NCBI RefSeq assembly: GCF_947487575.1 | Contig: NZ_CANKXG010000001.1 | Location: forward strand, 372,001-436,000 | Reading direction: 5' to 3' | Length of the DNA stretch: 64,000 nucleotides | Source of the DNA: an uncultured Algibacter sp. | GTDB lineage: Bacteria > Bacteroidota > Bacteroidia > Flavobacteriales > Flavobacteriaceae | In this document: one piece after another, positions 1 to 64,000 of the stretch | How the letters are laid out: each line of letters starts with the position of its first letter | Position numbering within the stretch: the stretch's first letter is position 1 | Notes under the pieces: generated by a model | What the model was told of the DNA's origin: nothing | Seen by the model: only the letters and a program-made list of their open reading frames with translations | The model's database searches: none | Translations under genes and position numbers: made by a program

Positions 1-2
1 GG

Positions 3-650
3 TATTACCACCCTTGGGGTGATTTTAGTTTAGATACATCGCTTAAAACATACGGGTTTCATCACGATGATATTACAGATGTGTTTATGACGCATTTACA
101 TTTTGATCATTGTGGAGGCAGTATTCAGTGGAATAAAGATAAAACGGGTTATGAACCTGCTTTTAAAAATGCTCACTTTTGGAGTAATAAAGACCATTGG
201 GAATGGGCAACCAAACCCAATAGACGAGAACGCGCTTCATTCCTAAAAGAAAATATTATGCCCATGGAAGAAAGCGGGCAATTAAAGTTTACTTCACTTC
301 CAAAAGATAATTTACTAAATAATTTTGAGTTAGGTTTCGATATTTTCTATGCTAATGGACATACTGATAAACAAATGATTCCGCTTATTAATTACAAAGG
401 AAAAACCATTGCTTTTATGGCAGATTTATTGCCTACTGCAGGACATTTGCCATTGCCTTATGTTATGGGTTATGACACTAGGCCATTATTAACACTGGAT
501 GAAAAAGAAAAGTTTTTAAACTTGGCGGCAGAACAAAATTTCTATTTATTTTTAGAACATGATGCCCATAACGAAATTATAACCGTTCAAAAAACAGAAA
601 AAGGTGTTCGATTGAAAGATGTTTACACCACTCAAGACATATTCAATTAA
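3..650 (+). CDS. MBL-fold metallohydrolase, 5' end cut by window edge
   Basis: The reading frame is open from the first bases of the window, so the N-terminus lies upstream; the first ATG inside (81) is internal. The zinc-binding HxHxDH signature is visible as THLHFDHCGG, followed further on by GH in ANGHTD, an Asp in FMADLLP, and a late His in LEHDAHNE, which is the usual order of metal ligands in metallo-beta-lactamase-fold hydrolases. No signal peptide can be judged because the start is missing. The exact substrate is unknown; relatives include lactonases and other soluble MBL hydrolases. The next gene starts 9 bp downstream on the same strand, so they may be cotranscribed. Confidence 0.85.
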   Translation, partial: YYHPWGDFSLDTSLKTYGFHHDDITDVFMTHLHFDHCGGSIQWNKDKTGYEPAFKNAHFWSNKDHWEWATKPNRRERASFLKENIMPMEESGQLKFTSLPKDNLLNNFELGFDIFYANGHTDKQMIPLINYKGKTIAFMADLLPTAGHLPLPYVMGYDTRPLLTLDEKEKFLNLAAEQNFYLFLEHDAHNEIITVQKTEKGVRLKDVYTTQDIFN

Positions 651-659
651 AATTTAGAA

Positions 660-2288
660 ATGACTAATTCAAATAATAAAATGAGAACAATTAAAACAAT
701 AGCAACATCTGCTTTTTTTGCAATTTTACTTTCTGGATGTGGAGGTACTGCGCCTGTATTATCAACGCCTGTTGAAAATATTGATACATCCCCTTTAAAG
801 GTTTCTGAACTTACTGAAGCAGAAAAACAGAATTGGGGACATCTGGATTTGGTAAAAGATACCATTCCCGGAATGAGTGTTGATAAAGCTTACGCTGAAA
901 TTATTAAAAAAAGAAAAGGACAAAAAGTAATTGTAGCCGTTATTGATTCTGGAATTGATATAGACCATGAAGATTTAAACGATGTTATTTGGACAAACAA
1001 AGATGAAATTCCAAACAACGGAAAGGATGATGATAAAAATGGTTATGTTGACGATGTTCATGGTTGGAATTTTTTAGGAGAAGGGTATAACGAACAATTA
1101 GAATTTGTTAGAATTTTAGCCAGTGGAAATACAAACAATCCAGATTATGCAAGAGCCAAAGCTGAATATGATACAGAATATCAAAAATGGATGGGCAGAA
1201 AAACACAGTATGAGCAAATTTACCAGCAAATTAAAACTACAGATGACACCTTAATAAAGCACTTTGGTAAAAAAGATTACACTAAAAAAGAAGTAGCAGC
1301 TATTAAAACTGAAGACCAAGCATTAGCACAAGCGCAACAAATTGCAAATTATATGTTTAGTAATGGCATGGACTCTATGGCTGATGCCTTAGAAGAAATA
1401 GCAGATAGTTTAGAAAGTATAAATGATCGTCTAAATTACAACCTAAACAAAGATTTAAAGGGTCGTGTTACTGGAGATAATTCAGATGATATGTCTACTA
1501 AATTTTACGGTAATGGTAATGTAAAGCCAGTTAAAAAAACCGAAAGTCATGGTACACACGTTGCAGGAATTATTGCCGCAGAGCGTAATAACGGTAAAGG
1601 TGCTAATGGGGTTGCAAACAATGTTGAAATTATGAGTGTTAGAGCTGTACCAAATGGAGATGAATATGATAAAGATGTGGCTTTAGCCATTCGTTATGCG
1701 GTTGATAACGGTGCAAAAGTTATAAACGGAAGTTTCGGTAAAAGCTTCTCTACACATAGTGATTGGGTAAGGGATGCTATTGCTTACGCAGGAAAAAAAG
1801 ATGTTATTTTTGTACATGCCGCAGGAAATGATAGTAAAGATGTTGACACAAAGCCTAATTTTCCTGATGATAATATAAACGGTCAAGAAGTTTCAGATAC
1901 TTATATTAGAGTTGGTGCTTTGGCTCCAAAATATGGATCTAGTATGGTCGCTGGTTTTTCTAACTACGGCAAAAAAAATGTAGACGTTTTTGCACCAGGA
2001 GCAAGCGTATATTCAACAACTCCAGAGAGCGAATATGATACAAAAGGAGGAACATCTATGGCTGCTCCAGGTGTTGCGGGTATTGCGGCATTAATTCGTT
2101 CTTACTATCCAAAATTAAAAGCTGCTCAGGTAAAACAAATTATTATGGATTCTGGTTTAGCTATTAAAACTAAAGTAATTGTTGGAGGAAACTCTGAAGA
2201 TGTAAGACCTTTTGCAGATTTAAGTAAATCAGCAAAAATAGTAAACGCATACAACGCCTTAATTATGGCTGCCAGCATGTCTAAATAA
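660..2288 (+). CDS. S8 (subtilisin-like) serine peptidase, lipoprotein
   Basis: The N-terminus is a lipoprotein signal (hydrophobic stretch ending LLSGC, Cys about residue 27), so the protein is probably anchored in the outer membrane or periplasm. The subtilase catalytic triad is present: Asp96 in AVIDSGIDIDH, His297 in SHGTHVAGIIAA, Ser466 in GGTSMAAPGVAG. The Asp-to-His spacing of about 200 residues is far longer than in classical subtilisins and contains a charged, helix-rich insertion (about residues 135-280). ATG codons at 660 and 681 are both possible starts; the second gives a more typical signal peptide. A strong terminator follows at 2303, so this gene and the MBL gene may form one unit. 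The substrate is unknown. Confidence 0.93.
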   Translation: MTNSNNKMRTIKTIATSAFFAILLSGCGGTAPVLSTPVENIDTSPLKVSELTEAEKQNWGHLDLVKDTIPGMSVDKAYAEIIKKRKGQKVIVAVIDSGIDIDHEDLNDVIWTNKDEIPNNGKDDDKNGYVDDVHGWNFLGEGYNEQLEFVRILASGNTNNPDYARAKAEYDTEYQKWMGRKTQYEQIYQQIKTTDDTLIKHFGKKDYTKKEVAAIKTEDQALAQAQQIANYMFSNGMDSMADALEEIADSLESINDRLNYNLNKDLKGRVTGDNSDDMSTKFYGNGNVKPVKKTESHGTHVAGIIAAERNNGKGANGVANNVEIMSVRAVPNGDEYDKDVALAIRYAVDNGAKVINGSFGKSFSTHSDWVRDAIAYAGKKDVIFVHAAGNDSKDVDTKPNFPDDNINGQEVSDTYIRVGALAPKYGSSMVAGFSNYGKKNVDVFAPGASVYSTTPESEYDTKGGTSMAAPGVAGIAALIRSYYPKLKAAQVKQIIMDSGLAIKTKVIVGGNSEDVRPFADLSKSAKIVNAYNALIMAASMSK

Positions 2289-2302
2289 CATTTATAAATA
2301 TC

Positions 2303-2345
2303 AAGGTTGTTTTCGTGTGCTTTTGTTCACAAAACAACCTTTTTT
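2303..2345 (+). terminator. Rho-independent terminator after the S8 peptidase
   Basis: Arms AAGGTTGTTTT (2303-2313) and AAAACAACCTT (2331-2341) pair perfectly over 11 bp around a 17-nt loop and are followed by a T run. The GTG at 2317 lies inside this hairpin, which argues against it being the start of the next gene. Confidence 0.85.
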
Positions 2346-2358
2346 AATTCTAGTTTCT

Positions 2359-4209
2359 ATGAGTCGTTTTTTTATTTCAATATTAAGTATTTCATTGTTG
2401 ATGTCGTGCACTAGCCAGAAAGCCTCTGTTGTTTCTGTCCCACAAACACCCACAACACCAACAGCCCTAGCCATGCCTTCATCTAGTTATTGGCAACAAC
2501 ATGTTGATTATAAAATGGAAATTGATATGGATGTAAACACATATCAATATAAGGGAAAACAAAAATTGGTGTATACCAATAATTCACCCGATGCATTGAA
2601 TAAGGTGTTTTATCATTTGTACTTTAATGCTTTTCAACCGGGAAGCGAAATGGATGTACGATCAAGAACTATTGCAGACCCAGACGGAAGAGTTAAAGAC
2701 AGAATTAGTAAATTAAACCCTAGCGAAATTGGGTATATAAAAGTTAACTCACTAACACAAAACGGTGTTTCTATAAAGTACACAACTGTTGGTACGGTTC
2801 TAGAAGTTGAGTTAGCAAAAGCCATTCTACCAGGTGAAAGCGTAACTTTTGATATGGTTTTTGATGGACAAGTCCCTGTTCAAATTCGTCGTTCTGGAAG
2901 AAACAATAAAGAAGGGGTTGCATTATCAATGGCACAGTGGTACCCTAAATTGGCAGAATATGATTTTGAAGGTTGGCATGCCGACCCATATATTGGACGC
3001 GAATTTCATGGTGTTTGGGGTGATTTTGATGTAAAACTTACTATTGATAAAAACTATTTAGTTGGTGGCACGGGTTATCTACAAAACCCAAATGAAATTG
3101 GGCATGGTTATGAAACGGGGACAATAAAGCGACCTAATTCAGATAAATTAACATGGCATTTTATTGCGCCTAAAGTTCATGATTTTACTTGGGCGGCAGA
3201 CCCAGAGTATAATCACGACACAAAACAAGTCCCTAACGGTCCGCTTTTACACTTCTTATACAAAAGCACAATGCCACAAGAAAAGTTAGAAAACTGGAAA
3301 AACCTGCAACCAAAAGCGGTTGAGTTAATGCAGTTTTTTAATAATCAAGTTGGACAGTATCCTTATAAGCAATATTCAGTAATTCAAGGTGGTGATGGCG
3401 GTATGGAATACGGTATGTGTACGCTGATTCTGGGAGAAGGTTCTTTTGATGGTTTATTTGGTGTTACGGCTCATGAAATGGGGCATTCTTGGTTTCAGTT
3501 TATTTTAGCGAGTAACGAAGCTAGACACTCATGGATGGACGAAGGTTTTACAGAATATATTGGCACACTAGCAGAAAGTCATATTTTTAATAAAGATTTT
3601 GAAGATCTTTCAAAACGGGTATATGGTGTTTATTCCTATTTAGCAAAATCTGGAAAAGAACAGCCACAAACCACACATTCCGACAGGTATAACTTTAATC
3701 AATCGTATTCTATTTCAGCTTACTATAAAGGGTATGTGTTTTTAAAGCAACTTGCTTATGTTATTGGTCAAGAAAATCAAGAAAAAACTATAAAACAATA
3801 CTTTAAAGATTTTTCCTTTAAGCACCCAAGACCTGTTGATTTTATTCGAACCGCAGAAAAAGTATCTGGCTTAGAATTAGACTGGTATTTAATGGATTGG
3901 ACGCAAACAACAAACACCATAGATTACGGCGTAAAAAGTATTGAAGGAAAATCGGCGACTATAGAGCGTATTGGTTTAATGCCGATGCCTATAGATGTTG
4001 CAGTAACTTATGAAGATGATACTACTGAGAATTTTTACATTCCGTTGCAAATGATGCGTGGAGAAAAACCAACCACCGCAACTATAATAAAAGACTGGGC
4101 TTGGGCATACCCAACATATACTTTTGAAACCTCAAAAAACATTAAATCTGTTGAAATTGACCCAAAAGGATTAATGGCAGATATAGAAAAAGAGAATAAT
4201 AAAAAGTAA
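2359..4209 (+). CDS. M1 family metallopeptidase (aminopeptidase N-like), lipoprotein
   Basis: Taking the ATG at 2359 the protein is 616 aa and begins with a lipoprotein signal (SISLLMSC). The gluzincin signature HEMGH (372-376) with Glu395 exactly 18 residues later in DEGFTEY is the zinc site of M1 aminopeptidases. The exopeptidase motif GxMEN appears as GGMEYG, with Asn replaced. A beta-rich N-terminal domain precedes the catalytic domain, and the ERAP1/ApN C-terminal helical domain is short. It probably trims peptides in the periplasm or at the cell surface. The start at 2359 is preferred over the GTG at 2317 because the latter sits in a terminator hairpin. A bidirectional-looking terminator follows. 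Confidence 0.92.
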   Translation: MSRFFISILSISLLMSCTSQKASVVSVPQTPTTPTALAMPSSSYWQQHVDYKMEIDMDVNTYQYKGKQKLVYTNNSPDALNKVFYHLYFNAFQPGSEMDVRSRTIADPDGRVKDRISKLNPSEIGYIKVNSLTQNGVSIKYTTVGTVLEVELAKAILPGESVTFDMVFDGQVPVQIRRSGRNNKEGVALSMAQWYPKLAEYDFEGWHADPYIGREFHGVWGDFDVKLTIDKNYLVGGTGYLQNPNEIGHGYETGTIKRPNSDKLTWHFIAPKVHDFTWAADPEYNHDTKQVPNGPLLHFLYKSTMPQEKLENWKNLQPKAVELMQFFNNQVGQYPYKQYSVIQGGDGGMEYGMCTLILGEGSFDGLFGVTAHEMGHSWFQFILASNEARHSWMDEGFTEYIGTLAESHIFNKDFEDLSKRVYGVYSYLAKSGKEQPQTTHSDRYNFNQSYSISAYYKGYVFLKQLAYVIGQENQEKTIKQYFKDFSFKHPRPVDFIRTAEKVSGLELDWYLMDWTQTTNTIDYGVKSIEGKSATIERIGLMPMPIDVAVTYEDDTTENFYIPLQMMRGEKPTTATIIKDWAWAYPTYTFETSKNIKSVEIDPKGLMADIEKENNKK

Positions 4210-4229
4210 TAAAACTTAAAAAAATATGA

Positions 4230-4261
4230 GCCACTTTGTTTAATTCAAAGTGGCTTTTTTG
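4230..4261 (+). terminator. Rho-independent terminator after the M1 peptidase
   Basis: GCCACTTTG (4230-4238) pairs with CAAAGTGGC (4246-4254) around a 7-nt loop, followed by seven T. Confidence 0.88.
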
Positions 4262-4399
4262 TTTGGAGGCAAATAAACTTAGCTTAACAATCAATAAAAT
4301 TCTTATCAGTTTATCAAAAATAGTGCTTAGCAAATCATTGCACTAAAATAATTTTGTTTAACTTTATAAAATAATTTTTAAACAAAACGAAGTTTAATA

Positions 4400-4930
4400 G
4401 TGAAATGTTTTATCGGTATACTAATTTTATTGCAAGGAATGCATTCTAAAATAATCTTTGATTTTAATAAAGAAACAAACATTCAAAATTGGAATGTTGT
4501 TGATGACGTGGTAATGGGTGGAAAATCATCTAGTCAATTTAAACTCAGCTCTAATGGATACGGAGTTTTTATGGGACATGTTTCTTTGGCTAATAATGGT
4601 GGGTTTTCATCTGTTAGATATCAATTTGATAAAATTGAAGTTACAACATACACTAAAATAAGAATTAAACTTAAAGGTGATGGTAAAAATTATCAATTTA
4701 GAGTAAAGGATAATTCAAGAAATTATTATTCTTATATCACAACGTTTTCAACTTCTTGTGACTGGCAATATGTTGAAATAGATTTAAAGGATATGTATCC
4801 TTCATTTAGAGGAAAAAGACTTAATGCTCCAAATTTTTCACATGATTTCATTGAGCAAATTGTGTTATTAGTAGGTAATAAAAAAGATGAATACTTTAAA
4901 CTTATAATTGATACAATAGAATTAATATAA
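4400..4930 (+). CDS. CIA30 family protein (NDUFAF1-like)
   Basis: The body of the protein (from IIFDFN at about residue 18) shows the CIA30/NDUFAF1 pattern: WNVVDDVVMGGKSSS, then GHVSLANNGGFSSVR, then a jelly-roll-like beta-rich half with RVKDNSRNYYSY. The family is named after a mitochondrial complex I assembly factor, but bacterial members have no proven role. With GTG at 4400 it is 176 aa with a short hydrophobic leader; the ATG at 4439 would give a 163-aa form lacking it. It is followed at 20 bp by the small Lacal_2735 gene and then an SDR protein, all on the same strand, which suggests one operon. Confidence 0.8.
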   Translation: MKCFIGILILLQGMHSKIIFDFNKETNIQNWNVVDDVVMGGKSSSQFKLSSNGYGVFMGHVSLANNGGFSSVRYQFDKIEVTTYTKIRIKLKGDGKNYQFRVKDNSRNYYSYITTFSTSCDWQYVEIDLKDMYPSFRGKRLNAPNFSHDFIEQIVLLVGNKKDEYFKLIIDTIELI

Positions 4931-4949
4931 ATAAAAATTAAATAATACG

Positions 4950-5123
4950 ATGTTAAATATATTCAAGAAAAAATCGAAAGCTGAAAAGTTAAATGCTCAG
5001 TACAAAAAATTATTAGAGGAGTCTTACAAACTTTCTACAACCAACAGAAGGCTAAGTGATACTAAAGCAGCAGAAGCTAATGACGTTTTAAAACAAATAG
5101 ATTTACTTAAAAATGATGCATAA
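4950..5123 (+). CDS. Lacal_2735-type small protein (57 aa)
   Basis: ATG at 4950 opens a 57-codon frame ending TAA at 5121-5123. It starts MLNIFKKKSKAEKLNAQYKK and continues with LLEESYKLSTTNRRLSDTKA and a final AxxVLKQIDLL. From memory this is the pattern of the Lacal_2735 family (DUF6435) of small flavobacterial proteins: a basic N-terminus then an amphipathic helical hairpin. Function is unknown. It lies between CIA30 and the SDR/DUF2867 gene with short gaps on both sides. Confidence 0.75.
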   Translation: MLNIFKKKSKAEKLNAQYKKLLEESYKLSTTNRRLSDTKAAEANDVLKQIDLLKNDA

Positions 5124-5159
5124 TCATGGATTTTTATCAAATTTAAAGTTTTACTAAAA

Positions 5160-6581
5160 ATGAAAATTCTTCTAACAGATGCAACGGGTTACATAGGCAA
5201 GAGGTTGCTTCCTGTTTTAGTAGAGCATGGTCATGAAGTGATTTGCTGTGTCAGAGATAAAAGTCGTTTCAATCCTCCATCATCTTTAAAATCAAAAATT
5301 GATGTTATTCAAATTGATTTATTAAACAAAGACTCTTTAAGCAAAATTCCAAAAAATATTAATGCTGCCTATTATTTGGTTCATTCTATGTCTGCTTCTT
5401 CTAACTATAAATCACTTGAGCAACAGTCTGCAATAAATTTTAAGAATGCCCTAAATAAAACTACCGTAGAGCATGTAGTATATTTAAGCGGTATTACTAA
5501 CGAAACTGAATTATCAGAACATCTTACATCCCGAAAAATAGTAGAACATGAACTTGGTACTGGAAATTATAATTTAACAACATTAAGAGCTGGAATTATT
5601 ATTGGTTCTGGAAGTGCTTCTTTTGAAATTATAAGAGATCTTGTTGAAAAACTTCCTGTTATGGTGACCCCAAAATGGTTGAACACAAAATGCCAACCTA
5701 TTGGAATATCTGATGTCATCAAATACTTGTCAAAAGTCCTTTTGAATAAACCAACCTATAATAAGAATTATGATATTGGTGGTCCAGATATTCTTACTTA
5801 TAAAGCAATGCTTTTAGAATTTGCAAAGGTTAGAAACTTAAAGCGAAAAATTTATACAGTACCCATTATGACTCCTAGGCTTTCATCATATTGGTTGTAT
5901 TTTGTAACCTCCACATCCTACAAACTTGCTGTAGCCCTAGTGAATAGTATGAAAATTGAAGTTATTTGTAGACCAAACAATCTAAACAACATATTAAATA
6001 TTACACCAATAAACTATAATAAAGCACTAACAAATGCATTTGCTAAAATAGAAAATAACCAAATCGTTTCTAGTTGGAAAGACGCATATGCAAGTAGTGG
6101 AATTGATAGTCATATATCCGATTTTATTCAGGTTCCAACTTTTGGATGCTTTATCGATCAGCGAAAATTAAAATTTAAATCAAGAACCGATTGTATTGAT
6201 AAAATTTGGAAAATTGGTGGACAAACCGGATGGTATTATGGAAATATACTTTGGAAAATAAGAGGGTTTATGGATAAGCTATTTGGAGGTGTTGGTCTTC
6301 GGCGTGGACGTACAAACCCTAATACTTTGCATGTTGGTGATGCTTTAGATTTTTGGCGCGTATTATATGCAAATAAAGAAGAAGGCCGATTACTTTTATT
6401 CGCTGAAATGAAATTACCCGGAGAAGCATGGCTAGAATTCAAGGTAGTCTCTGAAACTTTAATTCAAACCGCAACCTTTAGACCTTTAGGATTAATGGGA
6501 AGGTTGTATTGGTATGCTGTTCTTCCATTTCATGGATTTATTTTTAATGGAATGATTAAAAAAATAACGAAAGCAAAATAA
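5160..6581 (+). CDS. SDR-type NAD(P)-binding protein with C-terminal DUF2867
   Basis: The 473-aa protein opens with an atypical-SDR Rossmann fingerprint (LLTDATGYIGKRLLPVL, residues 4-20), then YYLVHSM and HVVYLSGI, as in NmrA-like/atypical SDRs that bind NAD(P) but often lack the YxxxK catalytic pair. Residues from about 320 to the end (GQTGWYYGNILWKIRGFMD, RVLYANKEEGRLLLFAEMKL, HGFIFNGMIKKI) fit the DUF2867 domain often fused to such proteins. It probably acts as a redox or sensor protein rather than a classic dehydrogenase. It follows CIA30 and Lacal_2735 and converges with the deacylase gene at 6614. Confidence 0.85.
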   Translation: MKILLTDATGYIGKRLLPVLVEHGHEVICCVRDKSRFNPPSSLKSKIDVIQIDLLNKDSLSKIPKNINAAYYLVHSMSASSNYKSLEQQSAINFKNALNKTTVEHVVYLSGITNETELSEHLTSRKIVEHELGTGNYNLTTLRAGIIIGSGSASFEIIRDLVEKLPVMVTPKWLNTKCQPIGISDVIKYLSKVLLNKPTYNKNYDIGGPDILTYKAMLLEFAKVRNLKRKIYTVPIMTPRLSSYWLYFVTSTSYKLAVALVNSMKIEVICRPNNLNNILNITPINYNKALTNAFAKIENNQIVSSWKDAYASSGIDSHISDFIQVPTFGCFIDQRKLKFKSRTDCIDKIWKIGGQTGWYYGNILWKIRGFMDKLFGGVGLRRGRTNPNTLHVGDALDFWRVLYANKEEGRLLLFAEMKLPGEAWLEFKVVSETLIQTATFRPLGLMGRLYWYAVLPFHGFIFNGMIKKITKAK

Positions 6582-6613
6582 CATGTTAAACGAACCTTCC
6601 AAAGACTCTAATC

Positions 6614-7804
6614 TCAATACCAAGGTTCTCTTTTATAAATTTTAGTTTTTGCTACACGTTCTCTATTATTCAACATTAAATGTGTGTTAGTTATTTGTCT
6701 GTTTCTATAACCTAATAAATGAAATAACGGTTTGGCTAAAAATTTAGCTATAGTTAAGTTTACTTGTAAGCTACCTTCCGTTTTATTTACCCAAGAAACA
6801 CCTGGTAACCATGCCAACAAAGTATCCGTTTTTAAACGCCTTAATACGGCTGATATTTTTAATAAAATTGGTTTTATAGGCTTTATAATAAAAAAACCTT
6901 CAGCACCTCTTTTTTGATATAATGGCATAAATATACTGCCAGTAAATGGTGCTGAGATTTCAACAGCATTACTAATAGCCAATTTTGTTCCTTTTTTTAT
7001 ACGTTCAAAACTTTTAAACCCATTAAGCATTTTAAAGTGTTCCTTTTTTTCAATCTTATAAAGATATATGACTTCAAAAACAGCATTTTTGTTTTTGGCA
7101 TGCTGTTTTAGTTGTTCATGATATTTTGAAAAATTGATAACCGCCTCTTCTTTTAAAACTCCTGAATATACTAGAGTTAAATACACAAAAGCAATACTAT
7201 TTGTAATGGCCGAAAAATCGTCATGTTGCCCAGACTCAAAACCTAGAGACACATAACCCATTTGGTTTATATAACTCAATAATGGTCCGTTTAAATATTC
7301 TTCAATCCCAAGTACTATAGGCACTGGAAATTGTTCTGAAAATTTCCGGTTAATTAAAGCATCATTAATAGTAATAAATGGCAATGTTTTACTTGAAGTG
7401 GTATGTAAGTCTATAAAGTAAAACGGTGATGTATTAGTCTCTAAAATGTCATTTAAAAGATTGAACAATTCAACAAGTTCTAATTCATCTTCATTTAAAA
7501 CCGTTTTATTTCTTATTTTTTGAATTTGTTGTTTAGTCCACAGTCTATTCAAGTCGTTTTCAATATAACGCTTATTTTCTTTTAAAGCTTTTAGATTGCC
7601 CGAAATACCATAAATAGTTCCTTTTACATAAGTATTATTAATGCCAGCTAAAGCATCTTTTAAAGCAAATACACCCGAAGTTTCATTACCATGAATCCCA
7701 CCGAAAAAAACCACAGTAGGCCCTGGTTTGATGCCTTCAATCTTGCCTAATATTCTATCTACTTTTAGGCTACTATCTAGTGCTTTGCTATAAACTTCTA
7801 TCAT
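6614..7804 (-). CDS. Succinylglutamate desuccinylase/aspartoacylase-family zinc deacylase
   Basis: This 396-aa M14-like protein carries the family zinc site: His38 and Glu41 in GGIHGNETSG, and His134 in DLHTTSS; NDLNR (83-87) matches the substrate-carboxylate binding motif NxxR. The family removes acyl groups from amino acids (AstE, aspartoacylase) or from related amides. Its start codon overlaps the stop of the upstream GCS-like/CBS gene by 4 bp (7801-7804), so the two are translationally coupled. The C-terminal 90 residues after VEISAPFTGSIFMPLY resemble the small beta domain of AspA proteins. The substrate is not evident from sequence. Confidence 0.85.
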   Translation of the reverse strand: MIEVYSKALDSSLKVDRILGKIEGIKPGPTVVFFGGIHGNETSGVFALKDALAGINNTYVKGTIYGISGNLKALKENKRYIENDLNRLWTKQQIQKIRNKTVLNEDELELVELFNLLNDILETNTSPFYFIDLHTTSSKTLPFITINDALINRKFSEQFPVPIVLGIEEYLNGPLLSYINQMGYVSLGFESGQHDDFSAITNSIAFVYLTLVYSGVLKEEAVINFSKYHEQLKQHAKNKNAVFEVIYLYKIEKKEHFKMLNGFKSFERIKKGTKLAISNAVEISAPFTGSIFMPLYQKRGAEGFFIIKPIKPILLKISAVLRRLKTDTLLAWLPGVSWVNKTEGSLQVNLTIAKFLAKPLFHLLGYRNRQITNTHLMLNNRERVAKTKIYKREPWY

Positions 7805-9663
7805 ACATTAAAATCACTTTTTGTGACTAAACCCATTAATTTACTGCCTTTTACTACAGGTAAACTACCTATAGCATGTGTTTCCATTAATTCTTTAGCA
7901 GTTTCAATTGGTGTATATTGATCAACGGTTACAATATCTGTCTTCATTAATTTTCCAACATTATTCTCTTTTCCTTCGGGTTCATCTAAATAGGATTCTA
8001 CATCCGACCAACAAATTAACCCCACTAATTCGCGTTCATGGTTTACTACTGGCATGTGATGAATTCCTTTCCACTTCATAATGTGTAATACCAAATCGAT
8101 ACTATCTTCTTTATCAACCGAAAAAATATCTCTACTCATAAGGTGCTTTACTACATATTTTGCCCTAAAACCCGTTTTACCAGTATGATGCAACATGCCC
8201 CAAGTCGAAACTGGATAACCTTTTTCTTGTTTTTCATATAAGTTTGCGGTTAATAGTTGCATAGCCTCATAACGTTTATGCGATTTCAACAAATTTCTAT
8301 AGCTTCTAACCATCCACTCTGAACCGTTGTCTCCTCTAATTCTATCCTCTATAATCTTTAAGTAATATTCTGCATCTTTTGGGCTTACCCCTACATGATA
8401 CAATCCTTTATATGCCATTGGAAGTAATTCATCTAAAAGAAGTTTATGACTTGATATATATTTACCATCCCAATAAAACTGTGTGGCCATACCATATCGA
8501 GCCGCATTGAAAAAATTAATTTTTACATCCTTAAAATCCCATTTATTATGAATGTTTTTCAACGCCTTAGGTTTACCCATCATAACTCCAACCCAAAACA
8601 TCATATTAGCAATTTCATCAGCGGTTGTTGGTCCAGAAGGAATATATCTGTTTTCAATTCTTAAACTGGCCTTGTTATCCATAACACCATAACACACTCT
8701 ATTCCATGGGTACACGGTTCCATTGTGCAACTGTAAAGCTCTAAGTTTTGGTATTTCGTTATTTTTAATCATATCCACACTATTGCGCGTAAAATCTGTG
8801 GTTATAAAACTTCTAAACCTAGAAATGTTGTTTTTAAAAATATCTGTAATCGTTCCTCTTTCCCAATCGTTACCAAAGCTAACTCTAGACTGCTTTTCGT
8901 TTAGTAAATAAGAGTTTGCTCTAGTATCAATACTTTGTGTAAATAGTGCAATTCTGGTTTCGCTCCACAATTCTTTTCCAAATAATATTGGAGAATTAGT
9001 GCACACGCTTAAAACTGGGCCTGCAATGGCTTGCGCCCAATTGTAATTGTCTACAAAGTCTTTTGGGCTAAGTTGTAAATGCATCTGAAAACTAGTATTA
9101 CACCCTTCTAGCATTACAGAGTCGTGCAATAAATTAAGTTCGTCCACACCCTTAATATGAATATCAAAACTTTTTCGTCGAGTTTGTTTAATAGCGTCAT
9201 TTAAAACAAAATAACGTTCAACATTAGTCATGTTTTCTTCACCCACATTGTTAACAGATAATGAAGGTAAAATGCCTGTAAGAATGATTTTTATATCTTT
9301 TTTTGCAGCTATCTTTTTCGCCTTATTTAAACAATCTTCCAATTGCTTGTGAAGATTTGAAAAGCAATCGCCTTTAAGCTTTAAGGGGTCTAAATTTAAT
9401 TCTAAATTATAATTACCAATTTCAGTTGTAAAATGGTCGTCATTAATATCATCTAACAGCTCTAACGACTTGCTTTCTGGTAAAAACTGATTATTTACTA
9501 AACAAAATTCTTGTTCTGCGCCTATTCGCAGCGGCGCTTCTTCAATCATGTTATTTTCAATCATGATATCCAAGGCCTCAATATCATTTAATAAGTGATG
9601 AATATAATTAGCCCGGTCTTTTTTTGTATTGAGTTTAGTTACTTTTAAATCTCCCATAACCAT
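7801..9663 (-). CDS. Glutamate-cysteine-ligase-like (GCS2) protein fused to a CBS-domain pair
   Basis: About residues 40-430 resemble the GCS2/YbdK-type carboxylate-amine ligase fold: RIGAEQEFCLVN near the start, NYNLELNLDPL, SFQMHLQLSP, and the arginine/asparagine-rich RIENRYIPSGPT. The last 120 residues form two CBS motifs (LMSRDIFSVDKED...GIHHMPVV and LMKTDIVTVDQYT...GSLPVVKG), which usually sense adenine nucleotides. A ligase making a gamma-glutamyl-type amide under energy-state control is therefore an inference. The start is placed at the ATG at 9663 (620 aa); ATG 9657 is equally possible, and an upstream TTG at 9684 is less likely. It overlaps the deacylase by 4 bp. Confidence 0.8.
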   Translation of the reverse strand: MVMGDLKVTKLNTKKDRANYIHHLLNDIEALDIMIENNMIEEAPLRIGAEQEFCLVNNQFLPESKSLELLDDINDDHFTTEIGNYNLELNLDPLKLKGDCFSNLHKQLEDCLNKAKKIAAKKDIKIILTGILPSLSVNNVGEENMTNVERYFVLNDAIKQTRRKSFDIHIKGVDELNLLHDSVMLEGCNTSFQMHLQLSPKDFVDNYNWAQAIAGPVLSVCTNSPILFGKELWSETRIALFTQSIDTRANSYLLNEKQSRVSFGNDWERGTITDIFKNNISRFRSFITTDFTRNSVDMIKNNEIPKLRALQLHNGTVYPWNRVCYGVMDNKASLRIENRYIPSGPTTADEIANMMFWVGVMMGKPKALKNIHNKWDFKDVKINFFNAARYGMATQFYWDGKYISSHKLLLDELLPMAYKGLYHVGVSPKDAEYYLKIIEDRIRGDNGSEWMVRSYRNLLKSHKRYEAMQLLTANLYEKQEKGYPVSTWGMLHHTGKTGFRAKYVVKHLMSRDIFSVDKEDSIDLVLHIMKWKGIHHMPVVNHERELVGLICWSDVESYLDEPEGKENNVGKLMKTDIVTVDQYTPIETAKELMETHAIGSLPVVKGSKLMGLVTKSDFNV

Positions 9664-9744
9664 ATAATTTAGATTGGTTTTCAATGAATTAAATTACTCA
9701 ACTCGAGGTATTTTAAAAATGATTTTTATCATATAAAATCTTAT

Positions 9745-9777
9745 TTTGTTTGGTGTTAATTGTTATTGCTACTTTTG
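9745..9777 (+). promoter_or_regulatory. Bacteroidota-type promoter of rnpA
   Basis: TTTG at 9745-9748 and TACTTTTG at 9770-9777 match the -33 TTG/TTTG and -7 TAnnTTTG elements, 21 nt apart. Transcription would begin just before the rnpA ATG at 9795. Confidence 0.65.
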
Positions 9778-9794
9778 TAAGCATAATTTTGTTT

Positions 9795-10172
9795 ATGTCT
9801 GCAACTTATCCCAAAAAAGAAAAGCTAAAAAGCAAAAAACTCATTGACCAATTGTTTACCGAAGGACAATCTGTTTCTGCTTTTCCGTTGCGGCTGGTAT
9901 ATTTATCTACACCATTTGAAGATAATGTTATTGCAAAAACAGGTGTTTCAGTAAGCAAAAAAAACTTTAAAACAGCTGTAGATAGAAACCATATAAAACG
10001 TTTGTTAAGAGAAGTTTATCGCTTAAATAAAGCTGAGTTTTTTAACAATTTAACAACACAACATGCGTTTATGATTTTGTACATTGGCAAAGAAAAACCC
10101 ACATTTGCCCAAGTTGAAACCAAAATGAAAGCTCTGTTTGGAAAGTTTTCAGCCAAAGTTTCAAAACCTTAA
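9795..10172 (+). CDS. rnpA: Ribonuclease P protein component
   Basis: The 125-aa basic protein has the RnpA signature: GVSVSKKNFKTAVDRNHIKR followed by LLREVYR, the RNR box that contacts the RNase P RNA. It starts with the usual KKEKLKSKKLIDQLFTEG. Together with the M1 RNA it removes 5' leaders from pre-tRNAs. ATG 9795 is chosen because it lies just downstream of a good promoter and gives the family length; the frame upstream (from 9750) would add a meaningless hydrophobic leader. It is not next to rpmH or dnaA here. The DUF4349 lipoprotein gene begins 13 bp after its stop. Confidence 0.95.
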   Translation: MSATYPKKEKLKSKKLIDQLFTEGQSVSAFPLRLVYLSTPFEDNVIAKTGVSVSKKNFKTAVDRNHIKRLLREVYRLNKAEFFNNLTTQHAFMILYIGKEKPTFAQVETKMKALFGKFSAKVSKP

Positions 10173-10184
10173 ACAATACTGCTT

Positions 10185-10994
10185 ATGAAATTACTGTCTT
10201 ATTTTTTGATTCTGATGTTTCCCTTAATGTGTTCATCTCCAAAGGATGAAAATTATGATTCTAGCATCTATCAAGATTCAGAAATAGTTTATGAAGAAAC
10301 ATCCTCATTAAACGGTTTAATTTCGGTGCCTGCTGAAGCTTCTCCACAAAAAATTATTAAAACCTCTTATTTAAAATTTGAAACACAGGATTTAGATAAA
10401 ACCTACCTTCAAATTAAAAAAGCAATTCAAAAGAATAAAGGCTTTATTCAAGATGATAATTCCAACAAGTCCTATAACACTTTAACGCGGCATATAATTG
10501 TTAGAATTCCTACTAATAACTTCCAAAACACTTTAGATGCGGTAAGTAAAAATGTAGATTATTTTGACACTAAGCGTATTTCAGCAAAAGATGTAACAGA
10601 AGAATTTATTGATTTAGAAACGCGATTAAAAGCAAAACTAACTTTAGAAAAGCGCTATTTAGAATTACTTTCTAAAGCCAAAAACGTTAAGGAAATGCTT
10701 GAAATAGAGCGCGAGCTTTCTAATATAAGAGAAGAAATAGAAGCAAAACAAGGACGTTTAAAATACCTTCAAGATAAAGTATCATTAAGCACGTTAGATA
10801 TTGAGTTTTATAAATTAACCTCTGAAGCGCCAGTTGCAAAATCGTATGGTACAAAAATGTGGAATGCTGTAAAGTCTGGTTTCAACGGAATTTCAATATT
10901 TTTCTTAGGTCTATTACACATCTGGCCTTTTATAATAATCCTTATTGTTGCTGGTTATTTTATTAAAAGATGGATTAAAAAAAGTAAAAAATAA
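10185..10994 (+). CDS. DUF4349 domain lipoprotein with C-terminal TM helix
   Basis: The 269-aa protein has a lipoprotein-like N-terminus (LLSYFLILMFPLMCSSP), then the DUF4349 domain: IIKTSYLKFETQDLD, RHIIVRIPTNNFQNTLDAV, and a long coiled-coil hairpin (about residues 140-205, EFIDLETRLKAKLTLEKRYL) in the middle. A hydrophobic helix near the C-terminus (IFFLGLLHIWPFIIILIVAG) is followed by a basic tail, so it may be tethered at both ends. The function of the family is unknown. It follows rnpA closely and precedes the S41 protease by 53 bp. Confidence 0.85.
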   Translation: MKLLSYFLILMFPLMCSSPKDENYDSSIYQDSEIVYEETSSLNGLISVPAEASPQKIIKTSYLKFETQDLDKTYLQIKKAIQKNKGFIQDDNSNKSYNTLTRHIIVRIPTNNFQNTLDAVSKNVDYFDTKRISAKDVTEEFIDLETRLKAKLTLEKRYLELLSKAKNVKEMLEIERELSNIREEIEAKQGRLKYLQDKVSLSTLDIEFYKLTSEAPVAKSYGTKMWNAVKSGFNGISIFFLGLLHIWPFIIILIVAGYFIKRWIKKSKK

Positions 10995-11047
10995 CACTTC
11001 TTTATTGTCGTTTCGTTTGACTTTAGGGGAGTTTTAAAACATATCGC

Positions 11048-12682
11048 ATGAAAAAAATATTAAAAAAGAAAATCATAATTCCAATATTAGTTTGTGTTGT
11101 TTTCTTTTCAACAACCGCATTTAAAAATGATTTTTTTGAAATTGCTAAACAAATAGAAATTTTCACCACATTGTTTAAAGAGTTAAACATGAATTATGTG
11201 GACGAAACCAATCCTGGAGACTTAATGGATACCGCTATTAAAAGTATGTTAGCAGATTTAGACCCGTATACCAATTTTATGAACGAGCAGGATGTTGAAG
11301 CTGCTAGAATTAATAATACTGGTGACTATACAGGTATTGGAGCAAGAATAAAAACTCTAAAAGACAAATTAGTTATAGTTGAGCCTTACAAAGATTATCC
11401 AGCAGACAAAGCGGGTTTAAAAGCGGGCGATGAAATTATAAAAGTAGGCTCTGTTTTGGTTGAAAATTATGATGACCATGCAGGCGATTTATTAAGAGGT
11501 GTCTCAGGATCTTCTATTGAGGTAACATACAAACGTCAAGAAAAAACACAAACTGCTACTATAAAACGTGCTGAAGTTGAAATTAAAGCAGTGCCTCATT
11601 TTTCATTGATAGATGATAAAACGGGTTACATTGCACTAAGTCGGTTTAGCAAAAAAGCGTATGCAGAAACCAATTACGCATTGCGTGATTTAAAAACCCA
11701 AGGCGCAGAACGTATTATTTTAGATTTGCGCGGAAACCCAGGAGGATTAGTTAATGAAGCTATTAAAATTGTAAACCTTTTTGTTCCTAAAGATCAATTG
11801 GTCGTTACCACAAAATCAAAAGTTAAAAAATATAACCGTACGTATATCACCAAAAGCGACCCTATTGATGCTGAAATTCCGTTAGTAATTCTGTTGGATG
11901 GCAGTAGTGCATCAGCAAGTGAGATTGTTTCTGGCGCACTTCAAGATTTAGATCGAGCCGTTATTGTCGGTTCTAGAAGTTTTGGTAAGGGTTTGGTGCA
12001 GCGCCCTAAATTATTAACTTATGGGACACAGGTTAAAATAACAATTTCAAGATATTATACCCCATCTGGCAGGTGTATTCAGTCTTTAGATTATTGGAAT
12101 AGAAATGAAAAAGGAGAAGCTGTTAAAGTAAAAGAAGAAAATTATAACGTTTTTAAAACCAAAAATGGACGCCAAGTATTTGATGGCGGTGGTGTTTTTC
12201 CAGATGTACAAGTTGGGTATAATAAAATATCCCCTATCACAACCGCTATTGTAAATAATGATTTAATTTTTGACTATGCCACCAATTATTATTACAATCA
12301 CACTTTTGATGATATAAACACATTAAAACTTACTGATAAAGACTTTTCAGAATTTAAAAACTATCTAAAAACAAACAATTTTTCTTTTGAAACGGATACT
12401 GAAAAAGCACTTAAAAAAGCTTTTGAAACAGCGAAAAAAGAAGAATTAAACGATAATATTGAAAGTGATTTTAATACCCTAATTTCTAATTTAAACACCT
12501 CTAAAACCAGTGTTATAGATAAAAATAAAGACTATTTATTGGAATTATTAACTAAAGATATCGTTAAGCGTTATGTATATAGAGAGGGCTTATATGAGTA
12601 TTTAGAATTACACGACGCCGAAATTAAAAAGGCAACAGATATACTTAGCAACCCATCAACCTATCTGGGTTATTTAAAATAA
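11048..12682 (+). CDS. S41 family C-terminal processing peptidase
   Basis: This 544-aa protein has a signal anchor (IIIPILVCVVFFSTTAF), an N-terminal helical domain, a PDZ domain (about 85-165, TGIGARIKTLKDKLVIVEPY and GLKAGDEIIKVG), and the S41 catalytic core. Ser289 in SSASASEIVSG and Lys314 in SFGKGLVQ form the Ser-Lys dyad with the 25-residue spacing of CtpA/Prc. The region after about residue 400 is a helical extension found in flavobacterial homologues. It probably degrades or processes periplasmic proteins by recognising C-termini. It is in a co-directional run with rnpA, DUF4349 and the OmpA protein. Confidence 0.95.
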   Translation: MKKILKKKIIIPILVCVVFFSTTAFKNDFFEIAKQIEIFTTLFKELNMNYVDETNPGDLMDTAIKSMLADLDPYTNFMNEQDVEAARINNTGDYTGIGARIKTLKDKLVIVEPYKDYPADKAGLKAGDEIIKVGSVLVENYDDHAGDLLRGVSGSSIEVTYKRQEKTQTATIKRAEVEIKAVPHFSLIDDKTGYIALSRFSKKAYAETNYALRDLKTQGAERIILDLRGNPGGLVNEAIKIVNLFVPKDQLVVTTKSKVKKYNRTYITKSDPIDAEIPLVILLDGSSASASEIVSGALQDLDRAVIVGSRSFGKGLVQRPKLLTYGTQVKITISRYYTPSGRCIQSLDYWNRNEKGEAVKVKEENYNVFKTKNGRQVFDGGGVFPDVQVGYNKISPITTAIVNNDLIFDYATNYYYNHTFDDINTLKLTDKDFSEFKNYLKTNNFSFETDTEKALKKAFETAKKEELNDNIESDFNTLISNLNTSKTSVIDKNKDYLLELLTKDIVKRYVYREGLYEYLELHDAEIKKATDILSNPSTYLGYLK

Positions 12683-12793
12683 GTATGCCTTTTTTATACT
12701 ATTAACGTTTTTCATAAACCGCATACTGCATTGGCTTCTGGCATGATTTTAGATTAAAAAATAGTATATTTATCCTCTATTCAATGCCCTATT

Positions 12794-13657
12794 ATGAATA
12801 AATTATTAGTATTAATATTATTTACTTTTAACTGTGTTTTTGTTTTTTCTCAAAAAGAATTAACACAGGAGGTTTATTTTGATACTGATAAATACGATGT
12901 TCCTAACACTGAAGTAAACCGTTTATTGTTATTCATTTCTTCGTTAAATGATATAGATATTGAGTCTATTTCTATTTTTGGTTTTTGTGATGATAGAGGT
13001 GCAGATACATATAATTTAATACTTTCTCAACAACGTGCTGATGCTATAAAAGCTATTTTTGCTAATAATGAAATTAGCGAGTCCTTAATAACTAACGTTG
13101 ATGGAAAAGGTGAAATTCTTCTTAAAATAATTGAAGAAGAAAACCTTTTAAAAATAAGAGGACTAAACAGAAAAGTTGAAATTATTGTTAAGCCTAAGCC
13201 TCCTAAACCCTTAATAAAAACAACAAAAGATAGCATACCTAAACCAACCAAACCAAAAGGTGTTTTAGATCTTATAAAAGATGGTGCTAAGGGTGATAAA
13301 ATTCTATTTAAAAATATCTTATTTAAAACGGGATATCCAACAGTAACACCAAGTTCAAAAAAAATACTAGAATCTATTGCTAATGCGCTTATTGAGCGAG
13401 AAGATATTTATTTTACCATTCAAGGTCACGTATGTTGTACGCAATACAGTAGAGATGCCGTTAATAGAAAAACGAAAAAAAGAAATTTATCTGAAGCCAG
13501 AGCCGAATATGTATATAACTACTTTATAAAAAAAGGAATAGATAAAAAAAGAATGCGACATGTAGGTATGCGAAGAAAATTTCCTTTGGGCGGTGAGCCA
13601 GAATTTGATAGACGTGTAGAAATACTTATAACCTACACTGGTGACCAAGCTAAATAA
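12794..13657 (+). CDS. Secreted protein with two OmpA-like domains
   Basis: A signal peptide (LLVLILFTFNCVFVFSQ) is followed by a first OmpA-like module (about 25-130: VYFDTDKYDVPN, then IFGFCDDRGADTYNLILSQQ, RADAIKAIF), a Pro/Lys-rich linker (131-157), and a second module (about 168-285: ILFKTGYPTVTPSSKKILES, FTIQGHV, RAEYVYNYFIKKGI, RMRHVG, DRRVEILI). OmpA modules bind peptidoglycan; two in tandem without a beta-barrel suggest a periplasmic linker or adaptor. The next gene begins 6 bp later, which suggests the two are cotranscribed. Confidence 0.85.
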   Translation: MNKLLVLILFTFNCVFVFSQKELTQEVYFDTDKYDVPNTEVNRLLLFISSLNDIDIESISIFGFCDDRGADTYNLILSQQRADAIKAIFANNEISESLITNVDGKGEILLKIIEEENLLKIRGLNRKVEIIVKPKPPKPLIKTTKDSIPKPTKPKGVLDLIKDGAKGDKILFKNILFKTGYPTVTPSSKKILESIANALIEREDIYFTIQGHVCCTQYSRDAVNRKTKKRNLSEARAEYVYNYFIKKGIDKKRMRHVGMRRKFPLGGEPEFDRRVEILITYTGDQAK

Positions 13658-13663
13658 ACTACA

Positions 13664-15019
13664 ATGTACTCCAAAACTAAGTTTTTTCTAATTAGTTTCT
13701 GTTTAGTTTCTGTTTACAGCTTTTGCCAAAACACATTTGTTCCAGACGATAATTTTGAACAAACTTTAATAAATTTAGGCTGGGATTCTGGCCCGTTAGA
13801 TGATTTTGTACCAACAGCAAATATAAGTGGGCGTACAAGTTTAGATGTAAGTTTTGATATTACTGGGTTAATAATTTCAGACCTTACTGGAATTGAAGAT
13901 TTTGCAGCTTTAACCCAATTATATGTTCAAAATAATCAATTAAGTACTATTAATGTTAGCCAAAACAATAATCTACAAATTTTATGGTGCTTTAATAACC
14001 TATTATCAACTCTTAATGTCACTCAAAACCCTAGGTTAATTTCTTTACGATGTGAGGATAATCAGTTAACAAACCTAGATGTTTCCAATAATTCAAATTT
14101 AAATGTTCTGGTTTGTGAACGTAATCAAATTACAACTATTGATATTTCAAATAGCACAGGGTTAAATAGATTTCAATGCGGAAATAACGTCTTAACAAAT
14201 ATAGATGTTAGTGCTAATGCAAACTTGTCTTTTTTCTCTTGTGAGCAAAACCAATTAACTAATTTAAACCTTTTAAATAATACTCAATTAACATCATTAT
14301 ATTGTTTTAATAATCAAATTACAGAATTAGACCTTTCTAATAATACCAGCCTAACAGATTTAAATTGCAGCAATAATCAATTGTGTTTATTAAACCTTAA
14401 TAATCAAAACAACAATGCCTTTACAGCAATAAATTTCGATATTAATCCAGATTTATATTGTGTTGTTGTTGATAATGCTACAGGAAATCATTCTACTTGG
14501 GTGCCAAATTCCTTTTTAAATTACGTAAACTCACTTGAAGAATGTAGTAATTTTATACCTATTGATTCTTTTGAAAACGTGATTACTACTAGTTATATAT
14601 TACCCCCTCTTAATAATGGTAATTACTTTACTGAAACTGGAGGAATAGGCACTACTTTAAACCCAGGAGATATTATAACAACTACTCAAACTATTTATAT
14701 TTATAGCGCAACTACTTGTAATAGTAATGAAAGTAGTTTTATGGTTATTATTAATAATGCCGATTATTTTATACCAAAATTTTTTACACCTAATAATGAT
14801 GGTGCTAATGATGTATGGCAAGTCTATGATAGGTTAAATCTTGTAAATAATATTTCAATTTATAATAGACATGGTAAGCTTTTAAAGTTTTTACCTAGCA
14901 CAAAATCTAGTTGGGATGGTACTTTTAATGGAGAATTATTAAGTAGTGGTAGTTATTGGTATGAAATTGTTTTAAATACTCGCGAAATTTTACGAGGTCA
15001 TTTTGCATTAAAACGCTAG
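13664..15019 (+). CDS. Leucine-rich-repeat protein with T9SS type B sorting domain
   Basis: A signal peptide (FFLISFCLVSVYSFCQ) precedes a leucine-rich-repeat region (about residues 60-260) with repeats near 21 residues of the form LxxLxCxxNQLTNLDVSNN, containing regularly spaced Cys and Asn. The C-terminal 85 residues (FIPKFFTPNNDGANDVWQVY, then ISIYNRHGKLL, SSWDGTFNGELLSSGSYWYE) are a gliding-motility-type/T9SS type B sorting domain. The protein is therefore exported by the type IX system and stays on the surface or is released. The LRRs suggest protein or glycan binding; the ligand is unknown. Its stop (15017-15019) directly abuts the stop of the convergent GNAT gene. Confidence 0.92.
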   Translation: MYSKTKFFLISFCLVSVYSFCQNTFVPDDNFEQTLINLGWDSGPLDDFVPTANISGRTSLDVSFDITGLIISDLTGIEDFAALTQLYVQNNQLSTINVSQNNNLQILWCFNNLLSTLNVTQNPRLISLRCEDNQLTNLDVSNNSNLNVLVCERNQITTIDISNSTGLNRFQCGNNVLTNIDVSANANLSFFSCEQNQLTNLNLLNNTQLTSLYCFNNQITELDLSNNTSLTDLNCSNNQLCLLNLNNQNNNAFTAINFDINPDLYCVVVDNATGNHSTWVPNSFLNYVNSLEECSNFIPIDSFENVITTSYILPPLNNGNYFTETGGIGTTLNPGDIITTTQTIYIYSATTCNSNESSFMVIINNADYFIPKFFTPNNDGANDVWQVYDRLNLVNNISIYNRHGKLLKFLPSTKSSWDGTFNGELLSSGSYWYEIVLNTREILRGHFALKR

Positions 15020-15463
15020 TTATTTTTTTATCATAGCAATATGTGGAATATTATCTTCAAGATACTCTTCACCTATTGCATTATAACCTAAACTATTATA
15101 GAATTTTTTTAAATATACTTGTGCTGAAATTTTTATAGTAGTTTCATTAAAATGGTTTTTTATCGCTTCATCGGAAGCGTCCATAATATCAAAACCATAC
15201 TTGTGCTGACGTTCGTTTTTCGCCACTACTACTCTACCTATACTAGCTTCTTTAAAATAATCGCCTGGTTTAAAAATTCGCGTATAAGCTACTATCTTTT
15301 TATTTTTAAATCCTAAAACATGAAACGAATTTTCATCTTTTCCATCAAGATCTTGATATACGCAATCTTGCTCTACAACAAACACTTCACTTCGAAGCTG
15401 AAGTAAATTATATAACTCATAATTAGTAAGTTTTTTAAAAGATTTTATTTTTATTTCTAACAT
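15020..15463 (-). CDS. GNAT acetyltransferase, ElaA-like
   Basis: The 147-aa protein begins with the ElaA-type pattern FKKLTNYELYNLLQLRSEVF, then VVEQDCVYQDLDGKDENSFH, and RIFKPGDYFKEASIGRVVV, followed by the acetyl-CoA loop region around ERQHKYGFDIMDASDEAI. ElaA-family proteins are small GNATs of unknown substrate. It lies 2 bp downstream of the cation transporter gene on the same strand, so it is probably cotranscribed with it and with rpiB. Confidence 0.88.
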   Translation of the reverse strand: MLEIKIKSFKKLTNYELYNLLQLRSEVFVVEQDCVYQDLDGKDENSFHVLGFKNKKIVAYTRIFKPGDYFKEASIGRVVVAKNERQHKYGFDIMDASDEAIKNHFNETTIKISAQVYLKKFYNSLGYNAIGEEYLEDNIPHIAMIKK

Positions 15464-15465
15464 TT

Positions 15466-16383
15466 TTAATCTTGAACAATTATATCTTTAACATCATCTT
15501 TACCATATTCTGGTTGAATATTTACATGATTAATATCGTATTTATTAAAAACAAAATCTTCTATTTCACGTAATACAATATCAAATTCAGATAACGTTAT
15601 GTTTTTATTAAAATCAATATGTGCTTCCAAATGAATTTCATCTTCATTCAATTGCCACACATGGACGTGGTGCACATTTTTAATAGGTTCAAATGCATTA
15701 ATTTCTTCAACAATTTTCTTAATTGGAATAGTATCTGGAGTAAACAACATTAAAACTTTTGTAGAGTCTTTTAATAAATCAAAACCCATCCAAATTAAAT
15801 ATAATGCAATAACGAAAGTGAGTACACTATCAACCCAATAAAGTTGATAATATTTCATAAGTAAGCCTCCTATTAAAACAGCTACACTCGCCATCATATC
15901 AGTTAATAAATGCAGGTATGCACTTTTCATATTCATATTAGCTTCAGAATCTTTTTTAAGCAAAAGCACACTAAAACCATTACCTAAAATAGCCACTAAT
16001 GAAAGCCATATTACTAAATTAGATTCTATGTCTTGTGGATTTTGAAAACGTTCTACAGCTTCAATAATTAGTAAAACAGCAACTATCATTAAAGTAGCTG
16101 CATTAATAAAAGCTGCTAAAATTTCGGCACGTTTATAACCAAAAGTTTTTTGAAATGAAGCTTTCCTTTTAGATAAATTATTAGCTATATAACTAATAAT
16201 TAAAGAAACTACGTCGCTAAAATTATGTAACGCATCACTTAATAATGCTAAACTACCAGAAAGTAGTCCACCTACAACTTGAGCAGCTGTAATAATAATA
16301 TTTAATAAAATGGATATAATAAGATTGCGACCTTTTAAGTCGCTATGATCATGCGAATGATTATGACCATGATGGTGTCCCAT
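15466..16383 (-). CDS. Cation diffusion facilitator family metal transporter
   Basis: The 305-aa protein has a His-rich N-terminus (MGHHHGHNHSHDHSD), six predicted membrane helices and the CDF metal-site pattern: DALHNFSDV in helix 2 and HLLTDMMASV in helix 5. The cytoplasmic C-terminal domain (about 215-300, HHVHVWQLNEDEIHLEAHID) is the usual metal-sensing ferredoxin-like dimerisation domain. The His/Asp site suggests efflux of Zn2+ or similar divalent ions using the proton gradient. It lies between rpiB (17 bp gap) and the ElaA-like gene on the minus strand. Confidence 0.93.
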   Translation of the reverse strand: MGHHHGHNHSHDHSDLKGRNLIISILLNIIITAAQVVGGLLSGSLALLSDALHNFSDVVSLIISYIANNLSKRKASFQKTFGYKRAEILAAFINAATLMIVAVLLIIEAVERFQNPQDIESNLVIWLSLVAILGNGFSVLLLKKDSEANMNMKSAYLHLLTDMMASVAVLIGGLLMKYYQLYWVDSVLTFVIALYLIWMGFDLLKDSTKVLMLFTPDTIPIKKIVEEINAFEPIKNVHHVHVWQLNEDEIHLEAHIDFNKNITLSEFDIVLREIEDFVFNKYDINHVNIQPEYGKDDVKDIIVQD

Positions 16384-16400
16384 TTATATTAAAATAAACA

Positions 16401-16835
16401 TTAACAAGATAAAGGAATTTTATCTATTCTATTTTGGTGACGCCCACCTTCAAACTCTGTATTTAAAAACGTTTCAACCATTTTTAAAGCTTGTGGAATA
16501 GCTGTAAATCTTGCTGGAATACATAATATATTTGCATTATTATGTTGTCTTATTAATTCAACAATTTCATTATTCCAACATAAACCAGCACGTATTTTTT
16601 GATGTTTATTAGCCGTCATCGCCACACCATTTGCACTACCACAAATTAAAATACCATAAGTCGATTTGTTAGTTTCAACATCTTCAGCAACTGGGTGTAC
16701 AAAATCTGCATAATCAACACTATCATTAGCATCAGTTCCATGATTAATAACCGTAATACCTTTTGATTCTAATAATGTTTTAATAGCAAATTTATACTCT
16801 GTTCCTGCGTGATCGTTTCCTATTGAGATTGTCAT
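16401..16835 (-). CDS. rpiB: Ribose-5-phosphate isomerase B
   Basis: The 144-aa protein matches RpiB/LacAB: SIGNDHAGTEYK at the N-terminus (phosphate-binding His), DYADFVHPVAEDV, the active-site Cys65 in GILICGSANGVAM, NKHQKIRAGLCWN, and NNANILCIPARF. It interconverts ribose-5-phosphate and ribulose-5-phosphate in the non-oxidative pentose phosphate pathway. It is the first gene of a minus-strand run reading into the CDF transporter; its upstream region is the 590-bp AT-rich gap. Confidence 0.95.
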   Translation of the reverse strand: MTISIGNDHAGTEYKFAIKTLLESKGITVINHGTDANDSVDYADFVHPVAEDVETNKSTYGILICGSANGVAMTANKHQKIRAGLCWNNEIVELIRQHNNANILCIPARFTAIPQALKMVETFLNTEFEGGRHQNRIDKIPLSC

Positions 16836-17425
16836 GATAAATAATAGTATGTTGTTTATAACTCCAAAGTTAATAATAACTTATAAATATGAATAACTTA
16901 AAACAGCTTACTTATTCATTTTTTTTAGGTTTGATAATTGTATTTTAGAATAGTGTTTATAGTTGTTGTTAATAAGTATGAAATTTTGCACTCACTACTT
17001 GTTAATATCTAATCATGGTTTGGTAAAACTTTTATTAGGAATATCCAGTTAATTTTTCAATCAAAAACAGGATGTTAATATGCTAATTAGTTAGCATAAA
17101 TTTTTAGTTAAGTTATAAGCATAGGTTAGTATGGTTATGAGTTATAAAATTAAGAATACTTATTAAAAATTACTGTTAATAGTAGTTTCTAACAATTGTT
17201 AATAGTAATTTTAAATAGCTTCAAAATAAAAGACTTAACTATTAAAAAGCTGTTCATTTCCTATCAACAACATTCAATAAGTTATATATCAAAATAAAAT
17301 TTAAAAAAGTTATACCGCTATTCACACACTATAATAACCACCATTTATTTTTTTAAATTTTAAAAGAAAAATTGTTATATTATATATAATGTGGATAACT
17401 TCATTTTAATATAGATTTTTAATCG
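16836..17425. other. Very AT-rich 590-bp gene-free region with TGTTAATA repeats and a DnaA box
   Basis: No credible coding frame is seen. The word TGTTAATA occurs five times in the same orientation, at 16967, 17000, 17073, 17174 and 17197, and a consensus DnaA box (TGTGGATAA, the reverse of TTATCCACA) lies at 17390-17398. Long A/T stretches such as 17341-17390 would melt easily. It separates the start of rpiB from the end of the propeller lipoprotein gene (both minus strand). It may be a replication origin or a complex regulatory region; sequence alone does not decide. Confidence 0.5.
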
Positions 17426-18589
17426 TTATTTAGAAAAGAAAATAGAGGAAGCATATGAATCATTAGAAAGAATATGTTCCACAGGAGTATTACCTTTCTC
17501 TATAGTCCAATATTTAGCTACTCTTACAGTACCATTATATTCTTCTCCAGCCACATATATAATATCGTTAAATACAAAAATAGAATTTGCATTGGCGTGA
17601 CTTTCTCCTTTACTAAGAGAATACTCTTTTTTTTCTCCATTTTCTATAGTCCAATATTTAGCTATTCGTACAGTACCGTTAGATTCGTATCCCGCTATAT
17701 AGATAATATTATTAGATATAAAAATAGAATTAGCATCAGAATTATTATCATCATTAATAAGAACGTGTTCAACTGGTGGATTTCCGTTTTCTATAGTCCA
17801 ATATTTAGCAATATCGGTATTAGTAATTCCATTTTTCTCTTTTCCGGCTACATATACAATACCATTAGATTTAAATATAGAATTAGGAACAGCTCTTTTA
17901 GTTCCATCTGTTATATCATAAGAGACACCATTCTTTAAGTATTTAGCTTCACCAATTCCTTTATCTGCTTCTTCATGAAATACAGATATATAAACATCTC
18001 CATTAGAAACAAATATTGAGGTTGGATTTTGCCATATATTATCATCAAAAATATTATGTTCAACTGCTTCACCACCTTTATTTATTGTCCAATATTTTGT
18101 TTTATTTCCATAGGTAAAAGCATTAGTTTCATATCCAACAACATGTACTACGTTATTAGAAACAAATATAGAATTAGCCATTGCCCATTTCATAACGTCT
18201 TTTGTAAGAATGTGTTCTTCTGTTTTTCCATTCTCAACCGTCCAATATTTAGCAACACTTGTAGACCCATTACCCTCTGTTCCTGCTATATATATAATAC
18301 CTTCATACACAAATATTGAATTAGTTTCTGCAAGAGACCTTGTAGTTGCTGTACTAGTACTATCGGAAATAGCATAAGTCACACCATTCTCCCAATATTT
18401 AGCTATAGATATATTATTTTTAAACGTGCCTCCAGTAACATATACACCTGTGTTATCTTTCTGTTTTGGTTTTTCATTATCGTTAATATCATCTGTATTA
18501 CTACAACCTAAAAAAACTATTAAGAAAGATGCTAATAATAGATATATTAATTTTGTATGTACAATGTTATTTTTTTTAATAGCTTTCAT
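17426..18589 (-). CDS. Lipoprotein with seven ~46-residue beta-propeller repeats
   Basis: With ATG at 18589 the protein is 387 aa and has a lipoprotein signal (LLLASFLIVFLGCSNTDD). After it come seven repeats of about 46 residues with consensus KYWTIENGxxxEHxLxxD, then ANSIFVSNNxIYVAGxExNG. The last repeat stops after SSIFFSK, and the missing strand is supplied by GVYVTGGTFKNNISIA at the N-terminus, a pattern expected for a seven-bladed propeller closed by an N-terminal velcro strand. The upstream ATG at 18646 would add a meaningless leader. No catalytic motif is visible; a binding or surface role is inferred. The protein is not assigned to a known family. Confidence 0.8.
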   Translation of the reverse strand: MKAIKKNNIVHTKLIYLLLASFLIVFLGCSNTDDINDNEKPKQKDNTGVYVTGGTFKNNISIAKYWENGVTYAISDSTSTATTRSLAETNSIFVYEGIIYIAGTEGNGSTSVAKYWTVENGKTEEHILTKDVMKWAMANSIFVSNNVVHVVGYETNAFTYGNKTKYWTINKGGEAVEHNIFDDNIWQNPTSIFVSNGDVYISVFHEEADKGIGEAKYLKNGVSYDITDGTKRAVPNSIFKSNGIVYVAGKEKNGITNTDIAKYWTIENGNPPVEHVLINDDNNSDANSIFISNNIIYIAGYESNGTVRIAKYWTIENGEKKEYSLSKGESHANANSIFVFNDIIYVAGEEYNGTVRVAKYWTIEKGNTPVEHILSNDSYASSIFFSK

Positions 18590-18780
18590 TATTATTATTT
18601 TAAGGTTATTTATAATAACATAAAAATTGTTAAAAAATGTCATCACTTTTTAAGCACATGTATAGTATATTGTACATATTTTTATTTTTTTTCTCCAAGT
18701 TGTAGATGAGATGTATAATATAATTTACATAACTGTTAATGAATTAATAGTACAGAAATACCTGTTTAATATTAAAACCT

Positions 18781-18788
18781 TAACTTTG
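18781..18788 (+). promoter_or_regulatory. Candidate -7 promoter element of rnr
   Basis: TAACTTTG matches TAnnTTTG; no convincing -33 TTG lies at the right distance. It would give a leader of about 85 nt for rnr, containing a weak inverted repeat (ATAGCA...TGCTAT). The rest of 18590-18879 is AT-rich and shows no gene. Confidence 0.45.
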
Positions 18789-18879
18789 TAAAAATAAATA
18801 GCAATTTCTTCACGTGTACAATGCTATTAAATAATAAAATTTCCTATACCTTAGGAATTGAAAATGATTACAAAATTAA

Positions 18880-21120
18880 ATGAGTAAAAAAAGAAAAGGG
18901 AAATCCAAAAAGAATGGTATTTCCAACCTTACAAATACAATCTTAAGTATATTAAAAAAAGAAAAAAACCAGAGTTTTAACTACAAACAAATAGCTGCTA
19001 AATTAGGTGTTAACGATGCTAGTAGCAGAAATCAAATTATAAAAACCCTAGCTAAACTTGCTACAAGACAAGAAATTGAGCAAGTAGAACGCGGCAAGTT
19101 TAAAGCCATTGTAAATACCGAATATCATATTGGAACACTAGATTTAGCAGCCAAAGGAAACGGTTATGTGATTTGTGATGATTTTGATGATGATGTATTT
19201 ATCGCTTCAAACAATATTAACAAAGCATTACATGGTGATGAAGTAGAATTTTACGCTTACAAACGCAGAAAACGAGGTAAAGCAGAAGGTGAAATCACAA
19301 ATATTATAAAGCGTGCAAAATCAGAATATGTAGGCGTAATTCAGATTCATGATAAAAAAAATTATGCTTTTGTCGTAGTCGATAGTAATAAAATGTACAA
19401 AGATATTTTTGTACCGATTAATAAAATAAATAAAGCGGAAGATGGCGATAAAGTTTTAGTAAAACTTGAAGATTGGCCAGAAAAAGCAGATTCGCCTTAT
19501 GGTAAAGTACTTGAAGTGCTTGGGAAACCAGGAGAACACAATACAGAAATTCATGCTATTTTAGCAGAATACGGATTACCGCTAGAATTTCCACACGAAG
19601 TTGAGGAATTTGCTAATAATTTAGATACATCAATTACAGAAGCAGAAATAGCAAAACGACGAGATATGCGTAAAGATTTAACCTTTACCATAGACCCAAA
19701 AGATGCTAAAGATTTTGATGATGCACTATCTTTTGAAGTATTAGATAATGGCTTGTATGAAATAGGAATTCACATTGCAGATGTATCCCATTATTTACAA
19801 GAAGGCACTATTTTAGATGATGAAGCTTACGAGCGTGCAACGTCTGTATATTTAGTAGACCGCGTGGTACCAATGCTTCCAGAAGTATTATCAAACAATG
19901 CCTGTTCATTACGTCCGCATGAAGAGAAATACACATTTTCAGCGGTATTTCAAATAAATGATAAAGCAGAAATAAAAAACGAGTGGTTTGGAAGAACAGT
20001 AACGTATAGTGATGCACGTTATGCTTACGAAGAAGCGCAAGCTGTTATAGAACAAAATGGTTCTGTCATTCCTGCGAAGGCAGGAATCTCATCAATTAAT
20101 ACTGAAATTCCAAAAGAAGTTTCTCTTACAGGAAAAGCATATAAAACAACACCAGAATTAGCTCAAGCTATACTTAAATTAGATGAACTCGCTAAAATTA
20201 TGAGAGGAAAACGCATGCGAGATGGTGCTATTTCTTTTGATAAAGTTGAAGTAAAATTCAATTTAGATGAAGATAATAATCCAGCAGGCGTATTCTTTAA
20301 AACCAGTAAAGATGCTAATAAGCTTATTGAAGAATTCATGCTGTTAGCAAACCGAAAAGTATCAGAATTTATAGGAAAACAAAGCCCTAAAAAAACGTTT
20401 GTATACCGTGTACACGATGAACCAGACGAAAGTAAACTAGCATCATTACAAAACGTAGTAAGCCGCTTTGGGTATAAACTTAATTTTAAAGACCGAAAAA
20501 GCACCACCGCATCTTTAAATAATTTATTGCAAGAAGTAAACGGTAAAAAAGAGCAAAATCTAGTCGATACACTCACTATTAGAAGCATGAGTAAAGCTGA
20601 ATATACCACACACAATATTGGGCATTACGGTTTAGCATTCAATTATTACAGCCACTTCACCTCGCCTATTCGTCGTTATCCAGATGTTATGGCGCACCGT
20701 TTATTACAGCATTATTTAGATGGTGGAAAATCTGCTAACGAAGAAGCTTTCGAAGAAAAATGTAACCATTCCAGCAATATGGAAGGTCTTGCAACCCGTG
20801 CAGAACGTGATTCTATAAAGTACATGCAAATTCGTTTTATGGAAGACCATAAAGACCAAGAGTTTGTGGGCGTTATTTCAGGCGTTACCGATTGGGGAAT
20901 CTACGTAGAAATCATTTCCAACAAGTGCGAAGGTATGGTAAGCGTCCGCGATATGAAAGACGATCATTACGCCTTCGATCAAGATGTATACGCCATGGTT
21001 GGCAGAAACAACGGCTTGGTGTACCAACTAGGAGACGAGGTTATCGTAAAAGTTAAAAACACAGATTTGGTAAAAAAACACCTAGATTTTAATCTTATAG
21101 GCAAACCAGAAGCAAAGTAA
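18880..21120 (+). CDS. rnr: Ribonuclease R with an in-frame palindrome-derived insertion
   Basis: The 746-aa exoribonuclease has an N-terminal winged-helix/cold-shock region (about 1-230), the RNB catalytic domain with acidic cluster TIDPKDAKDFDDALSFE, the TSPIRRYPDVMAHRLLQHYL motif, and a C-terminal S1 domain (FVGVISGVTDWGIYVEI). It degrades structured RNA 3' to 5'. Between EEAQAVIE and ELAQAILKLDELAK about 35 extra codons occur (residues 390-427), including VIPAKAGISS encoded by a perfect palindrome (20068-20087). Known homologues from memory pass directly between these segments, so this is a repeat inserted in frame in a surface loop. The gene ends at the start of a dispersed repeat. Confidence 0.95.
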   Translation: MSKKRKGKSKKNGISNLTNTILSILKKEKNQSFNYKQIAAKLGVNDASSRNQIIKTLAKLATRQEIEQVERGKFKAIVNTEYHIGTLDLAAKGNGYVICDDFDDDVFIASNNINKALHGDEVEFYAYKRRKRGKAEGEITNIIKRAKSEYVGVIQIHDKKNYAFVVVDSNKMYKDIFVPINKINKAEDGDKVLVKLEDWPEKADSPYGKVLEVLGKPGEHNTEIHAILAEYGLPLEFPHEVEEFANNLDTSITEAEIAKRRDMRKDLTFTIDPKDAKDFDDALSFEVLDNGLYEIGIHIADVSHYLQEGTILDDEAYERATSVYLVDRVVPMLPEVLSNNACSLRPHEEKYTFSAVFQINDKAEIKNEWFGRTVTYSDARYAYEEAQAVIEQNGSVIPAKAGISSINTEIPKEVSLTGKAYKTTPELAQAILKLDELAKIMRGKRMRDGAISFDKVEVKFNLDEDNNPAGVFFKTSKDANKLIEEFMLLANRKVSEFIGKQSPKKTFVYRVHDEPDESKLASLQNVVSRFGYKLNFKDRKSTTASLNNLLQEVNGKKEQNLVDTLTIRSMSKAEYTTHNIGHYGLAFNYYSHFTSPIRRYPDVMAHRLLQHYLDGGKSANEEAFEEKCNHSSNMEGLATRAERDSIKYMQIRFMEDHKDQEFVGVISGVTDWGIYVEIISNKCEGMVSVRDMKDDHYAFDQDVYAMVGRNNGLVYQLGDEVIVKVKNTDLVKKHLDFNLIGKPEAK
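20068..20087. repeat. Palindromic repeat inside rnr
   Basis: ATTCCTGC (20068-20075) and GCAGGAAT (20080-20087) are perfect inverted arms around loop GAAG. The translated VIPAKAGI is a hallmark of a palindromic element dispersed in many bacterial genomes. Confidence 0.75.
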
Positions 21121-21125
21121 AATAA

Positions 21126-21231
21126 TTATTTGGGCGTTACCCGAAAAGGGTCGGGCTTTCACTACTCAATCCCTCCTACGTCGGGGATTTCAAACACGCC
21201 GTTCAATCCCTAACGCAGCTCTTAGGTTTTA
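21126..21231 (+). repeat. Dispersed GC-richer repeat, copy 1
   Basis: The first 35 bp (TTATTTGGGCGTTACCCG onward, 21126-21160) are identical to those at 43935-43969, and the distal part TTCAATCCCTAACGC recurs near 44075. The block is visibly richer in G+C than its surroundings. It sits 5 bp after the rnr stop codon and shows no coding frame. Confidence 0.75.
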
Positions 21232-21343
21232 ATTATATATTAAATTTAGTACTTGGTTTTTATAGGTTAAAGGAACAGTAGTAAAAGTTATGTAATACTC
21301 TTAATCTTTTCATAAAGTAAACACATAAAGGAATAAATCTTGA

Positions 21344-21351
21344 TAGTTTTG
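21344..21351 (+). promoter_or_regulatory. Candidate -7 promoter element of the GIN-domain gene
   Basis: TAGTTTTG matches TAnnTTTG and lies 24 bp before the ATG at 21376. A -33 TTG is not evident. Confidence 0.4.
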
Positions 21352-21375
21352 CGTTAAAGCAAAAAACAATAATCA

Positions 21376-22053
21376 ATGAAAACATTAGTAAAAGTAGTTG
21401 TACTTTTCATAACAACCGTATGTTTAGCACAAAACTCAATAGAAAAAACTATTGGAGAATTTACAGAATTAAAAGTTTATGATTTAATTGATGTTCAACT
21501 CATCAAGGCAGATAGTGATAGAATAGTTATAACAGGAAAAAATGCTACACATGTTTTAGTAAATAATAAAAACGGAACTCTGAAAATAAAAATGAAACTT
21601 GAAGAGGCTTTTGATGGTAATAAAACTAAGGTAAAATTGTATTACACAAATATTGATATTATTGACGCAAATGAAGGTGCTTATATTCATTCCGAAGAAA
21701 CTATAAAACAATTTGAAATAGATTTAAAAGCTCAAGAAGGAGGAAAAATAGATGTTCAAGTTAATGTTAAATATGCAAATATAAAGGTAGTTACAGGGGC
21801 AGATATTATAGCGTCTGGTTTTGCTAAAAAACAGAATGTTTTAATTAATACAGGTGGGGATTACCACGGAAAACACTTAAAAACAGAATTTACAGAAGTA
21901 TCTATTAGTGCAGCAGGCGAAGCTTATGTTAATGCCACAAATAAAGTAATTGCAAAAGTTAAAGCTGGTGGCGATATTTATATATATGGTAACCCAGAGC
22001 AGATTGATGAAAGTCGAGTTTTAGGTGGAAGAATAAAAAAAATTGAAGAGTAA
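21376..22053 (+). CDS. Secreted GIN-domain (DUF2807) protein
   Basis: The 225-aa protein has a signal peptide (LVKVVVLFITTVCLAQ) and the head GIN/DUF2807 pattern: GEFTELKVYDLIDVQLIKAD, ITGKNATHVLVNNKNGTLKI, then repeated short beta strands ending in GGDIYIYGNPEQIDESRVLG. This adhesin-like beta-helical fold is widespread in Bacteroidota, and its function is unknown. It is preceded by the dispersed repeat and a candidate promoter, so it is probably expressed on its own. An orphaned T9SS fragment follows. Confidence 0.85.
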   Translation: MKTLVKVVVLFITTVCLAQNSIEKTIGEFTELKVYDLIDVQLIKADSDRIVITGKNATHVLVNNKNGTLKIKMKLEEAFDGNKTKVKLYYTNIDIIDANEGAYIHSEETIKQFEIDLKAQEGGKIDVQVNVKYANIKVVTGADIIASGFAKKQNVLINTGGDYHGKHLKTEFTEVSISAAGEAYVNATNKVIAKVKAGGDIYIYGNPEQIDESRVLGGRIKKIEE

Positions 22054-22131
22054 GGCTTCTAATCTGAGTCATCAAAAAACGCAAAATAAAAGTGTTTTTT
22101 ATACCTAAAAACCGTAATTAAGTATAGTTAA

Positions 22132-22530
22132 AACCATACAGCCCCCCTTTTTAACCCTTTAGGTGTTGGCTTAGTAAGAGATAAAGTTGCGCAAGTTCTT
22201 TTAATTTATACACATTCAGCTGGAGCGCCAAATAATGTATATGTAGATAATTTATATTTTTATAATGAAGGAACGCTTAACACAAAAGATTTTGAAATAG
22301 CTAGTCTTATCGCATACCCTAACCCATCTCAAAGTAGCTGGACAGTTAAAACACAAAACGCTAACATGTCTTCAATTAATGTATTTGATGTATTAGGCAA
22401 AAACGTATTAACATTATCGCCAAATAGAAACGAGGCAACAATAGAAGGTGCTAATTTAAAAAGAGGTATATATTTTGCTCAAATTAAAACAGCATCAGGT
22501 ATTAGCAGTTTAAAACTTATTAAACAATAA
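22132..22530 (+). pseudogene. Remnant of a T9SS-exported protein (C-terminal type A sorting domain)
   Basis: A frame open from 22132 to the TAA at 22528 has no usable start codon but encodes a recognisable C-terminus. NNVYVDNLYFYNEG resembles the end of a carbohydrate-binding or hydrolase domain, and IASLIAYPNPSQSSWTV, FDVLGKNVLTL and LKRGIYFAQIKTASGIS are the classical T9SS type A sorting domain, ending in LKLIKQ. A stop codon lies just upstream in frame. The catalytic or binding part is missing, so this looks like the tail of a deleted gene. The downstream terminator is still intact. Confidence 0.78.
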
Positions 22531-22554
22531 CAAAACTGTTTTTAGTTTGTTTGT

Positions 22555-22587
22555 AAAAGGCGCTTTTATTTAAAAGCGCCTTTTTTT
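22555..22587 (+). terminator. Strong terminator of the lost T9SS gene
   Basis: AAAAGGCGCTTTTA (22555-22568) is the perfect complement of TAAAAGCGCCTTTT (22571-22584), followed by further T. It lies 25 bp after the pseudogene stop. Confidence 0.88.
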
Positions 22588-22638
22588 ATTTATTCGCTTT
22601 TAAAATATTTCTTTACTTTGTGTAAAGCTTCATATTCT

Positions 22639-23331
22639 ATGTTTGATGATATTTTAACAGCTATACCCTTCGGCATCATACTAGCCTTTACCATAGGCCC
22701 AGTATTTTTCGTGTTGCTAGAAACCAGTGCTACCAAAGGCTTTAGAAGTGCCTTAATATTCGATTTAGGCGTCATTTTAGCAGATATTATTTTCATCGTA
22801 ATTGCTTTTTATAGTACCAATAGTTTAAGAGGCAAAATAGGAAACGATCCTAGTTTTCTGATATTCGGAGGAGTACTTTTAATGGTTTATGGTTTTATTT
22901 CATTTATCAAAACATCCAAATCCTTCAGAGCAATTGTTAAAGAATACCATAAAGTAGAAATAAAAAAAGGCTACGGAAAACTCTTCATCAAGGGCTTCTT
23001 ACTTAATTTTATAAATATAGGTGTACTTCTAGGTTGGCTTGGCTTTATTGTGTTAGGAGATTCTCTGACTACCTCAGAGCATGGCGATATTGTTTTTATA
23101 GTGTCTATGTTGGTTGCTTATTTTGTTTCGGATTTAGTCAAAATAGTCATAGCAAAAAGACTAAAGGCTAAATTAACGCCGCGACTCATTTTTAAAACAA
23201 AAAAAGTTATTGCTATGGTTATATTAGGTTTCGGTATATTATTATTTGTTCAAGGTTTATTTCCAGAAGCTTACGAAAAGAACAAAGAAAAATTAGAAAA
23301 AATTAGACCAATAAAAGAACAACTGCCTTAA
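22639..23331 (+). CDS. LysE family translocator
   Basis: The 230-aa membrane protein begins with the LysE-family pattern ILTAIPFGIILAFTIGPVFF, followed by VLLETSATKGFRSALIFDLG and DIIFIVIAF; about six hydrophobic segments follow and the tail is basic. Family members export amino acids or related solutes. The start is ATG 22639; the GTG at 22618 would add seven unlikely residues. The gene stands alone between the pseudogene terminator and the tRNA. Confidence 0.88.
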   Translation: MFDDILTAIPFGIILAFTIGPVFFVLLETSATKGFRSALIFDLGVILADIIFIVIAFYSTNSLRGKIGNDPSFLIFGGVLLMVYGFISFIKTSKSFRAIVKEYHKVEIKKGYGKLFIKGFLLNFINIGVLLGWLGFIVLGDSLTTSEHGDIVFIVSMLVAYFVSDLVKIVIAKRLKAKLTPRLIFKTKKVIAMVILGFGILLFVQGLFPEAYEKNKEKLEKIRPIKEQLP

Positions 23332-23484
23332 TAAACTACTTTTTTCAGGTAAAAAATTTAGTGTTAAAAACATTAAGAGCATATCTAAGTAGTGTCTTAA
23401 TCTTTACTCCTCAGTTGGATTTAAAAACAAAATCTAATGCCTCGATTTTAAACTTCTTAAATTAATTTTCCAGAAAATTTTATC

Positions 23485-23516
23485 ATAAAAAAACCCTCAA
23501 GAAAAACTTGAAGGTT
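23485..23516 (-). terminator. Terminator of tRNA-Cys (minus strand)
   Basis: Read on the minus strand, AACCTTCAAG pairs with CTTGAGGGTT (one G-U) around a 5-nt loop and is followed by a T tract. Confidence 0.75.
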
Positions 23517-23521
23517 CTTTG

Positions 23522-23592
23522 AGGCGTCGAGCGGATTCGAACCGCTGTACAAGGTTTTGCAGACCTCTGCCTAGCCACTCGGCCACGACGCC
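23522..23592 (-). tRNA. tRNA-Cys (GCA)
   Basis: The 71-nt minus-strand sequence folds into a cloverleaf. The acceptor stem is GGCGTCG/CGACGCC, the D arm starts GCCGAGTGGC, the anticodon loop CTGCAAA carries anticodon GCA, and the T loop is GTTCGAATC. The discriminator base is U, as required by cysteinyl-tRNA synthetase. CCA is not encoded. Confidence 0.96.
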
Positions 23593-23643
23593 TTAAATAT
23601 TAGTGCAAATGTAAAAAAAAATGTGACTTTACCTTACTTAAAA

Positions 23644-24006
23644 TTACTTTTTACGCTTATCGGTCATTTTTATCGTTACGCTTTCAACATCACCCCCTAT
23701 TGGCGGATTAAGTTTACTAACCCAAACTGTTGCCTTTTTAATAAGTTTATCTTCATTAAAAATCCTATTTAAAATACGTTTGGCAACTGCTTCAAGTAAA
23801 TGGGAGGCAATATCCATTTCTTCTTTTATAATTCTATTTAAAAACACATAATCAACAGTATCACTAAGTTTATCGCTTATTGCAGAGTTTTGTAAATCTG
23901 CTTTAACCTCCAAATCTACGCGATAATCACTACCAATTTTGGTTTCTTCTTTCAAACAACCATGATAGGCAAATACACGAATGTTTTCAACTTTTATAAT
24001 TCCCAT
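23644..24006 (-). CDS. folB: Dihydroneopterin aldolase
   Basis: The 120-aa protein has the FolB pattern: IIKVENIRVFAYHGCLKEET (active-site region with YHG), DYRVDLEVKADL, DTVDYVFLNRII, HLLEAVAKRI with the catalytic-site Glu, and KLNPPIGGDVESVTI. It converts dihydroneopterin to 6-hydroxymethyl-dihydropterin in folate synthesis. The start is ATG 24006; the longer frame upstream would run across glnS. It is divergent from glnS, with 100 bp of shared promoter DNA. Confidence 0.93.
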   Translation of the reverse strand: MGIIKVENIRVFAYHGCLKEETKIGSDYRVDLEVKADLQNSAISDKLSDTVDYVFLNRIIKEEMDIASHLLEAVAKRILNRIFNEDKLIKKATVWVSKLNPPIGGDVESVTIKMTDKRKK

Positions 24007-24036
24007 TGTCAGACAATTTAAGTCATCAAAATTACC

Positions 24037-24057
24037 TAATTTTGTACAATATTTTTG
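24037..24057 (+). promoter_or_regulatory. Candidate promoter elements of glnS
   Basis: TAATTTTG (24037-24044) and TATTTTTG (24050-24057) each match the -7 consensus. They are followed in the leader by a 7-bp inverted repeat, GGATTGG/CCAATCC (24064-24088), just before the ATG at 24107. Confidence 0.4.
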
Positions 24058-24106
24058 TTTAATGGATTGGTTTTTATTGAGCCAATCCTTCACAGTAACA
24101 TATTTT

Positions 24107-26104
24107 ATGTCTGAAGAAAGAAAATCACTCAATTTTATTGAGCAAATTATAGAAGAAGATTTAGTAAACGGCATGTCTAAAAATAGCCTTCGTTTTCGTT
24201 TTCCTCCAGAACCAAATGGCTATTTACATATTGGGCATACAAAAGCCATTGGTATCAGTTTTGGTCTAGGTGAATACTACGATGCACCAGTAAACCTTCG
24301 ATTTGACGATACTAATCCAGCGAAAGAAGAACAAGAGTATGTTGATGCTATAAAGAAAGATGTTGCTTGGTTAGGTTATAAATGGGATAAGGAATTGTTT
24401 TCTTCAGACTACTTCCAACAATTATACGATTGGGCTGTTTATTTAATAAAAGAAGGTAAGGCTTATGTAGATTCACAATCAAGTGAAGCCATGGCTGAAC
24501 AAAAAGGCACACCTACACAAGCGGGTGTTGATGGTCCTTATAGAAATAGAACTATAGAGGAAAACTTGGATTTATTTGAACGCATGAAAGCTGGCGAGTT
24601 TGATGAAGGCGAACACATTTTACGAGCAAAAATAGACATGCAACATGTTAATATGTTAATGCGCGATCCTATTATGTATCGTGTTTTAAAGAAGCATCAT
24701 CATAGAACTGCGAACGATTGGTGTATTTACCCAATGTACGATTGGACGCATGGCGAGAGTGACTATATTGAACAAATATCACACTCATTATGTTCGCTTG
24801 AATTTAAGCCTCACAGAGAGCTATATGATTGGTTCTTAGACCAAGTTGTGGATCCAAGTAAATTAAGACCAAAACAACGCGAATTTGCCCGTTTAAACCT
24901 AAGTTATACCATAATGAGTAAACGTAAGTTGCTTAAACTGGTTGAAGATGGTATTGTAAATGGCTGGGACGACCCAAGAATGCCAACTATTTCAGGTTTA
25001 CGTCGCAGAGGATATACACCTAACGCCATTAGAAAATTTGTAGAAACGGTTGGTGTTGCTAAACGAGAAAACATTATTGATGTATCGCTTTTAGAATTCT
25101 GTATTCGTGAAGATTTAAATAAAACAGCACCACGTGTTATGGTAGTTTTAAACCCTGTAAAAGTGGTTATTACCAACTACCCTGAAGGTAAAGTGGAGTG
25201 GATGAATGCAGAAAACAATCAAGAAGACGAGAGTGCTGGCTATAGAAAAGTACCATTTTCACGTGAGTTATTTATAGAGAAAGAAGATTTTAAAGAAGAA
25301 GCTGGTAATAAGTTTTTCAGGTTAAAATTAGGCAGCGAAGTAAGATTGAAAAACGCTTACATTATAAAAGCAGAAAGTGTTGTAAAAGATACTGATGGAA
25401 ATATTACAGAAATTCATTGTACTTATTCTGAAGATACTGAACGCAGAATAAAAGGGACTTTACATTGGGTATCTATTGCTCATGCTGTTAAAGCAGAGGT
25501 TAGAGAATACGACAGGCTATTTAGCGATGAAGCACCAGACAGTCATCAAGACAAAGATTTCATGGATTTTATAAATCCAAACTCTTTAAAAACAATACAA
25601 GCATATGTTGAGCCTAGTTTAGAAGAGGCAAAAACTGGAGACAGATTTCAGTTTCAACGCTTAGGATATTTTAATGTAGATGATGATTCTACTTCAAATC
25701 AATTAGTATTTAATAAAACCGTTGGTTTGCGTGATGCTTGGGCTAAGGTGAAGCCAAAGAATAATCAAAATAGCAATCAGCAGAAACAGCCACAACAAAA
25801 TAACAGATCTGCTATAGATCAAATTAAATCGTACGGTAAAAAGTACGATAGAATGCCAGAAGATAAGCAAGTAAAAGCCAAAGCTGAAATTCAAGAACTA
25901 GCTAAAAAAGTGAACTATGATGAGGTTGAGCCGTTGTTTAATACATCTGTTAAAAAATCAGGAACACGTATTATCACTATGATTACATTGGGTGTATTAT
26001 TAAATAATGGTTTAGAAAAAAATGAAGCTATAAATGAATTTATTACTAAAGCTTTAGATGATAAAAATGCGTTGTTGGTAGAAGAAGCAAAAGCACTTTC
26101 TTAA
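24107..26104 (+). CDS. glnS: Glutaminyl-tRNA synthetase with C-terminal extension
   Basis: The class I signatures are PNGYLHIGHTKAI (HIGH) and MSKRKLLKLV (KMSKS variant). GlnRS-specific features are RFDDTNPAKEEQEY, the middle ACB domain around HEL-like ISHSLCSLEFKPHRELYDW, and the two beta-barrel anticodon-binding domains up to about residue 550. E. coli GlnRS is near 554 aa; this protein (665 aa) adds a Gln/Asn-rich linker (NNQNSNQQKQPQQNNRS) and a helical tail that carries no motif I can name with certainty; databases list GlnRS/YqeY fusions, and this may be one. Start ATG 24107 is chosen over in-frame upstream codons that lie inside folB's promoter. Confidence 0.95.
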   Translation: MSEERKSLNFIEQIIEEDLVNGMSKNSLRFRFPPEPNGYLHIGHTKAIGISFGLGEYYDAPVNLRFDDTNPAKEEQEYVDAIKKDVAWLGYKWDKELFSSDYFQQLYDWAVYLIKEGKAYVDSQSSEAMAEQKGTPTQAGVDGPYRNRTIEENLDLFERMKAGEFDEGEHILRAKIDMQHVNMLMRDPIMYRVLKKHHHRTANDWCIYPMYDWTHGESDYIEQISHSLCSLEFKPHRELYDWFLDQVVDPSKLRPKQREFARLNLSYTIMSKRKLLKLVEDGIVNGWDDPRMPTISGLRRRGYTPNAIRKFVETVGVAKRENIIDVSLLEFCIREDLNKTAPRVMVVLNPVKVVITNYPEGKVEWMNAENNQEDESAGYRKVPFSRELFIEKEDFKEEAGNKFFRLKLGSEVRLKNAYIIKAESVVKDTDGNITEIHCTYSEDTERRIKGTLHWVSIAHAVKAEVREYDRLFSDEAPDSHQDKDFMDFINPNSLKTIQAYVEPSLEEAKTGDRFQFQRLGYFNVDDDSTSNQLVFNKTVGLRDAWAKVKPKNNQNSNQQKQPQQNNRSAIDQIKSYGKKYDRMPEDKQVKAKAEIQELAKKVNYDEVEPLFNTSVKKSGTRIITMITLGVLLNNGLEKNEAINEFITKALDDKNALLVEEAKALS

Positions 26105-26116
26105 ATAATTTAAACT

Positions 26117-26146
26117 CTTTAGGTTTCTAAAACCTAAAGGGTCTTT
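26117..26146 (+). terminator. Terminator after glnS
   Basis: CTTTAGGTTT (26117-26126) pairs with AAACCTAAAG (26130-26139) over a 3-nt loop. The T tract is short and interrupted. Confidence 0.6.
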
Positions 26147-26211
26147 TCGCTGTTTTCAAGCCCATATTTATTTTTTTGTACATTTAAGTTCTAACAACAA
26201 ACCACAAAATT

Positions 26212-26697
26212 ATGGAATTATTAAATCCCGTTGCAATGCTAGTTGCAGCAATTTCAGCATTAGTTATCGGCTTTATTTGGTATAACCCAAAGGTATTTGG
26301 CAACGCTTGGATGAAAGCAGCAGGTATGACAGATGAAGATGTAAAAGGTGGAAACATGGTTAAAATTTTAGTTTTGGCACTGATTTTCGCATTTTTATTA
26401 TCAACCGCACTTCCTGGAATAGTTATTCATCAAATGGGTGTTTTTAGTTTAATAGGAGGAGACCCTTCTATAGCTGAGCCATCTTATGCCGCATTAATGG
26501 CAGATTATGGTGATGCTTTTAGAACGTTTAAGCATGGTGTTTTACATGGTGTTTTAACAGGAATTTTTATTGCGCTACCAATACTTGGAACCAATGCATT
26601 ATTTGAGCGTAAAAGCGCAAAGTATATTTTTATTAATGCAGGATATTGGATTGTAACTTTAGGGGTTATGGGTGGTATTATTTGCGCTTGGAGATAA
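26212..26697 (+). CDS. DUF1761 family small membrane protein
   Basis: The 161-aa protein has four hydrophobic segments. The opening PVAMLVAAISALVIGFIWYN and FGNAWMKAAGMTDEDVKGG match the DUF1761 family. Function is unknown. It stands alone after the glnS terminator. Confidence 0.82.
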   Translation: MELLNPVAMLVAAISALVIGFIWYNPKVFGNAWMKAAGMTDEDVKGGNMVKILVLALIFAFLLSTALPGIVIHQMGVFSLIGGDPSIAEPSYAALMADYGDAFRTFKHGVLHGVLTGIFIALPILGTNALFERKSAKYIFINAGYWIVTLGVMGGIICAWR

Positions 26698-26763
26698 TCT
26701 TTTTGTAAACTTTTAACATATTTAAAGACTGAGAATTGTATTTTCAGTCTTTTCTTTTTTCTA

Positions 26764-27924
26764 TTGATATACTATAAAATATATAAAACCGTTAATGAAC
26801 TTCCTAAACAATGGGATGCGCTTTCTACTAACGATATTTTTTTAAAAACGGATTTTTTAAAAGGCTTAGAATGTTCTTATCCAACAAATATTTCTGGGTA
26901 TTACGTTGGTGTTTTTAAAAGTGAAACCTTGGTTGGTATTGCTGTTGTGCAGCGTGTTAAAATGTATACCGATGATATTTTTAGAAAAAACGGAAGTGAT
27001 TCATTAAAACAGTTTGGAAAACAACTCGTTTCTAAAATTGTTAAAGGCAATGCCTTGGTTGTTGGTAATTTGATGCACACAGGGCAACATGGAATTTATT
27101 TTAATAATAAAACAATATCGCAAACCGATTATTTAAATGAACTTGAGAAAGCATTAGATGATTTAACTCTTGAAATTAAAGCGAAATTTAATAAAAAGAT
27201 TCGTGTGATTGTTTTTAAAGATTATTTTGAAAATGACCATATTCACAAGGATACTGCCTTTTTCAAGAGGAATAATTTGTACAAAATTCAAGTGCAACCT
27301 AATATGGTTTTTGACATTCCTGATATTTGGAAAACTTCTGAAGACTACATTTCAACCTTTAATAAAAAGTATCGTAGGCGTTATAGAACAGCTAGAAAAA
27401 AGTCGAATTCACTTCATTATCGAGAATTGGATGTTGCGTATTTAAAAACTCATTCAGATTCTATATTTAATCTATATGAAACGGTTTCAGACAACGCAAG
27501 TGTCAATTCATTTAAGCTTCAGAAAGATCATTTTTATCAATTGAAACTTCACTTAAAAGATAATTTTAGAGTTTTTGGTGTGTTTTTTAAAGAAGAATTG
27601 GTTGGGTTTTACACGCTTATTTTGAATGGCAATACTTTAGAGACCTATTTTTTAGGCTATAATAAGAGTATACAACATCAACATCAGATGTATTTAAATA
27701 TGCTTTTTAATATGGCTTCTTTTGGTATTGAAAATGGTTTTAAAAACATTGTATATGCTAGAACGGCTATGGAAATTAAAAGCTCGATAGGAGCCAAACC
27801 CCATACGATGCATATTTATTTAAACCATACCAATAATTTTATTGCTAATACGGTTTTAAAATGTGTGGTTAAGTATATGAATCCTATTCAAAAATGGGTA
27901 GAGCGTCATCCGTTTAAAAATTAA
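26764..27924 (+). CDS. GNAT-fold protein (BioF2/FemAB-like acyltransferase)
   Basis: The 386-aa protein must start at the TTG at 26764, because the next methionine is about 70 residues in. Its second half reads YRRRYRTARKKSNSLHYREL, then FRVFGVFFKEELVGFYTLIL and YLNMLFNMASFGIENGFKNI, a pattern of the C-terminal GNAT/FemAB-like fold used to transfer acyl or aminoacyl groups. The substrate is unknown. It is followed at 61 bp by a secreted protein gene on the same strand. Confidence is moderate because the fold is recognised but not the subfamily. Confidence 0.65.
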   Translation: MIYYKIYKTVNELPKQWDALSTNDIFLKTDFLKGLECSYPTNISGYYVGVFKSETLVGIAVVQRVKMYTDDIFRKNGSDSLKQFGKQLVSKIVKGNALVVGNLMHTGQHGIYFNNKTISQTDYLNELEKALDDLTLEIKAKFNKKIRVIVFKDYFENDHIHKDTAFFKRNNLYKIQVQPNMVFDIPDIWKTSEDYISTFNKKYRRRYRTARKKSNSLHYRELDVAYLKTHSDSIFNLYETVSDNASVNSFKLQKDHFYQLKLHLKDNFRVFGVFFKEELVGFYTLILNGNTLETYFLGYNKSIQHQHQMYLNMLFNMASFGIENGFKNIVYARTAMEIKSSIGAKPHTMHIYLNHTNNFIANTVLKCVVKYMNPIQKWVERHPFKN

Positions 27925-27985
27925 AGGCAAAGTGTTTTGTTTGGATGTGAATTATTTTCCGACTTAAAGGAAATAAATTACTCTT

Positions 27986-28483
27986 ATGAAAAAACTCTTA
28001 TTTCTGTTCTTAATAATTCCATTATTTAGTTTTTCTCAAGGTATGAACAATGAAAAACTAGAATCTATTTACGCTACAGTTAGCGATTCTATTCAAGGAA
28101 GTCTTGGAGGATGGCAATTTTACATTAAAAATATTCCAATAATGAGCATTACAGATGAAAATCATAATAGAATGCGCATTATATCCCCTATTGCTAACTC
28201 AAACACGATTGGCGAAGATTTACTTAAAGCAGCTTTGGTTGCTAACTTTCATACAGCTTTAGATGTTAAATATGCGGTTTCGGATGGTGTGTTATGGTCG
28301 GTTTTTATTCATCCTTTAAAAGAATTGTCAGATGACCAGGTAAAAGATGCGGTGAGCCAAGTGTATTATGCTAATGTTAATTTTGGGACTACTTTTGCGA
28401 GTACTTCTTTAACATTTCCAGGAAATATTTCAGATAAAAAAGAAAAGGAAATTGACGAAACCCCTAAGTTTAAAAAGTTATAG
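27986..28483 (+). CDS. Secreted protein of unknown function
   Basis: The 165-aa product has a signal peptide (LLFLFLIIPLFSFSQG). The mature part contains SLGGWQFYIKNIPIMSITDE, RMRIISPIA, and ANFHTALDVKYAVSDGVLWS, and resembles YbjN/type III chaperone-like folds only loosely. I do not recognise the family. It ends with a lysine/glutamate-rich tail and is followed by a dispersed repeat. Confidence 0.6.
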   Translation: MKKLLFLFLIIPLFSFSQGMNNEKLESIYATVSDSIQGSLGGWQFYIKNIPIMSITDENHNRMRIISPIANSNTIGEDLLKAALVANFHTALDVKYAVSDGVLWSVFIHPLKELSDDQVKDAVSQVYYANVNFGTTFASTSLTFPGNISDKKEKEIDETPKFKKL

Positions 28484-28496
28484 ATTGAATTTAGCA

Positions 28497-28634
28497 CAGA
28501 CTTTAACAGGTTTGCCCGCGTTAGAGATAGCAGTAGAAAGCCCACAGCCCGATCCGGATAGCTATTGGGAGAGGTGCGAGGACTTGTAACGGATAGCCAG
28601 ACCCCTTGCGGGTAACGCCCAAATTATTTATTAA
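28497..28634 (-). repeat. Dispersed GC-richer repeat, copy 2 (inverted)
   Basis: The reverse complement (AATTTGGGCGTTACCCG..., ending near 28626) aligns with the start of copies 1 and 3, and GCCCGCGTTAGAGAT (about 28515) corresponds to the distal CTAACGC end. The middle differs from the other copies. It lies between the secreted protein and a bidirectional terminator. Confidence 0.65.
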
Positions 28635-28637
28635 ATG

Positions 28638-28672
28638 AAAAAGCCTCAATATTTAAAATATTGAGGCTTTTT
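28638..28672. terminator. Bidirectional terminator
   Basis: A 17-bp palindrome (AAAAAGCCTCAATATTT with its complement, 28638-28672) carries A and T runs on both sides and separates the plus-strand gene from the convergent SPFH gene. Confidence 0.88.
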
Positions 28673-28689
28673 TAGGCTTTACGGGATTT

Positions 28690-29613
28690 TTATTTATCGG
28701 CTTTCTTTTTAGCGTTTTTCATAGCTTCTCCAATTTGATTACTAGCTGTAAAACTAGCTACCATATCGTTTAACATAGTACTACCAGCTTGTGGAGAATT
28801 AGGCAACAAAATTAAGTTGCTATTTGTTTCTTGCCCAATAGATTGAAGTGTATCATAGTGTTGCGTTACCACAATAAGCGCAGAAGCTTCTTGTGAGTTA
28901 ATACCAACCTTGTTCAGCACTTCTACAGATTCCTCTAAACCACGGGCAATTTCACGCCTTTGGTCTGCAATACCTTGACCTTGTAAACGCTTGCTTTCTG
29001 CCTCGGCTTTTGCTTTTTCAACTATTAAAATACGCGCAGCATCACCTTCAAACTGAGCAGCAATTTTTTCACGTTCAGAAGCATTAATTCTATTCATGGC
29101 TTCTTTTACTTGTGCATCTGGGTCAATATCCGTAACCAAAGTTTTAATGATATCAAAACCATAGTTCTGCATGGCATCGTTTAACTCCGCTTTAACGGCA
29201 AGTGCGATATCATCTTTTTTAACAAAAACATCATCTAACTTCATTTTTGGCACTTCGGCACGAACTACATCAAATACATAACTAGTTATCTGATCATGAG
29301 GGTAGTCCAGTTTATAAAAGGCATCATAGACCTTGTCTTTAATAACTTTATACTGTACAGAAACTTTTAAACGAACAAATACATCATCTAAAGTTTTAGT
29401 TTCTATTATCACATCTAATTGCTGAATTTTAAGGCTTAATTTACCTGCAATTCTGTCTACTAATGGAATTTTTAACTGTAAACCTGATTGACGAATACTA
29501 TGGAATTTACCAAACCGTTCTATAATAGCGGCGGTTTGTTGTTTAACAACGAAAAAGGCTGAGATTAAAATGAATAATCCAATAACTACAAAAGGTATAA
29601 TAGCGAAGCTCAT
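28690..29613 (-). CDS. SPFH/Band 7 domain membrane protein (stomatin-like)
   Basis: The 307-aa protein has an N-terminal membrane helix (IIPFVVIGLFILISAFFVV) and the stomatin/Band 7 core: QQTAAIIERFGKFHSIRQSG, IPLVDRIAGKLSLKIQQLDV, ETKTLDDVFVRLKVSVQYKV. A long charged coiled-coil follows (about 185-240, AEAESKRLQGQGIADQRRE). Such proteins oligomerise in membrane microdomains and often partner with FtsH-type or NfeD-like proteases; none is adjacent here. It is divergent from the outer-membrane protein gene at 29691. Confidence 0.93.
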   Translation of the reverse strand: MSFAIIPFVVIGLFILISAFFVVKQQTAAIIERFGKFHSIRQSGLQLKIPLVDRIAGKLSLKIQQLDVIIETKTLDDVFVRLKVSVQYKVIKDKVYDAFYKLDYPHDQITSYVFDVVRAEVPKMKLDDVFVKKDDIALAVKAELNDAMQNYGFDIIKTLVTDIDPDAQVKEAMNRINASEREKIAAQFEGDAARILIVEKAKAEAESKRLQGQGIADQRREIARGLEESVEVLNKVGINSQEASALIVVTQHYDTLQSIGQETNSNLILLPNSPQAGSTMLNDMVASFTASNQIGEAMKNAKKKADK

Positions 29614-29660
29614 AATGTTTAATTAAAATGGTTAAAAAAATAAGAAATACTAAATTAAGT

Positions 29661-29668
29661 TATATTTG
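29661..29668 (+). promoter_or_regulatory. Candidate -7 element (TATATTTG)
   Basis: The TAnnTTTG match lies 22 bp upstream of the ATG at 29691. No clear -33 element is seen. Confidence 0.4.
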
Positions 29669-29690
29669 CTCACTTAACCCTAAAAATGGT

Positions 29691-30374
29691 ATGAAAAAAA
29701 TACAACTGTACTTATTAGTAGCATTATTGGTATGTTTTGTTACAAAAAGTTTTTCTCAAAACGGAAAATATGATATCGTAAATGGTATTGGAATTTTTGG
29801 TGGCCTTACTAAAGTTGATTTAACTACTGATAATTTTGAAACCACCCAAGGAGATGGTTTTATGGGCGGAATGAGTGCTACTGTAGAGATTAACCATAGA
29901 TGGTACAATATGAGTTACGGTTTACATCTATCTGAAAGTACCATTAGTATTTTGGGAAGACCCGATGCATCTAGTACATCTTCTGAGTTTATAGATTATA
30001 AACTTTTTGCTGCTCAACTAGCACTTATGATGCATGTAAAATTAGCAGGTAGTTATGTGACGTTAGATGCTGGACCAATGCTTCAATATAATGGTAGGTT
30101 AGAGTTTAAAAATGAAGCCCAAGAAAATTATATTATAAATAATTATGATAATTTATCTGCAACCGATATAACTGGTATTTCTCAATTTAATTTTAATGGT
30201 GCTGTTGGGATTACCGCAGGTTTTAAATTTGTAAAACTTAGAGCGCACTATATTTATGGCTTTACCAATACTTTAAAAAAGCTTGAAAGTGAAAATTTAG
30301 ACACTTCTGGCGGAGATTCTCGTTTTAAAGGAAATTTGTCTATGCTTGTTTTTGGAGCTATGATTTCGTTTTAG
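29691..30374 (+). CDS. Outer membrane beta-barrel protein (porin-like)
   Basis: ATG 29691 gives a 227-aa protein with signal peptide (QLYLLVALLVCFVTKSFSQ). The mature part alternates glycine/aromatic beta strands (GIGIFGGLTKVDLT, ATVEINHRWYNMSYGLHL, GAVGITAGFKFVKLRAHYIY) and ends in FGAMISF with a terminal aromatic residue, typical of outer-membrane barrels assembled by BAM. It resembles PorT/OmpW-like family barrels; the cargo is unknown. The upstream frame to 29628 would add a non-signal-like leader. Confidence 0.8.
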   Translation: MKKIQLYLLVALLVCFVTKSFSQNGKYDIVNGIGIFGGLTKVDLTTDNFETTQGDGFMGGMSATVEINHRWYNMSYGLHLSESTISILGRPDASSTSSEFIDYKLFAAQLALMMHVKLAGSYVTLDAGPMLQYNGRLEFKNEAQENYIINNYDNLSATDITGISQFNFNGAVGITAGFKFVKLRAHYIYGFTNTLKKLESENLDTSGGDSRFKGNLSMLVFGAMISF

Positions 30375-30401
30375 AACAATCCTTATTAAGCTAGGTTGTG
30401 A

Positions 30402-30956
30402 TTAGTTACAATCTTCATTATAGAATTCAACAATATCATAAATATCCCATTTTTTAAATTCTTTTTCTTCAATTTTCTGAATTAGTACAGGGCAGTCATT
30501 AAAATATTGATGATGTTTCTTTTTAATTTTGGTGCCTAGTTTAATAATTTCGTCATTAACTTTTATAGAATATGTGGTGGCCGAACCTCCACCATATGTC
30601 ATTCCTGCGCCACCACCCGCAAAACCATTTGGTATGGTGTGGCCTGGGTTATAAACCTGGCTACTATATAATATGATTTTACCTTTAATTAGTTCATTTA
30701 AAAGCACATAGTCATCTGTATTATTAGTCACATACCTGAAATTTCCACTAATAACATCAAAGCCACTAATTTGTTTGTGATTGTAAGTCGTAGCTTCAGC
30801 ATCTTTATTGAGTTTAAATTTTATACCTCCAAAAGCTTTTATTTTTATTAATCCTTCTAAAGTAGTAGAATCTTTAAAAAACACGGTGCCTTTACTATAT
30901 TGTGCGTTAACAAAAACGAAGCATAAAATTGCAAAAAGAGTAAGGTGTTTTTTCAT
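30402..30956 (-). CDS. Secreted protein of unknown function
   Basis: The 184-aa product has a signal peptide (HLTLFAILCFVFVNAQ), then a beta-rich domain (KGTVFFKDSTTLEGLIKIKA, FKLNKDAEATTYNHKQISGF), a Gly-rich patch (GFAGGGAGMTYGGGS) and a charged tail with two Cys. I do not recognise a characterised family, although the pattern is reminiscent of flavobacterial secreted proteins of unknown function. It is 11 bp downstream of gltX on the same strand and may be cotranscribed with it. Confidence 0.65.
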   Translation of the reverse strand: MKKHLTLFAILCFVFVNAQYSKGTVFFKDSTTLEGLIKIKAFGGIKFKLNKDAEATTYNHKQISGFDVISGNFRYVTNNTDDYVLLNELIKGKIILYSSQVYNPGHTIPNGFAGGGAGMTYGGGSATTYSIKVNDEIIKLGTKIKKKHHQYFNDCPVLIQKIEEKEFKKWDIYDIVEFYNEDCN

Positions 30957-30967
30957 TTTCGGAGCTT

Positions 30968-32479
30968 TTATAAAGATTTTATAACACCATCGACACGCTT
31001 AACAGTCTCACTCTTCCCAATCATATACATAATATCGAACACATCCGGGCCTTGCAAGGCACCAACTAGTGCTAATCGTAGAGGCATCATTACTTTACCA
31101 AAACCTATTTCGTTACTTGTTATCCAACCTTTAATTTCGGTTTGCATGTTTTCTACTGAAAAGTCTTCAATGTTATTTACTATAGAAACTACTTGTTCTA
31201 GAATGTCTTTTGTCCCCTCTTTAAAAGCCTTTTTAGCTGCTTTTTCATCATAGGATGTTGGGGCGGTAAAGAAGAAATGACTTAAGTCCCAAAAATCTGA
31301 AACAAACGTAGCGCGCTCTTTTATTAATCCAATAACCATGGAGATATAATTTACATCTATTTCGGTTAATTTAGAGTTATGGTTTTTAAAAGCTTCAGCC
31401 AACTCATCATTGTTCTGCTCTTGCATATAATGATGATTAAACCACTTGATTTTATCAGGATCAAAACGCGCTCCAGATTTGTTTACTTTGTTCAAATCAA
31501 AAGCTTGAATTAACTCTTCAAGATTGAAAATTTCTTGTTCTGTTCCTGGGTTCCAACCTAAAAACGCTAAGAAATTAACCATAGCTTCGGCAAAATAGCC
31601 ATCTTCTTTATAACCTCTAGAAACATCGTCCGTTTTGGGGTCGGTCCACTCTAAAGGGAATACCGGAAAGCCTAATTTATCGCCATCACGCTTGCTTAAT
31701 TTCCCTTTTCCTGTTGGTTTTAAAATTAATGGTAAATGTGCAAATTCAGGAGCATCCCAACCAAAGGCTTTGTATAATTGATAGTGTAATGCTAAAGATG
31801 GCAACCACTCTTCGCCACGAATAACATGCGAGATTTCCATTAAATGGTCATCCACAATATTCGCTAAATGGTACGTTGGCATACCATCACTTTTAAACAA
31901 CACTTTATCATCTAAAATATTGGTGTCGATTTTAATATCGCCACGAATAATATCTGTTAAATGTAAAGTTTCATCTTGAGGCGATTTAAAACGAATCACG
32001 TAATCATCACCAGCATCAATTTTAGCTTTTACGGCTTCCGCGCTAAGCGATAAAGAGTTACTTAATTTTAATCGGTTATGCCAATTATAAATAAAGGTTT
32101 TGCCTTTTGCTTCGTGGTCTTTTCTATGGAAATCTAAAGTTTCAGCAGTATCGAAAGCATAATAGGCATTACCAGATGCAATTAATTCTTCGGCGTAAGC
32201 CTTATATAAATGTTTGCGTTCACTTTGTTTGTATGGTCCAAACTTTTCGTTCTTATTTGGTCCTTCATCATACGGCATACCGCACCAATTTAAAGCATCA
32301 ACAATATATTGTTCTGCGCCTTCAACATAACGATTTTGATCAGTATCTTCAATTCTTAAAATAAAGGTTCCGTTATGCTTTTTAGCAAATAAATAATTGA
32401 AAAGAGCAGTACGAACTCCGCCTATATGTAAAGGTCCTGTTGGGCTAGGTGCAAAACGCACACGAACGTTTTTAGTCAT
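30968..32479 (-). CDS. gltX: Glutamyl-tRNA synthetase
   Basis: The 503-aa enzyme has the HIGH motif in PSPTGPLHIGGVRTALFNYL and the KMSKS motif in KLSKRDGDKLGF, with RIEDTDQNRYVEGAEQYI for ATP/Glu binding and the Rossmann-core GMPTYHLANIVDDHLMEISH. The anticodon-binding alpha-helical C-domain follows. It charges tRNA-Glu; a separate glnS is present, so it need not misacylate tRNA-Gln. A secreted protein gene follows closely. Confidence 0.96.
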   Translation of the reverse strand: MTKNVRVRFAPSPTGPLHIGGVRTALFNYLFAKKHNGTFILRIEDTDQNRYVEGAEQYIVDALNWCGMPYDEGPNKNEKFGPYKQSERKHLYKAYAEELIASGNAYYAFDTAETLDFHRKDHEAKGKTFIYNWHNRLKLSNSLSLSAEAVKAKIDAGDDYVIRFKSPQDETLHLTDIIRGDIKIDTNILDDKVLFKSDGMPTYHLANIVDDHLMEISHVIRGEEWLPSLALHYQLYKAFGWDAPEFAHLPLILKPTGKGKLSKRDGDKLGFPVFPLEWTDPKTDDVSRGYKEDGYFAEAMVNFLAFLGWNPGTEQEIFNLEELIQAFDLNKVNKSGARFDPDKIKWFNHHYMQEQNNDELAEAFKNHNSKLTEIDVNYISMVIGLIKERATFVSDFWDLSHFFFTAPTSYDEKAAKKAFKEGTKDILEQVVSIVNNIEDFSVENMQTEIKGWITSNEIGFGKVMMPLRLALVGALQGPDVFDIMYMIGKSETVKRVDGVIKSL

Positions 32480-32498
32480 GTTTTGTAATTTATGACTG

Positions 32499-32506
32499 CA
32501 AAGATA
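32499..32506 (-). promoter_or_regulatory. Candidate -7 element of gltX
   Basis: Read on the minus strand the sequence is TATCTTTG, matching TAnnTTTG, 19 nt upstream of the gltX ATG. Confidence 0.45.
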
Positions 32507-32590
32507 AAACGATATTTAAGAATAGGAATATATAAGCAGAAATGATTTTTTAACGCTGCTACTTATTTATTCTGTTTAGTATAACTATTC

Positions 32591-33421
32591 CTAAAACTTC
32601 TGATACACGCCAAAAGTAATAGCTGCTTTTTTAGCCACATTGTTCCCCGAAAACGCTCCTCCAAAACCAACGTTAGCACCAAATTTTTCTGTTATTTCAC
32701 CAATAGCTTTAAGTCCAAAAGATGCGTATTCTTGGTCGTTAACATAAAGTGCTGTTAATAAATTTGATGAAGGCAAAGCGATGTTACCATCCTTTAAAGA
32801 TTTAACAACATCAATAAATGCAATTAATAAAACATTTTTAAAAGGTTTAGTTCCTATTTCTCCCCCGATTTTAAAATTATTACTATAGTTATTTGTTCTT
32901 ATGTCTAGACCTGTAAAAGCTTGTGCATAAAACCCTTTAAAACTTCTACTAAAATTAATAGTAGGGGTAAAAGACCAAGCATCTATACCAGATCTAATAC
33001 CTGAAGCATTATCAAAAGATCCAGAATTTGTAGCAATATTAAGTTGACCTGCAATAGCCCATTTTTTATTATAAAATTGATGTTTCAGACCTATTTCAAT
33101 ATTACCCAAGTTAGTGGTTGAATTTTCGGTTGTTATTCCGGTAGTATTACCTACTAATTGCCCAGTTTTAATAAGTTTAATTGGCAAATTAAGTATAATT
33201 GTTGTTTTGTCTGTCAGGCCATATTCGCTATAAAATTGTATAGTGTTATCAGTAACTTGGCGTTCGGTATTATATTCTGGGTCTCCAAAAACAGTGTCAT
33301 AGCCACTTATGGTTGTAAAGGAAAGTTGCGTGTAGGCTTCGCCTTTATTTTTTGTCCACCCACTTTGAGCATAAAAAGTTTGAGTTGTAAGTAAGATTAG
33401 AAATACTAAATATTTTTTCAT
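32591..33421 (-). CDS. Outer membrane beta-barrel protein (transporter-like)
   Basis: The 276-aa protein has a signal peptide (YLVFLILLTTQTFYAQSG). Alternating beta strands (AYTQLSFTTISGYDTVFGDP, IQFYSEYGLTDKTTIILNLP, IEIGLKHQFYNKKWAIAGQL) end with AITFGVYQKF, a C-terminal aromatic residue of outer-membrane barrels. The pattern resembles the MetA-pathway phenol/transporter-like barrel family. The solute is unknown. It is divergent from the DUF4175 gene. Confidence 0.7.
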   Translation of the reverse strand: MKKYLVFLILLTTQTFYAQSGWTKNKGEAYTQLSFTTISGYDTVFGDPEYNTERQVTDNTIQFYSEYGLTDKTTIILNLPIKLIKTGQLVGNTTGITTENSTTNLGNIEIGLKHQFYNKKWAIAGQLNIATNSGSFDNASGIRSGIDAWSFTPTINFSRSFKGFYAQAFTGLDIRTNNYSNNFKIGGEIGTKPFKNVLLIAFIDVVKSLKDGNIALPSSNLLTALYVNDQEYASFGLKAIGEITEKFGANVGFGGAFSGNNVAKKAAITFGVYQKF

Positions 33422-33516
33422 GATTATTAATTTTTGCTATTAGTAGTTTTGTTTTTGTAAACCTTTCACTTTAACTAAGTTTTATCAAATCTAATGTATT
33501 TACTAATTAAATAAAA

Positions 33517-33545
33517 TTGTAGTTTAGTATAATAAATTAGTTTTG
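33517..33545 (+). promoter_or_regulatory. Promoter of the DUF4175-ybeY unit
   Basis: TTG at 33517-33519 and TAGTTTTG at 33538-33545 are 18 nt apart and fit the -33/-7 consensus. The TTG at 33543 therefore belongs to the promoter, supporting the ATG at 33579 as the start. Confidence 0.55.
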
Positions 33546-33578
33546 TTATTTCCAAGAAGACGGAAATCTTCCCAAATC

Positions 33579-36500
33579 ATGAGCAACTTTAACACGATAC
33601 AGAACAAATTAGAAGCGTTTATTAGGCGCTATTATACCAATGAATTACTTAAGGGTGTCATTTTGTTTTTCGCCATTGGGTTGCTGTATTTTTTATTTAC
33701 CCTTTTTTTAGAACATATTTTATGGTTGAATACTACCTCTAGAACAGTATTATTTTGGCTATTTATTGCTGTGGAATTGGGTTTGCTCATCAAGTTTATT
33801 TTTATTCCGTTAGCTAAATTATTTAAGCTTCAAAAAGGTATAAATTACGAAGTGGCTTCAAGAATTATTGGTAAACATTTTCCTGAGGTTGATGATAAAT
33901 TATTGAATGTGCTCCAATTGCATGATGAGAAATCTGAATCTGAATTATTATTGGCAAGCATCGAGCAGAAATCTTCAGAATTACAACCTGTGCCGTTTAA
34001 ATTGGCGGTTAATTTCAAGAAAAATCTAGGCTATCTAAAATACGCCGCTATTCCTGTGGTTATTTTGCTTTTAGCGTTTATAACAGGAAATTTTAATTGG
34101 TTTAGCGATAGTTACGAACGTGTGGTGCATTACAAAACAGCTTATGAACCGCCAGCACCTTTTCAGTTTTTTGTGGTTAATGAAAACATGAATGCCATTG
34201 AAAACAAAGATTTTAAACTAATTGTAAAAACAGCAGGCGAAGTTACTCCAGAAAGTGCACAAATTACTTTTAATGACGAAACTTACTTTTTACAACAAAA
34301 GGCTTTGGGCGAATTTGAATATGTGTTTACACAGCCTAAAGAAGCTATTACGTTTCAATTATCGGCTAATGATATTACCTCAAAACCATATACCGTAAAT
34401 GTGGTTGAAACGCCATCCTTACTTAGTTTTAATATGGTTTTGGATTACCCAAGTTATACCAAAAAACGAGATGAAATTTTAAAAAGCACGGGTAATGCGC
34501 TGGTTCCTGAAGGCACACAAATTACATGGCAACTTAAAACAAAATCTACAGACGAGGTGTTTTTGTATGCTAAAGATACCATTGGTTTTAACTCGGATAA
34601 AGCAGGTGTTTTTGAAGCTTCTAAACGGATTTATAAGAATTACGATTACACATTAAGTACCAGTAATAAGAATTTAAAAAATTACGAAAATTTAACTTTT
34701 AATGTTGATGTTGTTAAGGACGAATATCCAGAAATTAATTTGAAAGTAGAGAAAGACAGTTTGGATTTACAAACACTTTATTTCTATGGGCAAGTTAGTG
34801 ATGATTATGGATTTAGTAAGTTGCAATTGGTGTATTATCCTTCTGAAAATGAAAAAGATAAGCAGGTAGAGTCAATTCCAATTTCAAATTCTAATATTGC
34901 AGAATTCATAAGTGCTTTCCCAAATAACCTGAATATTAAAACGGGCGTTCCGTATGAATTATACTTTCAAGTGTTTGATAATGATAGTGTTAACAGATAT
35001 AAAAGCGTAAAAAGTAGTGTGTTCACTTACAGAAAACGTACAAAGGATGAAGAAGCTCAAAAGAAATTAGAAGAACAAAGTGAAACGATTAAAGATTTAA
35101 ATAAGTCGTTAGAAAAGTTTGATGAACAAGAGAAGAAATTAGAAGAGTTAACGAAAACTCAAAAAGAGAAATTGAGTTTAAACTTTAATGATAAGAAGAA
35201 ATTAGAATCGTTTTTTAAGCGTCAGAAACAGCAAGATGAAATGATAAAAAATTTCAACAAAAAGCTGAAAGATAATTTAGAAGAATTTCAAAAAGAGAAC
35301 CCTAAGGAAGACGAATTTAAAGAAGATTTAAAAGAGCGATTAAAAGACAACGAAGAGAAACTAAAACGTGACGAAAAATTACTCAAGGAAATTGAAAAGC
35401 TACAAGAGAAAATTAACAAGGAAGAGTTAATTCAAAAATTAGATGAATTAGCGAAGCAGAATAAAAATAAAAAGCGAAGTTTAGAACAGCTCTTAGAATT
35501 AACAAAGCGTTTTTATGTTGAAAAGAAATTAGAAAAGCTGAGAGATGATTTAGAGAAATTGGCAGATGAGCAAGAAAAGTTGTCAAACAAATCTGATGAA
35601 GAAAACACTCAAGAAAAGCAAGATGATTTAAATAAACAATTCGACAAATACAAAAAAGAAATTAGCGACTTAGAAAAAGAAAGTAAAGCTCTAAAAAAGC
35701 CAATTGATATCCCTAGAGATAAATTAGATGAACAAGAAGTTCAAAAAGAACAACAAAAAGCATCTGAAGCATTAGAAAAGAAAGAAGAAGAACAGGAACA
35801 ACAAGAAGGTACTAAGCAAGAGCAAAAAGAACCAAGTGAGCAACAAAAACAAAATCAAAAGAACGCTCAAAAAAGTCAAAAGAAAGCGGCTCAAAAAATG
35901 AAGCAAATGAGTCAGCAAATGCAAAGTGCTATGCAATCCGGTGGTGGCGAACAAATGCAAGAAGATATGGATATGCTTCGTCAAATTTTAGATAACCTCG
36001 TATTGTTTTCATTTGACCAAGAAGCGCTTATGAATCAATTTAAATCTATTGAAATTAATCATAACAAGTTCGCAACCTATTTAAAAAAGCAACGCAATTT
36101 AAGAGAACATTTTGAGCATGTTGATGATAGTTTATTTGCCTTATCATTACGACAGCCAAAACTTTCTGAGCAAGTGAATAAAGAAATCACAGAGGTGTAT
36201 TATAATATTGACAAAGCACTTGGTTTACTTGCCGAAAATCAATTATATCAAGGCGTTTCTAATCAACAATTCACAGTTACAGCTGCTAATAATTTAGCAG
36301 ACTTTTTAAGCAATGTTTTAGATAACATGCAAGAGAGTATGAGTATGTCTGCTGGAAAAGGAGGCAGTGGCGATATGCAATTACCAGACATTATTATGAG
36401 TCAAGAAGAACTCAATAAGATGATGGAGCAAGGCATGAAAAAGGGAGAAGGAAAACCTAAAGAAGGCGAAGGAAAAAAACCAGGAGAAGGCGAGAAGGAA

Positions 36501-37022
36501 GGCGAAAAAGGAAAAGATGGCAAGTCTGGAGAAAACGGCAAAGGTAAAGGCGACCCAAAAGGAAAAGATGGTGAGCAAACTGGTGGTGAAGGAGAAGGTA
36601 CAAATGAAGGTGATAGCGAGCTTCTGTATCAAATATATCAACAGCAACAACAATTACGTCAAGCACTTCAAGATAGGCTAGCTAAAGAAGGCAAAGGCGG
36701 AAATAGAGACGCCTTGGTTAGAAAAATGGAAGACATTGAGTTAGATTTATTAAATAAGGGTTTTACGGAGCAAACGCTTCAAAAAATGATGGACTTAAAA
36801 CATCAGTTATTGAAACTTGAAAATGCAACTTTTCAACAAGGAGAAGATAATAAGCGTGAATCTGAAACCAATAAAAATAGATTTGATAATAACTCTAATA
36901 ATCAAATCCCAACAGCAAAACAATATTTTCAAACTACAGAAATATTAAACCGACAAGCTTTACCTTTGCAGCAAGTTTACAAAAAGAAAGTGCAAGATTA
37001 TTTTAAGAAAGCTAATGATTAA
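33579..37022 (+). CDS. DUF4175 large coiled-coil membrane protein
   Basis: From ATG 33579 the protein is 1147 aa. The N-terminal 170 residues have three hydrophobic helices (GVILFFAIGLLYFLFTLFL, FWLFIAVELGLLIKFIF, IPVVILLLAFITG). A beta-rich part follows, then a very long charged coiled coil (about residues 490-800, many EKLEKL/EEQ repeats) and a Gly/Lys/Glu-rich stretch (about 950-1015, GEGKKPGEGEKEGEKGK). A helical C-terminus with Gln-rich segments follows. It matches the DUF4175 family of Bacteroidota. Function is unknown; a scaffold at the envelope is an inference. It overlaps ybeY by 8 bp. Confidence 0.88.
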   Translation: MSNFNTIQNKLEAFIRRYYTNELLKGVILFFAIGLLYFLFTLFLEHILWLNTTSRTVLFWLFIAVELGLLIKFIFIPLAKLFKLQKGINYEVASRIIGKHFPEVDDKLLNVLQLHDEKSESELLLASIEQKSSELQPVPFKLAVNFKKNLGYLKYAAIPVVILLLAFITGNFNWFSDSYERVVHYKTAYEPPAPFQFFVVNENMNAIENKDFKLIVKTAGEVTPESAQITFNDETYFLQQKALGEFEYVFTQPKEAITFQLSANDITSKPYTVNVVETPSLLSFNMVLDYPSYTKKRDEILKSTGNALVPEGTQITWQLKTKSTDEVFLYAKDTIGFNSDKAGVFEASKRIYKNYDYTLSTSNKNLKNYENLTFNVDVVKDEYPEINLKVEKDSLDLQTLYFYGQVSDDYGFSKLQLVYYPSENEKDKQVESIPISNSNIAEFISAFPNNLNIKTGVPYELYFQVFDNDSVNRYKSVKSSVFTYRKRTKDEEAQKKLEEQSETIKDLNKSLEKFDEQEKKLEELTKTQKEKLSLNFNDKKKLESFFKRQKQQDEMIKNFNKKLKDNLEEFQKENPKEDEFKEDLKERLKDNEEKLKRDEKLLKEIEKLQEKINKEELIQKLDELAKQNKNKKRSLEQLLELTKRFYVEKKLEKLRDDLEKLADEQEKLSNKSDEENTQEKQDDLNKQFDKYKKEISDLEKESKALKKPIDIPRDKLDEQEVQKEQQKASEALEKKEEEQEQQEGTKQEQKEPSEQQKQNQKNAQKSQKKAAQKMKQMSQQMQSAMQSGGGEQMQEDMDMLRQILDNLVLFSFDQEALMNQFKSIEINHNKFATYLKKQRNLREHFEHVDDSLFALSLRQPKLSEQVNKEITEVYYNIDKALGLLAENQLYQGVSNQQFTVTAANNLADFLSNVLDNMQESMSMSAGKGGSGDMQLPDIIMSQEELNKMMEQGMKKGEGKPKEGEGKKPGEGEKEGEKGKDGKSGENGKGKGDPKGKDGEQTGGEGEGTNEGDSELLYQIYQQQQQLRQALQDRLAKEGKGGNRDALVRKMEDIELDLLNKGFTEQTLQKMMDLKHQLLKLENATFQQGEDNKRESETNKNRFDNNSNNQIPTAKQYFQTTEILNRQALPLQQVYKKKVQDYFKKAND

Positions 37023-37425
37023 TTTCAATTACGAAACAGCGTTTAATTTAGAATCGGAAGAGAAAATTTCAACTTGGATTACTAATACAATTTCTTCAGA
37101 AGTATTTAAATTAGAAGAAATAAATTATGTGTTTTGTAATGATGAATATCTTCATAAATTAAATGTTGAATTCCTAAATCATGATACATTAACGGATATT
37201 ATCAGCTTTGATTATTCAATAGGAAAAATCATACAAGGAGATATTTTTATTTCAATTGAAAGAGTGGCAGATAATGCCAAAGATTTTGGTGTTTCATTTG
37301 AAGAAGAGTTACACCGGGTAATTATTCATGGTGTATTGCATTATTGTGGTTATAAAGATAAAACAGATGATGATGCTAAGGTGATGCGAGAAAAGGAGAA
37401 TCACTACTTAACTGTACTAAAGTAG
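37015..37425 (+). CDS. ybeY: rRNA maturation RNase YbeY
   Basis: The 136-aa protein has the YbeY order of motifs: YVFCNDEYLHKLNVEFLNHD, TLTDIISFDYS, GDIFISIERV, and the metal motif HGVLHYCGYKD. The family consensus is HGxLHxxGYxH; the third His is Asp here, which I recall as common in Bacteroidota. It processes 16S rRNA ends. Translation is coupled to the DUF4175 gene by an 8-bp overlap; mnmG follows. Confidence 0.93.
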   Translation: MINFNYETAFNLESEEKISTWITNTISSEVFKLEEINYVFCNDEYLHKLNVEFLNHDTLTDIISFDYSIGKIIQGDIFISIERVADNAKDFGVSFEEELHRVIIHGVLHYCGYKDKTDDDAKVMREKENHYLTVLK

Positions 37426-37442
37426 AATTAAAGATTTCAACG

Positions 37443-37450
37443 TATATTTG
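37443..37450 (+). promoter_or_regulatory. Candidate -7 element of mnmG
   Basis: TATATTTG matches TAnnTTTG. It would place the first parS site (37471) inside the 5' leader of mnmG. No -33 TTG is evident. Confidence 0.4.
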
Positions 37451-37470
37451 CAAACTCAAAAATTATTATA

Positions 37471-37486
37471 TGTTCCACGTGGAACA
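37471..37486. other. parS-like centromere site 1
   Basis: TGTTCCACGTGGAACA is a perfect 16-bp palindrome (18 bp including flanking A/T) and matches the parS consensus bound by ParB/Spo0J in many bacteria. It lies in the ybeY-mnmG gap. Confidence 0.8.
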
Positions 37487-37508
37487 TCTTTTTGAAAACT
37501 ATTTAGTA

Positions 37509-37533
37509 TGTCATACTGAGCGCAGTCGAAGTG
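37509..37533. repeat. Dispersed REP-like element
   Basis: GTCATACTGAGCGCAGTCGA and flanks match, from memory, a short GC-richer element dispersed in many Bacteroidota genomes. It sits between parS 1 and mnmG. Only one copy was noticed in this window. Confidence 0.5.
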
Positions 37534-37569
37534 TAATTAAAAACTAAATATTAAATTGAATTAGAACTT

Positions 37570-39441
37570 ATGTTTAATGAGGTTTATGATGTCATAGTTG
37601 TTGGAGCAGGTCACGCAGGAAGTGAAGCTGCTGCTGCTGCTGCCAATATGGGAAGTAAAACCCTATTGGTTACCATGAATTTGCAAAACATTGCGCAAAT
37701 GTCTTGTAATCCTGCCATGGGTGGTATTGCTAAAGGGCAAATTGTACGTGAGATTGATGCGCTTGGTGGTTATAGTGGAATTGTTTCAGATACTTCGGCA
37801 ATTCAATTTAAAATGCTGAATAAATCTAAAGGGCCTGCTATGTGGAGTCCAAGGGTGCAGAGTGATAGAATGCGTTTTGCAGAAGACTGGAGATTGCTTT
37901 TAGAAGGCACGCCTAATCTTGATTTTTATCAAGAAATGGTTTCTGCTTTAATAGTAGAAAATCATAAAGTAGTTGGTGTAAAAACTTCTTTAGGAATTGA
38001 AATAAAAGCTAAGTCTGTTGTTTTAACAAACGGTACTTTTTTAAATGGCTTAATACATATAGGTGATAAGAATTTTGGAGGAGGAAGAGCAGGCGAAAGA
38101 GCAGCAACGGGTATTACAGAGCAGCTTGTTAATTTAGGTTTTGATTCTGGTAGAATGAAAACTGGAACACCACCAAGAGTTGATGGTAGAAGTTTAGATT
38201 ATTCTAAAATGCTAGAGCAACCTGGGGATGAAAACCCAGAAAAATTCTCATATTTAGATACAACGAAAGCATTAGAAAATCAACGTTCATGCCACATGAC
38301 TTATACCAGTCTTGAAGTGCATGATTTACTTCGAGAAGGGTTTGATAGGTCGCCCATGTTTAACGGTAGAATTAAAAGTTTAGGACCACGATATTGTCCG
38401 TCTATTGAAGATAAGATCAATCGTTTTGCAGATAAAGACAGACATCAATTATTTATAGAACCAGAAGGCTGGAATACTTGCGAGGTTTATGTAAATGGCT
38501 TCTCTACGTCTTTGCCCGAAGATGTTCAATTCAAAGCATTACGTTCTGTAGTTGGTTTTGAAAATGTGAAATTCTTTAGACCAGGTTATGCTATAGAATA
38601 TGATTATTTTCCGCCTACACAATTAAAACATACTTTGGAAACAAAGCTAGTTGAAGGCTTATATTTTGCAGGTCAAATTAACGGAACTACAGGGTATGAG
38701 GAAGCGGCATCTCAAGGTTTAATGGCTGGTATAAATGCGAGTTTAAAAGTTCAAGAAAAAGACCCTTTTACTTTAAAAAGGGATGAGGCTTATATAGGTG
38801 TTTTGGTTGATGATTTGATTACAAAAGGCACAGAAGAACCTTATCGTATGTTTACATCAAGAGCTGAATATAGAACGCTATTGCGTCAAGATAATGCTGA
38901 TAAAAGATTAACACCAAAAGGGTTTGAATTGGGGCTAGCTTCTGAAAAGCGTTTAAAACGCATGGAAGAAAAACACGAAGCTGCTGAAAAATTCGTTACC
39001 TTTTTTGAGACTGAAAGCGTAAAACCAGACGTTATAAATCCTATTCTAGAATCAAAAAAATCTGCTGCAGTAAAACAATCTGGAAAACTTTTTAAAGTAT
39101 TTGCTAGACCAAATATTGAGATGGATGATGTTAGAAAAGTAGAAAGTGTAGAATCCTACATTCAGGAACATAATCTAGATAGAGAAGTGATTGAGCAAAC
39201 CGAAATTCAAGTTAAATATGCTGGATATATAGCCAAGGAAAAAAACAATGCTGATAAACTAACACGATTAGAATACGTTAAAATTCCAGAGAATTTTGAC
39301 TATTCACAAATTAAGTCTATGAGCTTTGAAGCACGTGAAAAATTGAAAAAGATTCAACCAACAACGGTGTCTCAAGCATCAAGAATTAGCGGCGTATCGC
39401 CAAATGATATTTCAGTTTTATTGGTTTATATGGGAAGATAA
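37570..39441 (+). CDS. mnmG: tRNA uridine-5-carboxymethylaminomethyl modification enzyme MnmG
   Basis: The 623-aa flavoprotein opens with the FAD-binding GxGxxG-type DVIVVGAGHAGSEAAAAAAN, followed by NPAMGGIAKGQIVREIDALG and LKTGTPPRVDGR-type residues (GRMKTGTPPRVDGRSLDYSK). Another conserved stretch is GQINGTTGYEEAASQGLMAG, and a helical C-terminal domain binds MnmE/tRNA (RISGVSPNDISVLLVYMGR at the end). With MnmE it modifies wobble U34. In many bacteria mnmG lies near the origin, consistent with parS sites on both sides here. Confidence 0.97.
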   Translation: MFNEVYDVIVVGAGHAGSEAAAAAANMGSKTLLVTMNLQNIAQMSCNPAMGGIAKGQIVREIDALGGYSGIVSDTSAIQFKMLNKSKGPAMWSPRVQSDRMRFAEDWRLLLEGTPNLDFYQEMVSALIVENHKVVGVKTSLGIEIKAKSVVLTNGTFLNGLIHIGDKNFGGGRAGERAATGITEQLVNLGFDSGRMKTGTPPRVDGRSLDYSKMLEQPGDENPEKFSYLDTTKALENQRSCHMTYTSLEVHDLLREGFDRSPMFNGRIKSLGPRYCPSIEDKINRFADKDRHQLFIEPEGWNTCEVYVNGFSTSLPEDVQFKALRSVVGFENVKFFRPGYAIEYDYFPPTQLKHTLETKLVEGLYFAGQINGTTGYEEAASQGLMAGINASLKVQEKDPFTLKRDEAYIGVLVDDLITKGTEEPYRMFTSRAEYRTLLRQDNADKRLTPKGFELGLASEKRLKRMEEKHEAAEKFVTFFETESVKPDVINPILESKKSAAVKQSGKLFKVFARPNIEMDDVRKVESVESYIQEHNLDREVIEQTEIQVKYAGYIAKEKNNADKLTRLEYVKIPENFDYSQIKSMSFEAREKLKKIQPTTVSQASRISGVSPNDISVLLVYMGR

Positions 39442-39470
39442 GACGATAGTCGGCGTTAGTTAATTAGATA

Positions 39471-39486
39471 TGTTCCACGTGGAACG
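39471..39486. other. parS-like centromere site 2
   Basis: TGTTCCACGTGGAACG differs from site 1 only at the last base (15 of 16). It is 2000 bp from site 1, in the gap after mnmG. Confidence 0.78.
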
Positions 39487-39531
39487 TTTCATATTTTAGT
39501 TCAATTTTTAAATCTTCAATTAAAAAATTAA

Positions 39532-40092
39532 GTGCAAAAATCAATAATATTATTACTTTTTATTTCAATAGTTATTTTCTCTTGTAAAGAAAAAAAAAGT
39601 AAAATAGAACTTGTTAAAAAATACTTTGAGACTTTAAATAATTCTGAATTTTCGAATGTGTCTTCATTGTTATCGGACAGTATATTAAGTAAAGAAGTTG
39701 ACTATAAGATGATGTTTTATAAAGAAGATTATCTCGAACTTTTGAAATGGGATTCAACTTTTAAACCAGAATATAAGGTTATAAATATAAGCGAAGAGGA
39801 AGGGATTATTAAAATTAAAATTTCTCAAAAAGATAAACGAATCCTTTTTTTAAATGAAGAGTCAATAATAACGAATCAAGTTATTAGGTTTAAAAACGAT
39901 AAAATATCAAATATAGAAATAGTAGATTATGTCGTTTTTAATGACTCAATATTTATTAGAAATAGAACTAAACTTTTAAATTGGGTAGATAAAAATCATG
40001 CTGAATTAAAAGGATTTTTGCATAATCAAACTCAAAAAGGAGGAGTAAAATATTTAAAAGCTATTGAGCTTTATCAAGAAGCTAATAAATAA
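39532..40092 (+). CDS. Small lipoprotein of unknown function
   Basis: The 186-aa product, starting at GTG 39532, has a lipoprotein signal (SIILLLFISIVIFSCKEKK). The mature part starts IELVKKYFETLNNSEFSNVS and reads like a SnoaL/NTF2-like fold, with IKIKISQKDKRILFL and NQVIRFKNDKISNIEIV, but no active-site residues can be named. It follows mnmG and parS 2 and is 13 bp upstream of the methyltransferase ATG. Confidence 0.65.
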   Translation: MQKSIILLLFISIVIFSCKEKKSKIELVKKYFETLNNSEFSNVSSLLSDSILSKEVDYKMMFYKEDYLELLKWDSTFKPEYKVINISEEEGIIKIKISQKDKRILFLNEESIITNQVIRFKNDKISNIEIVDYVVFNDSIFIRNRTKLLNWVDKNHAELKGFLHNQTQKGGVKYLKAIELYQEANK

Positions 40093-40105
40093 TTTAAAGT
40101 CTAAG

Positions 40106-40957
40106 ATGAAAAATAAATCTGTTTTTTTAATTGTAAAAGACCACTCCGTTTCAGGAGATGAATTCGAATTAATTCAAAATTCAGAATACGGTTTTCTTGA
40201 AACCACACCACAACCATCTTCAGATAAATTACCAGAATATTATGAAAGTGAAGACTATATTTCGCATACAGATTCCAAAAGAAATCTATTCGAAAAAGTT
40301 TATCATTTAGTCAGAAGCATTTCACTTAAAAAGAAATTAAACTTAATTAATTCATATTCATCAGAAGGAAAAAATCTTATAGATGTAGGATGCGGAACAG
40401 GAGATTTTTTAGAAATCGCTCAACAAAATGGTTGGACTATTTCAGGAATTGAACCAAACGAACAAGCTAGAAATATTGCCAACAAAAAAACAAATAATTC
40501 TGTTTTTGAAACAGACCAACTACTAAAGTTTGAATCGAATAGTTTTGATGTGATTTCGCTCTGGCATGTTCTTGAACATTTACCAAATTTAGAAGAACAT
40601 ATTTCGATATTTAAAAAACTTTTAAAACCAAACGGCACTTTAATAATTGCTGTACCAAATTATAAAAGTTACGATGCAAAATATTATAAACAGTTTTGGG
40701 CAGCTTATGACGTTCCAAGACACCTTTGGCATTTTAATCAAGAGTCTATTTCAAAATTAGTTTCAAAAGAATTTTTTAAAGTTGAAAAAGTAAAACCTAT
40801 GTGGTTTGATTCATTTTATGTGAGCATGCTTTCAGAAAAATATAAATCTGGAAAAATGAATCCTATTAAAGGAATTTGGGTTGGATTGCTTTCAAATGTA
40901 AAAGCGATAACAACAAAAGAGGCTTCATCTTTAATTTACATCATTAAAAACGGCTAA
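40106..40957 (+). CDS. Class I SAM-dependent methyltransferase
   Basis: ATG 40106 gives a 283-aa protein. SAM motif I is LIDVGCGTGDFLEIAQQNGW with the acidic residue in GIEPNEQA; motif III/post is FDVISLWHVLEHLPNLEEHI. An N-terminal 90 residues before it (YGFLETTPQPSSDKLPEYYE) match the flavobacterial mnmG-linked methyltransferase type. The substrate is unknown. The frame upstream to 40064 overlaps the lipoprotein and is not needed. Confidence 0.85.
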   Translation: MKNKSVFLIVKDHSVSGDEFELIQNSEYGFLETTPQPSSDKLPEYYESEDYISHTDSKRNLFEKVYHLVRSISLKKKLNLINSYSSEGKNLIDVGCGTGDFLEIAQQNGWTISGIEPNEQARNIANKKTNNSVFETDQLLKFESNSFDVISLWHVLEHLPNLEEHISIFKKLLKPNGTLIIAVPNYKSYDAKYYKQFWAAYDVPRHLWHFNQESISKLVSKEFFKVEKVKPMWFDSFYVSMLSEKYKSGKMNPIKGIWVGLLSNVKAITTKEASSLIYIIKNG

Positions 40958-41154
40958 AAACAATTCTTATACAACTCAGTCTTTCTTCAACTAAGCAAAC
41001 ACCCAAATACTAGTCGATTTTATTTAAGTGTCTTAAATCGCTTTAAACACATTTGTTTTTAATAGAAAATAGCTATTAAAAAATAATTTTACTATAAAAT
41101 TTCGTTATATGTTAAAATCAGAATAATTCCTCTTCATTTTAAAAGTTACTTTAT

Positions 41155-41162
41155 TACTTTTG
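41155..41162 (+). promoter_or_regulatory. Candidate -7 element of the OmpH-like gene
   Basis: TACTTTTG matches TAnnTTTG, 38 bp before the ATG at 41201. The 240-bp gap upstream is AT-rich and shows nothing else clear. Confidence 0.45.
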
Positions 41163-41200
41163 TTCGGATTAAAAATAAAACCATCAAAAAACACAAACCG

Positions 41201-41728
41201 ATGAAAAATATAATTTATGTAGTGCTAGCGATGTTAATTTTTGCTTCTTGTGAAAAACCAAATAAAATTGGTTTTGTTGACAACGGAACTTTAATTAACG
41301 ATTATCAAGAAAAGAAAGATGTAGAAGCAAAATTTCAAGTTAAAGAAGAGGCTTTTAGAAAAAGAGCAGATAGTATAAGTCAAGCCTTTCAAGCAGAAGC
41401 ACAAAAAGGACAAGCAGAAGCACAAAGATTGGCGAGAAGTAATAGAAAGAAAGCTGAGGAACTAATGGGAGGCTTACAACAAAAACAACAACAATTACAG
41501 CAGCAAATGCAAATAGAACAACAACAAATAACACAAGAATTTCAGTCTGAAATAGATTCTGTTATTGTTAACGTTAAAGATTTTGTAAAAGATTACGGAA
41601 AAACAAATGGCTACAATTACATATTAGGAACTAGCGACGCTGCAGCAACAGTAATGTATGGTGGAGAACAAAGTGATTTGACCCAAACTATTTTAGAAGC
41701 TTTAAATGCAGGCTACAAAAAAGAATAA
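41201..41728 (+). CDS. OmpH/Skp-like periplasmic chaperone, lipoprotein
   Basis: The 175-aa protein has a lipoprotein signal (YVVLAMLIFASCEKP), then the OmpH start KIGFVDNGTLINDYQEKKDV and a long charged/Gln-rich helix pair (about 50-130, QKQQQLQQQMQIEQQQITQE), ending YNYILGTSDAAATVMYGG. Skp-family trimers shield unfolded outer-membrane proteins. The lipid anchor is a departure from classical Skp. It is followed by a strong terminator. Confidence 0.88.
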   Translation: MKNIIYVVLAMLIFASCEKPNKIGFVDNGTLINDYQEKKDVEAKFQVKEEAFRKRADSISQAFQAEAQKGQAEAQRLARSNRKKAEELMGGLQQKQQQLQQQMQIEQQQITQEFQSEIDSVIVNVKDFVKDYGKTNGYNYILGTSDAAATVMYGGEQSDLTQTILEALNAGYKKE

Positions 41729-41758
41729 TAAACATAAATCATTGATTTTCAAATAATT

Positions 41759-41794
41759 AAATCGTTATTAGCTTAGGTTAATAACGATTTTTTT
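41759..41794. terminator. Terminator between the OmpH-like gene and the lipid kinase
   Basis: AAATCGTTATTA (41759-41770) pairs with TAATAACGATTT (41779-41790) around an 8-nt loop, with a following T run; it overlaps the stop of the convergent gene. Confidence 0.85.
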
Positions 41795-42713
41795 AGCAAT
41801 AAAATGAAAAAGCATTAGGAATCAAAGAGACTTTAATATGTCCTTTTCCAATCAATTCCCCATCTGCTTGAATATAAGGAGCAATTTCTTGATTAATTTG
41901 AATAGCAACAGATTTTGTTTTTAAGGTTTTTACTTTTTTGTAGTTTGTAATTGTACCATTAAACAATTTCGCTAGATTTTTGATTATTTCAAATTTGGTT
42001 AAATCTTGTGCGATGGTAACATCTAATAAACCATCAAAGGGATTGGGTTTATCTGTGAGCTGCATTCCGCCTCCAGAATACTTGCACAACCCAATTAATA
42101 TCATTAGTGTTTTACCTGAAATAGTTTCTGAATTAACAGATACAGTAGACTCGAAATTTTTAAACGAAAACATGCTAATTATAGTGCCATATAAATAAGC
42201 TAAAGTACCTATATGCTTATATTTTTCAACTCTACTAACCACAAGCCCATCAAAACCAATACCCGCTAAATTATTAAAGAAGATAGGCAAATTTTTATCA
42301 CCTATAGATAGTTTACCTATATCTTGGGTTGCTAAACGGCCATTTTTTATAATCTGGATGGCAGTTTCAAAATTTTTAGGAATATTATGGGTTTTCACCC
42401 AATCATTTCCTGTTCCAATTGGGATGACACCAATATTAATTTCAGAAGAAGGAACATCATTTTGAGACATAATTCCGTTGACTATATTATGTAATGTACC
42501 ATCACCACCAACAGAAATAATGTTTTTAAAATGCTGTTTAATAGCTTGATGTACAAGTGCAATACTATGTTTTGAATAGGCTGTAAAAGCAAACTCAAAT
42601 ATAAAGTGATGTTTGTCTAAAAGCTGTTTAATTTTTGGCCAACTTTTCTTGCTAGAACCATTCCCCGAAGTTGGGTTAATAATTACAAACCAAGATTTGG
42701 ATGCAGCATTCAT
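41793..42713 (-). CDS. Diacylglycerol kinase family lipid kinase
   Basis: The 306-aa protein has the DAGK catalytic signature VGGDGTLHNIVNGIM preceded by FVIINPTSGNGSSKKSWPKI, and later GIGFDGLVV and CKYSGGGMQLTD, as in YegS/DgkB-type lipid kinases. It probably phosphorylates diacylglycerol or a related lipid. Its start overlaps the holB stop by 1 bp (TAATG), so they are coupled. Confidence 0.9.
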   Translation of the reverse strand: MNAASKSWFVIINPTSGNGSSKKSWPKIKQLLDKHHFIFEFAFTAYSKHSIALVHQAIKQHFKNIISVGGDGTLHNIVNGIMSQNDVPSSEINIGVIPIGTGNDWVKTHNIPKNFETAIQIIKNGRLATQDIGKLSIGDKNLPIFFNNLAGIGFDGLVVSRVEKYKHIGTLAYLYGTIISMFSFKNFESTVSVNSETISGKTLMILIGLCKYSGGGMQLTDKPNPFDGLLDVTIAQDLTKFEIIKNLAKLFNGTITNYKKVKTLKTKSVAIQINQEIAPYIQADGELIGKGHIKVSLIPNAFSFYC

Positions 42714-43867
42714 TATTCTGCCTTTTTATGAAGTAGACGTGTTAATTTAATCGACAAATCTGTCAAAATAATTTTAGAATTCCCGTTACGCTCAATATGG
42801 TAAATAGCATCTTGTAGCTCGTTACTAATATCCATTATGTTGTTTCCGTGTACAAAAGGCGCAAAATTTTCAAGCTTAAACTTTTCGGTTTTGGGTTCTA
42901 GATACACTAAATCAGTAGCATTATAATTTAGTAAAAGTGCCTGACGGAAAAAATCTAAACAAAAATTTAAAAACTGTTTTTGGGTCTCTCTACCTGTTTT
43001 AGCAATATCTTCACTCCAAGAAATTAAATCATGAATAGCCGCTTTATTGCCTTTTGCTTTAAAAGCACTTCTAATCCAGAAAACAAACCAAGTTTCAAAC
43101 TGAATATCTTCAGAATCTTGATATACCAAATCACAAGCCTTGTTATAATTCCCGTTAGATTGACTCGCTATTTTTGATGCCACTCGAACATCAATATTAT
43201 ACTGTTTTACCAGAGCATTTTTTATAACGTCTTCAGCCAATGGCGGAAAATGTAAAATTTGGCAGCGCGACCGTATGGTGTTTATAATCTGCTCTTCATC
43301 TTCAGCAATCAATAAAAAAATAGTCTTATTAGGCGGTTCTTCAATCAGTTTTAAAAGCTTATTGGCACAAGCAGTATTCATTTTTTCAGCCATCCAAATC
43401 AGCATCACTTTATAACCACCTTCGTAAGATTTTAGCGTAAGCGATTTGACGATTTCATGCGCCTCATCAACCCCAATTTGCCCCTGTTTATTATCAACAC
43501 CAAGTAATTTGTACCAATCAAATAAATTCCCATAAGGTTGCTCATTCAGCAATTGGCGCCACTCTTCAAGATAAAAACCAGACACAGGTTTACTTTTTAC
43601 CTTACTACTTGTAGTTACCGGAAAAGCAAAATGCAAATCAGGATGCGAAACGTTTTTAAACTTCAAATTACAAACTTCGTTTCCCGTATTATTTTCTCCA
43701 CCAGAATTCGAGCATAAAATATATTGCGCATAAGCCAACGCCATAGGCAAGGTGCCAGAACCCTCATTACCAACAAATAATTGCGCATGCGGTATTCTGC
43801 CATTATCCACACTCTGCGTAAGGTGTTTTTTAATATGTTCTTGACCTAAAATGTCTTCAAAAAGCAT
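42713..43867 (-). CDS. holB: DNA polymerase III delta' subunit
   Basis: The 384-aa clamp-loader subunit has QEHIKKHLTQSVDNGRIPHA and FVGNEGSGTLPMALAYAQYI, a Walker-A-like loop with Lys replaced by Thr, as expected for the non-ATPase delta' subunit. Then come KVMLIWMAEKMNTACANKLL, LKLIEEPPNKTIFLLIAE, NTIRSRCQILHFP (SRC motif) and a helical C-terminus. It helps load the beta clamp. It is upstream of and overlaps the lipid kinase. Confidence 0.9.
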   Translation of the reverse strand: MLFEDILGQEHIKKHLTQSVDNGRIPHAQLFVGNEGSGTLPMALAYAQYILCSNSGGENNTGNEVCNLKFKNVSHPDLHFAFPVTTSSKVKSKPVSGFYLEEWRQLLNEQPYGNLFDWYKLLGVDNKQGQIGVDEAHEIVKSLTLKSYEGGYKVMLIWMAEKMNTACANKLLKLIEEPPNKTIFLLIAEDEEQIINTIRSRCQILHFPPLAEDVIKNALVKQYNIDVRVASKIASQSNGNYNKACDLVYQDSEDIQFETWFVFWIRSAFKAKGNKAAIHDLISWSEDIAKTGRETQKQFLNFCLDFFRQALLLNYNATDLVYLEPKTEKFKLENFAPFVHGNNIMDISNELQDAIYHIERNGNSKIILTDLSIKLTRLLHKKAE

Positions 43868-43934
43868 AAAAGCAAAAGTAAATGAATTTTATTAGATGTT
43901 ACGCACCAAAAAAGCAGTAAAATTTTATAGATGT

Positions 43935-44113
43935 TTATTTGGGCGTTACCCGAAAAGGGTCGGGCTTTCCGCTATATCTTTTTTATGTCATAGCTAGGAG
44001 CGGGCAACGTGGTTATCTGTTAATTTCAGTTCTAAAGTAAAGGTGTATCTATTTCTTTAAAAAAGGATGCCGCTTCAATCCCTAACGCGCTTGCTTGCTA
44101 TCTTAGGGATTTA
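43935..44113 (+). repeat. Dispersed GC-richer repeat, copy 3 with internal extra DNA
   Basis: The first 35 bp are identical to copy 1 (21126). The tail GATGCCGCTTCAATCCCTAA lies at about 44067-44086. Between them (about 43990-44060) is sequence not seen in the other copies, as if the element were interrupted. Confidence 0.7.
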
Positions 44114-44141
44114 AATTTTAAAAGTGATTTTTTTTGAGAGG

Positions 44142-44198
44142 TTCGTTTAACGTCGGATATAAAATCGTTTTAATGTTTTATATCCGACGTTAAACGAA
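44142..44198. repeat. Perfect 23-bp inverted repeat
   Basis: Left arm 44142-44164 (begins TTCGTTTAACGTCGGATA) and right arm 44176-44198 are exact complements around an 11-nt loop. No T tract follows, so it is not a standard terminator. The 12-bp word GTTAAACGAACC at 6585 also occurs as the complement of 44141-44151 and neighbouring bases. Confidence 0.85.
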
Positions 44199-44385
44199 GG
44201 TAGCAGAAAAATTTTACAAAGTCAAGTTTTAGATGTAATCGATATTTCATTATTTTTCAGTATAACAATGAGTTTGAGAGTAAGTTTATAAAATCTGAGA
44301 CCTGTATAATTAAAAAATCAAACATTTCTTTTACACTTCAAACGTTTTCGTTAAAAAACACATTTTATATAGGCTTTTAATTAGT

Positions 44386-44393
44386 TACATTTG
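44386..44393 (+). promoter_or_regulatory. Candidate -7 element of pgk
   Basis: TACATTTG matches TAnnTTTG and lies 37 bp before the ATG at 44431. The -33 element is weak. Confidence 0.45.
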
Positions 44394-44430
44394 TGAATCA
44401 AACAGTTAAAACGATAAAATTAAATATATA

Positions 44431-45618
44431 ATGAAGACGCTAAACGATTTTAATTTCGAAAATAAAAAAGCTCTAATCCGTGTGGATTTTAATGTGCCAT
44501 TAAACGAAAATTTTGAGGTAACAGATGCAACAAGAATTGTATCTGCAAAACCAACAATTATTAAAATTTTAGAAGATGGAGGGAGTTGTATTTTAATGTC
44601 GCATTTAGGTCGCCCAAAAGGATTTCAAGAGGAGTTTTCGTTAAAACACATAGCAAAAAAAGTTGAAGACGTTTTAGGTGTAGAGGTTAAAACCGTTGCA
44701 GATTGCATTGGTGATGATGTTGAAGCTGCTGCTGCAAGTTTAGAGCCTGGGCAAATTTTATTATTAGAAAACTTACGTTTCTATAAAGAAGAGACTGCGG
44801 GAGATAAAGACTTTGCAGAAAAACTATCAAAATTAGGAGACATTTACGTAAACGATGCCTTTGGTACAGCGCACAGAGCGCATGCATCTACAACCATCGT
44901 AGCGCAGTTTTTTGAAGGTAAAAAATGCTTCGGTAACTTATTAGCTCAAGAAATTGAAAGCATCAATAAAGTTATGGAAACAGGAGAAAAACCTGTTTTA
45001 GCAATACTTGGAGGCGCAAAAGTATCTTCAAAAATTACCATTATCGAAAATATTTTAGATAAAGTAGACCACTTAATTATTGGTGGTGGTATGGCATTTA
45101 CATTTGTAAAAGCTCAAGGTGGAAAAATAGGAAACTCCATATGTGAAGACGATAAAATGCCATTAGCGCTTGAAATATTAGAACAAGCTAAAGCTAAAAA
45201 TGTACAAGTACATATTCCTGTAGATACGATTGCAGCAGACGATTTTAGTAATGATGCGAACACACAAATACTTGACATTAACGAAATTCCTGACGGATGG
45301 GAAGGTGTAGATGCTGGACCAAAATCTAGAGCGCAATTTCATGATGTGGTTATGCAATCTAAAACCATCCTTTGGAACGGGCCATTAGGCGTTTTTGAAA
45401 TGGAAAGTTTTGCAAACGGAACTATAGAATTAGGAAACTCTATTGCTGAAGCTACTAAAAACGGAGCCTTTTCTCTTGTTGGCGGTGGAGATTCTGTTGC
45501 AGCAGTTAAGCAATTTGGTTTTGAAGATAAAGTAAGCTACGTAAGTACAGGTGGTGGTGCCATGTTAGAAAGTTTAGAAGGTAAAACACTTCCTGGAATT
45601 GCTGCTATTTTAGAATAG
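44431..45618 (+). CDS. pgk: Phosphoglycerate kinase
   Basis: The 395-aa enzyme has the PGK patterns [20 protein letters not shown] (substrate Arg/Asp/Asn), [50 protein letters not shown] and [15 protein letters not shown] for nucleotide binding. It makes ATP from 1,3-bisphosphoglycerate in glycolysis. The gene has its own upstream promoter and is followed by the transglycosylase gene after 74 bp. Confidence 0.97.
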
Positions 45619-45692
45619 TTGTAATTAAGCTTTCAAATTAGCCTAAAAAATACGATTTTAGCCATAGTATCGTTCATTAATGAATAGATTTT

Positions 45693-47279
45693 ATGGCTTT
45701 TCGTTTTTTTATAATAATATGTCTTCTTAACATAAGTACTTGTTTTTCTCAAATACAAGACTCCATTTCTACATCAAATCATGTAGTAAAGGATACGCTT
45801 TCAACTCAAAGCACACAAGTTAAAGATTCACTAATTCTTGATAATACAAGAATTGTAAAAGTTATTGAAGCTGAGATTGATTCAACTTCAACAAAAAGCT
45901 TAAAAGACTTAGAATTTGCTTCTAAATTAGACGAGAAGTGGTTTGAGGAATTGTATAGTAATAATTTATTTGATACCATTTACAAAACGGTTACAGAGTT
46001 AGATTATAAACCTGTCGATTATCCAGAATTATCAACGGATACGCTTAAAGCAAGATTAAAAGAATTGGATGCTAGAACACCTTTTAATGTGGAATACAAT
46101 TCATCTCTTGAAAGCGTTATAAAATCCTATTTAAAGCACAGACGTAAATCTATTCAAAAACTCTTAACGCTAAGCGCGTTTTACTTCCCAATGTTTGAAA
46201 CGGAGTTGGATAAACATGATATTCCTTTAGAAATAAAATATTTGGCTATTGTAGAGTCGGCATTAAAACCAAGAGCAAGGTCTAGAGTTGGCGCAACAGG
46301 CTTATGGCAATTTATGTTTGGTACTGGCAAAGAATATGGACTAGATGTAAGTAGCTATGTTGATGAACGTAGCGATCCTATTAAATCTACCGAAGCCGCA
46401 GCAAAATATTTAGCCAGATTATATAAAATATTTGGTGATTGGGATTTGGCTTTAGCAGCCTATAATTCTGGACCAGGTAATGTGGGTAAAGCCATAAGAC
46501 GTTCTGGAGGGTATAGAAATTATTGGAATATTCGACATAACCTTCCACGAGAAACCGCGGGATATTTACCAGCGTTTTTGGCTAATATGTACATTTTTGA
46601 ATATGCCAAAGAGCACGGTTTTAAAAAGTATAAACCCGAATTGGCTTATTTTGAAACCGATACGGTTAGAGTAAAACAAATGATAACGCTCGACCAGGTT
46701 TCAGAAGCAACTGGTACGCCCATTGAGGAACTTCAGTTTTTAAACCCATCATATAAATTAGATATCATTCCTTTTATTAAAGATGAAAATTATGTGCTTA
46801 GATTACCTATTGATGTTGTTGGAAAGTTTGTAAACAATGAAGATAGAATCTACGCGTTTGCGAAAGCAGAATTTGATAAGCGCGAAAAACCAATGCCTCA
46901 ATTTACTAATGCAGAATCTAAAACAACGTATAGAGTTAAGTCTGGTGATTATTTAGGTAAAATATCTAGAATGTATGGTGTTAGGGTGAGTAATATTAAA
47001 AAATGGAATGGTTTGAGAAGTAATAACTTAAAGATTGGGCAACGGTTAACTATTTACCCTCGAAAGCCTAATGTAAACAACACATCTTCCGCGAAAGCGA
47101 AAATAAAACCTAAACCCATTTCTGGAGAAGTTTTTAATTATACAGTTATAAATGGAGACTCTTTATGGAGCATCTCTCAAAAATTCCCAGGTGTTTCTAT
47201 TCAAAATATTAAAGATTGGAACGGTATTAGTGGTAGTAAATTAAAACCAGGAATGATACTTAAAATTTCTAAGGGTTAA
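45693..47279 (+). CDS. Lytic transglycosylase with two LysM domains (MltD-like)
   Basis: The 528-aa protein has a signal peptide (FFIIICLLNISTCFSQ), a Ser/Thr-rich segment, and the SLT domain (about 160-320) with catalytic Glu in YLAIVESALKPRARSRVGAT, GLWQFMFGTGKEYGL, and AYNSGPGNVGKAIRRSGG. Two LysM modules (TYRVKSGDYLGKISRMYGVR and NYTVINGDSLWSISQKFPGV) near the C-terminus bind peptidoglycan. It cleaves murein glycan strands in the periplasm. A DUF4837 lipoprotein gene follows by 24 bp. Confidence 0.94.
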   Translation: MAFRFFIIICLLNISTCFSQIQDSISTSNHVVKDTLSTQSTQVKDSLILDNTRIVKVIEAEIDSTSTKSLKDLEFASKLDEKWFEELYSNNLFDTIYKTVTELDYKPVDYPELSTDTLKARLKELDARTPFNVEYNSSLESVIKSYLKHRRKSIQKLLTLSAFYFPMFETELDKHDIPLEIKYLAIVESALKPRARSRVGATGLWQFMFGTGKEYGLDVSSYVDERSDPIKSTEAAAKYLARLYKIFGDWDLALAAYNSGPGNVGKAIRRSGGYRNYWNIRHNLPRETAGYLPAFLANMYIFEYAKEHGFKKYKPELAYFETDTVRVKQMITLDQVSEATGTPIEELQFLNPSYKLDIIPFIKDENYVLRLPIDVVGKFVNNEDRIYAFAKAEFDKREKPMPQFTNAESKTTYRVKSGDYLGKISRMYGVRVSNIKKWNGLRSNNLKIGQRLTIYPRKPNVNNTSSAKAKIKPKPISGEVFNYTVINGDSLWSISQKFPGVSIQNIKDWNGISGSKLKPGMILKISKG

Positions 47280-47303
47280 ATTTCTTAAAACATAAAACAT
47301 ATT

Positions 47304-48314
47304 ATGCGATATTTTCTATTTTCATTACTTACGCTAGCACTTTTAATGTCTTGCGTTGATAAAAAACAATCAAAAGAAAAATTTCTACCAGATGCTTCTG
47401 GAGCAATAAATAATGTCTCTGTTGTAACAGAAAATGATTTATGGGATGGTAGAGTTGGTGAAGCGATAAGAAATGTGCTAGCAAAACCTATTTACGGTTT
47501 ACCACAAGATGAACCTACCTTTACCATTAGCCAAATACCGCCAGCAGTTTTTTCTGGATTTGTAACTAAAAACAGAACTGTTTTAAAAATTGAAGCAGGG
47601 AAAGAAGCAGGTATAAAGATATCTGATGATGTGTATGCAAAACCGCAAAAAGTAATAGTGGTTTCTGGTAAAACGAAAGAAGTTATTATAAATGTTTTAA
47701 AAGAAAATGAGTCTAAAATTATTGAAACGTTTAGAAATGCGGAGTTAACCGAAAGACGGCGTCAAATGTCAAAATCTCCACACCGTTTTACATCAATAAA
47801 AGAAAAGTTAGGTTTAACAATTCAGTTTCCATCAATCTATGAAGTTGCAAAGGAAACTGATAATTTCTTCTGGTTTAGAAAAGATATTACAACAGGACAT
47901 TCACATTTAATGATTTACGAATTACCTTTTGATGCCATAAAAAGAAATGACAGCACTACAGTGGGACAAATAATTAAGATTAGAGATTCTATAGGAAAGC
48001 AATATTTTAAAGGGCGATTGGATGGAACAGTAAACGCAAAAGGAGAAACAATAAACTCTTTTATGATAACAGAGAGTGCTTACACACCTTTTCATGAAGA
48101 AACTATTTTAGATAATAAATTGGCTTTTGAAACTAAAGGCCTTTGGGAATTAACCAATGATTTTATGGGAGGATCGTTTATAAATTATACGATTGAAGAT
48201 AAAGTAAATAAAAGATGGATAGGGATTGAAGGTTTTGTGTTTGCACCATCTGTAGAGAAGCGTAACTATATGTTAGAGCTTGAATCTATTATAAAATCAG
48301 TAAAAATTGAGTAA
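47304..48314 (+). CDS. DUF4837 family lipoprotein
   Basis: The 336-aa protein has a lipoprotein signal (FLFSLLTLALLMSCVDKK) and matches DUF4837: GAINNVSVVTENDLWDGRVG, FTISQIPPAVFSGF, FWFRKDITTGHSHLMIYELP and KGLWELTNDFMGGSFINYTI. Function is unknown. It is co-directional with the transglycosylase and ends with a strong terminator. Confidence 0.88.
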   Translation: MRYFLFSLLTLALLMSCVDKKQSKEKFLPDASGAINNVSVVTENDLWDGRVGEAIRNVLAKPIYGLPQDEPTFTISQIPPAVFSGFVTKNRTVLKIEAGKEAGIKISDDVYAKPQKVIVVSGKTKEVIINVLKENESKIIETFRNAELTERRRQMSKSPHRFTSIKEKLGLTIQFPSIYEVAKETDNFFWFRKDITTGHSHLMIYELPFDAIKRNDSTTVGQIIKIRDSIGKQYFKGRLDGTVNAKGETINSFMITESAYTPFHEETILDNKLAFETKGLWELTNDFMGGSFINYTIEDKVNKRWIGIEGFVFAPSVEKRNYMLELESIIKSVKIE

Positions 48315-48335
48315 CTATATATCTTTGTGAAAACT

Positions 48336-48364
48336 AAAAAACCAGCTGATTGAGCTGGTTTTTT
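48336..48364. terminator. Terminator between the DUF4837 gene and tatA
   Basis: AAAAAACCAGCT (48336-48347) pairs with AGCTGGTTTTTT (48353-48364) around a 5-nt loop. It can serve both convergent genes. Confidence 0.88.
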
Positions 48365-48385
48365 AGTGTCAGACAAAATTAAATT

Positions 48386-48571
48386 TTATCCTTTTTTATC
48401 TTCAGTAGTTTCGTCTTCTTCTTTACTTGCATCTTTAAACTCTTTAATTCCGCTACCTAATCCACGCATTAATTCAGGTATTTTTTTACCTCCAAATAAA
48501 AGTAAAACGGCCAAGACAATTAATGCTATTTGCCAAGGTCCTATCGCTAATGGTAACATATATAAGATCAT
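48386..48571 (-). CDS. tatA: Sec-independent translocase TatA/E
   Basis: The 61-aa protein has a membrane helix [20 protein letters not shown] followed by an amphipathic helix with [12 protein letters not shown] and an acidic tail, the TatA/E pattern. It forms the twin-arginine pore. ATG 48571 gives the usual length. No tatC is in the window. Confidence 0.9.
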
Positions 48572-48686
48572 AATAATTATTTTAAAGTACAAAGTTAATA
48601 ATTAAAGTTTAATAAAAACGTTTTGAACCTAACTTTAGCATTTAGAGAACCAACACTTGCAATAAATTTATTTATTTTTGTTCATC

Positions 48687-49556
48687 ATGGCAGACAAAAA
48701 AAAGAAACCAAAAAAGATAAAAGGTAAGTTATTGAATAAGTATCGTTTAATGATACTAAATGAACATACTTTTGAAGAACGCTTATCCTTTAAATTATCC
48801 CGATTAAATGTATTTGTTTTAACATCGTTATTAGCTATATTTTTAATTACACTTACGTATTTGTTAATTGCACTTACACCTTTGCGTGAATATATTCCTG
48901 GTTACTCATCAACAGCATTAAAAAAGAAAGCAACAGAGTTAAACTACAAAACAGATTCGCTACAGCGTGTTATTTCTTTAAATGACCGTTACTATGAGTC
49001 TATAAAGAAAGTATTAACAGGTGATGTAACTAAAGTAGATTTTAATAAAGACTCCATTATTGAAGCAGTAAAGTTAGAAGCTAGTGAAGTAGATTTAAGT
49101 CCTATTGCTGAAGACTCACTACTTCGTGAAAAAGTGGATAAAGAAGACAAGTATAATCTTTTTGAATCTGCAACTTCTGCAACAAATTTTGTTTTATTTC
49201 CACCAGTAAGTGGTACCATAAGTGAACATTATAATGCTAAAGAAAAGCACTACGCAGTTGATATTGTTGTAGCAAAAGATACTCCAATAAAAGCTACTGC
49301 CGATGGTATTGTGATTTTTTCAGAATGGACATCTAGTACAGGTTATGTTATAATTATTGAACATAGTTATGGACTAATTTCCATATATAAACACAACGCC
49401 ACTTTAACTAAAGCACAGGGCGATTTAGTTAAAGCAGGAGAGGTTATTGCAACCGCTGGGAATACAGGGGAATTATCAACAGGACCGCATTTACATTTTG
49501 AACTTTGGAATGATGGCTACCCAATTAATCCAACAAATTTTATAGATTTTAAATAA
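48687..49556 (+). CDS. M23 family metallopeptidase
   Basis: From ATG 48687 the protein is 289 aa, with an N-terminal cytoplasmic basic tail, a membrane helix (FVLTSLLAIFLITLTYLLIA), a coiled-coil linker and a C-terminal M23 domain. Zinc ligands lie in HYAVDIVVAKDTPIKATADG (H...D) and GPHLHFELWNDG (HxH). M23 peptidases cut peptidoglycan crosslinks; membrane-anchored members can also be division-related. It is followed by the GH3 gene after 3 bp, suggesting coupling. Confidence 0.93.
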   Translation: MADKKKKPKKIKGKLLNKYRLMILNEHTFEERLSFKLSRLNVFVLTSLLAIFLITLTYLLIALTPLREYIPGYSSTALKKKATELNYKTDSLQRVISLNDRYYESIKKVLTGDVTKVDFNKDSIIEAVKLEASEVDLSPIAEDSLLREKVDKEDKYNLFESATSATNFVLFPPVSGTISEHYNAKEKHYAVDIVVAKDTPIKATADGIVIFSEWTSSTGYVIIIEHSYGLISIYKHNATLTKAQGDLVKAGEVIATAGNTGELSTGPHLHFELWNDGYPINPTNFIDFK

Positions 49557-49559
49557 TTA

Positions 49560-51044
49560 ATGATGTCATTAAAATCGGCTTTAGCAAAACCATTTGCAAA
49601 ACGTATTTATAAGAAAGTTCAGAAATGGGCCAATAACCCTATTGAAACTCAAAATAAAATATTTCAAGAATTAATTTCTGAAGCTACTAGTACAAAGTTT
49701 GGTAAGGATCATGATTTTGTTAGCATAAATAATCATACAGATTTTATTAAACGTGTTCCTGTAAGGGATTATGAAGCTCTAAAACCTTATGTTGACAAAG
49801 TAGTAGCTGGTGAAGAAAATATCCTATGGAAAGGAAAACCTATTTATTTTGCAAAAACTTCGGGGACAACTTCAGGTTCCAAATACATCCCAATTACGAA
49901 AGAGAGTATGCCTAGCCATGTTGAAGCTGCTAGAAATGCCATATTAATGTACATTCATGAAACAGGTAACGCTAAATTTGTGGATGGTAAAATGATTTTT
50001 CTACAAGGAAGCCCTATTTTGAATGAACAAAATGGTGTTCAACTTGGTCGACTATCTGGTATTGTAGCTCATTATGTGCCAAAATATTTGCAGAAAAATA
50101 GGTTGCCATCGTGGGATACCAATTGTATAGACGATTGGGAAACAAAAGTTGATGCTATTGTTGAGGAAACGTTACCTGAAAATATGACCATTATTTCTGG
50201 AATTCCATCTTGGGTGCAAATGTATTTTGAAAAACTTCAAGAAAAAACAGGAAAAAAGATAGGTGATATTTTTAAAAACTTCAATCTATTCATTTTTGGA
50301 GGTGTTAATTATGAACCTTATAGAAGTAAGTTCGAGAATTTAATTGGGCGAAAGGTAGATAGTATTGAGTTGTATCCAGCAAGTGAAGGTTTTTTTGCAT
50401 TTCAAGATAAGCAGAAAGAAAAAGGTATGTTGCTTCAACTTAATTCTGGAATTTTCTATGAATTTATTAAGGCAGATGAATTTTTTGAGGAGAACCCAAA
50501 AAGAATTACAATTAAGGATGTAGAAGTTGGTGTAAATTATGTGATGATAATTTCCACCAATGCAGGGCTATGGGCTTATAACATAGGAGATACTGTAGAG
50601 TTTACTTCAACTAAGCCTTATCGCGTAATTGTTTCAGGTAGAATAAAGCATTTTATTTCAGCTTTTGGTGAGCATGTTATAGGTAAGGAGGTAGAGCAAG
50701 CTATTCAAGACGCTACTACAAATTCTAACATTAGTGTTTCAGAATTTACGGTAGCACCACAAATAAACCCTAAAGAAGGTTTGCCATACCACGAATGGTT
50801 TATTGAATTTGAAAATGAACCAGAAAACCCTTCCGCTTTAGCGAAAAAAATTGATGAATCACTTCAAAAACAAAACACATACTATTTTGATTTAATTAAA
50901 GGTAGCGTGTTACAGCCTTTAAAGATAACTACAGTTAAGAAAGGTGGATTTCAAGACTATATGAAATCTATTGGAAAATTAGGAGGGCAAAATAAGCTGC
51001 CTAGATTGTCAAATGATAGAAAAATAGCTGACAATCTCCTATAG
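49560..51044 (+). CDS. GH3 auxin-responsive promoter family acyl-adenylating protein
   Basis: The 494-aa protein matches the bacterial GH3 family: ITNHTDFIKRV-like N-terminus (VSINNHTDFIKRVPVRDYEA), AMP-binding FAKTSGTTSGSKYIPITKES, FGGVNYEPY, ELYPASEGFFAFQDK, AYNIGDTVEFTSTKPYRVIV and GRIKHFISAFGEHVIG. Plant relatives conjugate amino acids to acids through adenylates; bacterial substrates are unknown. It starts ATG 49560 or 49563, 3 bp after the M23 gene. Confidence 0.9.
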   Translation: MMSLKSALAKPFAKRIYKKVQKWANNPIETQNKIFQELISEATSTKFGKDHDFVSINNHTDFIKRVPVRDYEALKPYVDKVVAGEENILWKGKPIYFAKTSGTTSGSKYIPITKESMPSHVEAARNAILMYIHETGNAKFVDGKMIFLQGSPILNEQNGVQLGRLSGIVAHYVPKYLQKNRLPSWDTNCIDDWETKVDAIVEETLPENMTIISGIPSWVQMYFEKLQEKTGKKIGDIFKNFNLFIFGGVNYEPYRSKFENLIGRKVDSIELYPASEGFFAFQDKQKEKGMLLQLNSGIFYEFIKADEFFEENPKRITIKDVEVGVNYVMIISTNAGLWAYNIGDTVEFTSTKPYRVIVSGRIKHFISAFGEHVIGKEVEQAIQDATTNSNISVSEFTVAPQINPKEGLPYHEWFIEFENEPENPSALAKKIDESLQKQNTYYFDLIKGSVLQPLKITTVKKGGFQDYMKSIGKLGGQNKLPRLSNDRKIADNLL

Positions 51045-51066
51045 AAAAATTAACACAAAATAATAG

Positions 51067-51074
51067 TATCTTTG
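51067..51074 (+). promoter_or_regulatory. Candidate -7 element of the DUF6909 gene
   Basis: TATCTTTG matches TAnnTTTG and lies 17 bp before the ATG at 51092. Confidence 0.45.
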
Positions 51075-51091
51075 CCCAACCAAATTAAACT

Positions 51092-52780
51092 ATGAGTAGT
51101 AAAAAACATCATGCTAGAACGCGCGCTCAGGAAAGCTCTAACGCTATTGAACGTATGTATATTACTATGCGCCATTTGTTTAATAGAGGGTTTTATAAAC
51201 CTATGGGAGTTTCTGGCGAAACATTAAGACAAGCATTATTACTTTTACGCCCTGAAATTTACGGCTCTATTGGTGAAGAAAAAGCTGAATTAGAAGGGTT
51301 ACTTTATGTTATTGATCGACTTCCGCAAGGTATTGAAGAATGTACGTTTATTAATTTAACTAGTGATGAAGGATATTCTAACTCGCATTTTAAACCTATA
51401 ATACCTGAAAAACGGCGTCGTAATTGTTATCGAATTGATAACGAACAAATGAATATTGAAATTACTCGGGGGCGGTCTGAAATTTACGATATTTTAACAC
51501 ACCTTACCTTCCTTTTTATTGAATCTCATAAAATAAGTAAGCGTGTAATTATTAATGAAGAAGGTTCAACAACAAGAGATTGGGTAAAACTTGAAAAAGC
51601 AGTGTTATCTAAAAAGAAACTCACTCAAGAAGAGCGTGAGGTTGCTATTACTCATACCGCAAATATTTTAGGAAGAACGTTTAAAGAGTTAACAAATGTT
51701 TATAATGAGTTTGCAATTCCTTCGCAACCTGAAAGACTGCTACACATCGTATATTGGTTAGGGAAATTAGCCATTGAAGAATTAATAAATAACAATAAAC
51801 GCACGGTTACTTTTAGCCCTGTTTTAAGAGAGCGTATTGGTCATCACATACACGGTGAAATTTGGGCAAATACAATAAAAGAAAATTTATATAAAAATAA
51901 TTTATTAGAAAGGCCAATTCATATTATTAGTGCCAATATGCACAGTGTTATGAACACTCTTTTTATACCTAATGCCCTAAAAACAATTGCTTCGAAAAAG
52001 GATGTTTTTGAAGTTTATGAATCCTTAAGTAATTCTGATAATAATGATCTTCGCAATAAAGTGACCAAAGAAGCGTTGCAGAAAGGAATGATTTACATTA
52101 AAGACACATCTGGAGCTAATATTGATGTTCAAATATTTGATACTACTAAAATTGATACCTCAAAAGTAGATATTAATATAGATCAAATAGGTTTGAAACA
52201 AAAAAAACCTGTTATATTAGTAATGGATTATGCTTTTGGAGAACAGGCCTATGAAACTATTGATGAATTGTTAAAGCCCTATAAACAAAAAGAAAACCTG
52301 ATACATTTAAATGTAGAATCAGTTTCTATAATGGGTAAAGCGGGGATTTTAGAAGGTGGAAAGGGTGATATTATGATACCTTCGGCTCATATTTTTGAAG
52401 GCACAGCAGATAATTACCCATTTGAAAACGAATTGAAAAGAGAAGATTTAGAAGGTCAAGGTGTTAATGTTTATGAAGGGTCTATGATTACTGTTTTAGG
52501 TACATCACTTCAAAATAAAGATATTTTGAAATTCTTTTACAATTCTACTTGGAATGTAATAGGTTTAGAAATGGAAGGAGCACATTACCAAAAGGCGATT
52601 CAAGCAGCTTCAAAAGTTAGAGCAAGTATAAGTAAAGATGTGAAAGTAAGATATGCATATTACGCTAGTGATAATCCTTTAGAAACAGGAGCGACATTAG
52701 CATCAGGAGGCTTAGGTACATCGGGTGTAAGACCAACATATTTAATAACAAGAACAATATTAGAACAAATATTTAATTAA
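51092..52780 (+). CDS. DUF6909-type protein with phosphorylase-like C-terminus
   Basis: The 562-aa protein begins AQESSNAIERMYITMRHLFN and includes FINLTSDEGYSNSHFKPIIP and RIGHHIHGEIWANTIKENLY. From memory it fits DUF6909. The C-terminal 200 residues (GKAGILEGGKGDIMIPSAHI, VNVYEGSMITVLGTSLQNKD, VIGLEMEGAHYQKAI) resemble nucleoside phosphorylase/AMP nucleosidase folds, where MEGAA binds the ribose. A nucleotide-related role is only an inference. It is followed at 12 bp by the polysaccharide locus, but may not belong to it. Confidence 0.7.
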   Translation: MSSKKHHARTRAQESSNAIERMYITMRHLFNRGFYKPMGVSGETLRQALLLLRPEIYGSIGEEKAELEGLLYVIDRLPQGIEECTFINLTSDEGYSNSHFKPIIPEKRRRNCYRIDNEQMNIEITRGRSEIYDILTHLTFLFIESHKISKRVIINEEGSTTRDWVKLEKAVLSKKKLTQEEREVAITHTANILGRTFKELTNVYNEFAIPSQPERLLHIVYWLGKLAIEELINNNKRTVTFSPVLRERIGHHIHGEIWANTIKENLYKNNLLERPIHIISANMHSVMNTLFIPNALKTIASKKDVFEVYESLSNSDNNDLRNKVTKEALQKGMIYIKDTSGANIDVQIFDTTKIDTSKVDINIDQIGLKQKKPVILVMDYAFGEQAYETIDELLKPYKQKENLIHLNVESVSIMGKAGILEGGKGDIMIPSAHIFEGTADNYPFENELKREDLEGQGVNVYEGSMITVLGTSLQNKDILKFFYNSTWNVIGLEMEGAHYQKAIQAASKVRASISKDVKVRYAYYASDNPLETGATLASGGLGTSGVRPTYLITRTILEQIFN

Positions 52781-52792
52781 TAAGTAACAGTT

Positions 52793-53869
52793 ATGAGTAA
52801 AGATTTACCGCAACCTCAGCAATCTGAAGAAGTAGATTTAGGACAATTGTTTAAATTAACAGGATCTGTTTTTGAGCGATTATTTCGTTTTATTGGAGGA
52901 CTGTTTTATAAGGTCTTTTTGGCCTTTGTTTGGGCCGTATTTTTTGTTAAAAAGCATATTATAAAAATTGTAATAGCAGGAGTTGTTGGTTATGGTTATG
53001 GCTATTATAAGCAAAAAAAGGGGTTGCCTGTTTATAAGTCTACTACTGTAATTAAACAGAATTATAATACAGGAGAGAACCTATATAGAGCTATTGATTA
53101 TTATAATGAATTGATTGCTGAGGGGGATTCTGTAACCTTAGGAAGTGTTTTGGGTATTGAATCAAGTAAGGCAGCATCTCTTATTAGTCTTGGTGTAGAA
53201 TCTGTTATCACTGATAACGAGAAACTAAAAAGTTTTGATGAGTATATTAAAAGTATAGATTCAGTTTTAGCTAAAACCGTAACCTTTGAATCTTTTGTTA
53301 GTAATTCAAAAGATTTTCAGCATCCAAACCAAAGAATTATAATCAAAGCTAAAGAAAAAGATATTTTTGGCTCTGTAATAAATAAAACAATTAATAAAAT
53401 AACCGAAACAGAGTATTTTTCTACAGAACAAAAAAAGGATATAGACGAGTTAAATAATTTAGAAAAATCAATTTTAAAATCATTAGATGCTTCAAGAGAG
53501 CTTCAAAATGTTTATAAAGAAGTTTTAGTTACTGCTGTTAATAATAGAAATGAATCTCAAACGAGTATAACGATAGAGAATACTGAAGATAAAAATAAAA
53601 CAAAGGAATTTGAATTGTACAAAAATGATGTTCAGTTGAGAAGGGAGTTAGTACAAATACAAAGAAGAAAAGAAGATATTCTAAAAATAATTGAGGTGGT
53701 GTCGAGTCAAGAAAACCAAGGAACAATAGATCACTCTAGGTTGTTTTTAGGAAAAGCTGTTGATTCAACAAAATATTATGCAATATATTTGATTCTGATA
53801 ACAACAGTTATATTATTAGGGTTTCATTTTATTAAATTTTTAGATAAATATAAAAATCAAGCTTTATGA
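52793..53869 (+). CDS. Wzz-like polysaccharide chain-length protein
   Basis: The 358-aa protein has a cytoplasmic N-terminus, a first membrane helix region (IIKIVIAGVVGYGYGYYKQ), a long coiled-coil periplasmic part (ATG SVLGIESSKAA to FKEFELYKNDVQLRRELVQI) and a second helix near the C-terminus (YYAIYLILITTVILLGFHFI). This is the Wzz topology, but the proline-rich motif of classical Wzz is not obvious. It regulates O-antigen or capsule length by inference from position; it overlaps rfbB by 4 bp. Confidence 0.65.
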   Translation: MSKDLPQPQQSEEVDLGQLFKLTGSVFERLFRFIGGLFYKVFLAFVWAVFFVKKHIIKIVIAGVVGYGYGYYKQKKGLPVYKSTTVIKQNYNTGENLYRAIDYYNELIAEGDSVTLGSVLGIESSKAASLISLGVESVITDNEKLKSFDEYIKSIDSVLAKTVTFESFVSNSKDFQHPNQRIIIKAKEKDIFGSVINKTINKITETEYFSTEQKKDIDELNNLEKSILKSLDASRELQNVYKEVLVTAVNNRNESQTSITIENTEDKNKTKEFELYKNDVQLRRELVQIQRRKEDILKIIEVVSSQENQGTIDHSRLFLGKAVDSTKYYAIYLILITTVILLGFHFIKFLDKYKNQAL

Positions 53870-54912
53870 ATGTTTTGATAACTGGAGGGGCTGGATTTAT
53901 AGGTTCACATGTTGTTAGGTTATTTGTAGAGAAATACCCCAATTATCACATTTATAATCTCGATGCATTAACTTATGCTGGAAATCTTGAAAACTTGGTC
54001 GATATTGAAAATAAACCCAATTATACCTTTATAAAAGGAGATATAACGGAAGAAGCCTTTGTAAATTCGCTTTTCGGCACATATAAGTTTGAAGGTGTTA
54101 TTCATTTAGCCGCAGAATCACATGTTGATAGATCCATTAAAGACCCTTTAGCCTTTGTTAAGACTAATGTTATAGGGTCAATGATTCTCTTAAACGCTTT
54201 TAAGGAATGTTGGAAAGGGGATACTACTTCAAAAAAGCGGTTTTACCATGTAAGTACAGACGAAGTTTATGGTAGTTTAGGGGAAACAGGCTTATTTACT
54301 GAAACCACACCTTATGATCCAAATTCGCCATACTCAGCATCCAAGGCAAGTTCGGACCATTTTGTTAGGGCTTATGGCGAAACCTATAAATTACCATATG
54401 TCATTACCAATTGTTCTAATAATTATGGTCAAAATCAATTTCCTGAAAAGTTGATTCCATTATTTATCAATAATATTATTCATAATAAGCCATTACCAGT
54501 TTATGGCGATGGAAATTACACTAGAGATTGGTTATATGTAAAAGATCATGCCATAGCAATTGACTTAGTTTTTCATAAGGGGGTTAATGGAGAAACCTAC
54601 AATATAGGTGGAGTTAATGAATGGAAAAATATAGATTTAGTTAAATTGCTCTGTAAACAAATGGATTTCGAATTGGGAAGACCAAAAGGCACTTCAGAAC
54701 AGTTAATTACATATGTAAAAGACCGACCTGGGCATGATTTGCGATATGCCATTGATGCATCAAAAATAAAGAACGAGTTGGGTTGGGAGCCTTCGGTAAC
54801 ATTTGAGGAAGGACTAGAAAAAACTATTAAATGGTATTTAAGTAATGAAAATTGGTTGAAGAATGTTACAAGCGGTCAATACCAATTATATTACAAAAAA
54901 CAATATAGATAA
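53866..54912 (+). CDS. rfbB: dTDP-glucose 4,6-dehydratase
   Basis: The 348-aa SDR enzyme has [15 protein letters not shown] (NAD motif), [27 protein letters not shown] and [19 protein letters not shown] (catalytic Tyr-Lys), and [20 protein letters not shown]. It makes dTDP-4-keto-6-deoxyglucose, the second step of dTDP-L-rhamnose synthesis. It overlaps the Wzz-like gene (ATGA) and is followed by rfbA after 19 bp. Confidence 0.96.
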
Positions 54913-54931
54913 GATAAGTAAAATAATTATA

Positions 54932-55798
54932 ATGAAAGGAATTATTCTAGCTGGAGGTTCAGGTACAAGATTACACCCGTTAACGTTAACAATAAGTAAG
55001 CAACTCATGCCTATTTATGATAAACCAATGATATACTATCCGCTTTCAACACTAATGTATGCTGGGATAAATGAAATATTAATTATATCAACGCCAAAAG
55101 ATTTACCTTTATTTAAAGATTTGCTTGGAGATGGTAAAAAATATGGTTGTAAATTCGAATACGCTGTACAGGATGAGCCTAATGGTTTGGCAGAAGCTTT
55201 TATTATAGGAGAAAAGTTTGTTGGGAGTGAAAAGGTAGCTCTAATCTTAGGGGATAATATTTTTTATGGCACAGGTTTAGCAAAACTCTTGCAAGCTAAT
55301 AATAATCCTGATGGAGGTGTAATTTATGCATATAGAGTACATGATCCAGAACGTTATGGAGTAATAGAATTTGATAAAGACGGAAAAGCTATTTCTATTG
55401 AAGAGAAGCCAGAAGCACCCAAATCAAATTATGCAGTACCTGGGATTTATTTTTATGACAACTCCGTTGTTAATATTGCGAAGAACATAAAACCAAGCCA
55501 TAGAGGAGAGTTGGAAATTACAGATTTAAATAGAGTGTATTTAGAGCAAGGAAAACTCAGTGTAAGCATATTGGATAGAGGGACAGCATGGTTAGATACC
55601 GGTACATTTCAATCATTAATGCAGGCCTCTCAATTTGTTGAAGTTATTGAAGAAAGACAGGGTTTAAAAATAGGAGCAATTGAAGCTGCTGCTTTTGAAA
55701 TGGGCTATATAAGTGAGAGTCAATTTAAGTCCTTAGCGGAACCACTGCTTAAAAGTGGATATGGTAAAAATTTATTAGGACTACTGAAAAAGAAATAA
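54932..55798 (+). CDS. rfbA: Glucose-1-phosphate thymidylyltransferase
   Basis: The 288-aa enzyme has [19 protein letters not shown] (nucleotidyltransferase signature), [52 protein letters not shown] and [18 protein letters not shown]. It makes dTDP-glucose. ATG 54932 is the canonical start; the longer frame runs into rfbB. It overlaps rfbC by 1 bp. Confidence 0.97.
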
Positions 55799-56343
55799 TG
55801 ACGATAAGAGAAACTAAATTAAAAGGGTGCTTTATTATTGAGCCTAAAGTTTTTGAAGATAAAAGAGGGTATTTTCTTGAAAGTTACAACCAAAACACTT
55901 TTAATAAATTAATAGGAGATAATATTATTTTTGTCCAAGATAATGAGTCATTTTCCTCGAGAGGAGTTCTAAGGGGCTTGCATTTTCAGAGAGGAGAACA
56001 TGCTCAAGCAAAACTGGTTAGAGTTATAAAAGGAAAGGTATTAGATGTAGCTGTTGATGTTCGACCAAAGTCTCCAACATATGGCCAATATGTATCCATT
56101 GAATTGTCAGGAGAAAACAAAAAACAATTTTTTGTGCCAAGAGGATTTGCTCACGGTTTTGTTGTATTGAGTGATACCGCTTTATTTTCGTATAAATGTG
56201 ATAATTTTTATAATAAATCTTCTGAGGGAGGAGTTATTTATACAGATTCTGAGTTAGCTGTTGATTGGGTTTTACCTAATGCAGATCTTATAGTTTCTGA
56301 AAAGGACTTAGTCCTACCAACTTTTGAGAATATTTGTTTATGA
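55798..56343 (+). CDS. rfbC: dTDP-4-dehydrorhamnose 3,5-epimerase
   Basis: The 181-aa cupin enzyme has FEDKRGYFLESYNQNTF, FVQDNESFSSRGVLRGLHFQ, catalytic LHFQRGEHAQAKLVRVI and KKQFFVPRGFAHGFVVLSDT. It epimerises C3 and C5 of the keto sugar. Start overlaps rfbA by 1 bp and the end overlaps rfbD. Confidence 0.97.
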   Translation: MTIRETKLKGCFIIEPKVFEDKRGYFLESYNQNTFNKLIGDNIIFVQDNESFSSRGVLRGLHFQRGEHAQAKLVRVIKGKVLDVAVDVRPKSPTYGQYVSIELSGENKKQFFVPRGFAHGFVVLSDTALFSYKCDNFYNKSSEGGVIYTDSELAVDWVLPNADLIVSEKDLVLPTFENICL

Positions 56344-57200
56344 TTAATGTATTAGTTACCGGAAGCAATGGTCAGTTAGCAAGCTGTATAAAAGATCTTG
56401 AAAATAAATATAGTGATTTAAACTTTATTTATACTGATTATCTAGAGTTAGATATAACCAATAAAGAAGACGTAACATCTTTTTTTAAACAGCATTCAAA
56501 AATCGACTACTGCATAAATTGTGCTGCATATACAGCTGTAGATAAGGCAGAGAATGATATCGAAAAAGCTTTTGCGGTAAATGCGATTGGACCAAAAAAC
56601 TTAGTTTTAGTATGCTCTGAATATGATACTGTATTAATTCACGTCTCTACAGATTTTGTGTTTGATGGAATGCAATCATTTCCATATATAGAAAAGAATA
56701 TAGCCAACCCTATAAGTATATATGGCAAATCAAAGTTACAAGGAGAAAAGGAAATCACAAGTAATTTAGGTAAATACTTTATTTTTAGAACATCATGGTT
56801 GTATTCTGAGTATGGTAATAACTTTATGAAAACCATGCTAAGTTTAGCCGAAACAAGGGATGAGATTAGTGTTGTAAGCGATCAAATAGGCACACCAACT
56901 TATGCAAAAGACTTAGCAGCGGTCATTTTAAAGGTGATACTAGAAGGAAATAGTTTTTATGGAGTTTATCATTATAGTAATGAAGGAGTAGCAAGTTGGT
57001 ATGATTTTGCAAAAGCAATATTTGATTCTCAAAATATTTCAATTAAAGTTAACCCCATTAAAACTGAGTTTTTTCCAACTCCAGCAAAACGACCTATGTA
57101 TAGTGTGATGGAAAAAACAAAAATAAAAGACAAGATTGGATTGGAAATTCCTTACTGGAAAGATAGCCTTAAAGAGGCGACATATAATTATTGTGGTTAA
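56340..57200 (+). CDS. rfbD: dTDP-4-dehydrorhamnose reductase
   Basis: The 286-aa SDR protein has VTGSNGQLASCIKDL, CINCAAYTAVDKAENDIEKA, STDFVFDGMQSFPYIEKN and PISIYGKSKLQGEKEI (Tyr-Lys), RTSWLYSEYGNNFMKTML, and HYSNEGVASWYDFA. It yields dTDP-L-rhamnose. ATG 56340 overlaps the rfbC stop (ATGA). A 120-bp gap with no feature follows. Confidence 0.95.
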   Translation: MINVLVTGSNGQLASCIKDLENKYSDLNFIYTDYLELDITNKEDVTSFFKQHSKIDYCINCAAYTAVDKAENDIEKAFAVNAIGPKNLVLVCSEYDTVLIHVSTDFVFDGMQSFPYIEKNIANPISIYGKSKLQGEKEITSNLGKYFIFRTSWLYSEYGNNFMKTMLSLAETRDEISVVSDQIGTPTYAKDLAAVILKVILEGNSFYGVYHYSNEGVASWYDFAKAIFDSQNISIKVNPIKTEFFPTPAKRPMYSVMEKTKIKDKIGLEIPYWKDSLKEATYNYCG

Positions 57201-57320
57201 ATATATATTTTATGACAATTCTGAGGGAAATACAGTTAAAATTATAGAAGTTGATAACCTACATTTTAGATAGATATGGTTCTTCTTCGTTAACTAAAAG
57301 GTAAAAAAATCATTAATCAC

Positions 57321-58448
57321 ATGCGAATTAAAAATTTGATAATTTTTGGGACAAGACCAGAAGCGATTAAAATGGCTCCATTAGTAAAGGAGTTTCTAAA
57401 ACATAGCGATAGATTTGAGACTAAGGTATGTATTACAGCTCAACATCGAGAAATGTTGGATCAAGTACTTTCATTTTTTGAAATTATTCCAGATTTTGAT
57501 TTAAATCTTATGAAACCAAATCAAAATTTATATACACTAACATCTGATATTATTGTTAATTTAAAACCTGTTATAGAAAGTTTTAAACCAGACTACGTTT
57601 TTGTACATGGAGATACAACTACTACAATGGCGGCTAGTATTGCTTCATTTTATTCTGGGGCTAAAATATGCCATGTAGAAGCGGGATTGCGGACGTTTAA
57701 TATGAAATCTCCTTTCCCAGAGGAAATGAATAGAACTGTAACTGGAGCGGTTGCAGATATACATTTTTCGCCTACAAAGACCTCTCAACAAAACTTAATA
57801 AATGAGAATAAAAACCAAGATAAAATAGCGGTAACTGGAAACACTGTAATTGATGCTCTGTTATACAGTGTTGATAAAGTAAATTCAAATAATTTTATTG
57901 ATGATGAGGTAGATTCTTTAAAATCAATTCTAGAAATTGATAAAAGATTAATTTTAGTTACTGGGCACCGAAGAGAAAATCACGGTCAAGGATTTATTAA
58001 TATCTGTAATGCTTTAAAACGAATAGCTATCGAAAATAACGATGTTCAGATTATATATCCTGTTCATTTAAATCCAAATGTGCAAAAACCAGTTTATGAT
58101 CTTTTGGGAGATGTAAAAAATATTAAACTAATAGCGCCATTATCATACCCAGCTTTTGTCTGGTTAATGAGCAAGTCATATATTATTATTACAGATAGTG
58201 GTGGCGTGCAAGAAGAAGCGCCAAGTTTAGGAAAACCCGTTTTAGTGATGAGAGACACTACCGAAAGACCAGAAGCTGTTGAGGCTGGGACTGTCATTTT
58301 AGTAGGAACTAATTCTGATAAAATTGTTTTTGAAGCAAATAATTTATTAAATAACAAAGAAATCTATACTTTAACAAGTAAGTTACACAACCCATATGGA
58401 GATGGTACGTCTTGTAAAAAAATAGTTGAATTTATTTCAAACTTATAA
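57321..58448 (+). CDS. wecB: UDP-N-acetylglucosamine 2-epimerase (non-hydrolysing)
   Basis: The 375-aa enzyme shows IIFGTRPEAIKMAPLVKEFL, VHGDTTTTMAASIASFYSG, HVEAGLRTFNMKSPFPEEMN, VTGHRRENHGQGFINICNAL and ITDSGGVQEEAPSLGKPVLV, then RDTTERPEAVEAGTVILVG. It interconverts UDP-GlcNAc and UDP-ManNAc. wecC follows 2 bp downstream, giving a two-step route to UDP-ManNAcA. Confidence 0.96.
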   Translation: MRIKNLIIFGTRPEAIKMAPLVKEFLKHSDRFETKVCITAQHREMLDQVLSFFEIIPDFDLNLMKPNQNLYTLTSDIIVNLKPVIESFKPDYVFVHGDTTTTMAASIASFYSGAKICHVEAGLRTFNMKSPFPEEMNRTVTGAVADIHFSPTKTSQQNLINENKNQDKIAVTGNTVIDALLYSVDKVNSNNFIDDEVDSLKSILEIDKRLILVTGHRRENHGQGFINICNALKRIAIENNDVQIIYPVHLNPNVQKPVYDLLGDVKNIKLIAPLSYPAFVWLMSKSYIIITDSGGVQEEAPSLGKPVLVMRDTTERPEAVEAGTVILVGTNSDKIVFEANNLLNNKEIYTLTSKLHNPYGDGTSCKKIVEFISNL

Positions 58449-58450
58449 TT

Positions 58451-59665
58451 ATGAATAAAAAGCCAAGTGTTGTAATGATTGGTTTGGGGTATATTGGTTT
58501 ACCTACAGCAGCCCTAATAGCCGAAAGTAAGATTTATGTACATGGTGTGGATATTAACCCCAAAGTGGTTGACACTATTAATCAGGGAAAAATACATATT
58601 ATAGAACCAGAGTTAGATATAGCTGTAGCTTCAGCTGTAAAAGCGGGTTATTTGAAGGCAGCAACAACTCCTGTTGAATCTGATGTGTATCTGATAGTTG
58701 TACCAACACCTTTTAAAGCAAAAAATGAACCCGATATTTCTTTTGTAGAGGAAGCAACAAGAGGCATTATACCATTGCTAAAAAAAGATGATTTATATAT
58801 TATAGAATCTACTTCACCCATAGGTACTGCAGAAAAAATGGCCCAATTAATACACAATGAAAGACCTGAATTAAAGGGGAAACTTAATATTGCATATTGT
58901 CCTGAGCGTGTACTGCCAGGGAATGTCATGTATGAATTGGTACATAATGATCGTGTAATAGGTGGCGTTGATGAAAAATCAACCGAAAAAGCAGTTGGTT
59001 TTTATGAAAAATTTATAAAAGGAGATTTACACAGAACAAACGCAAGAACTGCTGAAATGTGTAAGTTAGTTGAAAATTCTTCTCGGGATGTTCAAATTGC
59101 ATTTGCCAATGAATTGTCACTTATTTGTGATAAAGCGGATATTAATGTTTGGGAATTAATAAAACTGGCTAACAAACACCCTAGAGTTAATATTTTACAA
59201 CCAGGGTGTGGAGTAGGAGGCCATTGTATAGCGGTTGATCCTTATTTTATCGTTTCAGAATATCCTTTGGAATCTAAAATTATAGGAAAAGCACGAGAGA
59301 TTAATAATTATAAATCATTTTGGTGTGCTGAAAAAGTGCAAAATGTTAAATTAGAATTTCAATTAAAAAAAGGTTATAAACCCAGCATCGCTTTAATGGG
59401 GTTAGCCTTTAAACCAAATATTGATGATTTAAGAGAATCTCCAGCCAAATACATTGTTCAAAAAGTATTACAAAATGCTAATAATGAGGAGTATTTTATT
59501 GTAGAACCTAATATTGAAGAACATAAGGTATTTAAAATTACTGAATATAAAGAAGCCATAGAAAAAGCTGATATAATTGTGTTTTTAGTTGGTCATAAAG
59601 AGTTTAAGACATTAGAAATTTCTTCAGATAAGGTCGTTTTAGATTTTTGTGGCATAAGCAATTAG
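58451..59665 (+). CDS. wecC: UDP-N-acetyl-D-mannosamine dehydrogenase
   Basis: The 404-aa UDP-sugar dehydrogenase has VMIGLGYIGLPTAALIAESK (NAD), YIIESTSPIGTAEKM, AYCPERVLPGNVMYELVHND, ARTAEMCKLVENSSRDVQIA and the catalytic Cys region ILQPGCGVGGHCIAVDPYFI, then MGLAFKPNIDDLRESPA. It oxidises UDP-ManNAc to UDP-ManNAcA. It lies between wecB and the flippase gene. Confidence 0.95.
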   Translation: MNKKPSVVMIGLGYIGLPTAALIAESKIYVHGVDINPKVVDTINQGKIHIIEPELDIAVASAVKAGYLKAATTPVESDVYLIVVPTPFKAKNEPDISFVEEATRGIIPLLKKDDLYIIESTSPIGTAEKMAQLIHNERPELKGKLNIAYCPERVLPGNVMYELVHNDRVIGGVDEKSTEKAVGFYEKFIKGDLHRTNARTAEMCKLVENSSRDVQIAFANELSLICDKADINVWELIKLANKHPRVNILQPGCGVGGHCIAVDPYFIVSEYPLESKIIGKAREINNYKSFWCAEKVQNVKLEFQLKKGYKPSIALMGLAFKPNIDDLRESPAKYIVQKVLQNANNEEYFIVEPNIEEHKVFKITEYKEAIEKADIIVFLVGHKEFKTLEISSDKVVLDFCGISN

Positions 59666-59669
59666 TGAA

Positions 59670-60977
59670 TTGATACATATAAAAAAATTATTAACTTCTG
59701 ATATTGGTGTTTCAACCATTTTCAACCTATTTACTAAAGTAATAGGTTTAGTAGGTGGCTTTATTTTGACATTGTTAATTACTAATTATTTTGGTTTAAA
59801 TACCCTAGGAGTTTATGCAACTGTATTTACCTTAATTAGTATTGCTGGTCTGTTTGGGAAATTTGGACTGGATATTATGGCTGTAAAAATAATAGCCGAG
59901 AAGGATGGTTTAGAAGACAGACAATCGTTGTATAAGAGGTTATTTGTTCAGGTCTTTATTATTTCAGCTATAGTTTCTGTGTTGTTTTATTTTAGCTCAG
60001 CTTTTATTACCGGTAAATTACTGGGTAATGATAAAATTATTGATATTACTAGAATTTCTTCATTTGTTATTTTGCCTTTCAGCTTGTTTTATTTGAATAT
60101 AGAAACCCTTAGGGGCTGCGGAAAAATAACGATTTATAGCTTTATGTATACTTCTGCGGTAGTATTATTAAATGTTTTAATAATTTTAGTGATTATCAAC
60201 TGTTCTCAGTTTGAATTGAATTCAAGTTTAGTCATTTACGTTCTGGTAATATCTATTTTAACCGCTTTCTTAATAAGTTTTATTTTAGTAGTAAATACGC
60301 TATTCAAAGGGAATTTATGGTTTTTGTTTCAAAAAAAAATTAGTATTGATTTTTCAATTTTAAAAGCTTCTGCACCTTTGCTATTCAGTGGCGCATTATA
60401 TATGCTAATGAATAGAATGGATATTTTGATGTTAAATAGGTTTGCAGATTTAGATACTGTAGGAGGCTATAATATTATTTTAAAATTTTCTAATTTATTG
60501 CCTATTGGGGTCATGGCAACAAACGCAATGGTAGGTCCAAAGTATTCAAGGTATTTTTTTGAGAAGAATTTTGAAGAAATAGAAAAATTAGCACTTAATT
60601 CAACAAAGTTGATTTTTCTAATAGGGTTGTGTATTTTGATTTGTTTGTTTTTGTTTAAAACACAATTGATTTCATTATTTAAAATTGATTATTATGATAT
60701 AATAACATCATATCTCACTGCTATAGGCTTATCTTTTGTTTATGCTATAACTGGCTCTGTAGGGTTAATTTTACAAATGACTGGAAAGCAAAATATCCAG
60801 ATGTACGTTTCAATTTTTGCGTTAATTGCTAATGTTTTATTAAATATTATCTTAATTCCAATTTATGGTTTACTTGGAGCCATTTTTTCTACTTATTTAA
60901 GCTTAATTTTATTAAATATTACGCTTTCAATTATTGTAAAAAGGGAATTTGGAATTAGAACAATTATTAAAATATGA
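59670..60977 (+). CDS. Wzx-type oligosaccharide flippase
   Basis: The 435-aa membrane protein has about 12-14 hydrophobic helices and matches the polysaccharide flippase (MATE-like) family: GVSTIFNLFTKVIGLVGGFI, LLITNYFGLNTLGVYATVFT at the N-terminus and MNRMDILMLNRFADLDTVGG in the middle. It would move lipid-linked repeat units across the inner membrane. It probably starts at TTG 59670, 4 bp after wecC, and overlaps the glycosyltransferase by 4 bp. Confidence 0.9.
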   Translation: MIHIKKLLTSDIGVSTIFNLFTKVIGLVGGFILTLLITNYFGLNTLGVYATVFTLISIAGLFGKFGLDIMAVKIIAEKDGLEDRQSLYKRLFVQVFIISAIVSVLFYFSSAFITGKLLGNDKIIDITRISSFVILPFSLFYLNIETLRGCGKITIYSFMYTSAVVLLNVLIILVIINCSQFELNSSLVIYVLVISILTAFLISFILVVNTLFKGNLWFLFQKKISIDFSILKASAPLLFSGALYMLMNRMDILMLNRFADLDTVGGYNIILKFSNLLPIGVMATNAMVGPKYSRYFFEKNFEEIEKLALNSTKLIFLIGLCILICLFLFKTQLISLFKIDYYDIITSYLTAIGLSFVYAITGSVGLILQMTGKQNIQMYVSIFALIANVLLNIILIPIYGLLGAIFSTYLSLILLNITLSIIVKREFGIRTIIKI

Positions 60978-61945
60978 AAAAAGATTTAACTATAGGGGTT
61001 TTACTATGGAATAGCATTAATCATTTAGAAGATTTATACGGCTCTATTATTAATCAGGATATTATAAATGATTTTCAATTATTAATAATTGATAATGGAT
61101 CATCGGACGCCTCAGTTTCATATTCAAAAAATTTTTTTAAAAACAAATACCTCGACGTTCGAATCATTGAAAACAAAGTTAATAGAGGGTTTTGTCAAGG
61201 AGCTAATCAATTAATTGAAGAGACAAATAGTGATTATTTTATCTTACTTAATAGTGATGTAAAATTTAAAAATGATTATTTTAGAAATTTATTAGCTAAC
61301 ATTAAAAAAAGTGATTCAGAAGTTATTGGATTGATTCCTAAAGCATTATATTTCTATGATGAAAATAGAATAAATAATTTTGGAAATAATTTTAGCCCAT
61401 TTGGTTTATGGCAAGGAAAATATACTGATAAAATTGATAATACTTCAATACAGACATACGAATGCATGGGGGGGTTGTTTATTTCTCCTATTTTCAAAAT
61501 AAGTTTACTTAAACAAATAGGAGGCTTTATTGATGAGTTTGGATCATATGGTGAAGATTTTGATGTGTCTTATAGAGCAAGGGTTATGGGGTATAAATGG
61601 ATTGCAGATTCAGATTCTATAATTTATCATAAGTTTCAGGCTTCAATAAAGGATAATAATGTAGATAGAAGAAAGTGGTACATTAATGGTTTCAGAAATG
61701 CATTTTATGTTTTAATTATCAATTTACAATTAATAAATCTTATTTATGTTCTGCCCATTTTTTTTGCTAGAGTTTTAACGCGATACAATATTTACTCACA
61801 CCAAAACAATTATAATTTTGTTGAAACAAATATCTTGTTTTTTAGAACCTTTTTAAGAAAAGCTGATTTTACATGGATTAAATCACGCAGAAAGTTTACT
61901 CAAGATAAGCGGGTGGTTGCTGATTTTAAAATTTGGAAGCTATGA
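60974..61945 (+). CDS. Family 2 glycosyltransferase (rhamnosyltransferase-like)
   Basis: The 323-aa protein has the GT2 core IGVLLWNSINHLEDLYGSII, LLIIDNGSSDASV, ENKVNRGFCQGANQLIEET and DYFILLNSDVKFKNDY (DxD-type), then GGLFISPIFKISLLKQIGGF with GEDFDVSYRARVMGYKWIAD. The C-terminal 70 residues are hydrophobic (LIYVLPIFFARVLTRYNI). It resembles rhamnosyltransferases, fitting the upstream dTDP-Rha genes. Its stop overlaps the next start (ATGA). Confidence 0.9.
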   Translation: MKKDLTIGVLLWNSINHLEDLYGSIINQDIINDFQLLIIDNGSSDASVSYSKNFFKNKYLDVRIIENKVNRGFCQGANQLIEETNSDYFILLNSDVKFKNDYFRNLLANIKKSDSEVIGLIPKALYFYDENRINNFGNNFSPFGLWQGKYTDKIDNTSIQTYECMGGLFISPIFKISLLKQIGGFIDEFGSYGEDFDVSYRARVMGYKWIADSDSIIYHKFQASIKDNNVDRRKWYINGFRNAFYVLIINLQLINLIYVLPIFFARVLTRYNIYSHQNNYNFVETNILFFRTFLRKADFTWIKSRRKFTQDKRVVADFKIWKL

Positions 61946-63258
61946 GAATTAAAAAAGATTTGTTGTATAGGAGTTTAAGTTATTTATGTCTTACAGTCGC
62001 TTTTTTAATTGATATTAATTTTTTTAAAATCGTTTTTTTTCTATTGTTTTTAGGCTTCTTTATTTCAATTTCTAGCCGATACATAAAAAACAATTTGAAT
62101 TATTATTTTTTATTGGCTTTAGCAACATTTTATTTTATTGGAAGTATAGATTACGGGATTATTTTAGAATATAATCAGACCGAGATTTCTTATATTTCAA
62201 GAATAGCTATTGTTTTATTTGTTATTGTTTATCATACTCTTATGATAAGTGTTTTTGATGTGTCAATAAATATAAAAGCATTAAGAACCGATTTAAAAAA
62301 TAGAAATTTTAATCATAAACTATTATTTTTTATAAATGTAGTTTCTATTGCAATTAACATAGCTGTAATTGGTTATGTAATTTCTATTTTAGGTAAATAC
62401 ACATGGGGTGATGAGTATAGGCGCGTTTTAGGCAGGGTCATACCAGGTGAACTCACAATTTTCAGTTTACTTGTTATTATTCTTTTTCATTTTAACACGT
62501 TATTTATTTTACGTTCAAAATCCAAAACAATTTATTATTATTATATATTTAATTTATTAATTATTTTTCAGGTGTTTTTAAATTCATCAAGGTCATCTTT
62601 TGTGTTTTTATTTATACCTTCTTTTTTATTGTTTTTCCTAATTAAAGGAAAAACAATTTTTAAACTTAAGTATTTAGTTATTGGAATTGCATTGCTCTCT
62701 CTCTCTAGCTTTTGGGGATATTATAGATTAATGAACAGACCAAGACTTAACTTTACAAAAATAGTGCAAGAAACAGGGTTTCCAGTAGAGTATATTGTGT
62801 TTTATGACGCCGTAGTAACTTTTAGAGGTTCGATAGAGATTTATAATAAAGTTGTAACTAAAGATATTAATCCAGAATATGGTTCTTTTTTATTTAGACC
62901 AATAAATCAATTATTTAATAAAGGAGAATACGGGCCTGCACAATATGTTGCTAGAAAATATGTAGGAAGAACTTGGGATTCAGCTTTACCTCCAACTTTA
63001 GTAGGTGGTTTTTATATAGATTTTAGATTATTTGGATGCTTTATAGGTCCTTTGTTAATGTTATTTCTTTTCCATTTTTTTAAAACAAATTTGAATATAC
63101 TCTCGTATTCCCTTGGCTATACCTATTTAGTTACATATTATATGATAAGTATTTATGGGAATTTTTTCAATAATATTGGTTTTCCATTGACTTTAGTTAT
63201 TTATTTAGGAATAAGTTTCTTACTCTTTACCAAATTCAAATGGAATATAACAGCATAA
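61942..63258 (+). CDS. Wzy-like O-antigen/polysaccharide polymerase
   Basis: From ATG 61942 the protein is 438 aa with about ten membrane helices and a large loop (roughly residues 260-370, WGYYRLMNRPRLNFTKIVQE) that contains several Arg, as in Wzy-type polymerases. Sequence families of Wzy are very diverse, so the call rests on topology and position between the GT2 and the acyltransferase. It would polymerise repeat units in the periplasm. Confidence 0.75.
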   Translation: MRIKKDLLYRSLSYLCLTVAFLIDINFFKIVFFLLFLGFFISISSRYIKNNLNYYFLLALATFYFIGSIDYGIILEYNQTEISYISRIAIVLFVIVYHTLMISVFDVSINIKALRTDLKNRNFNHKLLFFINVVSIAINIAVIGYVISILGKYTWGDEYRRVLGRVIPGELTIFSLLVIILFHFNTLFILRSKSKTIYYYYIFNLLIIFQVFLNSSRSSFVFLFIPSFLLFFLIKGKTIFKLKYLVIGIALLSLSSFWGYYRLMNRPRLNFTKIVQETGFPVEYIVFYDAVVTFRGSIEIYNKVVTKDINPEYGSFLFRPINQLFNKGEYGPAQYVARKYVGRTWDSALPPTLVGGFYIDFRLFGCFIGPLLMLFLFHFFKTNLNILSYSLGYTYLVTYYMISIYGNFFNNIGFPLTLVIYLGISFLLFTKFKWNITA

Positions 63259-63281
63259 CTAGTGGGAAAAAATTAATTATT

Positions 63282-63863
63282 ATGATAGAAGTTTATGTAT
63301 CCAAGTTATTAAACAAGTTTGTTAATAGACCACTATTAAAGGCAAGGTTAAAAGAATGCGGGAAGAATTTTAAAATTGGTTATAAATCAGAGTTAAGAAA
63401 TTCGAGATATTTCTCTATAGGTGATAATTTTTTTTCAGGCCCGTATGGATATTTTGTTACCAATGAGTTTATTCCTGTAAAAATAGGGAATCATATTATG
63501 TTTGGACCTTTTTGTAAAATTTTTGGAGGGAATCATGATATTAAGTATACAAAGAATCACATTTATTATGCGCCAGAATCTAAAGTTGAAGGAAAAAAGA
63601 TAGTTATAGAAGATGGTGCTTGGATTGGAGCTAACACTACCATTTTAACTAATACTTATATTTGTGAAGGTGCTGTTGTAGCAAGTGGAGCAATAATTAG
63701 TCATTATATACCGCCTTATTGTATTGCTTATGGTATACCTGCTAAGCGTTTTAAGAGAAGGTTCAATGACAAAGAGTTAATGGAAGTATTACAAAACACA
63801 AATAGTAAATATAAATTTGAACAACTACTAGATATTTATCAGAAGCATGAAATTTATTTGTAG
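63282..63863 (+). CDS. Hexapeptide-repeat (LbH) acyltransferase
   Basis: The protein shows left-handed beta-helix repeats with I/V at every sixth residue (IPVKIGNHIMFGPFCKIFGG, IVIEDGAWIGANTTILTNTY, ICEGAVVASGAIISHYIPPY) and ends with CIAYGIPAKRFKRR. It matches the CysE/WbbJ-type O-acetyltransferases. It probably acetylates the surface polysaccharide. The start is ATG 63282 (193 aa) or ATG 63240 (overlapping the polymerase). It overlaps the next gene by 17 bp. Confidence 0.85.
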   Translation: MIEVYVSKLLNKFVNRPLLKARLKECGKNFKIGYKSELRNSRYFSIGDNFFSGPYGYFVTNEFIPVKIGNHIMFGPFCKIFGGNHDIKYTKNHIYYAPESKVEGKKIVIEDGAWIGANTTILTNTYICEGAVVASGAIISHYIPPYCIAYGIPAKRFKRRFNDKELMEVLQNTNSKYKFEQLLDIYQKHEIYL

Positions 63864-64000
63864 TAGAAGACATTTATTAGTTTTGGGCTGTGGCTTGGCT
63901 GCTATAGGGTATATTTTTTCTATAGCAACGGCATCTTTAGGGGTAATATTTTTTTTGTTTACATGGATATTAAATATTAACTCTTTAAACTTTAATAATT
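63847..64000 (+). CDS. Membrane protein, 3' end cut by window edge
   Basis: ATG 63847 opens MKFICSRRHLLVLGCGLAAI, and a frame remains open to the window end with a second hydrophobic stretch (SLGVIFFLFTWILNI). It overlaps the acyltransferase by 17 bp, so it belongs to the same operon. O-antigen ligase-like or other membrane proteins begin this way, but too little is visible to decide. Confidence 0.6.
   Translation, partial: MKFICSRRHLLVLGCGLAAIGYIFSIATASLGVIFFLFTWILNINSLNFNN

Follow-up and report, generated by a model that had tools for sequence, protein, structure and literature searches.

The mnmG locus and its palindromes

The stretch of DNA considered here, i.e., the window, is 64,000 nucleotides in length and consists of bases 372001-436000 of contig C1 (478,736 bp), within a genome of 3,515,071 bases on 35 contigs that is 99.88% complete. 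The gene of interest is mnmG (gidA). This open reading frame scores 846.9 bits against TIGR00136, relative to a cut-off of 524.85, and is 68-98% identical to the mnmG of relatives as found in the fetched family and relative loci. Identities to two Algibacter records are 96% and 94%, a comparison from which records of this genome itself perhaps were left out, and the host, to judge from mnmG, is a flavobacterium near Algibacter. Upstream of mnmG is ybeY, and downstream is a 186-aa frame (Table 1).

Table 1. Features of the mnmG locus, of the window and of the parAB locus, with window positions except where a locus is named
Feature	Position	Strand	Basis
parS site 1, perfect palindrome, upstream side of mnmG	37471-37486	.	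pattern match, 0 mismatches; recurs at same place in relatives
parS site 2, 15/16 bases, downstream side of mnmG	39471-39486	.	pattern match, 1 mismatch; recurs at same place in relatives
mnmG (gidA), framed gene	37570-39441	+	ORF; TIGR00136 above cut-off; identity to relatives' mnmG
ybeY, upstream neighbour	37015-37425	+	ORF; TIGR00043 above cut-off
rnpA	9795-10172	+	Pfam Ribonuclease_P
Third-codon GC skew switch, negative to positive; inferred origin vicinity	22639-23981	.	gene-by-gene skew
ParA-type ATPase, 254 aa, preceding parB of contig C8	L101:15999-16763		Pfam AAA_31, 2.5e-68

Framing mnmG are two 16-bp sites, one a perfect palindrome and the other differing from it at a single base. 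Both are intergenic, site 1 falling between mnmG and the end of the ybeY frame at 37425, and site 2 between mnmG and the following listed frame, which begins at 39532. The initial annotation had described this same arrangement, i.e., a perfect and a near-perfect palindrome, exactly 2000 bp apart and bracketing mnmG, and recomputation of coordinates, mismatches, frame ends and start-to-start distance, along with identification of mnmG by TIGR00136, bears out each of these points.

The sites are the sole matches to the word in the window, even at up to three mismatches, versus a mean of 0.07 matches (maximum 1) in 100 dinucleotide shuffles of the window. They are as well the only matches in the whole genome at up to two mismatches, with a reversed-pattern control giving zero, so the word is not scattered through the genome, which is the pattern that the initial annotation had named as counting against its reading. 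A looser Y/R pattern, at up to one mismatch, gives two matches over the genome and one for the reversed control.

The spacing of precisely 2000 bp is incidental, with the distance between sites tracking the length of mnmG. Over 28 site pairs, this genome's included, spacing ranges from 1894 to 2046 bp, with a median of 1920.5 bp. These pairs come from 28 of the 37 family genomes with tabulated sites, leaving aside those with a single site (G336, G254, G311, G115, G034) or more than one site per side (G072, G351, G177), as well as G357 (incompletely tabulated); a third site in G107, found on another contig, was disregarded. At Rfam gathering scores the window contains only tRNA-Cys and a Flavo-1 RNA (RF01705), neither at the sites, with the Flavo-1 RNA (43954-44103; 46.5 bits) about 4.5 kb from site 2.

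Recurrence of the sites at mnmG

Within Flavobacteriaceae, at least one match to the strict word, at up to one mismatch, is present in 368 of 397 genomes, this one counted. Relaxing position 5 to T or C and position 12 to A or G supplies 18 of the remaining 29 with a site, i.e., 386 of 397. Where the surrounding locus was obtained, the gene found at the site was mnmG in 29 of 29 relatives (L007-L035) and in 16 of 17 further family loci (L313-L329), with L319 lacking it.

The same association is seen when starting instead from mnmG, a choice of loci which does not select for sites. Among the best 80 of 590 confirmed mnmG loci, and within 1 kb of the gene, sites are present on both sides in 67 at up to one mismatch and in 75 at up to two, while at least one site is present in 76 and 79, respectively. 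By way of comparison, 40 palindromes shuffled from the word's own letters, each tried on 20 of these loci, yielded means of 0.05 of 20 (maximum 2) at up to one mismatch and 0.1 of 20 (maximum 4) at up to two. The five exceptions to two-sidedness are L172 (a Capnocytophaga MAG), which displays no site within 1 kb of mnmG at up to two mismatches; L183, with two-mismatch sites downstream only; and L179 (Fluviicola), L186 (Algoriphagus) and L187 (Roseivirga), with upstream sites only. In many relatives the sites are found some 20-40 bp before the start of mnmG and 4-15 bp after its stop, and some Flavobacterium loci possess up to seven sites over hundreds of bases upstream.

Beyond the family, at least one site was found in 30 of 36 genomes drawn from the order and in 40 of 41 drawn from the phylum, the two draws having members in common and also taking in genomes of the family. 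The loci around the best sites (L188-L241; n=54, four of them from the family) hold mnmG in 50 cases, with those lacking it being L195, which is cut by a contig end, L220, L221 and L239. Of order genomes not belonging to the family, 13 of 31 have pairs 1.85-2.2 kb apart, as do 12 of 26 listed genomes from beyond the order (36 such genomes were in the draw). In these order and phylum samples, that is, sites at mnmG are the rule, and the two-sided pair is frequent without being universal. The parS-mnmG link is suggested to be older than the rest of its neighbourhood because ybeY is detected in all 24 family loci holding the mnmG start versus 18 of 33 order and phylum loci, as by tblastn with this genome's ybeY as query, with which divergent copies may be missed.

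Eleven of the 397 family genomes display no site at up to one mismatch of the Y/R consensus. Nine of these encode ParB, and the two which do not, G161 and G333, are only 75-76% complete. Outside of the family, G400, G406, G425 and G458 likewise encode ParB with no site at up to one mismatch. At up to two mismatches, some siteless genomes give candidate pairs of the expected spacing, i.e., 1907 bp in G371 and approximately 2.0 kb in G320, in a search in which chance matches are common, the reversed control giving up to five per genome. The reduced genomes G410, G419 and G426 (0.3-0.6 Mb) are without ParB and without sites at up to one mismatch, with a single two-mismatch match in G419.

The replication origin and the ParAB proteins

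Skew at third codon positions switches sign to the left of the palindromes, 13.5-15 kb from site 1. All 12 stretches sampled over 1-350 kb of contig C1 have negative third-codon GC skew, and the single stretch sampled at 440-460 kb has positive skew. Gene by gene about window position 23.5 kb, 152 of 209 genes to the left are negative and 42 of 51 to the right are positive (Mann-Whitney p 1.4e-14, with neighbouring genes non-independent and the split picked from the same data), and the best single break falls between the two gene starts that bound the switch in Table 1. Genes of the + strand show a clear change, from -0.13 to +0.16, and those of the - strand, of which 11 are to the right, a weaker one, from -0.13 to +0.02. 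Just to the right of the sites, at 40-46 kb, several genes are negative again. Also found in the window is rnpA, a gene often located near origins. Between two genes beside the skew break (22054-22530) there is, by eye, an apparent remnant of the C-terminal sorting tail of a secreted protein.

When total GC skew is fitted with two arms, the origins of five complete relatives are placed 31 (G143), 38 (G335), 56 (G306) and 65 kb (G059) from parS, and 178 kb from it in G302, for which skew is weak. These values are limited by the sampling, at 20 places per genome (roughly 60-110 kb apart near parS), and by a fit grid of 25 kb. The parS-holding stretch itself is still skew-negative in G306, G059 and G302. 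The cumulative minimum of G335 immediately follows rnr, some 31 kb to the left of parS, and the switch is within the rnr-glnS interval both there and here (rnr and glnS by NCBIfam). The window by GC skew is origin-proximal, as the initial annotation had supposed that it might be, given a switch within the window and agreement from four of five complete relatives, the fifth being G302.

In these same five relatives the fitted origin is 1.0-2.0 Mb from dnaA. Over eight single-contig relatives, parS is 1.05-2.03 Mb from dnaA and 0.65-1.41 Mb from parB (distances for G154, G336 and G254 computed by hand). Records with numbering from dnaA do not begin at the origin, and in G143 dnaA is approximately 0.3-0.6 Mb from the fitted terminus. 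Searched with the 9-base DnaA-box consensus at up to one mismatch, the window gives 29 matches, at most two per 500 bp, with no cluster around mnmG. The oriC indicator genes include mnmG (gidA). In PMC11278836 and PMC12843772, oriC is predicted, by Ori-Finder and GC skew, at mnmG in species of Flavobacteriaceae, and a Figure S2 legend mentions indicator genes, such that the oriC call may not be independent of mnmG. A figure legend in PMC11278836, contradicting that paper's own text, makes mnmG ter and leuB/dnaA oriC; in the text of that paper as available for look-up, ParB has zero mentions and 'parS' is found only within 'parsimony'. According to PMC10197239, origins do not always accompany dnaA.

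Three matches to TIGR00180 are present in the genome, on contigs C8, C3 and C6. None is on the window's contig, in line with the initial annotation's remark that parB is absent from the window. The match on C8 is an open frame of 308 aa, or 304 aa as counted from its ATG, and it adjoins a ParA-type ATPase, so the lack of any encoded ParB homologue, another possibility which that annotation had raised against its own reading, is not the case. Gene order there is ParA-type ATPase, parB, a 206-aa frame and dapB, and the ParA did not reach the cut-off of any of the 25 NCBIfam models shown. The C3 and C6 matches (L004, L005) are frames of 602 aa each which, as a guess, perhaps come from integrated mobile elements.

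The C8 ParB scores above cut-offs for ParB_N (PF02195) and HTH_ParB (PF17762), with its dimerisation domain, ParB_C (PF23552), at 23.6 bits falling just below a cut-off of 23.8. Against TIGR00180 it scores 170.4 bits (cut-off 58.45), its closest solved relatives are ParB/Spo0J, and a GERRFR motif, of the GERR type associated with CTP binding, is visible in the frame. Residues 173, 179, 184 and 201 (Caulobacter numbering, assigned by motif without alignment to the Caulobacter chain) are R, Y, K and G. In PMC7383237, proteins with R173/G201, the RXXG class, are described as binding parS, with Noc possessing Q173/R201, and by this rule and that motif reading the C8 ParB is predicted to be of the class said to bind parS.

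That this ParB instead is Noc is not supported, given the R and G read by motif at 173 and 201 and a score against the NCBI Noc model, TIGR04285, of 244.3 bits, which is higher than its score against the ParB model yet under the Noc cut-off of 315. Noc sites, for their part, are dispersed around the chromosome. The Noc/NBS system of Bacillus shares its protein superfamily with the system here, differing from it in those two residues, as read by motif, and in the site, which here is parS-like.

No canonical SMC-length frame was found in this genome, the 18 SMC_N matches belonging to frames 228-630 aa long. The top two matches, in frames with lengths of 551 and 369 aa, resemble RecN and RecF, and one usual partner of ParB seems to be missing from this genome. 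Two Bacteroidetes in the set of PMC10197239 are reported there to have no known condensin homologue.

Interpretation as a probable two-site centromere

The palindromes very probably form the centromere (parS) of the chromosome, within a two-site ParABS system anchored at mnmG, a prediction made from sequence. ParB, a CTP-dependent clamp encoded elsewhere, would load at both sites flanking mnmG, and then would slide, spreading over mnmG and adjacent DNA. ParA, encoded beside ParB, would move the resulting complex, with the newly copied origin region thereby being separated first. Such loading, spreading and movement are known ParABS behaviours, as described in PMC7333895; their occurrence at this locus is what we infer. 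In favour of this reading are the uniqueness of the sites in the genome, their recurrence at mnmG, the parA-parB pair with the domains and motif residues of its ParB, the nearby skew switch, and the joint lack of ParB and of sites in the three reduced genomes. Weighing against it are the ParB-encoding genomes without sites, loci L172 and L183, the Noc score, the distance between parS and parAB, the seeming lack of an SMC partner and the remote skew switch of G302.

A role in the regulation of mnmG can be envisaged as well, with the palindromes serving as operators or, alternatively, as RNA hairpins of the mnmG transcript, located in its leader and its trailer. It is highly improbable, though the closeness of the sites to mnmG in many relatives, as described above on both sides of the gene, would suit it, as would some of their symmetry. 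Over 205 sites near mnmG, chosen at up to three mismatches, which limits a covariation test, the outer pair of bases is paired in 155 versus 145.3 in shuffles, with 11 of 14 double changes still paired, and pair 5/12 is paired in 164 versus 153.9. A slight excess symmetry of this kind, however, is predicted by a dimeric DNA-binding protein and by an RNA stem alike, and favours neither. Pairs 2-4 and 6 are nearly invariant over the 205 sites, and none of their changes is compensated, though compensated changes ought to be acceptable in a plain stem. Among sites chosen at up to one mismatch, double changes are excluded by the selection itself, and the abrupt loss of conservation at the borders of the 16-bp core, in part likewise a product of choosing sites by pattern, is given no weight. 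The multiple upstream sites of some Flavobacterium loci, up to seven over hundreds of bases, also fit poorly with a regulatory role, and sequence, ParB and skew all fit parS.

The sites might instead be part of the replication origin, bound by an initiator, with mnmG marking oriC, as the predictions of PMC11278836 and PMC12843772 would have it. Against this, which is extremely improbable, the skew break is well to the left of site 1 and the G335 minimum farther left still, DnaA boxes do not cluster around mnmG, and the word is the ParB consensus rather than a DnaA box. As to the sites representing non-functional relics or a chance pair, this is exceedingly improbable, with chance expectation, by shuffles and reversed control, far below one, and with 386 of the family's 397 genomes possessing one site or more.

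As a two-site centromere, then, the locus would belong to a ParABS system which itself is of a known kind. With the ParABS of Caulobacter, Bacillus and Pseudomonas it has in common a 16-bp palindromic site, here in few and clustered copies; a ParB possessing ParB_N, an HTH domain and the RXXG residues, these last by motif reading here; ParA beside ParB; and sites near the origin, here by GC skew alone. Unlike in those systems, the sites frame mnmG, are unlinked from parAB (in eight relatives) and from dnaA, and are found in a genome in which no canonical SMC-length frame was found. The oriC predictions for Mariniflexile and Algorimicrobium (PMC11278836, PMC12843772) share family, gene and a skew-based origin with the present case, differing in that the skew break here is off to one side of site 1. 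PMC10197239 cites a survey of parS sites (Livny et al. 2007), and a literature search covering titles, abstract openings and some passages found no description of a parS-mnmG link across Bacteroidota.

The simplest account historically would be that mnmG is an old neighbour of the origin, with the sites having stayed as parAB and dnaA moved elsewhere. That selection, not history alone, keeps mnmG within the centromere, with tRNA modification coupled to origin segregation across Bacteroidota, seems unlikely. Under such coupling, ParB loading on the flanks could tune mnmG transcription or, alternatively, mnmG transcription could shape ParB spreading. The link does persist where ybeY goes undetected and where parAB and dnaA are far away.

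Read as centromere-bearing, mnmG could serve as a one-gene landmark for the centromere of flavobacteria, probably of much of the phylum, and as a rough guide to the origin in a setting in which dnaA is off by one to two megabases. A testable puzzle is presented as well, i.e., a centromere on both sides of one tRNA-modification gene with parAB and dnaA elsewhere, along with a second question, that of ParB function in a genome seemingly without a canonical SMC-length frame.

Two variations on the sites may be mentioned. In Tenacibaculum (L157, L159, L161) a variant word, TGTTCCACAAGGAACA, is found near mnmG, with the parS sites there partly degenerate. In Flavobacterium sp. MC2016-06 (L122:2321-2941), upstream of mnmG, the parS-like word TGTTCCACATGGAACA is present in four exact copies within a tandem repeat made up of about five 117-bp units, which perhaps is an amplified centromere array.
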